Virus record (IMG/VR): IMGVR_UViG_3300015024_000020
Coordinates: 1 to 33,238 of that record
From: a virus
Length of the DNA stretch: 33,238 nucleotides
Reading direction: 5' to 3' (one strand)
How positions within the stretch are numbered: the first letter of the stretch is position 1; the number at the start of each line of letters is the position of its first letter. A program made the position numbers and the translations under genes. Of this stretch, positions 1 through 33,238 are shown one piece after another. The notes beneath the pieces were generated by a model. It was not told the DNA's origin. It saw nothing but the letters and a program-made list of their open reading frames with translations, and did not search any database.

Positions 1-153
1 GCGGTTGTCCCCGTTGCCCCGGCTACGTCGGCAGATTTTTATTTGCCAGCGAAGTCTCCGATGATTCTCGTCGCAGCCGGTTGGGATCAAATCAGTGCGC
101 TAGGGTCCGCAGCGGGAACACTCGGCATCGTACAGGTGCAGCTCCCGATCTAA
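1..153 (+). CDS. 3' end of an unidentified protein, probably a virion or adhesin protein
   Basis: The first reading frame is open from the window edge to a TAA at 151-153 and gives the last 50 residues of a protein whose start lies upstream. The visible tail is beta-rich and low in charge, with the segments ADFYLP and LVAAGWDQIS and a C-terminal run of alternating valine and glutamine. It contains no recognisable catalytic motif. It is followed after 13 bases, which include a strong AAGGAAAGGAG ribosome-binding site, by the next gene, so it belongs to the same transcription unit. A capsid decoration, head fibre or tail fibre protein would fit the composition and the neighbours. This is inference and the family is not recognised. 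Confidence 0.6.
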   Translation, partial: AVVPVAPATSADFYLPAKSPMILVAAGWDQISALGSAAGTLGIVQVQLPI

Positions 154-166
154 GGAAAGGAGTCGT

Positions 167-385
167 ATGTACGGAACAGTAAACTATTTGTTCGCCACAT
201 ACCTCCAGACCAAGGAAGGTGGCGGGCACAAAATTGCGAAGATCGAAAAGATTCGACCCGGCAAGGCTCGGTTCTTCTTTGATTTGAAACCGGACGAAGC
301 TGAGACACTTCAAATGAAGTTTCACCAATCAGTGTGCTCTGAGTTCGAATCAATCAGGAAACAAACGATAGACCTAGCCTACTAG
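167..385 (+). CDS. Small phage protein, possibly DUF5659-like
   Basis: A 72-residue protein with an excellent ribosome-binding site (AAGGAAAGGAG, ending six bases before the ATG). It begins with a tyrosine-rich N-terminus (YLFATYLQT), followed by a charged strand-turn-strand region ending in ARFFFDL and an amphipathic C-terminal helix with the phrase FESIRKQ. This order, 'aaYL ... gr.FFFDL ... F...I..lK', resembles the small DUF5659 family of phage and bacterial proteins. That match is from memory of the pattern only. The function of such proteins is unknown. It is followed by a 50-base gap and then the adhesin-like cluster. No signal peptide or membrane segment is seen. Confidence 0.7.
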   Translation: MYGTVNYLFATYLQTKEGGGHKIAKIEKIRPGKARFFFDLKPDEAETLQMKFHQSVCSEFESIRKQTIDLAY

Positions 386-390
386 ACTCA

Positions 391-400
391 GAAGATCTTC
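391..400. other. Perfect 10-base palindrome in a short intergenic gap
   Basis: The sequence GAAGATCTTC reads the same on both strands and sits 6 bases after the stop of the preceding small gene, in the 50-base gap before the 86-residue gene. It could be an operator half-site or chance. There is no T-run after it, so it is not a convincing terminator. Confidence 0.3.
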
Positions 401-435
401 GTGCATCTCCGATATTGGGTGCGTGAGGGTAAAGA

Positions 436-696
436 ATGGCAGAGGCGCTTCAGTCGATAAACATCCAGAATGGCATCACCCATTTCGGCGATTTCTCTGG
501 GAACCCGTTGTCATACGTGGTGACTCTTCCTATTCCATTTCCCGATACAAACTATACAGTTCAAATTGGATCGCAGTCTGACGGACGAACATGGCTTGCG
601 CAGAGCATGACTCCCGAGGGCTTCGTTATCAATTCACAGTCGATAACTAGGTTGACCGGAAACGTGTTTTGGACCGCGCAATATATTAACCAATAG
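436..696 (+). CDS. Free-standing fibre-tip-like domain protein (86 residues)
   Basis: This small protein is a single beta-rich domain. It aligns over almost its full length with the last 75 or so residues of the next gene product (715-1713). Shared positions include an 'F.G' near the start, 'nY.V.i...DGR.W' in the middle, a 'GF.IN.Q' stretch and a final 'LTGNV.W'. This pattern is common at the C-termini of phage tail fibre and receptor-binding proteins, where it resembles compact lectin-like beta-sandwich tips. The gene therefore looks like a detached tip domain, either an independent small virion protein or a leftover of domain shuffling. The ATG is preceded by GAGGG at a normal distance, which suggests it is expressed. 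It lies 18 bases before the next gene. Confidence 0.75.
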   Translation: MAEALQSINIQNGITHFGDFSGNPLSYVVTLPIPFPDTNYTVQIGSQSDGRTWLAQSMTPEGFVINSQSITRLTGNVFWTAQYINQ

Positions 697-714
697 GAAA
701 CAGGAGAGAAGAAA

Positions 715-1713
715 ATGGCTTTATATCAAGATAATCTAATCGTGGAGCAAACGCTGACTCAGTCAGCGGTCGTCACCACACCGACAACCACAGTGGCCGC
801 AGCGGGAACGCTGGCCCTGACTTCAGCTTCGACTTTGTCGCAGTTGGTTTCAGGCTCGACTCCGGGCCAGATCGTAAAACTTCCGGACGCGACTACGCTC
901 GTGAACGGTCAGCGTTACGAGATTTTCAACTTCGCGACGGTCTCCGTTGCACTTCAAGACGGCTCGGCGAATCCACTCGTAACTATCCAACCTGCGCAGT
1001 TGGTGATGTTGCGTTTGATTTCGAATGCGACCGCAGCGGGTGTTTGGGGCTACAACGCTATCGACCAGTCAATGTCTGCACAGGACGAACTCCTTTGCAC
1101 ATACCCTGGAACTGGCCTTAGCGTAAACTACCAGGCCGGTGTTGTTTACATCAACGGTACTGAGTACAGCATTGCCGCTGCCTCAGTTGTCGTCGGTGCA
1201 TCTGTCACCGCTGGTTATATTTACGTGGATAACACGACCCATGCCGTCGCATCGGGCGCTTCGCTTCCGAACAACGCGATTGCGATGGCTCTCTTCACCA
1301 CCTCTGCTTCGGCAGTAACGTCGTTGAACGATGCTCGTGAATTCGCGGCTCGTAACTTGGTTTGGGGTCAAACTTCCGACATTCAAGCTCAGACTTCACA
1401 GTCTGTCGCTTCTGCCGGATCGCTTGAGCGTTACGCTCGTGCGGATCACAAACATGCGATGAACATCCCGCTCATTAAATCTGGTTTAGTCTTGAACACT
1501 GCGTTCACAGGCGCGACTCAGAAAGTGGCGGCAGTTGTTTTCGCAACGGCTTACTCGGATGCGAACTACGCGGTCAACGTGACTGGCGCTGACGGTCGTT
1601 CATGGATCATCACTGCACAATCGGCGACTGGCTTCACGATCAACGCTCAGGCAGCACAAGCCCTAACCGGCAACGTCTACTGGGAAACAATTAAAGTCGG
1701 AGAGGCTTCGTAA
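715..1713 (+). CDS. Adhesin or fibre-like virion protein with N-terminal attachment domain and C-terminal tip domain
   Basis: A 332-residue protein with three visible parts. Residues 1-120 form a domain also found at the start of the next gene product (1719-2768), with the shared core 'GQIV.LPDATT' followed by 'EIFN' and a late 'AG.W'. Residues 120-235 carry a beta-rich linker with 'VVYINGTEY' and a typical fibre motif, 'RYARADHKH', as seen before fibre tips in many phages. The last 80 residues match the free-standing 86-residue protein upstream. A GGAGAG ribosome-binding site precedes the ATG. The likely role is surface recognition or virion decoration. Its position upstream of the neck genes rather than after the baseplate leaves open a head-fibre function. 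Confidence 0.7.
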   Translation: MALYQDNLIVEQTLTQSAVVTTPTTTVAAAGTLALTSASTLSQLVSGSTPGQIVKLPDATTLVNGQRYEIFNFATVSVALQDGSANPLVTIQPAQLVMLRLISNATAAGVWGYNAIDQSMSAQDELLCTYPGTGLSVNYQAGVVYINGTEYSIAAASVVVGASVTAGYIYVDNTTHAVASGASLPNNAIAMALFTTSASAVTSLNDAREFAARNLVWGQTSDIQAQTSQSVASAGSLERYARADHKHAMNIPLIKSGLVLNTAFTGATQKVAAVVFATAYSDANYAVNVTGADGRSWIITAQSATGFTINAQAAQALTGNVYWETIKVGEAS

Positions 1714-1718
1714 TATAA

Positions 1719-2768
1719 ATGCCCAGCTTTACAGATTCGCAGACAGTAGAACAAACGCTTACATTTAACTCGCGGGTTTCAAACGGTGCATCCGTTGCGA
1801 CATCTGCGGGTTCTCTTGCGCTAAATTCTACCTCACACGAACTGTATGTGTTTACCGGAACGGTCGCTGGTCAAATCGTGCAATTGCCCGACGCCACGAC
1901 CGTTCCTTTTGGATGGAAACACGAAATTTTTAATCTCTCGAACCAGTTGATTCAGATCAATGATGCTTCGGGAGCTTTTCTGACCTACCTTTCTTCTGGA
2001 CAACACGCAGAAGGAACTCTTCAAACAGCGGGAACGGTCGCTGGTACTTGGATTCTTGAACTAGAAGACATCATCTCGGGCTTCAACCGAAGTGCTGGCG
2101 CGACTCTCTTCGATGATTTTCTGACTTCGTCGATTGCTGCGACAGTGATGGGGCAGCTTCTTTGGCTCATAGGAGTTAATGGAGCAAATTCTTCAGTCAA
2201 TCCTCCGACGACAGCGATGGCAGGACATCCTGGCATTGCACAAATGTCCGTGCAGAACTCACTAAATTCGGCGGTCTCTCTCAGCCTTCAACCAATTTTA
2301 CTGGGTGCTGGACAGGTGACCTTCGAAGCAATGGTCATGGTCCCAGTTCTCGGACTAGCTACTCAACAATTTGTTTTTCAATTCGGTCTTGCAGACAATC
2401 TCACTCAAACAAACGCAGACCCAAACAACGGAATCTTTTTTGAATACTCTCAAGCCGGTTCTACTTTCTGGCGTTATCGTACTGGCAAGGCATCGACCTA
2501 CACGACCAACAATTCTACGGTCACGGTTGTCGCTGGCGCTTGGTACAAACTTCGATTCGTTGTGAACACAATCGACAGTTCGGTTTCATTTTACATTTCG
2601 GCAGCGGGCGGTGGCGCTCTTTTTCTCGTTGGAGTGGTGACCACAAACATTCCGGTATTGCAGGTTACTCCAATGTTTCAGATGCGAAAAACAAACGGGA
2701 CATCGACTGCGGTTATTGCCAACGTGGACTATGCGTTAATTGATTTCAACTTAGTGGCGGCGAGGTAA
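1719..2768 (+). CDS. Adhesin-like virion protein, paralogue of the preceding protein's N-terminus, with jelly-roll C-terminal domain
   Basis: The 349-residue product starts with the same roughly 120-residue domain as the protein before it ('VEQTLT', 'GQIVQLPDATT', 'HEIFNL', 'AGTW'). Its remainder is different. Residues 130-349 show beta strands with 'GAGQVTFEAMVMVP', 'FFEYSQ', 'WYKLRFVVN' and 'VSFYI', an arrangement typical of concanavalin-like jelly-roll lectin or glucanase folds in phage adhesins. No catalytic acidic motif was recognised, so carbohydrate binding is more likely than hydrolysis. It starts 5 bases after the preceding stop, with GGAGAGG about 13 bases upstream of the ATG, so translation is probably coupled. 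Having two proteins with one shared anchor and different tips suggests alternative or hetero-oligomeric adhesins. Confidence 0.68.
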   Translation: MPSFTDSQTVEQTLTFNSRVSNGASVATSAGSLALNSTSHELYVFTGTVAGQIVQLPDATTVPFGWKHEIFNLSNQLIQINDASGAFLTYLSSGQHAEGTLQTAGTVAGTWILELEDIISGFNRSAGATLFDDFLTSSIAATVMGQLLWLIGVNGANSSVNPPTTAMAGHPGIAQMSVQNSLNSAVSLSLQPILLGAGQVTFEAMVMVPVLGLATQQFVFQFGLADNLTQTNADPNNGIFFEYSQAGSTFWRYRTGKASTYTTNNSTVTVVAGAWYKLRFVVNTIDSSVSFYISAAGGGALFLVGVVTTNIPVLQVTPMFQMRKTNGTSTAVIANVDYALIDFNLVAAR

Positions 2769-2770
2769 CG

Positions 2771-3271
2771 ATGAATATTGTACTTTTAGCCATGAACGCA
2801 GACCCACAACTCCTTCAAGACCGAGGTATCGTCGGCATTCCAGGCGGATGGATCATTGAGCTTCACGCATGGGATGAGGTGAGTGAGATTCCTTTTGAGT
2901 GGCAAGTGATGTCAGATGAACAGGCTAGACTTCAATATTCTAATTTTGAAGCGGCCTACAAAACTTGGATCGCAAGTCGAATTGACCCGGTCGTTAGAGT
3001 CTCTGCGGCTATCGAAGATGCGATGAGATTTGGTCGCGGTATTATCGCTCAGTTCGGTGCGGAAAACGTGATTCGCGGAATGTCCCCATCACAGATTGCA
3101 CAGATCTCAGGAATGCTTTTACAGCTCACGCTTTTGCTTCAAACAGGATCGCTTTACACTGCTCTCGCGGCCATGCAGGGCTTAAAGCCAGACGAAGTAT
3201 TATTAACGGCAGCGTTGAAGAAAAAATACGTCAACAAAATCCAGACTTATTTGGGAGTGGCACTCACATGA
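2771..3271 (+). CDS. Unidentified phage protein (166 residues)
   Basis: The product is not recognised. Its N-terminal third is mixed alpha/beta with tryptophans ('GIPGGWIIELHAWDEV', 'FEWQVM'). Residues 70-166 appear almost wholly helical, with a hydrophobic leucine-rich helix ('GMLLQLTLLLQTG') and a basic C-terminus ('LKKKYVNKIQTYLG'). The leucine helix is too amphipathic and short to call a membrane anchor with certainty. It lies two bases after the adhesin gene, and its stop overlaps the ATG of the next gene by four bases, so it is translationally coupled to both. By position, just after fibre-like genes, a fibre-assembly or chaperone role is possible but unsupported by motif. Confidence 0.65.
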   Translation: MNIVLLAMNADPQLLQDRGIVGIPGGWIIELHAWDEVSEIPFEWQVMSDEQARLQYSNFEAAYKTWIASRIDPVVRVSAAIEDAMRFGRGIIAQFGAENVIRGMSPSQIAQISGMLLQLTLLLQTGSLYTALAAMQGLKPDEVLLTAALKKKYVNKIQTYLGVALT

Positions 3272-3456
3272 ATATTGTTTACTTTAAATACATAGGAGTT
3301 CGCCAAGGCAAACATCTCTACGAAATCTGGAAGGCACTTGATCGTTCGGATCTCAAAAAAACTCTCGTCGCCGACAAGACTGAGAACCATCTTCGTGCGA
3401 AGGCTTCGGAGCTTCTCGGAACTAGGGATTGTAGGCTAATAGAGGTGAGAGAATGA
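3268..3456 (+). CDS. Small unidentified phage protein (62 residues)
   Basis: A basic 62-residue protein that begins with the same MNIV as its upstream neighbour. It contains a strand-rich start ('YFKYIGVRQGKHLYEI') and a helix with 'HLRAKASELLG'. It is linked by ATGA four-base overlaps to the genes on both sides, which argues for real translation. No family is recognised. It could be a small accessory partner of the hydrolase encoded immediately after it, but this rests on position alone. Confidence 0.55.
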   Translation: MNIVYFKYIGVRQGKHLYEIWKALDRSDLKKTLVADKTENHLRAKASELLGTRDCRLIEVRE

Positions 3457-3968
3457 GAATCATTATTTCAAAATCGACTCTTCCGCTCAGTGTTTTGATT
3501 CGGGGAGTGCTTGGCTCGAAAGCTTCGCATTTCCTTATTGTATTTGACTCTCCGGCGGGCGGTTTGGTTTTCGAATCAAATGTCCTCGGCACACATCCGA
3601 AATTCTGGAAGACTGATCAAAAGACTCTCACCGTTATCGACGAGCTTGAGGTCATCATGACTTCAAAACAAGAAGATGTGATCTGGGATACCGTCGTAGA
3701 CCAAATGGACGGCAAGGGTTACGACTGGGGCGCTTTCTTTTACATGGGCCTCGCGTACATTGCACATCGACTCTGGGGTCACAACATACCGAAGGTTAAC
3801 AAATGGGCGAAGCCTGGAACTTACGTTTGTTTGCAGGTCGCTCAGTCTCTTATTCCATACTTCCCGCAGCTTCAGGCCATTGACGTCTCGATGATGACAC
3901 CGGATCAGCTCATGGCTCTCATCAAGTCGGCTCCTCCTGTTTTCCCTGCGCTCGCTGAGGTGGATTAA
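3453..3968 (+). CDS. Probable permuted NlpC/P60-like (YiiX-type) cysteine hydrolase
   Basis: The 171-residue protein shows the layout of circularly permuted papain-like NlpC/P60 enzymes, which cleave peptide or amide bonds in cell-wall peptides or lipids. An early histidine lies in a hydrophobic strand ('ASHFLIVF', His26). A 'YDWGAFF' motif follows at 90-96, and the candidate catalytic cysteine comes last in 'YVCLQVAQ' (Cys126). In unpermuted NlpC/P60 domains the cysteine precedes the histidine, so the order here points to the permuted branch. There is no signal peptide, which fits a virion-associated or cytoplasmic enzyme. The gene overlaps both neighbours (ATGA and TAATG). It may be a virion wall-remodelling enzyme or an endolysin component. 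The fold assignment is moderately confident and the substrate unknown. Confidence 0.55.
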   Translation: MRIIISKSTLPLSVLIRGVLGSKASHFLIVFDSPAGGLVFESNVLGTHPKFWKTDQKTLTVIDELEVIMTSKQEDVIWDTVVDQMDGKGYDWGAFFYMGLAYIAHRLWGHNIPKVNKWAKPGTYVCLQVAQSLIPYFPQLQAIDVSMMTPDQLMALIKSAPPVFPALAEVD

Positions 3969-5011
3969 TGAGCGGAACGATTCGGGTCGAACTAGGGCAA
4001 CCTGCACCACTTATCCTCCAACTCCCTGACGGGAATTCAACGTCAGGTGTGAAGGCTAGCGTTTTTGACTCGTCAAACGCTGAAATCATCGGCTCTCCAT
4101 TCGTTCTTCTTTCCAAAGGAGCCGGGCGGTACGCGAACCAAACAAGTTGGGTTCCATCCGTAAACGGCACGTACTTCGCGACCTATGTGGTTTACAGGGA
4201 TACGACCTACGCTCTCGTAAATAATCGCTACTCTCGGGCGACCGACGAGTTCGAGATAAACCAGCTCGGATCAAGTCAATCGACAGGGACGACAGCTCTT
4301 TCCGTCGCCGTCGCAGCACTTAAAGTTGAAACCGACGCAATCAAGTCGGATACGACTTTTATTTTAAATCAGAACACTCAGCTCGTAACGGGCATCGCTG
4401 CACTTTCAAATGCGGCAGGATTTGCGCTTCCCATCCCACAGACAATCACCATTCCGGGTATGGATGTTGGGTCAGAGCGCATTCGCATTCCTTTCACCGT
4501 TTACAAAAATGGCGTGAACTCGAATGTCGATACTGGAACTTTTGTAGTTTGCACTCTGGTCAATCAAACTGGTTTCGACCGTTCGTCATATCTTCTTGGG
4601 AATTCTGGCGGATCGGTCAATGCACACGCTCTTTCAACTGGAAACTACTACGTCGATCTTTCAATCCCGGCCAGCGCGGCACCTGATCAGCTTATTCTTA
4701 TGCTGGCATATTTCCTCAGCGGATCTCTCGTGACGAGGACGGGTGTTACAACCCTTACTCAGTCAGCGGAGGCGACCGGCTACGCTCTTGAAGCGACACT
4801 CCTTAGCGTTCAAGCAAAGAGCCTCGATACCGATAATATTTTGAATGATGTGACTAAGGGGAATTCCGCAATTGCTCAGGCGATTAGCGGCAATTCGGCT
4901 CAGATCGCATCGCTTGAAGGGGCCGGATTTACTCCGTCAACCGACAGTCTCCGTGCAATCTCAGTAAAACTCGCCAGGTTCCTTCACACGGGCGGAAGGA
5001 TGGTGAGTTGA
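3968..5011 (+). CDS. Beta-rich virion accessory protein with two sandwich-like domains
   Basis: The 347-residue product starts with an immunoglobulin-like stretch of about 95 residues, with 'KASVFDSSNAEIIG' and 'NGTYFATYVVYRD'. A linker rich in alanine, aspartate and serine follows, then a second beta domain ('IRIPFTVYKNG', 'TGNYYVDLSIP', 'LILMLAYFLSG'). The C-terminus is helical and contains 'GAGFTPSTDSLRAIS', a short motif frequently seen in phage virion proteins. It may be an adaptor or a decoration protein. It overlaps the previous gene by one base (TAATG) and the next by one base (TGATG), in a run of three genes of similar style. No enzymatic motif was found. Confidence 0.6.
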   Translation: MSGTIRVELGQPAPLILQLPDGNSTSGVKASVFDSSNAEIIGSPFVLLSKGAGRYANQTSWVPSVNGTYFATYVVYRDTTYALVNNRYSRATDEFEINQLGSSQSTGTTALSVAVAALKVETDAIKSDTTFILNQNTQLVTGIAALSNAAGFALPIPQTITIPGMDVGSERIRIPFTVYKNGVNSNVDTGTFVVCTLVNQTGFDRSSYLLGNSGGSVNAHALSTGNYYVDLSIPASAAPDQLILMLAYFLSGSLVTRTGVTTLTQSAEATGYALEATLLSVQAKSLDTDNILNDVTKGNSAIAQAISGNSAQIASLEGAGFTPSTDSLRAISVKLARFLHTGGRMVS

Positions 5012-5475
5012 TGGCGACACTAGGACTCGCAGAACGTATCGTTTACGAGGCTCAGGATCAAACCACAAGCCTCACAGACTTAACCGCCTACGTCACAAAA
5101 CCAGATCTTTCGGTTTCAGGACCATATCCCCTGGTTGAATTCGCCTCTCCATTTTTTAAGGGGCTTTATTTTTTCGACTACGTGACCACTCAAAGCTTCC
5201 CTGTCGGGGACTATCTTTTCGTTGTTTCCTCTCCGACAGAGGGCGTGAGACCTCCGCAGAAGGTTAGGTTTGATGCACCCGTTACGGTGAGCGGATCAGG
5301 CAGTGGGGGCTCGGTAACGAACATCGTCAGTGCTGTCCAGGTTGATTTGCTCGGCGTTGTTTTGGATGTTTCGGATAACTTAGTTGGCATAATTGAATCG
5401 GTCGATGAATTGGATGGAAGTCTCTCAACCGGAGACCCAGATCAGGTTGAAGGCATCGTCCACAGCGACCCGTAA
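5011..5475 (+). CDS. Small beta-sandwich virion protein related in style to its upstream neighbour
   Basis: The ATG at 5011, which overlaps the previous stop as TGATG and has GGAAGGA 10 bases upstream, is preferred over a TTG one codon earlier. The 154-residue protein has an N-terminal domain of about 85 residues ('LTDLTAYVTKPDLSVSGPY', 'FFKGLYFFDYVTT', 'PVGDYLFVV') with the strand pattern of the first domain of the preceding protein. A glycine-serine linker ('SGSGSGGS') follows, then an acidic C-terminal helix region ending in a short tail. A domain plus a flexible linker suggests a virion attachment or adaptor protein. Function is inferred only from position. Confidence 0.6.
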   Translation: MATLGLAERIVYEAQDQTTSLTDLTAYVTKPDLSVSGPYPLVEFASPFFKGLYFFDYVTTQSFPVGDYLFVVSSPTEGVRPPQKVRFDAPVTVSGSGSGGSVTNIVSAVQVDLLGVVLDVSDNLVGIIESVDELDGSLSTGDPDQVEGIVHSDP

Positions 5476-5490
5476 AGATTTGAGGATCGA

Positions 5491-6069
5491 ATGAGCGTAA
5501 ATATCATCAAGGGTTCGGACAAAACAATCATCGTCAGGCTTTCCTCTCAGGAGACCGGCGATCCGTTTGATTTGACGAATGTTAGTTATATCCGAGCCTC
5601 TCTCTCACCGGCCTCGAACGCTCCGGCAAATACTGACGGAAATATTATTCCACTTTTTGAAGACTACATCGCTCCGTTTACCGGCAGCATCACGTCGGGT
5701 TCTCAGGTGATTAGCTCTATTGTCGATACAACGAACCTCGCAACAGGCGACAACATTTCTGGTCCAGGCGTACCAGCCGGAGCTGTTATCACCGGCACAC
5801 CGAACGATGCGGCTCCGACTCCAAGTGGCCAGATCATGATCTCTCTTGCGGCCTCTGCTACGACAGTTGGCGTTGCGCTTTCGGCAGGAAACATTTCTAT
5901 TCTTTCGCCGCCGGTCCTTGGCAAGATCCAGGTGACACTCGCTGCGGACACGACAAATTTTATGGAAAGTGGTCCGACTGAAAATTTCGAAGTTAAGCTC
6001 GTTAAGGGTGGGATCACTTCAATTGTTCAATTCCCTGGCGCTTTGAACGTCCTTGAAAGGCTTATTTAA
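5491..6069 (+). CDS. BppU-N-like virion protein with inserted beta module
   Basis: The 192-residue protein opens with 'IIKGSDKTIIVRLSSQETGD' and then 'PFDLTNVSYIRASL', the signature style of N-terminal BppU-like baseplate or fibre-adaptor domains, which attach phage appendages. Between residues 65 and 135 it carries an extra module ('GSQVISSIVDTTNLATGDNI', then 'GPGVPAGAVITG'). That module is a recurrent insertion in phage structural proteins, a small beta element with a 'G.G.P.G..I' turn. The original fold resumes with 'GKIQVTLAADTTNFMESGP' and ends in 'LNVLERLI'. A GAGG ribosome-binding site precedes the ATG. It completes the three-gene beta-rich group before the connector genes. Confidence 0.6.
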   Translation: MSVNIIKGSDKTIIVRLSSQETGDPFDLTNVSYIRASLSPASNAPANTDGNIIPLFEDYIAPFTGSITSGSQVISSIVDTTNLATGDNISGPGVPAGAVITGTPNDAAPTPSGQIMISLAASATTVGVALSAGNISILSPPVLGKIQVTLAADTTNFMESGPTENFEVKLVKGGITSIVQFPGALNVLERLI

Positions 6070-6071
6070 GT

Positions 6072-6857
6072 ATGGCTAAAGAGGCGTATAACAAAAGACC
6101 ACCAAAGCCGAAGGACCTTGCGATGAGCGCAGAGGAGTTCGCTGGTCGTTATTTGTTCGGCGTTGATTTGACCGACGACAACGGCGGCGGATACCTTACA
6201 AAAAACTTAGAATTCAATCTTAGAAAATCAGCACTTTGGATTCAAAAAGAAATTCCGGGACTTTTGCTTTTTCCGACTGAGATCAAGGCGGAAACGCACG
6301 ACTATTACATGCAAGACTACGTTGCATACAATTTCATCAAGCTATTTCGTTACCCGGTGCAGTCAGTTTCTCGCGTGGCAATTCAGTTCCCAATGGCGAC
6401 TCAGGTGCTTACCTTTGATCCTTCGTGGTATCGCACTGACTCAGTCGGCGCTCAATGTCAGCTTCTTCCGACTCAAGGCACGTTCTCTTCAATTTTACTT
6501 TCTCAAGGTGGAAATTTTCTGCCTTTGTTTTACCAAGGACTTCAACAAGTCCCTGCTCTTTGGCAGATAGACTATACGGCGGGCTTTTTAAAGGGCGAGA
6601 TCCCCGAAGACATTCTCGACATTATCGGGCTTAAGGCTTCGATCATGCCGATGAACATTGCGGGTGACCTGATCGCGGGTGCCGGTATCGCATCAAAAAA
6701 CATTTCACTTGATGGACTCTCTCAGGGGATCGTGACCACGGCGTCTGCGGAGAACACAGGTTATACGGCCAACATCAAACAACGTGAGAAGGAAATTGCT
6801 TCGCTGTTGAAGGGCTTGAAAGAGTTCTACTGCGGAATCAGTTTTGCGGTGATGTGA
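6072..6857 (+). CDS. Putative head-tail connector or adaptor protein
   Basis: The 261-residue product sits first in the block between accessory genes and the sheath, where myophages keep connector proteins. Its middle has 'RYPVQSVSRVAIQFP' and 'QIDYTAGFLKGEIPEDILDI', a beta arm followed by helices as in many phage connector or adaptor proteins. Residues 200-235 carry 'IAGAGIASKNISLDGLSQGI' followed by 'TTASAENTGY', and the C-terminus is a helical lysine-rich stretch. The 'isl.DGlsq...T.aSa..tgy' phrase is one I associate with neck proteins of large myophages, where it precedes a terminal helix. The assignment is from pattern and position. The fold has not been verified. Confidence 0.5.
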   Translation: MAKEAYNKRPPKPKDLAMSAEEFAGRYLFGVDLTDDNGGGYLTKNLEFNLRKSALWIQKEIPGLLLFPTEIKAETHDYYMQDYVAYNFIKLFRYPVQSVSRVAIQFPMATQVLTFDPSWYRTDSVGAQCQLLPTQGTFSSILLSQGGNFLPLFYQGLQQVPALWQIDYTAGFLKGEIPEDILDIIGLKASIMPMNIAGDLIAGAGIASKNISLDGLSQGIVTTASAENTGYTANIKQREKEIASLLKGLKEFYCGISFAVM

Positions 6858-6858
6858 C

Positions 6859-7734
6859 ATGGCAAACGATACGCTCTTTGGAAAGCCAAAATCGCTTCGT
6901 GGATTAAAACCCGCGAGCGTCAACGTGCGTCCGAAGCGCAAGGACTCAAAACCCTCACGGGTTGATTTAAAACCAGAAGAGTTTGAAAACCTGATCGAGG
7001 ATCAGGGGATTTACGTGAGAATCACTCCGTCGATCCTTTGTCCGAATCGCACAGACCTCGGCGACACAAATCACGTTCTCGACTGCCCACTTTGTTTCGG
7101 CGATCAACTTATCGACTCGCCTGAAAACGCGGTCGAAACTTGGGCGTTTCTTCAGGGCATCAAGGGCCAAAAAGAGCTTCAGGTCCAAGGCATTTACGAC
7201 ATCAAAGATGCGACCATCACGACAAAGCAAGCGGTGAAACTGTACTATTGGTACAAAATCGAAGTCCTCGATTTTTCCGCAGTTTATAATCAGCTCTTAA
7301 AGCGTGGAACCGGGGATACTGACCGCATCCGATATTCGTCGGCAAAGCCTGGGTCGGCACCTCTCACTGTTTTAACTGACGAGGTTCTTCAGGCTAGCGC
7401 GCCAGACGTTCCAACAATCTGCATCGACTCATCTGGCATTCGCTATGCGCGGGACAAAGATTTTAAGATCGCTGATCGTCAACTTCAGTGGCTCAGCAAA
7501 TTAAGACGTCCGAAGTCCGGCACTCTCTATTCACTGATTTATCCGGTCCTTCCGACGTTTCGAGTTCTCGATCTCGTTCACGAGCATCGCTACTACTACG
7601 TGAGCTTTAAGCGGTTGGACAAAGTTCCCGTTCACCTTCCGCAGCAAGCCGTCATCCGTTGGGACTACTTGGCGCGAGGGAGTGGAAATCAAGTGCTGGC
7701 CCCTGTGCCAAGCGTTGCCCTCCCAAGCCCATGA
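6859..7734 (+). CDS. Putative neck or structural protein with a metal-binding-like Cys/His cluster
   Basis: The 291-residue protein has a basic N-terminus rich in lysine, arginine and proline. Cys61, His72, Cys76 and Cys79 follow (around 'ILCPN' and 'CPLCFGD'), a spacing that could bind one zinc or iron ion. The rest is beta-rich, with 'DKDFKIADRQLQWL' and 'LYSLIYPVLPTFRVLDLVHE', the latter a strand pattern of structural proteins. Similar proteins with a 'CPLCFG' element occur next to connector genes of large contractile-tailed phages, by memory of the pattern only. Its stop overlaps the next start as ATGA. A neck or tail-completion role fits the position best. Confidence 0.5.
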   Translation: MANDTLFGKPKSLRGLKPASVNVRPKRKDSKPSRVDLKPEEFENLIEDQGIYVRITPSILCPNRTDLGDTNHVLDCPLCFGDQLIDSPENAVETWAFLQGIKGQKELQVQGIYDIKDATITTKQAVKLYYWYKIEVLDFSAVYNQLLKRGTGDTDRIRYSSAKPGSAPLTVLTDEVLQASAPDVPTICIDSSGIRYARDKDFKIADRQLQWLSKLRRPKSGTLYSLIYPVLPTFRVLDLVHEHRYYYVSFKRLDKVPVHLPQQAVIRWDYLARGSGNQVLAPVPSVALPSP

Positions 7735-8513
7735 TATTCACCATCGAAGACCGATTAAAGGATTTGGGCTACGCACTCGAATCTTTGTCTGTGGGGATGA
7801 AGGAAGCCTTCAATACGGCAGTCGTTTCCGTCGCCCAGGGTGCCCAACAAGAATGGACGAGACTCGCGCAGGCGCGGCTTAAAACCTCTCAAGACATTTA
7901 CATCGGCGGTCTCAGGCAGGCCGAATCATATTCGGTAAAAAAGATGGGACCTGACGGGGTCATAGCTGAAATTCAACTTGTGGGAGTGATGCCAAACAAT
8001 ATCGAATTCGGTATGGCGGCCTTTGACATGAAATCGGTTCGCCCCGGTTGGCTTGGCGGCGGGAAAGTGAAGCACGGTAAAAACGGCGACTACGTTGTGA
8101 TACCGATCCGTCATTCAACCGGCCAGAGCACTCGGTTTAATTATACTGGCAAAGCCGCAGCGATCACCGGGCCGGACCTAAAAACTCAGCTTCGCAAGGT
8201 CGTGAAGCAATATGGGCTCGACAAGGCTCTTACGGCAGCGGCAGGTGAAGTCGCCACGCGCCGAGTTCCGACCAACGCGCCTGTTCATCCTTACCTTCAG
8301 GGACTTCAAAAAACAGAGATGGCCGTACCTTCTGGCGCGGCTAAGGGGTTTTCGAGGTCCAGTACGCTTACGACTTTCCGAATCATGTCGGTTAACTCAG
8401 CTCCAGACTCGTGGCTCCATCCTGGATTAAAACCTGCGAACCTCCTGCAAGAAGTTGAAGCATGGGTCGATAAAGAACTCGACCGCGTAATGGAAAGCAT
8501 TTTGGGAGCCTAA
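7731..8513 (+). CDS. Putative HK97-gp10-like neck or tail-completion protein
   Basis: The ATG at 7731 overlaps the previous TGA as ATGA and is preferred. An in-frame start 24 codons upstream would lie deep inside the previous gene. The 260-residue protein has an N-terminal helical half containing 'YIGGLRQAESY', a 'NNIEFGMAAFDMK' segment, a lysine- and glycine-rich loop and, near residues 215-240, 'FRIMSVNSAPDSWLHPGLKP'. The pattern 'fR..S.n....sW.HPG.k' near the C-terminus is typical of gp10-like tail-completion or minor virion proteins in many phages. It is followed by a predicted final helix with acidic residues. Its role would be to cap the tail or join it to the head. Confidence 0.5.
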   Translation: MIFTIEDRLKDLGYALESLSVGMKEAFNTAVVSVAQGAQQEWTRLAQARLKTSQDIYIGGLRQAESYSVKKMGPDGVIAEIQLVGVMPNNIEFGMAAFDMKSVRPGWLGGGKVKHGKNGDYVVIPIRHSTGQSTRFNYTGKAAAITGPDLKTQLRKVVKQYGLDKALTAAAGEVATRRVPTNAPVHPYLQGLQKTEMAVPSGAAKGFSRSSTLTTFRIMSVNSAPDSWLHPGLKPANLLQEVEAWVDKELDRVMESILGA

Positions 8514-9292
8514 TGATCGACCTGAGTTATCCACCACCTTTAATTACCGAAGACGAAGGCACTGGTCTTTTTCCCGTTGATTTTTTACTTGAAGACGCAC
8601 TCAGAGTCGGCTTTGATTGGTTTAAGACTGATCCGAAAGCACCGAACGCGGTCTTCTCCCACCTGGGGACAAAATTCCTCTCAACAAAATACGGGCAAGC
8701 CAAGATCAATGAGATCGCGGCGTTTATTAAGAAGTACGATATTCGTATCGTACAGCACTTCTCAATGATCGACGAACAGATGCCTACGATTTCAATTCAG
8801 CTTTTAGATAGCTCCGAGATGACAGAGCGAACAGCTTTTGCGGATTTCGCTGGGACTATCGACGCTTTGAATGAACAGAACGAAGTGATCGGCAGATCAG
8901 AGATCAAGTACACGCCGGTTTTCGACAACGTCCACATCGGGATTCACACTTCGAATACTCCCGACCTTTGCAAGTACCTTTATTATTTAATCGTTTACAT
9001 ATTGCTTTTGTTTAAGCCCGAGCTTGAAAAGCGCGGCCTTCAGCTATCGACATTCCGCGCGACGGATATTTCGAAGCTCAACGAGTATCTTCCTTCAAAC
9101 ATTTATTCGCGGTTTATCAATTTTTCCACGTACTCGGTCGCCAAAATCGACGCAGGCTCATTGCCAATGATTAAGAACTTCCAAGTCCAGGTTGTCGGCG
9201 AGGAGAGTGTTCTTGGGGTGGAACTTCCCGAGAGCGGTGCCGACAAGGTTGGCATAAGCGTGGTTGACATCCAGGAGAGTACAAATGGCTAA
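8513..9292 (+). CDS. Putative tail terminator or neck protein
   Basis: The 259-residue product overlaps the preceding stop as TAATG. It is mixed alpha/beta with 'IAAFIKKYDIRIVQHFSMID', 'MPTISIQLLDSSEMTE' and, late in the protein, 'VVDIQES'. A tyrosine- and leucine-rich helix ('KYLYYLIVYILLLF', about residues 156-169) is hydrophobic but lacks a flanking signal for membrane insertion. The early strand of hydrophobic and polar residues preceding a defined 'IS..LL' strand resembles tail-terminator proteins, which cap the tube and bind the sheath. Position two genes before the sheath supports this. I do not recognise a definite family. Confidence 0.45.
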   Translation: MIDLSYPPPLITEDEGTGLFPVDFLLEDALRVGFDWFKTDPKAPNAVFSHLGTKFLSTKYGQAKINEIAAFIKKYDIRIVQHFSMIDEQMPTISIQLLDSSEMTERTAFADFAGTIDALNEQNEVIGRSEIKYTPVFDNVHIGIHTSNTPDLCKYLYYLIVYILLLFKPELEKRGLQLSTFRATDISKLNEYLPSNIYSRFINFSTYSVAKIDAGSLPMIKNFQVQVVGEESVLGVELPESGADKVGISVVDIQESTNG

Positions 9293-9605
9293 GGGAAGTA
9301 AGTATGATCGGTCTTCTGACGGTGAAGACTTAGAGGTTGTTTCGGTTGAAGAAAAAGTTGTGAAGTCGAAGGCGGACGTGATTCGCGCATCGAGTCTCCC
9401 CGAACATCAAAAGGATAAGTACCTTCGAGACATCGGTGAGATCAAGGGCGAAGAACACGATCCAAGTAAAGTTTCGTTTGAAGTGTACGCGGCTGTGCGA
9501 AAAATTAAGCCCGGTCGTCACAAAGCAATGCTTGTTTATCCCGGAGCTAAAGGGAAGAAACAAGCGACGCTCACTGAATGGGATCAAATATTTAAGAACT
9601 TCTAA
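9285..9605 (+). CDS. Small protein preceding the tail sheath gene
   Basis: The ATG at 9285 is preferred because AGGAGAGT lies just upstream. A TTG start at 9264 would add seven residues and has no such site. The 106-residue product is highly charged at the N-terminus ('EDLEVVSVEEKVVKSK'). It ends in a compact basic domain with 'FEVYAAVRKIKPGRHKAM', 'VYPGAKGKKQ' and a final 'LTEWDQIFKNF'. It overlaps the gene before it by 8 bases and sits 14 bases upstream of the sheath gene. A short accessory neck protein or sheath-assembly factor is plausible. No family is recognised. Confidence 0.6.
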   Translation: MAKGSKYDRSSDGEDLEVVSVEEKVVKSKADVIRASSLPEHQKDKYLRDIGEIKGEEHDPSKVSFEVYAAVRKIKPGRHKAMLVYPGAKGKKQATLTEWDQIFKNF

Positions 9606-9619
9606 GGGGGAGAAAAGTT

Positions 9620-11746
9620 ATGGCAATCACTCGAACTTTTAACGGAGCAACGATTCTTAAGCCTGGCGCTTATTCGAAAATCGTTGTGGAGAACTTAACT
9701 GGTTTTCCGCTGCAAGCTTCCGGCACGGTAGGTATCATCGGAGAGGCAATCGGCGGTGCTCCTGGCGTCGTTGATGTCTTAAGCAAGGCGCAAATTCAAT
9801 CTGCAAGGGCTCGTTACAAAAGCGGACCTATCGCAGATGCACTTGCACTCATCGCAGAGCCTTCAAACGATCCGCGCGTGCCGAATGGTGCGAGCACCAT
9901 TATCGTTTGGAAAACAAATAACGGAACTCAATCGGCTCTAGGCCTTTTGAACAATTCCGGCAACGCGAAGATCGCACTGAAGAGCGCAAACTACGGTGCA
10001 GATGAAAACACTGACTCTGCGGCAGTGGCCGTCGGTTCGGTCGCAGACATTTACGCTCAAATCTTAGGCTCGATCAATGGACCTTTCACGCTTCCGGCGT
10101 CGGGTTCTCTGATTCTGAAAGTCGGAGGCGTCGTTTACACGTACATCTCGACTCTGTCTGCCGGTGTTCAAACCGCAGCTCAAGTAGTCGCCGACATGAA
10201 CGTGTCAGGGAGCTGGTCTCCTTCGAAGCCGGTTGTTGCAAGTCTTGTCGGTTCTGCGGTTCAAATCGCACTCGACATCTCAGCACTCCCGACGGCGAAG
10301 CATGACTACGGTTACATAGTTATTGACCCAGTTTCGACTCTCGATACCGTTCTCGGTATTGTTGGCTCGGTTCGAGGCCAAAAGGGCTCACGCATCCTCA
10401 CCTTCAAAAAGGGTTTGGTTACTGAGCAAATGTTGGAAGCTGGCGGCGTAGACCAAATCAGCATCCAGTACACCGGCACGGGAACAGACGCGAATCTTTC
10501 CATTGCTCCAACTCTCGGCGCTCTTACAATGACCTCGGTTGTTGCAGGTGCGGCGGGTGACGACCTCAACATCGCTTTGAGCGATGCTTCTGGAAATCCG
10601 ACAATCACTCTCGGTCAGTTGGTGGATCTCATCAATGCAACGGGCAAATACTCGGCACAACTTCTTGGCCCTTCTGGCGCGGTAAACGCACTCGAACTCG
10701 ATCACTACAATATGATTGAGTGCAAGGCGATGCCAGTGAAGCTTCGCATGGACGACTTCTTGTTGGTGAATATCATCAACACGACTTCGGCGATCATGAC
10801 GGCAACGTCAGTCGGCGGATACGGCGAGCTTGCTCCGGCAATCGCGACCTTCCTCACTGGCGGATCTGACGGCGTATCGACGAACACAGATTTCGCAAAT
10901 GGCTTTGAAGCCTTCCAAGAAGAGCGAATCAACGTGGTCGTTCCTTTGATTTCGGCTTCGGTCGGATCTCTGGACATCGACTCCATCAACGCTTTGGCTT
11001 CGGCCCATGCGACTTGGGGTTGGAGCACGGACGGCAAGAGCGAGCGTGCATGTTTCGTTTCAAAAAAAGGTACGAAAGCAGAATTCAAAAAAGCGTGTCA
11101 GACGTTGAACAACGGTTTCGTGAATTGCTTCGGTCAAAGCGTCACTGTGTTGAATTCAAAGAATACTTTGGCGAATCAAGATCCTTGGGCATTTGCATGT
11201 GTCGCGGCAGGAATGCGCGCGGGTCTCGAAGTCGGCGAGCCGCTGACTTTCAAAGGGATCAACGTAAACAACTTGTTCGTAGCCGATGGCTCTTGGAACC
11301 CGAAAACGGATTTCAACGAGATGATCGCTGCGGGTTGTACGATTGGCGAAGGTGTTGACGGCGGTGGCTTCCGAATCGTACTCGGCAACACGACCTACGG
11401 CATCGACCCAAGCTTCGTCTACAATCGTGAATCGGTTGTTCAAGCTGCGGGCTACGTGGCTTACGATCTTCGATTTAACCTTGAACTCACGTTCACTGGT
11501 ACGAAGGCGAAGACCGGATCGGCGACTGCAATTGCAAACTTCATCAAATCGCGAATGACCGCTTATCTCGGTGCGGACATTATTGTTGGAGACGACTTGA
11601 ACGGGGGCCTTGGTTACTACGCGAAAACTCTTCGTGTAAACGTCAACGGTGATGCCGCTGCGATTAATGTGGCGATCACTCCTGTCCAAGGTATCGACTT
11701 TATCTTGCCGACCATTTACTTGGCCGACATTCAACAATCTGCATAA
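9620..11746 (+). CDS. Contractile tail sheath protein
   Basis: The 708-residue product has the sheath hallmarks. The N-terminus reads 'ILKPGAYSKIVVEN' followed by 'TVGIIGEAIGGAPG', the usual start of the conserved sheath domain. The C-terminal domain ends with 'NVAITPVQGIDFILPTIYLA', matching the conserved sheath handshake region. The sheath surrounds the inner tube and contracts to drive it into the host. A strong AAGGGGGAGAAAAG ribosome-binding site fits its high copy number. Residues 155-250 form an inserted domain ('GSLILKVGGVVYTYI', 'TAAQVVADMN', 'VGSAVQIALD') like modules in the baseplate J protein of this window. Such insertions project on the sheath outside. The length is above that of simple sheaths, about 480 residues, because of this and other insertions. 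Confidence 0.93.
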   Translation: MAITRTFNGATILKPGAYSKIVVENLTGFPLQASGTVGIIGEAIGGAPGVVDVLSKAQIQSARARYKSGPIADALALIAEPSNDPRVPNGASTIIVWKTNNGTQSALGLLNNSGNAKIALKSANYGADENTDSAAVAVGSVADIYAQILGSINGPFTLPASGSLILKVGGVVYTYISTLSAGVQTAAQVVADMNVSGSWSPSKPVVASLVGSAVQIALDISALPTAKHDYGYIVIDPVSTLDTVLGIVGSVRGQKGSRILTFKKGLVTEQMLEAGGVDQISIQYTGTGTDANLSIAPTLGALTMTSVVAGAAGDDLNIALSDASGNPTITLGQLVDLINATGKYSAQLLGPSGAVNALELDHYNMIECKAMPVKLRMDDFLLVNIINTTSAIMTATSVGGYGELAPAIATFLTGGSDGVSTNTDFANGFEAFQEERINVVVPLISASVGSLDIDSINALASAHATWGWSTDGKSERACFVSKKGTKAEFKKACQTLNNGFVNCFGQSVTVLNSKNTLANQDPWAFACVAAGMRAGLEVGEPLTFKGINVNNLFVADGSWNPKTDFNEMIAAGCTIGEGVDGGGFRIVLGNTTYGIDPSFVYNRESVVQAAGYVAYDLRFNLELTFTGTKAKTGSATAIANFIKSRMTAYLGADIIVGDDLNGGLGYYAKTLRVNVNGDAAAINVAITPVQGIDFILPTIYLADIQQSA

Positions 11747-11771
11747 CCGAAACTGAGAAAGGGGTTAAATT

Positions 11772-12185
11772 ATGTCTACTACTATGACGGGTGCAAAAGC
11801 GGTCTTCCGACTCAACGGGACGCAGGTCGCTTACGCTTCGAACGTGTCTTACAATGAAAACATCCAGCTTGAGGAAGTAAACGTCCTCGATCAGCTTGAA
11901 GTGATGGAGTACGCAGAGGTCGGCTACAGAGTCGATATGTCGTGCCAAACATTTCGAGTGGCGAATCAGTCGGTGAAACAGCTCGGGATCATGCAGAAGT
12001 TGGGAAATATTCTGACTCAAGGTGTGCTCACCGCTGAAGTCATCGACAAGAATTCGGGACTTACGCTCCTCCTTATGGAGGGTGTGAAGCTCGAATCGCG
12101 TCAGACCACGGTCGATGCTCGCGGCTTGATGACAGAGACTTGGTCCTTCAAAGGGATTAAATCTTCTGACGAAGCTGGGCAGTAA
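11772..12185 (+). CDS. Tail tube protein
   Basis: The 137-residue protein immediately follows the sheath and has the size and features of myophage tube proteins (XkdM-like). It has an early strand 'GAKAVFRLNGTQVAYASNVS', an acidic 'ENIQLEEVNVLDQLEVMEYA' loop and a final strand 'RGLMTETWSFKGIKSSDE'. Such proteins stack in hexameric rings to form the rigid inner tube through which DNA passes. The GAAAGGGG ribosome-binding site suggests high expression. It is followed by a 103-base gap with two inverted repeats, which may limit read-through to the lower-copy chaperone genes. Confidence 0.88.
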   Translation: MSTTMTGAKAVFRLNGTQVAYASNVSYNENIQLEEVNVLDQLEVMEYAEVGYRVDMSCQTFRVANQSVKQLGIMQKLGNILTQGVLTAEVIDKNSGLTLLLMEGVKLESRQTTVDARGLMTETWSFKGIKSSDEAGQ

Positions 12186-12196
12186 TTTTATAGCTG

Positions 12197-12223
12197 AGGG
12201 GTCGATTCTTGTAGTCGGCCCCT
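12197..12223 (+). terminator. GC-rich hairpin after the tail tube gene
   Basis: A nine-base-pair stem with one G-T wobble forms between 12197-12205 (AGGGGTCGA) and 12215-12223 (TCGGCCCCT), with a nine-base loop. It begins 12 bases after the tube stop codon. There is no clear T-run behind it, so it may be an imperfect intrinsic terminator, an attenuator, or an RNA-stabilising 3' structure for the highly expressed sheath and tube message. Confidence 0.55.
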
Positions 12224-12243
12224 ACAGCGCATCGAGTTAAAAG

Positions 12244-12260
12244 TTTTCGACAGTCGAAAA
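12244..12260 (+). repeat. Second inverted repeat between tube and chaperone genes
   Basis: TTTTCGA at 12244-12250 and TCGAAAA at 12254-12260 form a seven-base-pair stem with a three-base loop (CAG). Two further A-T pairs follow outside after a G-G mismatch. It lies 21 bases after the GC-rich hairpin and 28 bases before the chaperone start, so it could affect mRNA processing or the ribosome-binding site AAAGGA at 12278-12283. Confidence 0.5.
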
Positions 12261-12288
12261 GTTGTGAAGTTAGGTTGAAAGGATATTT

Positions 12289-12720
12289 ATGCAGAAGTTC
12301 AAGTACGTGCTTCCAGAAATGGAATGCAAGTTCGACATTCAAGTCGTTGGCGAGGAGTCTCAGCAAAACTGGGTCGGTAAATTCCTTTACCGTCGCCCAA
12401 ACCTGCGTGAGCGCGCGGCCATCGACGTCATGTATCGCCGTTTAAATGGCGACATGCTCACGCTTGACCCCGAAGTGCAGGCTCTCAATGAGGCTCTGGC
12501 ATTTCTGCGTTTCACCCTTAAAGACTTCCCGGATTGGTGGAAAGACTCAGATTTCGGCGGCGCAATTTACGACGCGAATTTGATTCTCGAAATTTACGGC
12601 AAGTGCATGAACTTCGAAGCCGAATGGCGGAAGAAAGTCATGGGGGGAAATCCAGAAAACGTGAGGGTACAAGATGAGAACGAAGCGCCTAAGCTGGCTT
12701 CTGAGGCATCACCTACCTGA
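12289..12720 (+). CDS. Tail assembly chaperone-like protein, first gene
   Basis: The 143-residue product sits between tube and tape measure, the conserved place of gpG-like tail assembly chaperones, which hold the tape measure protein until the tube polymerises. It begins with a beta hairpin ('KYVLPEMECKFDIQVVGEES') and continues as an alpha-helical domain ('ERAAIDVMYRRLN', 'LNEALAFLRFTLKDFPDWWK'). The C-terminus is a low-complexity linker ('NEAPKLASEASPT'), common at frameshift junctions in such genes. It overlaps the next frame by 47 bases and contains a G-run with a GGGAAAT heptamer at 12645-12651. The protein is not in the mature virion if the family analogy holds. Confidence 0.65.
   Translation: MQKFKYVLPEMECKFDIQVVGEESQQNWVGKFLYRRPNLRERAAIDVMYRRLNGDMLTLDPEVQALNEALAFLRFTLKDFPDWWKDSDFGGAIYDANLILEIYGKCMNFEAEWRKKVMGGNPENVRVQDENEAPKLASEASPT
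12642..12651 (+). other. G-run with GGGAAAT-type slippery heptamer inside the chaperone gene
   Basis: Six G residues followed by AAAT give the heptamer G GGA AAT in the correct phase (X XXY YYZ) for -1 ribosomal slippage, close to the lambda GGGAAAG site. A -1 shift here would meet a TGA at 12675-12677 after a short basic tail. The second chaperone-like frame is closed upstream by a TGA at 12662-12664. The site therefore cannot join the two frames. Confidence 0.45.
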
Positions 12721-13177
12721 TTTCACGAACGACAATCTTCACCGGATCGCGATTTCCAACCTTCAAGACGGACAGCGCGACCTTGAGAGATGGTGGGCGA
12801 AGAAATATGGGACGCCAAAAAAAGCCTACGATGAACATGTCGTCGAAGAACTTCTGATCGAGAAGTTTGAAGACTACTACTCGCAAAACCCCGATGAGAT
12901 TGCTCGGTTTGAAGACTTGGTCGCGAAGGGCAAGGAAGATGACTGGGATGGAGCTATGTCGGCGGAGCACGAAGCGGGAATTGCCAAGTGGCTCTCAAAA
13001 AAGAAAAAAGTAGACCTCTCCAAATACCAGTCCAACGACGAATTAACCGAAGAGGATGAGAAGAAGATTCTCGATTCTCTCGGGTTCAATCTTCCGAAGT
13101 CCTCGAAGCTCGTTAATCTCGGCGACGGCGACTTGAAAGAATTTGATGATGACTTCTTAGGGGGCGGTAAACTGTGA
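12674..13177 (+). CDS. Tail assembly chaperone-like protein, second gene
   Basis: The 167-residue protein is encoded in the +1 frame relative to the upstream gene and ends four bases into the tape measure gene. The ATG at 12674 has GAGGG six bases upstream, so independent initiation is possible. The first 16 residues, encoded in the overlap, are unusually basic ('MRTKRLSWLLRHHL'). A helical region follows ('RDLERWWAKKYGTPKKAY', then 'EELLIEKFEDYYSQN'), and the second half is strongly acidic with lysine clusters. Its place corresponds to gpT or gpGT in the lambda scheme, which contacts the tape measure. The assignment is by synteny and acidic, helical character. Confidence 0.55.
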   Translation: MRTKRLSWLLRHHLPDFTNDNLHRIAISNLQDGQRDLERWWAKKYGTPKKAYDEHVVEELLIEKFEDYYSQNPDEIARFEDLVAKGKEDDWDGAMSAEHEAGIAKWLSKKKKVDLSKYQSNDELTEEDEKKILDSLGFNLPKSSKLVNLGDGDLKEFDDDFLGGGKL

Positions 13178-15438
13178 GCAAACAAGCCAAAATCTCAATC
13201 ACAGCGGATACGAAAGGGTTCAAAGCCCAAATCGACTCCGCCAAGAAACAGGCGGAGAGCCTTTTCAAGATGAAGATGTCTCCCGAAGCCAGTAACGGCT
13301 TTCGGAAGATGCTTGGCGATCAGTTCACCGGCCAAATTAAAGCGGCGGAGAAGTCCATCGGCGCGCTTCAAAAGCGCATGGAGCAAGTCGGCAAGGGCTC
13401 CATTGTCGATCAGAAAAAACTCGACCATTATATAGCTCGCGTCGAAGATCTCACTGAGGCTTTAGACAAAGCGAAAAAAGCGCAAAAAGGTCTAGGCAGT
13501 ATCGGTGCTGGTCCGATGGCCGCGAAGCCTGGCGAACAGAAGCCACCTCCTGAGCCACCGGCTCCCGGCGGAGGTCTTGCAGATAAGCTTGGCGACGTCG
13601 TCAAGGGTATGGGCCTCGCACTCGGGGCGATGTATATTTATCAGCGCCGTTTAGGAATGGCGAAGGAGCGAACTTCAATTCGCGAACTTGGGGCCGCCGT
13701 CGGTTCTGAAACTTCGACGATGGGCTTTACGCCTGCCGAACGAAGATCTCGAATGCTCGATACCGCAAAGGCATCGGGCGAGAACCTCTCGGCTTACAAA
13801 ATGGATAAGCTCACCGACCTCGGTGAAACGGCCCAGCGCGCTTATGGCATCGACCAGTCTGAATCAACCGGGGCTATGAAGACCGCGCGACAGGCGGGCG
13901 GCGAGGGTGACAAATACCTGGCAAACACAATCGGCGCGGCGACTGCCGCTGGCTTAGAGGGCTCGCGAATCGGCGAGTTTTTGCAGGCGTCTTCCGAGTC
14001 TCTCGCAGAGATGTCTCGCGGAGTAACCATCGACACTGGTTCTCTTAACGGTTTTGCGGCTTCACTTTCGACTCTTCCATTTTTTAAAAACGACCCCTCA
14101 AAGGCCTTTGATGCAATCAAGGGGATCAACGGAGCCTTCACGGGCGGTGACAGATTCCAACAGGCTCAAGCTTCTCGCTCAATTCAAGAAGCTGCGGGTG
14201 GATCTCTTAATCCTGCGGCGGTTGAACAACGTCGCTCAGCGGGAATTTTTGGACAGATCAAACCTGAAACTCGCGAGATTCTTAACAGTATTGGCGCGAA
14301 GGATACGTCTAAAGCCTTTGGCGGCGACGTACTCAATAAGATGGTTGGCAATGCCGTTGGGCAAACCAAGGGCATGGATGGCGACTCAAGACTCTACGAG
14401 GTCATGCAGCGACTTGGTTTAAAGGGTGAGGGCGGAATGCAAGTCGCCGGGAAATTTATCAAGGCGGGGGGAATGAAGGGCTCTGGCGTTGATTCAAAAT
14501 CACTCGCCAATGCTCAGATGGACCCGCAAGAGCGTTTGAACAAGACGATGGAAAACGTCGATGGCAACATGCTCAAATTAAACGCGACTCTCGAACAGTC
14601 GCTCGATAAAGCGGTTGATGGTCTGACGAACACGATCATCGAACTCACGACTCAGATCGTAAATCTCATTAACAAAATGGGCGGAAAAGACGCTGCCTCG
14701 AATGTCGGCGGAGCGGTCATCGGAGCGGGAACTGCATACCTCGGCTACAAGGGTTTGAAGGGGATGTGGAATAAGTTCCGTGGCGGCGGAGCTGCGGCAG
14801 AGGGTGGAGCGGCAGCGGAAGGTGGAGCTGCGGCGGCAGAAGGCGGAGCACTCGCCGGAGAAGGTGCCCTGGCCGGAGAAGGCGCTCTCGCGGCGGAAGG
14901 TGCCGCCGGAGCTGGTATCGCAGGTGGCCTGACCGCTGGGGGCTTAGCTCTTGGAACTCTCGGCGTCGGAGCTGCGGGTCTCGCGGGCGTCGGCGTCGGG
15001 ATGGGGATCAACCATCTCTCGCGCAAATACACCGACAAGAAAAACCGCTATGGGCAGCACTCTGACATGCTTGAACGTGGAGTCGGAAAGGCAATGACTT
15101 ACGCTCCTTCGTGGGCGGGCGGTATCTCCGATGGGCAGTACGACTCAATGTACGGCAGCGAGGGCAACGATTCGATGATCGACAAGGCGATGGACGAGCA
15201 AAAAAATAAAAAGCTCGCATCTGGAACCGGAGCGGACTCTTCCGGTTCGGCCTCACATCAATCGGCAGGCGCTCTCTTTGACGCGAACACGCAGGCCACC
15301 TCTCAAAACACTGAGGCGATGAATCAACTTACTGCGGCTCTCTCGGCACAACGCGGAGCTGGCGGCGGCAGATCGGCATCGGCTGGCGGCGGACGCACGG
15401 TGAAACACGGAATGAAGGTTGGATCGAATGGCGGATGA
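13174..15438 (+). CDS. Tape measure protein
   Basis: The 754-residue protein uses a GTG start that overlaps the preceding stop (GTGA), with AGGGGGCGG upstream. Tape measure proteins fill the tail tube, set its length and are ejected with the DNA. The N-terminus (residues 1-112) is helical and lysine-rich with coiled-coil character. A proline-rich hinge follows ('KPPPEPPAPGGG'), then long helical regions and, at about 483-531, hydrophobic helices. Residues 537-577 are an Ala-Gly-Glu repeat, followed by a strongly hydrophobic Gly-Ala segment (about 578-614) typical of the membrane-active part. The C-terminus is glycine-rich and basic. Using the usual 0.15 nm per residue, the tail would be near 113 nm, on the short side for a myophage with so large a baseplate. 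Confidence 0.88.
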   Translation: MSKQAKISITADTKGFKAQIDSAKKQAESLFKMKMSPEASNGFRKMLGDQFTGQIKAAEKSIGALQKRMEQVGKGSIVDQKKLDHYIARVEDLTEALDKAKKAQKGLGSIGAGPMAAKPGEQKPPPEPPAPGGGLADKLGDVVKGMGLALGAMYIYQRRLGMAKERTSIRELGAAVGSETSTMGFTPAERRSRMLDTAKASGENLSAYKMDKLTDLGETAQRAYGIDQSESTGAMKTARQAGGEGDKYLANTIGAATAAGLEGSRIGEFLQASSESLAEMSRGVTIDTGSLNGFAASLSTLPFFKNDPSKAFDAIKGINGAFTGGDRFQQAQASRSIQEAAGGSLNPAAVEQRRSAGIFGQIKPETREILNSIGAKDTSKAFGGDVLNKMVGNAVGQTKGMDGDSRLYEVMQRLGLKGEGGMQVAGKFIKAGGMKGSGVDSKSLANAQMDPQERLNKTMENVDGNMLKLNATLEQSLDKAVDGLTNTIIELTTQIVNLINKMGGKDAASNVGGAVIGAGTAYLGYKGLKGMWNKFRGGGAAAEGGAAAEGGAAAAEGGALAGEGALAGEGALAAEGAAGAGIAGGLTAGGLALGTLGVGAAGLAGVGVGMGINHLSRKYTDKKNRYGQHSDMLERGVGKAMTYAPSWAGGISDGQYDSMYGSEGNDSMIDKAMDEQKNKKLASGTGADSSGSASHQSAGALFDANTQATSQNTEAMNQLTAALSAQRGAGGGRSASAGGGRTVKHGMKVGSNGG
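14785..14911 (+). repeat. Ala-Gly-Glu coding repeat in the tape measure gene
   Basis: Imperfect 15-to-21-base units encode repeated AAAEGG and LAGEGA blocks (protein residues about 537-579). Unit copies differ at synonymous positions, which suggests old amplification kept at protein level. The repeat lies directly before a hydrophobic Gly-Ala segment. Confidence 0.75.
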
Positions 15439-17113
15439 GGCAAAGCAAACGCTTGAACAACGCCAGGGGACAACGCCGTTTGGCTCGTTCCCTCTCGGTC
15501 GTCGAGCGGTCGGATCTCGAACAACTTTTGTTTCGGTTAAATATTTTCACTACACGAAGCAAAATTTTGGCGTAGCGAGCAACGTGAATCCAAACGGTTT
15601 CAATCCAAGCGACGTGACCGATGTCCAAGTCGGGATCATCGAAGAAGAAGTTCTCTCGATGAAGCTGAATAAGTCACTCTCGGGGACAAGTGGAACCTTT
15701 GACATTCGTCTGACTCCAACAAAAAACTGGAAGTCACTTCTCTCTCCGGGCGACTGGATTGCAATTTATATTTACGACCGATACCGCGTGAAGGGTCAAG
15801 AAGGCGACGACCTTGATTCGAAAAACCTTCTCATGCTCGGCAACATTGACCGAATCTCCCGGTCGCTTCAAAAGGGCGACGACAACACAGACAAGGTGAA
15901 ACTTGAATACGTGATCTCGGGAAGAAACTTCGGAAAGGTTTTCGAAGACACCGAGATTTGGTTTGACCCCTATGTCACGCAAGAGAATGTGCTCGACATC
16001 ATGCTTCGAACGGCGGGCCTTGAGATCGTTGGAAACCCAACCAACATGGTCACGCAAGTGATCGACATCTTCTTGGGTCAGGGCGCAAAGCTTAAAGGCG
16101 GATCAACCAACCCACTCAATCAGTGGGTGATACCAGATGAACTTGGTAGACTTTTTGGTTCAAGCGATTCGAACGCACTTTTTTATTCGATCCTTTCAAC
16201 CAACATTCAAAGCGGGATGCCGGGCTTTAAAGTCCGAAACATGCTCTCTCCAGAGTCTTCGGGTTCTATTTGGGGAATGCTTCAAAAGTCCTCTAATCTT
16301 CTTGTGAATGAAATTTTCCTAGAGGAGGTCAGAGACGGTGATGGAAGGGCATTCCCGACCTTCGTTTGTCGGCCAAGACCACTTCAGACTCCATTTCTTA
16401 ACTCGCAGTTCGGATCTGAAAAATCTTCGATCAAGCCTCTTCTTCGTGGCTGTCATCAATCCCTGCAAGAACTTGCAGCGACATCGTTTCTTGAGATTTC
16501 ACCGGCAGAAATTATTTACGAAGATCTCGGTAAAGACGATCACTCGCGCATGAACATGTTTTGGCTTTCGGTTCACCAAGCCTACGAGTATGCATATTCG
16601 AGAGCTGCAAACTTAAAAGAGCTTGGGCTTATGAACCCGACGTTCAATCGCCCGCAAATTAATCGTCACGGGCTTAAAAGATTCGAACAGACTTTGGACT
16701 TTTCATTTGTGGAGGACGCAAGCGGAACGGCGGTACAAGCTCCCGCACCGAATATCACGCTATTCAAGGCCTTCATGGCTCAAGTTTACGACATGAACTA
16801 CGCCAATCATCTCTACGACGTCGGGTCAATCACATGCACCGGAGTCCTTGAGGCCGAGCTTGGCAAGGCTCTCGTTGTTAAGGGAGACCCGGCGGTGAAG
16901 GGGTCTCTCGACAAAATTTATTATATTGAGGGCTACTCTCACGATTGGTCTTTTCCAAACTCGTGGAAGACAACCTTCACCCTTACGCATGGACAGTTCA
17001 AATCAAACGATGGAAACATTTTTATCGACGCAATTGGACCGGGAGACTTCGGTCAGGCCGACGTCGCTCTCCAAACGACTTACCTTTCTAAAACGAAAAC
17101 GGACAGAAGCTAA
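15428..17113 (+). CDS. Baseplate hub protein, gp27/late-control-D-like
   Basis: The ATG at 15428, with GAAGG nine bases upstream, is preferred over a TTG at 15419, which touches that site. The 561-residue protein overlaps the tape measure end by 11 bases. The early part contains 'EEEVLSMKLNKSLSGTSG' and 'LLSPGDWIAIYIYDRY', the style of the first beta domain of hub proteins such as T4 gp27 or XkdQ. These hub proteins form the trimer on which spike and tube assemble. The middle (residues about 215-370) is mixed. The last third has 'FMAQVYDMNYANHLYDVGSI' and 'YYIEGYSHDWSFPNSWKTTF', matching the closing hub beta domain. Position right after the tape measure and before the spike supports the call. 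Confidence 0.8.
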   Translation: MADEAKQTLEQRQGTTPFGSFPLGRRAVGSRTTFVSVKYFHYTKQNFGVASNVNPNGFNPSDVTDVQVGIIEEEVLSMKLNKSLSGTSGTFDIRLTPTKNWKSLLSPGDWIAIYIYDRYRVKGQEGDDLDSKNLLMLGNIDRISRSLQKGDDNTDKVKLEYVISGRNFGKVFEDTEIWFDPYVTQENVLDIMLRTAGLEIVGNPTNMVTQVIDIFLGQGAKLKGGSTNPLNQWVIPDELGRLFGSSDSNALFYSILSTNIQSGMPGFKVRNMLSPESSGSIWGMLQKSSNLLVNEIFLEEVRDGDGRAFPTFVCRPRPLQTPFLNSQFGSEKSSIKPLLRGCHQSLQELAATSFLEISPAEIIYEDLGKDDHSRMNMFWLSVHQAYEYAYSRAANLKELGLMNPTFNRPQINRHGLKRFEQTLDFSFVEDASGTAVQAPAPNITLFKAFMAQVYDMNYANHLYDVGSITCTGVLEAELGKALVVKGDPAVKGSLDKIYYIEGYSHDWSFPNSWKTTFTLTHGQFKSNDGNIFIDAIGPGDFGQADVALQTTYLSKTKTDRS

Positions 17114-18096
17114 TGGGACAATACACGGAAGATGGCGGAGTCATCTCAAGCAAACTCCCAATTTCAGAGCGCGGTGGTGGACCGAAAGGCCACAACTCAA
17201 TGTTCGGTTTGTTCCGTGGAATTGTTATTCGCGCAATCTTCCCCAACGACGCCGACTCTTTCACTGGCGACCGGATGGAGTACGTGGTGAGAGTTCGCGG
17301 GCAAGAATATCCGAACTGCATCGACATGCGAAAGGGCGGTGGGGTCTTTGACTACTCCGAGCGCGTTCGTTCAATCACGGAGAAATCTTTTTCTGGAGAA
17401 CTCAGCGAAAAAGAATTTAACGAGAACTTAGACGGCGAACACGTTTACATCATGTTCATTGAAGGCAAGGGTGACATCCCAATTATAATTGGGGCCGCGA
17501 CTCACCCGAAGCAATATGTGAAATCCACAAAAGAACAAGCTCAGTTCGAGGTCGATGAGTTCAACGGTCTTGAAATCGGTATCGACAAAAACGGATCTTA
17601 CACGATCACGCAGGTCGGTTTGAAAGACAAAGACGGAACGGTTTTAAATCCTGACGCTGTCTCTTCGATTATCAAGCTAGATGCAAAGACCGGCGACATT
17701 GAGTTTAATCCGTTCGGTATAGAGGACGCCGCTTCACTTCGTATGAAGCTTACGAAGTCCACGAAACAGGTGGACATTGACGCTCAGGGAAATTCTATCG
17801 TGATGGGTGCAAGCGGCATCACGACGACGGATAAAAACGGCAACATCGTTGAGATGAAATCGGGAGCTGTAAACATCACGGTTTCGGGCGACGCAAAAGT
17901 CGCCGTTTCCGGCAAGGCCGACATTTCGACAGGTGGTGACACAAAAATCACTGCGGGCGGAAACGTCGTTTTGGCAGGATCAAAAGTGGAAATGAACGGA
18001 TCGAGCGGAATGGTTCTCACTACGGTGACCGACCCCGTGGTCGATTTAATTACAGGCACTCCCACAGTGGGCGTTCCAACAGTAGTGGCGGGGTAA
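17113..18096 (+). CDS. Baseplate spike protein, gp5/gpV-like, with OB-fold and beta-helix
   Basis: The 327-residue product overlaps the hub stop as TAATG. Residues 28-140 resemble an OB-fold ('FRGIVIRAIFPNDADS', 'YVVRVRGQEYPNC', 'HVYIMFIEGKGDIPIIIGA'). Residues 165-310 show short repeated strands ending in a run of valine, glycine and aspartate-rich turns ('NITVSGDAKVAVSGKADIST', 'GGNVVLAGSKVEMNG'), as in the triple-stranded beta-helix of gpV and gp5C. This trimeric needle sits at the tail tip and pierces the outer membrane or envelope. No lysozyme domain is present. The last 25 residues are a proline-valine-rich tail whose role is not clear, possibly a docking point for a tip protein. Confidence 0.82.
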   Translation: MGQYTEDGGVISSKLPISERGGGPKGHNSMFGLFRGIVIRAIFPNDADSFTGDRMEYVVRVRGQEYPNCIDMRKGGGVFDYSERVRSITEKSFSGELSEKEFNENLDGEHVYIMFIEGKGDIPIIIGAATHPKQYVKSTKEQAQFEVDEFNGLEIGIDKNGSYTITQVGLKDKDGTVLNPDAVSSIIKLDAKTGDIEFNPFGIEDAASLRMKLTKSTKQVDIDAQGNSIVMGASGITTTDKNGNIVEMKSGAVNITVSGDAKVAVSGKADISTGGDTKITAGGNVVLAGSKVEMNGSSGMVLTTVTDPVVDLITGTPTVGVPTVVAG

Positions 18097-18098
18097 AA

Positions 18099-18404
18099 AT
18101 GAATCACTTCTCATGCGACATTTGTAAAAAGAAAACTTTTGTAAACCCTCCAACGGAGCCGGTTTTCACAAAGGATGCGGACGGAAACAATATTCCAGTT
18201 CTCGTAACTTTGAAGTCGATGGACTTCAACACTGGAGAGATGGTTGAGACTCAAGTCCAAAAGCAGGTGGACCTTCAGCCTCGCGCGCACATCATTCGCC
18301 TGACGGCAGGCCAACAAATGATCCAGAAAGATTTTTGCTCCGCCTGTCTTCAGAAGGTGATGCCTGAAATCAAGGTTCTCTGGGATCGCCTGGAAGAAAT
18401 TTAA
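18099..18404 (+). CDS. Small zinc-ribbon-like protein in the baseplate operon
   Basis: The 101-residue protein has a Cys-X2-Cys at residues 6-9 ('CDIC') and another at 80-83 ('CSAC'), the usual layout of a zinc ribbon with knuckles far apart in sequence. Between them lies a mainly polar beta region ('ADGNNIPVLVTLKSMDF'), and a helical acidic tail follows. It begins two bases after the spike stop and ends directly before the GTG of the next gene. It might be a baseplate assembly factor or a minor virion protein. No family name is supported. Confidence 0.65.
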   Translation: MNHFSCDICKKKTFVNPPTEPVFTKDADGNNIPVLVTLKSMDFNTGEMVETQVQKQVDLQPRAHIIRLTAGQQMIQKDFCSACLQKVMPEIKVLWDRLEEI

Positions 18405-19013
18405 GTGGCAATCGTCGGCTCCGCTTGGTCGTCCACTCTTTACGGGACTCTCTCGGGGATGGGAATGAACGGCCAACAACTCCACAAGTTCACGGATGCG
18501 ATTGGAAACGGATCGCAAATGTCTATCGTTGGGAAGGCATTCACGACAACGGATGTCGGTCTTATCATAGGCGTCGGAGTAGGTGCCGGAGTCGGCATTA
18601 TGGGGATCTCGGCGGGTGACGTAACGAATGCAATTTATGGAAATTGTCAGGCAATTGGGTTTACCGGATCGCGACTTCACGATCTCTGCACGGCAATCGG
18701 ATCATCTCTCGTTTCAAACCTCGCGCTCGCGACTTTGGTCTCCGCTCATGGCCCAGTTTTCCAGGGAGCTGGAACCGTCGTGGTCGGAAGTATTGCCGTG
18801 GACCCGGACGAGTGGGGTTCAAATATCCACTCCTCGGCACCGGACTTTCTTGGGAACCGATGGTCGGACTTTGCGAATGCGATTGGAAAAGGCTCGGCGA
18901 GTCAAGTCATCGCATCTGGAACCGGAGCGGTGGTTATCACGGGAACATTTACTGGTCCAGCCCCTCCAGGCCCGATACCAGGCGCGGGTGTGGGTGCGGG
19001 AACGATTTCTTAA
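18405..19013 (+). CDS. Glycine-rich three-repeat protein of the baseplate region
   Basis: A GTG start follows the previous TAA without a gap, with GGAAG about 11 bases upstream. The 202-residue protein is built from three related units (about 12-70, 77-130, 140-202). Each has a 'G..G..L/W..f..AIG.G' core and a serine-rich middle, followed by a glycine- and valine-rich tail ('GVGVGAGVGIMG', 'GAGTVVVGSIAV', 'GPIPGAGVGAGTIS'). It has almost no charge in the tails and no signal peptide. Its place between spike and wedge genes suggests a baseplate or spike-tip role, but the repeat is not a family I can name. It is not a classical PAAR protein because the proline-alanine-alanine-arginine motif is missing. 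Confidence 0.7.
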   Translation: MAIVGSAWSSTLYGTLSGMGMNGQQLHKFTDAIGNGSQMSIVGKAFTTTDVGLIIGVGVGAGVGIMGISAGDVTNAIYGNCQAIGFTGSRLHDLCTAIGSSLVSNLALATLVSAHGPVFQGAGTVVVGSIAVDPDEWGSNIHSSAPDFLGNRWSDFANAIGKGSASQVIASGTGAVVITGTFTGPAPPGPIPGAGVGAGTIS

Positions 19014-19028
19014 TCCGAAAGAGGCAGC

Positions 19029-19070
19029 ATGGGTCCAAATGCGTTTCTAAATTTGACGGGAGAGATCTAG
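19029..19070 (+). CDS. Possible 13-residue leader mini-gene before the LysM-gp25 gene
   Basis: An ATG at 19029 preceded by GAAAGAGG opens a frame of 13 codons ending at TAG 19068-19070, one base before the TTG start of the next gene. It could deliver ribosomes to that weak start by termination-reinitiation. The peptide (MGPNAFLNLTGEI) has no recognised function, and chance is a real alternative. Confidence 0.3.
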   Translation: MGPNAFLNLTGEI

Positions 19071-19071
19071 C

Positions 19072-20952
19072 TTGGGTGCTTTCAGTGATCTGCAAAATCA
19101 GGTAAAAAATGCGGTAAATGCGGTCGAGGGTCTACTAGGCTCTGCGGAGGCCGACGCATCTGTCCGTTACCCGGTCGCAGGTCCAACCCGTCAGGAAATC
19201 ACCAACATCCCGAACTACATAGACGGCTCGTGGAAAAAATCTCTGGGCTACGGCTTTGAGGTTGTCCGCGTCAGTTCGGGCGGCTCCCCGGAGGCTGCGA
19301 AGGATGGTTGGCAAGAATTTCGACTTCAGATCAATCCCCAAGAACTCACTCAAGATGAGATCTTTGCGATTGAAGTGACGCCGACATTGCGCGGAATCGT
19401 AGTCGAACATCACGGCACGATCCTTAAAGACATTGTTATGTCCGGCACGACCGGCGTTTCACCTCTTAGATCATCCGACGGAGCCAACAAGAACACTGGC
19501 AAACCACTTCTCAATCAGACTGGTTCTTCTGGTTTTGAAGAGTTCAATGAGCTGCGCTCGTACTTCCGAACGTATGTCGAACACAAGCGTGTCGATCAGC
19601 GGGAGAAGGGTGAGCTTCGAATGGTCTTTAAAAACTTTAAAGACAACGAAATGCTTTACGTCGAGCCTCAGAAATTCTCGATGAAGCGTTCGGCGGCAAA
19701 GCCCATGATGTACGACTACACTATCGTGCTGAAGGGGATTGGAGTTTACATTCCGCCAAAGGCTGAGGGAAAGACTCTCAGCTTTTTTCAAAATTTAGAC
19801 AACGTGATTTCGAGCGTTCAAAATACTCTCGAAACTTCGGTTCAAGTCATCAATGGGGCGATTGGGATCATCACGCGAATTGAACGCGCGGTCGCCAACG
19901 TCATCATCTCAGCACTCACCTCTGTGATCCAAGCGATTCAGGCAGTGAGATCAGGACTGACCTCAATTCTGTCGATCCCTCGCGGAGCACTCGATCAGAT
20001 TGTCGCGGACGTAAAAAGAATCGGCGACAATTTAGCCGATGCTTTTGGGATCAAACTTGGATCGGCAGTGACGTCCTCTGGCTCGGCTTCAACTTCGTCG
20101 GTTTCGTATAACTCGATCACGGGTCGCACTTCGACCCTCGTTGCAGCTTCAGGCCGGACACCGACTTATCAAGAAAATCAGATCATGAATGCGTTCACAA
20201 AAACGCAAGGTGCCCTTTTACTTCTAGCATCTCAAACTCAGCTCTTCACTCAGTCGGCAAAGCAATCGAACGACGCGGTCTCAGCTTCGTTCAACAACCA
20301 GTTCTCTATTCAGACGCCGAACACTGTTCGCGCGGTAACCGTGCTTGGGGACGATGATCTTCACACGATTGCAGCTCGTGAACTTGGCGACGTGGATAAA
20401 TTTCGAGACATCATCGTTTTAAATAATCTGAAGCCGCCATATATCTCGGCGACTCCGGGGCCGGGAGTCCTATCTCCAGGATCGACAATCCTGCTTCCTT
20501 CTCAAAACTCGTCTCTCGACACGGGTGTGAAGCAAAACAAAATTTACAACATCCAAAGAACTCTCGGGGAATTAGAGCGCGCTCTCGGAGTTGATATTCA
20601 ACTCACGAAGGACGGCGACATTTCAATTTCGAACGTAGGAGATGCTTCTCTTATTGGCGGGATCAACAATTTCGGTCAGGCTATTTCTACGAAGCTCTTC
20701 CTCGAACCAGGATCTCTCAAAAGACATCCTGGAATTGGAACAAGTCTCGGCGTGGGCCGCAAGGTTACGACGACTTTTTTAAATGATTTGAAATCGCAGA
20801 TTCTCGCGTCACTCGCTCAAGATCCTCGGGTCGAATCGGTGCCAGCGATAACTATTAGTCAACAAGGTGGAACGACGATGATCAATATGTTGGTTAAGGC
20901 CACAAAGATTGGTCAACCCGTTCCGATCCCGTTGAACTTAAACGTAAGTTAG
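19072..20952 (+). CDS. Fused baseplate protein: N-terminal tail domain, LysM and gp25-like wedge domain
   Basis: The start is a TTG with GGGAGAG upstream. Earlier in-frame starts are blocked by stops. The 626-residue product has three parts. Residues 1-230 hold a beta-rich domain with 'WQEFRLQINPQELTQDEIFA' and 'LRMVFKNFKDNEMLYVEP', like LysM-bearing baseplate hub-cap proteins (DNA-circularisation-N or XkdP-like). Residues 250-320 are hydrophobic helices ('AIGIITRIERAVANVIISAL'). A LysM-like domain is at 419-476 ('DDDLHTIAARELGDVDKF', 'STILLP'). Residues 515-626 resemble gp25/GpW wedge proteins ('NNFGQAISTKLFLEPGSLKR', 'AQDPRVESVPAITI'). In most phages the LysM and gp25 proteins are separate genes, so this is a fusion. 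Confidence 0.75.
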   Translation: MGAFSDLQNQVKNAVNAVEGLLGSAEADASVRYPVAGPTRQEITNIPNYIDGSWKKSLGYGFEVVRVSSGGSPEAAKDGWQEFRLQINPQELTQDEIFAIEVTPTLRGIVVEHHGTILKDIVMSGTTGVSPLRSSDGANKNTGKPLLNQTGSSGFEEFNELRSYFRTYVEHKRVDQREKGELRMVFKNFKDNEMLYVEPQKFSMKRSAAKPMMYDYTIVLKGIGVYIPPKAEGKTLSFFQNLDNVISSVQNTLETSVQVINGAIGIITRIERAVANVIISALTSVIQAIQAVRSGLTSILSIPRGALDQIVADVKRIGDNLADAFGIKLGSAVTSSGSASTSSVSYNSITGRTSTLVAASGRTPTYQENQIMNAFTKTQGALLLLASQTQLFTQSAKQSNDAVSASFNNQFSIQTPNTVRAVTVLGDDDLHTIAARELGDVDKFRDIIVLNNLKPPYISATPGPGVLSPGSTILLPSQNSSLDTGVKQNKIYNIQRTLGELERALGVDIQLTKDGDISISNVGDASLIGGINNFGQAISTKLFLEPGSLKRHPGIGTSLGVGRKVTTTFLNDLKSQILASLAQDPRVESVPAITISQQGGTTMINMLVKATKIGQPVPIPLNLNVS

Positions 20953-20961
20953 AGGTAACGG

Positions 20962-23900
20962 ATGGCACTTTTTCAGCCCAGAGTCTTTCAGCAAATTTTC
21001 GCAGGCATGGTCGGACGACTTATTTCGTCTACTCCGCTTACGGATTTAAACATCGGTTCGGTTTTCACCACGATGCTCGAAGCCGCCGCTCAAGAAGATG
21101 ACGAACAATACTTTCAAATGTTGGAGATCATTCGAGGCTACTCGCTTGATACTGTTTCTGGATCTGATCTCGATGCTCGTGCGTATGAGTATTCTCTTAG
21201 TCGTCATCCGGCGGCTTATGCCTCTACTACCGTAAGCCTCATCGACACGGCGGTCGCAAAGGTCTTTACGAATGCCTACTCGGGTCTTCCGGGATCGGCT
21301 TCGGGAACTTTCTTAATCAACGGAAACGCACTCACTGGTTTCCCGGCCTTGGGCAGAATAATCATCGGTCGCGGCACTCCGCGCGCAGAGACGGTGAGCT
21401 ACAGCTCTATAACTCAGAACACAAATTATGTGACGTTCAACCTGGCCGGTGCCCTGGCGTATGATCACGGCACTGACGAAACGATCATTCTATCTCAGGC
21501 GGGAAACCGTTCGGTAAACGCCGGGATCATCGTCATCGTTCCGGCGTCTGACATTAACCCAAAAATCGCCTATCGACTTACTTCGGCGGCGACAATTTTG
21601 GACGGCGAACGTCGGGTTGATCTTGTTCCGGTGACGGCCTCGGTCGCAGGCTCCCAAGCGAACGTACCGATTGGCTCGATCACGGCATTCCAGGCTCTCC
21701 CGTTCGCAACGGCGACCGTGTTCAATGTCGCGCGCGTAACCAATGGAGCGGATCTCGAATCCGATCAGGACCTTCGCGATAGAATTAAATCGACCATTCA
21801 ATCTCTCTCGCGCGGGACTGGCCGCTCGATCACGACAAACGTGACCGGGGTTCTTTCAGTAACGGACAACAAACGAGTTGTTTCGGCGTCACTCGTTGAG
21901 CCGACCATCCCTGCGGACGTGGTAAAGCTCTTCATCGACGATGGAACCGGATTCATTCCGAGCTTCGCTGACGTGGGTTTTGAAACCGTGGTTCAACAAG
22001 CTCAGGGTGGAGAAAAGTTTCTATTCGCTCAAAACGTGCCGATGGTGAAGGCCTTTGTCGAAACTCAGAACTCCGAGCCTTACAACCTGATTGGCGGCGA
22101 GACTTTATTCGTCGCCGTTGGCGGCGTGATCGAAACCATTGCTTTTCTTTCGACTGACTTCTCGACTCCGGGCAAAGCTTCGGCCCAAGAAGTTCTGACG
22201 AAGATCAATGCGACCGCAAACTCCTTTGAGGCTCGCGTGACAAAGACCGGAGCAACGGTTCGAATCTTTTCTCGGACAAACGTAAACGAACAGATCCAGG
22301 TCACTGGCGGAACAGCGAATGCGATCCTTGGCTTCCAAACGAGCTTGAAATTTACGTCGTTCCTTTACCGGGTTTCAAATTCGAAGGCAAAGCTCCTCAC
22401 GAAGGACGGCGTTACGGCGTCGGTCCAGTGTACAAGATCGGCGGCATATTCATTTCCGACCGAGAAGAACTTGGTTATCATTGTTGACGGGGCGACCGAA
22501 GATCCTCAGATGGCATGGATAAAGCCCTCTGACTTCGCCTCTCCGACGTCTGTCACCGCACCCCTGGCAGTGGCGATCTTAAACTCAAGACTCGCTGGCG
22601 TGACAGCGCAGACCGTTTCAAACGGCCTTCAAGTGTCACTCACCTCAAAGACTCCACTCTCAACCGGCTCGATGGTTCAAGTAGTTGAGAATTTCACAAA
22701 CGTATTTAATCTGTCAGGTTCTTACACTGACATCACGGCGGCGCTAAAGATAAGTGCTCAAATTTCGCACAACGCTGCGGACACACTCTTTCTTGGACAC
22801 GCGACCGTGGCCTTCCAAAGCTTGTACGTCTCGGCGGTAACTTCAGGTGGCGGAGGAAATCCAAACTTCCAATTTTATAACGGGACCTCTTGGCAAACAT
22901 TCGTTCCACTCGATGAAACTTCAAACCTCACGACGACGGGTCACTTGCTCTTCCGTCTGCCGGGGACTTGGACTCCAAGTGTGGTGAATGGAGTTCTTGC
23001 CTATTGGATCAAGGTTGCGAACATTCCCTCGACCACCCTCGCAATGAAGATCTGTTCCGGAAATGAAGTCTTTGGCTTCCCAGAGGCCAACGTCGTCGGC
23101 GCGAACAAAGACTACACACTCAACCGATTTTTGGGTCAGATCGAACTCGAACAAACATTAAACACTCTCGATTCGGTAACCCTTGGATCTCTCGACACTC
23201 GCGCATCGGTTGTATCGGTCGCAGGAAACTACGGTCTGGCGGGCGGCGAAACGCTTAATATTTTGATCGACGGCATTGCGCAAAGCTCAACCATCCAACT
23301 TTCAGATCTTTCAAATCCAGGCTCCGCTCTTCCTTCCGAGGTTGTAGCCCGCCTGAATAAGGATTTAAACGGAGCTACAGCTTTCACGGTCTCTGGCGGA
23401 ACTCAGATCAAGATCCAAACAAACACTTGGAAAGGTGGACTCCTCCAAGTCACTGGCGGAGCGATGAACGTATATCTTCAGCTCTCGACGGACGGTCAGA
23501 CATCGTATGATCCGCACGTCCCGGCACTTTTGTCGGTCGCGGGGCCATTTGCGTTCCAACCTGGCGACAATATTATCGCAGTTCTCGACAACAACTCGGC
23601 AAACAACTTCACTACGCCATGCACGGTCCCATCAACACTGACGGGAGCCACAAGCTCGACGTCAATGACTGATGGAGCCCTCTACAATACGTTCGTGAAT
23701 GCGTCGGATCTCACCGGCTTTGATTTCATTTACACTCAAACTTATTTCAAGACGATTCAGGCGATTCAATTCAGCTCTTCAAAGACTTCTAAGTCGCTGG
23801 TCAACATCGCGTACACGACAGGGGCAACGGCTGGAGCCGAGGCGGTTGTCGTTGCTGGAAACAATATCGTTTTCCAAATCGCATCTGGCGTAACGACGGC

Positions 23901-24717
23901 AAGCAAGATTTTGTCGGTCTACAACGGCTCGACAGCGGCGAAGGCTCTCGTAAGCGCAACGCTTGTCGGATCTGGTTCGGCGGCACAAGTTTCGACCGCG
24001 CAGACTTTTCTCGCAGCGGTTCGAGCAACAATTGCCTCGTACACTATTCCGTCGGGCCTGCTCACTCTCGCATCGGGTCTTCCGGTAACACCTGCGGTGG
24101 GAGACACCTACGAGGTCGCGCCGAAAACTTCTGCACAAGTCGTGTCCTTCTGGTCGAACAAACGAGTCGCCCTTGTAACGACGGTGGCCGAAGTTCGAAC
24201 GGCTGCGGGCGGAACGAGGGTACAGATTGCGTCTCTCGTCTCAGGCGAATCGGCTTCAGTTCGAATCCCTGGCGGCGAAGGAAACAACGCACTTCAGTTC
24301 TCAACTTCAATACTGATCGGCACTGACGGGTACAGGAACTACACAGGTCTTGCGCAGCTCGCGCAGTGGACAGTCGATGGAAGGTCTTCAGATCTTGCGA
24401 AATATCCAGGCTTCCGAGCTGCGGGTGTTCAAGTCGAAGTCGCAGAGGCCGTGAAAGTTCCAATCTCGGTTTCGATGACCATCACGACGCAAGAAGGGAT
24501 CACGCTTTCTTCGATTTCAAACGACATCAAGTCTGCGGTTTCTTCTTACATTAACTCTCTGCCAGTTGGCGGAGAGGTTGTCGTCTCCTCAATCGTCGCG
24601 GTTGTAAAAGCAGTGAACGGGGTATTCGACGTAAGGGTGAATAGTCCGACGGCAAACGTGCCTATCTCTTACAACGAATTAGCGAGGGTCGTAGAGAGTA
24701 CGATCACGGTGGGCTAA
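20962..24717 (+). CDS. Giant baseplate J-like wedge protein with inserted modules
   Basis: The 1251-residue product has the start of baseplate J or gp6-like proteins ('DLNIGSVFTTMLEAAAQEDD', then 'SGSDLDARAYEYSL') and the corresponding end ('LPVGGEVVVSSIVAVVKAV', 'GVFDVRVNSP'). J proteins form the ring of wedges holding the tail sheath start. They are usually 300-500 residues. Here about 800 extra residues sit between. They include at least three modules of a hook-IN-like pattern (about 373-463, 495-585, 755-845: 'GGETL...IDG', a helix with 'EV...N', 'VTGGA.N..L'). They also include a module with 'FYNGTSWQTFVP' and 'WTPSVVNGVLAYWIKVANI' (637-693), typical of surface-exposed beta domains. Sheath residues 155-250 carry a related module. 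Four bases of the stop region overlap the next start (CTAATGG). Confidence 0.85.
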   Translation: MALFQPRVFQQIFAGMVGRLISSTPLTDLNIGSVFTTMLEAAAQEDDEQYFQMLEIIRGYSLDTVSGSDLDARAYEYSLSRHPAAYASTTVSLIDTAVAKVFTNAYSGLPGSASGTFLINGNALTGFPALGRIIIGRGTPRAETVSYSSITQNTNYVTFNLAGALAYDHGTDETIILSQAGNRSVNAGIIVIVPASDINPKIAYRLTSAATILDGERRVDLVPVTASVAGSQANVPIGSITAFQALPFATATVFNVARVTNGADLESDQDLRDRIKSTIQSLSRGTGRSITTNVTGVLSVTDNKRVVSASLVEPTIPADVVKLFIDDGTGFIPSFADVGFETVVQQAQGGEKFLFAQNVPMVKAFVETQNSEPYNLIGGETLFVAVGGVIETIAFLSTDFSTPGKASAQEVLTKINATANSFEARVTKTGATVRIFSRTNVNEQIQVTGGTANAILGFQTSLKFTSFLYRVSNSKAKLLTKDGVTASVQCTRSAAYSFPTEKNLVIIVDGATEDPQMAWIKPSDFASPTSVTAPLAVAILNSRLAGVTAQTVSNGLQVSLTSKTPLSTGSMVQVVENFTNVFNLSGSYTDITAALKISAQISHNAADTLFLGHATVAFQSLYVSAVTSGGGGNPNFQFYNGTSWQTFVPLDETSNLTTTGHLLFRLPGTWTPSVVNGVLAYWIKVANIPSTTLAMKICSGNEVFGFPEANVVGANKDYTLNRFLGQIELEQTLNTLDSVTLGSLDTRASVVSVAGNYGLAGGETLNILIDGIAQSSTIQLSDLSNPGSALPSEVVARLNKDLNGATAFTVSGGTQIKIQTNTWKGGLLQVTGGAMNVYLQLSTDGQTSYDPHVPALLSVAGPFAFQPGDNIIAVLDNNSANNFTTPCTVPSTLTGATSSTSMTDGALYNTFVNASDLTGFDFIYTQTYFKTIQAIQFSSSKTSKSLVNIAYTTGATAGAEAVVVAGNNIVFQIASGVTTASKILSVYNGSTAAKALVSATLVGSGSAAQVSTAQTFLAAVRATIASYTIPSGLLTLASGLPVTPAVGDTYEVAPKTSAQVVSFWSNKRVALVTTVAEVRTAAGGTRVQIASLVSGESASVRIPGGEGNNALQFSTSILIGTDGYRNYTGLAQLAQWTVDGRSSDLAKYPGFRAAGVQVEVAEAVKVPISVSMTITTQEGITLSSISNDIKSAVSSYINSLPVGGEVVVSSIVAVVKAVNGVFDVRVNSPTANVPISYNELARVVESTITVG

Positions 24718-25847
24718 TGGCAAAACTTGATAAGATGACGCGCTTTGTGCCGGGACTTTACCGGCCATCTGAAAATGAAAATGTTCGCGGACTTCTTTAT
24801 GCGTGGTCTGGTGAAGACGATGGAATCGTTCAATCTGTGATTGACGCCAAAGAACAACTCTTCGTCCAAACCGCGCAACTCCAATATCTCGATGCTCTCG
24901 GTTCAAACGTCGGCGTGTTTCGTCCAACGGCTTTTCAGTTGGCAGATGAACAGTATCGCCTTCTAATTCCCGCTCTTTCGTTCGCACCAAAGCAAGTTCG
25001 TCCAACGATCATCGCAGTTTTGAATGTATTTTTTGGTGTAGGAAATCCTTTTGTCCAAGTATTTGAATCAAATCCAAACGAAATCGCGATTCAAATTCCA
25101 TCTTCAGTCCCGTCCCTTCGCCGGTCGGTTCGCGGGTCTCTGCATTTGAAGGCATACAGCTTCATGATCCAGTCGATAGACAACACAATGAAGACAATGC
25201 GAGTGGCGACCTATAGCTCATCCAAGACCCTAAAGCTCGATGAGCTTTCAGAGTGCGTGGCGGGCCAAGATCTTCATACGGCGACCATTCTTGGAAACTC
25301 GGCAGGCACCGGATCTCAGACCATTCAGTTTTCAGCGAGCGATGATCTTTCAAAATTTCAAGTGGGCCGGTATTTTGTTGTCACAAACGCCAAGTACCCT
25401 TCGTCCTACATTAACGACAAGCGACGCCCTTATTCCGTGACGAAGTCTCGCGGTGTTCTCGGTCAGTCGATCAAGGCCGGTCAAATCGCGCCTCACATAA
25501 CGATGCAGGACTCGTCAAACGTACCGGATGCTTCGGGGTATATCTGTTTTGATTTCGGGTTCAATAACGAGGAAGGTCCGATTAAATATTTCTCTCGGCC
25601 AAATAACTCGACGCTCCAATTAGACCCGAGCTACGTCTTTCAGCGGAATCATTCGATAGGGGAAACTGTGAATGTCGTAGTGCCACCTTATCAAACGCCA
25701 GACATCAACGGTTACGACTACAGGCCCTATTTGGTCGGTGTGACCGCAGCCCGCCTCCTCGCTCAAAGTATCGTGCAGGAGGTCTTGGCGGCGGGGATTG
25801 TTATCAGGTGGATCGTTGTAAGTCCGAACACGGGCATAGGTTTTTGA
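24717..25847 (+). CDS. Baseplate wedge protein, gpI/tail protein I position
   Basis: The 376-residue product overlaps the J stop as TAATG, and directly after J is the usual place for gpI-like proteins that complete the wedge and attach fibres. The N-terminal third is helical ('ENVRGLLYAWSGEDDGI', 'QLQYLDALGSNVGVFRPTAF') and the rest is beta-rich, with 'FDFGFNNEEGPIKYFSRPNN'. The C-terminus has a helix ('TAARLLAQSIVQEVLAAGI') followed by a hydrophobic strand with 'IRWIVVSPNTGI', like the closing part of tail protein I homologues. The early 'YLDALGSNVGV.RP' phrase is typical of these wedge proteins, in which it forms the first strand after a helix. Confidence 0.65.
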   Translation: MAKLDKMTRFVPGLYRPSENENVRGLLYAWSGEDDGIVQSVIDAKEQLFVQTAQLQYLDALGSNVGVFRPTAFQLADEQYRLLIPALSFAPKQVRPTIIAVLNVFFGVGNPFVQVFESNPNEIAIQIPSSVPSLRRSVRGSLHLKAYSFMIQSIDNTMKTMRVATYSSSKTLKLDELSECVAGQDLHTATILGNSAGTGSQTIQFSASDDLSKFQVGRYFVVTNAKYPSSYINDKRRPYSVTKSRGVLGQSIKAGQIAPHITMQDSSNVPDASGYICFDFGFNNEEGPIKYFSRPNNSTLQLDPSYVFQRNHSIGETVNVVVPPYQTPDINGYDYRPYLVGVTAARLLAQSIVQEVLAAGIVIRWIVVSPNTGIGF

Positions 25848-25865
25848 GAATAGTTTAAGGGGTTC

Positions 25866-27530
25866 ATGATGCAGAGAGCACAAAGATTTGTAGCCGATCA
25901 GAGATTTGATCTTCCCCAGTACGATTCAATGATCGCGCTCATTTCCGCTGAGTTTCAGGCTTACAATAAGTCTCTTTTCTCGCCGAAAAGCCGCATCGTT
26001 CAAAACTGGAAAATTGTAAATGCTGGCGGCTTAGGCGTATCCGTCGATCAGTCAATAGACTCAACTCTTTTTGACTCTCAAAACTTGGGCAATGAAGGGT
26101 TCATTTACTATCCAACGACCTCTCCTCAGCTTGTTCTTGGCCTGATCGACAACTCGACAAACTACGTTGAAGTTCAAGTCATTGCGACCACGACAGCTCC
26201 CGACACGGTGGCGATCTGGGATACGACGGCAAACGGCGGAACCGGAGAAGAGTTCACTCAAAACGTAAACACGGTGGCCGAACAGCTCCCAATCCTTGTT
26301 TCAAACGTCGTTGCCTTCACCGGCTCGACTGACCATCTTCCTCTCGCGATTGTTACAACCTCGGGCGGCGCGATCACTTCTATTGTCGATTCTCGAAAGT
26401 TTCTCTTTCACGTCGAAACCGATTGGGCGTGGCCGACAGTCCGAAGTGATGTGACAATTGGGTCTGTGAAAAATATGTTCGATGCACTCGCTACGATTTC
26501 AAAAGAAATCAAAGGCACGAACGGTTGGACCGACACACAGTGGTCTTCAACGAAAACTCTCAAAGAATATCAAAATCTATTTTATTACGACGGCGGAGTC
26601 CTCGCATGGGACGGGACCACTCTCAACATTCCAGGAAACTTGGGATTTGAAATTGCAGGCCGCGCGGTTCCTTACGCGGTGGCGGCAGGATCTTACGCGA
26701 TCCCAGAAGGTTCTGCCCTCTATATTGACATTCCGCCGAACACTCCGGCGGGCGCGATCACTCCGGTCATCGCTGCAATGAGTGCAGTCCCAATCAACCC
26801 AACGATGACGGGTTTCTCGCCGTACTTACAGGTTGTCTTCTTCCGTCGGAACAACAAGCTCTACGGCTCAATGGATATTCCAGAATTAGATCCTGGCGAA
26901 TCCGCAGTGATCGGCGAATCAATTGCTCAATCACTTCAGGGTCGTCTCGGTGTGGTGGATGACGCTCACTACGAAGCCTACAGCTCAACAAACTATGTTT
27001 CGTCTTCGGCCTCATACCCTGAAGCAATTTCCGATCTCGATGTCGCTTTAAATACGGCTTACAACGAAATCAACGCGGCGCTGACGGCTCACGCGCTTGA
27101 AGATATTTTTAGCGTCACCTCTCCTCAAACAGATTTCACTTCGAGCGACATCACTTGGTCGCCAGACAATACGATCCCTGATATTCAGGTTTACCGAAAT
27201 GGTCAAAAGCTTCTGCTCGCGAGCGACGGAACGTCTGCGACAGGTGAATATAAAAAGACTTCTGGAACTTCAATCACGTTCTTTGACACGATCAACGGAT
27301 CGGTCGCAGTTCCCGCGCGAGTTATTGTTCGCCAGGAAAGAACGGGCGGTGGAGCGGTTCTAGATTTGACCAACATCACGGTCAATCCTCAGCCGTTGAC
27401 CAATGGGTCTCTTTCGATTGGAACGACAGCAAAATCATGGAGTTCGCTATATCTCCACGACACAGTGACTTCTGGAATTTACAAACTCTCAGTTACAAGC
27501 GGCGTCTTAGACGCTGTAAGGGTGAATTAA
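25866..27530 (+). CDS. Tail fibre or baseplate-fibre adaptor protein
   Basis: The 554-residue product starts at ATGATG after AAGGGG. Its N-terminus is helical ('RFDLPQYDSMIALISAEFQA'), which could dock to the gpI-like wedge encoded just before. Residues 50-380 are beta-rich with 'DHLPLAIVTTSGGAITSIVD', a common fibre linker. Residues about 420-500 hold the small module 'DIQVYRNGQKLLLASDGT' with 'GTSITFFDTINGS', also seen as a free protein at 29314-29607. The C-terminus ends in 'SLSIGTTAKSWSSLYLHD', the usual strand pattern before fibre tips. The size and layout fit a proximal fibre or a fibre-attachment protein. No peptidase or hydrolase motif is evident. Confidence 0.65.
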   Translation: MMQRAQRFVADQRFDLPQYDSMIALISAEFQAYNKSLFSPKSRIVQNWKIVNAGGLGVSVDQSIDSTLFDSQNLGNEGFIYYPTTSPQLVLGLIDNSTNYVEVQVIATTTAPDTVAIWDTTANGGTGEEFTQNVNTVAEQLPILVSNVVAFTGSTDHLPLAIVTTSGGAITSIVDSRKFLFHVETDWAWPTVRSDVTIGSVKNMFDALATISKEIKGTNGWTDTQWSSTKTLKEYQNLFYYDGGVLAWDGTTLNIPGNLGFEIAGRAVPYAVAAGSYAIPEGSALYIDIPPNTPAGAITPVIAAMSAVPINPTMTGFSPYLQVVFFRRNNKLYGSMDIPELDPGESAVIGESIAQSLQGRLGVVDDAHYEAYSSTNYVSSSASYPEAISDLDVALNTAYNEINAALTAHALEDIFSVTSPQTDFTSSDITWSPDNTIPDIQVYRNGQKLLLASDGTSATGEYKKTSGTSITFFDTINGSVAVPARVIVRQERTGGGAVLDLTNITVNPQPLTNGSLSIGTTAKSWSSLYLHDTVTSGIYKLSVTSGVLDAVRVN

Positions 27531-28084
27531 TGTCAGTCGGTGTTAAAGCAAATTTCGTAGTTTTGGTTCCAACCGTAAGAGCACTCGTGCCAAACGGCGC
27601 GATCTTTTTGGATGCGGCCAACGGGAATGCTTCGACGATCAAGTCAACTTCAGGAACAGTTGACGTTATCAACTCCTCTGCGGCGGCGACAAATCTTGTA
27701 ACCAAGCTTATGCAGGCCGCAGCCCCGATGGCGGTGAACACTCCGGTCTCAAAAAGGGCAGATGGACAAATTCAAATTGCAGATGCGAATGCTCCTGAAG
27801 GAAGAGATCTCATCGGCGTTCTCCTCCAGGCTTCGGTCAATGCAGGCGACATCGTTTCCGTTCTTCTCGTGGGCGCAAACATGCAGGACGCCGTCTCTGG
27901 TTTGGGTTTTAATGTTGGGGATGAAATTTACGTGAGCGACAGCGGGGGCTACACGAATGACCCCTCAAGCCTTACGGGGATGGATTCGATTATAAAAATT
28001 GGGATCGCGGATTGTTCTGCGGGCGGTGCAAGCACTACTGCCACGGATTTGATTCTCTTCCCGGATGTTGTGAGTAACTTATGA
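27530..28084 (+). CDS. Fibre-associated beta-rich protein
   Basis: The ATG at 27530 overlaps the previous stop as TAATG with AAGGG upstream. An earlier in-frame start inside the previous gene is not favoured. The 184-residue protein has an N-terminal half of small and hydrophobic residues ('NFVVLVPTVRALVPNGAIFL', 'AAATNLVTKLMQAAAPM'). Its C-terminal module ('GFNVGDEIYVSDSGGYTNDP', 'SIIKIGIADC') resembles the C-terminal part of the 28367-29290 product. The 'G.NVGD.IYVS..GGYT' pattern is seen in many virion decoration and fibre proteins. It lies between two fibre genes and probably belongs to the same appendage. Confidence 0.65.
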   Translation: MSVGVKANFVVLVPTVRALVPNGAIFLDAANGNASTIKSTSGTVDVINSSAAATNLVTKLMQAAAPMAVNTPVSKRADGQIQIADANAPEGRDLIGVLLQASVNAGDIVSVLLVGANMQDAVSGLGFNVGDEIYVSDSGGYTNDPSSLTGMDSIIKIGIADCSAGGASTTATDLILFPDVVSNL

Positions 28085-28374
28085 AAAAGTTGAAGCCGGT
28101 AAAAGACATGAAGCCGCCGAAAGCTCGTGATAAGTGGCCTCTTGAAAGTTTGGTTGAACAGATGCAAGCCGAAGGTGACGGAATTTTCGTTGTCACTTCT
28201 CTAGCAAAAAACAAAGACGATCAACCCACTTTGGGCCAGCTTGTCAGTGCGGGAAAGACTTCGCATGAGAAGTTCGTCAACTTTGTCAGAGAATTTGCCG
28301 ATCCGTTAGGCTTGGAAGTGGAAGTCAAAACAGTATTTTTAATCAAAAAAAAGAAAGAGGAAGTGAATGGCTAA
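28081..28374 (+). CDS. Small basic phage protein, possible fibre assembly factor
   Basis: The 97-residue product overlaps both neighbours (ATGA at its start, 8 bases at its end). It is lysine-rich at both ends ('KKLKPVKDMKPPKARDKW', 'IKKKKEEVNG') and contains a helix ('ESLVEQMQAEGDGIFVVTSL') and 'LGQLVSAGKTSHEKFVNFVR'. It has no adhesin features and no membrane segment. Being a small charged helical protein among fibre genes, it may act in fibre folding or attachment, but there is no motif for this. Confidence 0.55.
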   Translation: MKKLKPVKDMKPPKARDKWPLESLVEQMQAEGDGIFVVTSLAKNKDDQPTLGQLVSAGKTSHEKFVNFVREFADPLGLEVEVKTVFLIKKKKEEVNG

Positions 28375-29290
28375 TTTAAGCTTACTTGTAGTCGTCGGCG
28401 GAAAAAGGGCTCAACAACAGTCAAACACGGCGGTCGCTGATTTCAGCGCACTCCGGGTTGGTGCGGATGTTCTTCAAATCGCTGAGGGCGGTTCGGGTGT
28501 GTCTGCATATTTTGATTTTGGGGCTCGCTCTTTACAAACTTCATTTGCACCTGGGAGTGCAAATGATCTGACGAATAAAAACTACGTCGATACAAAAGTC
28601 GCAAACATCACAATCACATCTTGGCAACAAGCGGTGATTTCTTTGTCAAACACCCCACCAACAACTCCGGCAGTAGGAGATCGTTATTTGATCGGAACTT
28701 CTCCGACGGGTGTGTGGTCGGCAAACGCAAACTACATCGCTCAATGGAATGGATCTGGTTACACCTTCATCGCTCCGCAGGCAGGCATGATCGTTGACTC
28801 GATTGCAACAACGACCGGCGTTTATCTTTACGCCGCAAGCTCGTGGTCTTTGAAGAACTTCGCAGCTTACACTGCATCGACCGGCATCCGCTTGGTCGCG
28901 ACAGATATTCAGCGCGACGACGCTCTTGCATTTACGAATGCAAACGCTTCAGCGATCACCGCAGGTCAGGTTGTTTATATTAAGGCCGCAGGAACCGTGG
29001 ATCTCGCAACGGGCTCTGGTTCGGTAACAAGCAATTCGGCGGTTGGTATGGTTGACGATCCAAGTATCGCTTCTGGCGGAACGGGCCGTGTTGATGTTCG
29101 TCCTGGTTATATTTACACGACTTCGGGGTTAACTCCTGGTCAAGATTATTACGTCTCGAACACTACTCCAGGAGCCTTCGCACTTTACAGCGCGCTGACT
29201 TTTGTTGCGGGCGATTCGGTCATCAAAGTGGGAAGGGCTCTAAGCGCAACGCAGTTGTTGTTCCAACCTAGCTTCGAATACACGTACTAA
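28367..29290 (+). CDS. Tail fibre protein with DUF2793-like domain
   Basis: The 307-residue protein begins with a beta N-terminus and 'DLTNKNYVDTKVAN', the common fibre motif 'a.nKnYVD'. Residues 85-175 match the DUF2793 style ('PAVGDRYLIGTSPTGVW', 'YIAQWNGSGYTFIAPQAGM', 'YLYAASSW'), a domain of phage tail and gene transfer agent fibres. The last 110 residues form a beta module ('GQVVYIKAAGTVDLATGSG', 'LTPGQDYYVSNTTPGAF', 'SVIKVGRALS') similar to the C-terminus of the 27530-28084 product. AGAGG lies before the ATG, with an 8-base overlap of the previous gene. It is probably part of a distal fibre or a side fibre. Confidence 0.72.
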   Translation: MANLSLLVVVGGKRAQQQSNTAVADFSALRVGADVLQIAEGGSGVSAYFDFGARSLQTSFAPGSANDLTNKNYVDTKVANITITSWQQAVISLSNTPPTTPAVGDRYLIGTSPTGVWSANANYIAQWNGSGYTFIAPQAGMIVDSIATTTGVYLYAASSWSLKNFAAYTASTGIRLVATDIQRDDALAFTNANASAITAGQVVYIKAAGTVDLATGSGSVTSNSAVGMVDDPSIASGGTGRVDVRPGYIYTTSGLTPGQDYYVSNTTPGAFALYSALTFVAGDSVIKVGRALSATQLLFQPSFEYTY

Positions 29291-29313
29291 TTCCGAATCT
29301 GGGAGAAGCTTGA

Positions 29314-29607
29314 ATGGCACTACGCTATTTGCTCGTCGAAGACACTACGGGAGTAAAGTCCAGGGGAGCCGCCGCTGGCGGTTCCTCCATCTTTACTGAT
29401 ACTGACTTCACCGTGGGTGCGGGCGGACAGACTGCGTTTGTGGCCTCTACTTTTCTGGTTGGATCTAAAATTGATGTTTATCGAAATGGGGTCCTCGTGC
29501 GCGAGGGCTCCACGAATGACTGGCAACGAAACGCAGGGACCTCGACGATCACCTTTAATTATTCGGTTCTGCAAAATGCCTGGGTAAAGGTGAGAGTTTG
29601 GAACTAA
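29314..29607 (+). CDS. Free-standing small fibre module protein (97 residues)
   Basis: This small protein is a single beta module with 'KIDVYRNGVLVREGSTNDW' and 'GTSTITFNYSVLQNAWVKVR'. The same layout appears inside the 25866-27530 product and, more remotely, in the 29638-31638 product. It is a well-known type of fibre domain ('vYrNG ... itF ... V.v'). The N-terminus has a glycine-serine-rich stretch, so it may be attached flexibly to a larger fibre. GGGAGAAG precedes the ATG. A small tip or collar protein of the fibre is the likely role. Confidence 0.65.
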   Translation: MALRYLLVEDTTGVKSRGAAAGGSSIFTDTDFTVGAGGQTAFVASTFLVGSKIDVYRNGVLVREGSTNDWQRNAGTSTITFNYSVLQNAWVKVRVWN

Positions 29608-29637
29608 TTAGCCGACAACGGGTCACGGGAGAAGAGA

Positions 29638-31638
29638 ATGTCTAAGAGTGAATTACAGTCAGATCAGATAGTCGTAAACGTCGCGCTTCCCGTTACTCGG
29701 CAAGCCGCTGGCGTTACCGGCGACGCATTCTTACCGGCTTTCGATCAGAACTTAGACTCGCCAATGCGACTCTACGCATCTAATCCGTCGGACGCATTCT
29801 TACATTTTCAAGCGCAGCAATTTCAGACGTCGGACGGTACTGGGAAATCAGTCCCACCGATCTCTTCTCAGATTCCTTCAGTCCCGAGTTCAACGGTCAA
29901 CTTTCAAACTCAAGCCACCACTGGCGCGACTTTTGTCATTCCGTTTCCCGCCACAGACACGGTCGGAAACTATTTACGCCTCGGCTTCACTTTACTTTCT
30001 TCTGGCACAATTCAAGCTCTCTTTTCTTCTGCGGCAACACTCTCAGCTTTGGCAAACCCAGGGACGCTCTTTATCAATGGCGGAATTCCGCTCGGTTGGA
30101 TCGACCTTCAATGTACCTCTGGCACCGCACCTACGAAATATAAGACCGCAGGGTCTACGACTTCGATCATCGAGAACGCGGTTGGCGGAGTGTCACGCAT
30201 CGTTGCATTCGGCTCGGGCGGCGGCGGCTCTGGCGGAACGGGCGATCAAACAAATGCTCTCAACCGACTAGAAGATTGGTTCGGGGCTTCACCTTATCAA
30301 TTCATGTCTCCTTCGGTTTTTAAGACCGACGGAAACACTTACATCGCATCTTCAACCGGCACTTACGACATCGTAAACAACTGGTACTTAGCGAACGTCG
30401 GTCAAGCCGTGGTCGCATCTCAGCTTTACGATTCTGTTTTCTTAAACCTCGCAATTGACTGCGCACAGGTTGAAGCCATTTTACTTTTTGATTCGACAGG
30501 TGTGGACCTCGCACCGGCAGTTGGTTTTTCCCGTGACGGCGGTTTGAACTATTTCCCGATGACGATGTCTCGGATTGGTTTAACGGATGCTTGGCGCGCG
30601 ACATTGAACATCACGGCAGACGAAGCGAGCTTCACCGCTCAATCTTCGTTCACAACGACGGCGACAGGATCTTTGGATCTCGCAGGCTCGGGTGCTGCGG
30701 GTGTGAATCGCTCAATGCCAATCGTCGTTGCGGCTTCGACCTACGCGGTTTATCGCAACGTCGCTTTGACCATAAACAAGCTCGGCTCGCCACTTGGAAA
30801 CTTCACGGTGAGAATCGTGAAAGACAACGGATCGGGTCTTCCTTCTGCGCTTAATTCAGACGTCTTGAGTGAGTCGGCCCTTCAGTCAATCTCTGCTCTC
30901 GCATCTGGAACTCAAGTGGCCACGGTCCAAATCCCGCTTCTTGCGGTGGCTCCTGGAACTTATCACTTGGTTGTGTGGACGGATCTTATCTATACAAATT
31001 CTTACGCTGCCGGAACGACAGCTCTTCAGTTAAAATCAGTCGCGACAGGATCAGGCGGATCTTTCAACGGAACCGCATGGTCAACGACAGTGAACTCTTT
31101 CCTTTATTCTTTGAACGGTCGAAATCAAATCGCAATGATGCAGTACACGTCAGGAACGGCGGGTTCAAAATTTGTCGGTTTCGGTTTAGCCTACAACACG
31201 AAACCCGGTGTCGTTTCTGGCATTTTCAACTTGGAAATTCAAACCTTCCTTGGATCGGCCAATCAATCAACCTTCACGCTCACTAAGTTTTTACCAGACC
31301 CAGATCTTCTGAAAGTTTACGAAGTCGGGACTGGTCAGGTTTACTCTCGCGGTCTTGGATCTTTCGCGACCGACGGTATGAACGTGGTTTTCCCTGCCGG
31401 AACCTTCAACAAACCCGGCGATACTGTTCAACTTCGTTTCGAACAAACTCAAGGTCACGCATTTGATTCAAGCGACAAGAACGGATCTTTGCTCGCATCA
31501 AACAATTTAGGCTCAAACGATCCGACGATTGATAAGTCAGTAGCCGGACTCGGTGTGATCTTGCAGCGGCCCGACGGGACGAAGCGAATGATAACCATCG
31601 ACAACAACGACAACATTGTCATCAAGTCGGTCCCTTAA
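29638..31638 (+). CDS. Large fibre or receptor-binding protein with choice-of-anchor-R-like domain
   Basis: The 666-residue protein has an N-terminal part typical of phage appendages ('RLYASNPSDAFLHFQAQQFQ'), a glycine-rich break ('GSGGGGSGGTGDQTN', about 198-212) and a beta domain. At about 345-490 it has a stretch like 'choice-of-anchor R' domains ('NVALTINKLGSPLGNFTVRI', 'APGTYHLVVWTDLIYTN'). Such domains are predicted beta-sandwiches on secreted and phage surface proteins. Residues about 545-605 carry another small module ('LLKVYEVGTGQVYSRGLGSF', 'DTVQLRFEQTQGHA'). Overall it reads as an elongated, multi-domain fibre. A GGAGAAGAG ribosome-binding site precedes the ATG. Confidence 0.7.
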   Translation: MSKSELQSDQIVVNVALPVTRQAAGVTGDAFLPAFDQNLDSPMRLYASNPSDAFLHFQAQQFQTSDGTGKSVPPISSQIPSVPSSTVNFQTQATTGATFVIPFPATDTVGNYLRLGFTLLSSGTIQALFSSAATLSALANPGTLFINGGIPLGWIDLQCTSGTAPTKYKTAGSTTSIIENAVGGVSRIVAFGSGGGGSGGTGDQTNALNRLEDWFGASPYQFMSPSVFKTDGNTYIASSTGTYDIVNNWYLANVGQAVVASQLYDSVFLNLAIDCAQVEAILLFDSTGVDLAPAVGFSRDGGLNYFPMTMSRIGLTDAWRATLNITADEASFTAQSSFTTTATGSLDLAGSGAAGVNRSMPIVVAASTYAVYRNVALTINKLGSPLGNFTVRIVKDNGSGLPSALNSDVLSESALQSISALASGTQVATVQIPLLAVAPGTYHLVVWTDLIYTNSYAAGTTALQLKSVATGSGGSFNGTAWSTTVNSFLYSLNGRNQIAMMQYTSGTAGSKFVGFGLAYNTKPGVVSGIFNLEIQTFLGSANQSTFTLTKFLPDPDLLKVYEVGTGQVYSRGLGSFATDGMNVVFPAGTFNKPGDTVQLRFEQTQGHAFDSSDKNGSLLASNNLGSNDPTIDKSVAGLGVILQRPDGTKRMITIDNNDNIVIKSVP

Positions 31639-31648
31639 GGAGAGATGA

Positions 31649-32695
31649 ATGGGTTTGCCTGTAAATGAAATTTCAACTGGCTCCAAAAATTTACTGATTA
31701 ACGGACTTTTTGAAGTTTATCAAAGGTCTGTGAATGCTTCCGGTCAGGGCGGAGCTTACGTCTCTGCGGATCGTTGGGGAGTTGATGGACTCAACTATCA
31801 AAATACTCTCGCCAAAAATATTTCACTCGCGGTGAATAGCACTTTAGTTTTGCCAGGAACTTTTTCGCACGGTCGAATTTCAACCGTCGATGCCTTGACC
31901 AACAGAGTTGGCGTTTCTCAGAAAATCGAAAACATTTTTCTGATCCCATACGTCGGAAGAACGATGACCCTTTCGTTTTGGGTTCGCCGTGTTGCGGGAG
32001 CAAGCTGCACCGGAGACGCTTCGATTTCCTCGATCCTTTATCCTGGAGACGGAGTTCACAGTTGGAGTTCTCTCCCGCGCGATGCCTACGATCTCACGAC
32101 CGTAAACTTTTTGAACCACAACACGGCGTTCAATAGTATTTCGACGACCGCTTGGACTCAGTTCACAAGAAGCTTCACGGTGACTTCTACGATGGGAGCG
32201 AACGGTCTCCAAATCGGACTCTTCGCCGCGTGCAACGGAAGTAATTATCGCACAAGCCCTGGCGTCGGTAACTCGTTCACATTCACGAGCGGAGCACTTT
32301 TTGATTTAGCCGGAGTATCACTCACCTTAAGCGGGAGTGGTCCCGACATCGCTTCGATCCGAAAGACATACGCAGAAGAGCTGACTCTTTGTTGGCGATA
32401 TTATGAGCCCGCTCAGGGCATGGTCGGAACTGCAATTTCGACAAGTCAGGTTGAATTCGGCGGACGATTTGCGGTCGCAAAAAGAACGATCCCAAGCTTG
32501 TTGGTCACGGGAATTGTAAGCCTTCGGTCGCCGGTTGGCCCGGCGGACTTCTCATCAAGCGGCGCTCTGCAAAACGCAACGGCGTCACCGTACAGCTATT
32601 GGACTCAGATGACCGGGTACTCGGGATTGTCGGTGGCGCTGATCGTTTATGATCGCGGGACAAGCACTGGCCTCTGGGCGAGCGCGGAACTTTAA
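31649..32695 (+). CDS. Receptor-binding fibre tip protein (NLLINGxFEVxQR family)
   Basis: The 348-residue product has the opening 'KNLLINGLFEVYQRS' and 'YVSADRWGVDGLNYQ', a signature of carbohydrate-binding-like beta domains in phage receptor-binding proteins. It continues with 'MTLSFWVRRVAG', 'WTQFTRSFTV' and 'YAEELTLCWRYYEP', the last being the usual join between the carbohydrate-binding-like part and the distal tip. The final 110 residues are beta-rich and would form the variable tip. AAGGAGAG precedes the start (an out-of-frame ATG lies four bases earlier). It is the best candidate in the window for direct host recognition. The receptor cannot be inferred from sequence alone. Confidence 0.8.
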   Translation: MGLPVNEISTGSKNLLINGLFEVYQRSVNASGQGGAYVSADRWGVDGLNYQNTLAKNISLAVNSTLVLPGTFSHGRISTVDALTNRVGVSQKIENIFLIPYVGRTMTLSFWVRRVAGASCTGDASISSILYPGDGVHSWSSLPRDAYDLTTVNFLNHNTAFNSISTTAWTQFTRSFTVTSTMGANGLQIGLFAACNGSNYRTSPGVGNSFTFTSGALFDLAGVSLTLSGSGPDIASIRKTYAEELTLCWRYYEPAQGMVGTAISTSQVEFGGRFAVAKRTIPSLLVTGIVSLRSPVGPADFSSSGALQNATASPYSYWTQMTGYSGLSVALIVYDRGTSTGLWASAEL

Positions 32696-32703
32696 GGAGA
32701 ATT

Positions 32704-33238
32704 ATGGGACAAATATTATTGCCTGAAAAAATTGGCTCGCTCTCTCAAAATGGCGGAGTGGTAACTCTCGGTCCTTCGATCATAAACATCGGCGGGCAAC
32801 AATATCGCACGAGCACCTTGAGTCTAACTCTTCCGACCTTAACGGCGAATCAGCTCTACATGATTTACGCGGTACTCGTTGGCGGAGTAGTGACTCTCGT
32901 TCAAGACACTGCGGTGAACAGTGCTGGTCCCACAGGTTACACGACTTGGCGTTTGGTTTCGGCTTACTACGCGAACAACGCAGCGACCGTGGGCTTCGGT
33001 GGTTTCGTGAACATCACTGGCGCTCCGAGATCAGATACGATCATTCATTCGCTTCCGACCTTCTCGTTTGTGACAGGCGGATGGACGAACGTGAATCTCA
33101 AAAATAAATACTACCGGGACGGTGGATACATTCACTACTCGGGTAACTCGACTTTCACTTCGGGAACCGCAGCATTCAACGTACCGATGATTGTTCTGCC
33201 GGGTGTGACCATCGACCTGACTCGGTTTACGAATTCGT
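32704..33238 (+). CDS. Fibre or adhesin protein, 3' end cut by the window
   Basis: The ATG at 32704 follows AAGGAGAATT at a good distance, and the frame stays open to the window end, giving at least 178 residues. The visible part is beta-rich with 'LTLPTLTANQLYMIYAVLV', 'YTTWRLVSAYYANNAATVGF' and 'NKYYRDGGYIHYSGNSTFTS'. These patterns, especially 'L..ltLP.L.an.lYmiYa', occur in phage receptor-binding proteins that follow a tip gene. No catalytic motif is visible. It ends mid-protein, so its C-terminal part cannot be described. Confidence 0.7.
   Translation, partial: MGQILLPEKIGSLSQNGGVVTLGPSIINIGGQQYRTSTLSLTLPTLTANQLYMIYAVLVGGVVTLVQDTAVNSAGPTGYTTWRLVSAYYANNAATVGFGGFVNITGAPRSDTIIHSLPTFSFVTGGWTNVNLKNKYYRDGGYIHYSGNSTFTSGTAAFNVPMIVLPGVTIDLTRFTNS

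Follow-up and report, generated by a model that had tools for sequence, protein, structure and literature searches.

J-type wedge subunits are among the most conserved parts of contractile tails, and the one of phage T4, gp6, comprises about 650 residues. In a viral sequence of 33,238 nucleotides (IMG/VR record IMGVR_UViG_3300015024_000020, positions 1 to 33,238, referred to as the window), a reading frame on the plus strand at 20962-24717 stays open for 1251 codons and encodes a protein of 1251 residues that had been annotated initially as a baseplate protein with a recognisable J-type start and end. What is this protein, which is more than twice the usual size, what fills its additional length, and what could the added parts do in a baseplate? 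The assignment to the J family could be established by several independent matches. Pfam Baseplate_J (PF04865) is found at residues 201-303 with 56 bits, well above its curated cut-off of 21.1, PHROG 6 “baseplate wedge subunit” matches with an E-value of 8e-33, and the last ~90 residues (1156-1251) separately match the tail and baseplate families phrog_1608/4226, while an NCBIfam scan of the protein gave nothing. The genes around it have the order hub, spike, LysM/tube initiator, J and gpI as judged by Pfam and PHROG matches, and this order is retained in relatives. As these family matches coincide with the baseplate gene order of a contractile tail, the protein is a true J-type (T4 gp6-like) baseplate wedge subunit, and the initial reading of its two ends was correct. 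The fold of the J core and the C-terminal domain agrees with this, as structure searches matched it to J of phiCD508 (Z 14.4), gp31 of A-1(L) (Z 14.2) and the Mu protein (Z 11.4), where the high rmsd of such multi-domain matches is expected with flexible proteins. The C-terminus alone matches the C-terminal domain of the R-type pyocin protein PA0618 (Z 11.2).

Between these ends, the initial annotation had described some 800 inserted residues of beta modules, three of them following one pattern at about 373-463, 495-585 and 755-845. Indeed, a self-alignment of the long J proteins gives strong off-diagonal matches, and a repeat HMM places these three modules within a few residues of the positions first given (Table 1). 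Profile-profile scores between the repeats (R1-R3 149.7, R1-R2 104.6, R2-R3 95.0, R1-R4 63.8, R3-R4 56.6) lie far above the controls, which reached at most 20.2 among 240 column-shuffled comparisons and ~9-26 for unrelated segments; significance was judged by these shuffled controls and not by HHalign E-values alone. The count of three was nevertheless incomplete, because a fourth copy, split by a nested insertion, had been missed. Also missed were a beta-sandwich domain that follows IN2 and an ancestral segment that divides the insert. This segment, which we call the strap (“DYTLNR...GQIEL”), is present in small and middle-sized J proteins directly before the C-terminal domain, as seen in alignments and with the HMM. 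The insertion therefore consists of two blocks, [IN1-IN2-sandwich] and [IN3-IN4], one on either side of the conserved strap. The estimate of ~800 residues is correct in sum, as the blocks contribute ~350 and 370 residues and a further domain at ~85-185 is also missing from the homologues of 456-475 aa. This domain A corresponds in position to the insertion domain of A-1(L) gp31 (81-180; PMC10966104) and to domain II of XM1 gp16 (87-178; PMC10457771). The preceding residues 1-84 belong to the best-conserved stretches (93% identity to L001), are helical in the model of a mid-sized homologue and have an HMM match in nearly all complete homologues. J thus tolerates ~725 added residues at two fixed points beside the strap, which provides a map of wedge sites that can be enlarged.

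Table 1. Segments of the long J protein and the adjacent gpI-like gene in the window.
Segment	Residues	Position	Strand	Evidence or remark
J N-terminal helices, core-bundle part	1-84	20962..21213	+	93% identity to L001
Domain A	~85-185	21214..21516	+	missing from small J class
First half of J core	186-361	21517..22044	+	Pfam; small J aligns up to 361
Module IN1	373-459	22078..22338	+	HMM 98.6 bits; strands and helix 327-402 in model
Module IN2	495-581	22444..22704	+	HMM 64.6 bits; secondary structure as IN1
Beta-sandwich (“YW”) domain	~592-712	22735..23097	+	VIA match to LME-1 9efk_M
Ancestral J strap “DYTLNRFLGQIELEQTL”	713-746	23098..23199	+	alignment with small J from its residue 317; HMM
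Module IN3	756-841	23227..23484	+	HMM 84.7 bits; XM1 sheath and FliD fold matches
Module IN4, first part	862-891	23545..23634	+	HMM 11.0 bits; strands 816-832 in model
Nested insertion in IN4	~892-1051	23635..24114	+	alignment occupancy 0.19-0.47 over 926-1025
Module IN4, second part	1052-1114	24115..24303	+	HMM 46.2 bits; helix and strands 1003-1057 in model
Second half of J (C-terminal domain)	1119-1251	24316..24714	+	pyocin PA0618, phrog_1608; small and middle J align
gpI-like baseplate protein, presumed wedge partner	376 aa	24717..25847	+	phrog_4056/1160 “baseplate protein”

A structure model was built for residues 55-1251 from 28 related sequences (mean pLDDT 84, pTM 0.63), and in this model all four copies are predicted to consist of two strands, a helix and three further strands. 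In structure searches, IN1 matched Vibrio flagellins (Z 10.8, rmsd 2.4-2.6 over ~95 residues) and FliD (Z 8.8), the IN2 region matched FliD and the sheath of E217 (Z 8.3 each), and for IN3 the matches were the XM1 sheath insertion domain (Z 10.8 at 24% identity) and again FliD (Z 8.6). Taken individually, these three thus all lead to FliD, flagellin or sheath insertion domains with Z 7.5-10.8 and rmsd 2.4-3.2, where values near 8 may reflect merely a common arrangement. Secondary structure, profile scores and the individual matches to these folds together indicate that the IN modules have a predicted flagellin/FliD-like fold in common, so that structure prediction and search returned several modules with one fold and not unrelated domains. 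The original designation “hook-IN-like” consequently holds for the fold (flagellin Z 10.8, FliD Z 7.5-8.8) and fails for the Pfam family Flagellin_IN (PF07196), which has no match at all in the window record and a curated cut-off of 22.7 bits. No long-J record reaches this cut-off; below it, matches appear in 4 of 14 records (best 18.9 bits), at a loose limit that most control genomes also pass, and a protein scan detected the family in one of 20 J homologues (E 0.00066). A PDB sequence search with the module profile returned ShosT as its sole result (E 0.016), which we consider a chance match and not a relative of the module. The fold itself has been described in sheaths, podovirus nozzles, auxiliary capsid proteins, FliD and flagellin (PMC12846349), and the XM1 sheath insertion domain was likened to FliD by its authors (PMC10457771). 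The sheath encoded in the window (9620-11746) is long, with 708 aa, and its residues 156-194 weakly resemble an IN module (score 27, where shuffled controls reached 20), from which we do not claim a relationship. The sandwich domain resembles a protein from the portal-tail complex of phage LME-1 (9efk_M; Z 16.0, rmsd 1.9, 126 aligned), and a weak sequence match leads to the same chain; a literature search found no paper on this complex. An identification of the sandwich domain as HIV protease was rejected as chance, as that match stems from the repeat scoring of tethered dimers.

Two scans of IMG/VR yielded 76 related loci, in which complete J proteins come in three sizes of 456-475, 606-618 and ~1170-1450 residues, to which the 1925 residues of Myxococcus phage Mx1 have to be added. 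Small J proteins align with the long form at residues 1 to ~360 and again from ~1107, middle-sized ones resume from 1124, and in these short homologues of 456-618 residues the HMM found no IN module at the threshold used. The window J is thus indeed oversized, and the case that would have spoken against an insertion, a J homologue of usual size with the same internal sequence, was not seen. In a tree built from the J parts common to all classes, a single branch (support 77/94) separates the long class from the others; Mx1 stands adjacent to it with uncertain placement, and the middle and the small class each form one group (100/99). The long form is therefore one lineage and the insertion is lineage-specific, as the initial annotation had already considered. 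In a scan of genome contigs no relative was found, so that neither a bacterial host nor a prophage can be named, and in a tblastn search for the module Mx1 was the only phage record holding it. In two related loci the J frame ends early (L012:9114-9123, 1037 aa; L024:5046, 757 aa) and the homologous sequence goes on in another frame, which may be an assembly error or a disruption. In the nearest relative, L001, J and gpI are separated by ~440 additional bases that contain an open frame of 144 aa (L001:6939-7370); in the window these two genes are adjacent.

Outside J, the module is found almost exclusively in the neighboring gpI, and there in early branches. When nine long-J records (57-170 kb, Mx1 included) were scanned as a whole, all module matches fell into J or the adjacent gpI frame. 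Among three middle-J records scanned in the same way, two had no match and one had a single match in a 576-aa frame of unassigned kind (L084:375-2105, minus strand), which is the sole match outside J and gpI in these scans. The gpI proteins with IN modules belong to the early-branching long-J phages L073-L078 and to Mx1, and the gpI of the window is not among them. At the insertion site, middle-sized J has domain A once more, with a score of 71 where the next match reaches ~16, and gpI of the middle-J phages (the L030-L057 class) has 820-1111 aa instead of ~374 and matches domain A repeatedly, though weakly. Added together, J and gpI span 1429-1729 residues in the middle class; in the long class they have at least 1546, with a median of 1626 and a maximum of 2911 in Mx1. 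Although it is a correlation along few branches, this points to a wedge periphery made of one favored module per lineage. It is conceivable, although we regard it as doubtful, that each lineage copies one preferred domain, IN or domain A, into both J and gpI, that the two proteins pair via like modules, and that mass is traded between them while wedge size stays constant. If true, the strap region of J would be a general docking site at which lineages swap whole frame designs.

The segments of J do not diverge evenly. In comparison with L001, the N-terminal part, domain A, the J core and the C-terminal domain are 86-93% identical. The corresponding values fall to 77-82% for IN1-IN3, to 73% for the sandwich and to 67% for the nested insertion and for IN4 in its second part. 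The dN/dS ratio is 0.2 or lower in all segments where it could be computed, these values being rough as synonymous sites are near saturation. The reading frame is thus real and under purifying selection, and its outer parts change faster. Residues 935-1028 of the nested insertion were found by phmmer only in the closest relatives (L001, L002/L003, L068, L069), and in L018, L023 and L026 the fourth module is filled with longer, different modules. Within the core long class, J can be aligned from end to end at ~45-80% identity, the order of the blocks is strict, and IN1 contains several invariant residues. As it is alignable throughout and has a low dN/dS, the long J does not have the build of a fast-changing tip. 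Downstream there are fibre-like genes whose ends vary, and of the one at 25866 mainly the first 250 residues are kept in many relatives. As such genes follow J and gpI, the arms need not be the receptor-binding parts. Another small fibre-like family is found at 436-696, 715-1713 and 1719-2768, where an 86-aa protein resembles the C-terminus of a 332-aa protein (34%), whose N-terminus in turn resembles that of a 349-aa protein (37%).

The initial annotation had proposed that the wedges bear permanent surface domains that reach the cell envelope or dock fibres. Since the inserted blocks belong to J, they would be permanent arms, twelve per baseplate if the stoichiometry of A-1(L) holds, and together with gpI they could form an outer wedge frame that holds and spaces the tail-fibre proteins encoded just downstream and whose arms may swing outward at contraction. 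We give this fibre-docking frame about an even chance; direction of the arms, copy number, docking and movement are inferred by analogy with related machines. Most relevant in this respect is A-1(L), in which one gp31 copy puts its extra domain into the hub cleft and that of gp31B reaches out and holds the long tail fibre (PMC10966104), so that by analogy the docking of fibres appears better supported than a reach to the cell envelope. In the Anabaena system, one of the three extra domains of Cis11 contacts the fibre protein Cis13, one stabilizes the contact to Cis12 and one forms a cage (PMC8894136). In AlgoCIS, domain IV of Alg11 forms a spike cage that opens on contraction, and in Alg11 relatives the cage site binds short fibres (MACs) or fastens the whole machine to the inner membrane (PMC8894135). 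It counts against the frame that the blocks are inserted at another site than in gp31, where the extra domain corresponds to our domain A, and that the arms diverge faster than the core (67-82% versus 86-93% identity to L001), which would also suit receptor contact. We also know of no fibre-docking role for the flagellin/FliD-like domains of sheaths, nozzles and auxiliary capsid proteins.

The precedent of Alg11 and Cis11 can be read differently, with the inserted blocks pointing down and inward as a sleeve round the central spike that opens at tail contraction. Both oversized J proteins (7aeb_G and 7b5h_AH) appear in our structure search and both are reported to form spike cages (PMC8894135, PMC8894136); these, however, are whole-chain matches, and the Alg11 cage domain is described as carbohydrate-binding-module-like and not as IN-like repeats. 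Such a cage is in our opinion improbable. The faster divergence of the sandwich (73%) and the nested insertion (67%), and the different modules that the latter holds in different relatives, would fit a second permanent adsorption device, in which the arms, and above all these two parts, bind a surface glycan. Support by precedent comes from phage K8, where a mutant putative baseplate wedge protein binds core oligosaccharide (PMC9887876), and from the Alg11 cage modules, proposed as sugar binders (PMC8894135). Yet no carbohydrate-binding family was recognised in the window J with Pfam, NCBIfam or other searches, separate fibre-like genes with variable ends are encoded downstream, and the modules proper are conserved, with purifying selection acting on them, so that we think direct receptor binding by the arms is the less likely role and this device an unlikely one. 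Finally, the modules could be spacers without a specific partner that merely thicken or stabilize the wedge, as extra sheath domains with this fold exist and virion stability is one published suggestion for them (PMC9230969); the similar total length of J and gpI in the long and the middle class would then mean that bulk counts. The invariant residues of IN1 and the strict block order in the core long class, in turn, suggest more specific contacts, and we therefore consider plain spacers very unlikely.

Whichever role applies, each ingredient is already known by itself, be it the J family, the large inserts in J or the flagellin-like domains of phages. The J-type wedge proteins of A-1(L) (gp31), phiCD508, Mu, XM1 (gp16) and T4 (gp6) have the core and C-terminal domain as in the window J, and the matched phage J chains mostly have 290-480 residues, compared to 1251 here; in the literature searched, none of them is described with flagellin-like modules at the two sites used by the window J. 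The fold class of the IN modules is that of the insertion domains of myophage sheaths, namely XM1 gp6, A-1(L) gp9 (Z 8.4, 22% identity), E217 and Adele. The sheaths described in PMC10457771 and PMC12846349, however, have one such domain per subunit, whereas the window has four copies, and these are in a wedge protein. Among long J proteins of phages, the “Baseplate protein J-like” of uncultured Caudovirales phages (BFVD A0A6J5KUV1) matches the window J over 1145 columns. The J of Mx1 (1925 aa) shares both ends and has one clear IN module at the same site, with another IN module in the following gene, while the rest of its insert consists of other domains than in the window J. Both the Mx1 and the BFVD protein are annotated only as J-like, and the Mx1 genome paper contains nothing on the baseplate.

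What appears to be new, in that no description was found in the literature searched, is the presence of four copies in a phage wedge protein, arranged in two blocks around the strap, and their spread into gpI. As oversized J proteins with large inserts, Alg11 of AlgoCIS (a chain of 1011 residues) and Cis11 of the Anabaena thylakoid system (1227 residues) are like the window J (PMC8894135, PMC8894136). They differ in that they belong to injection systems and not to phages, and that their inserts form the spike cage, in Alg11 with carbohydrate-binding-module-like domains; the available text of these reports does not mention IN repeats. The window J thus adds to a tendency already known from contractile-tail machines and does not represent a machine of a new type. 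It links phage J to those wedge proteins of injection systems that bear cages, and Mx1 of Myxococcus, a phage in culture whose long J is related, offers a way to test what such arms do.
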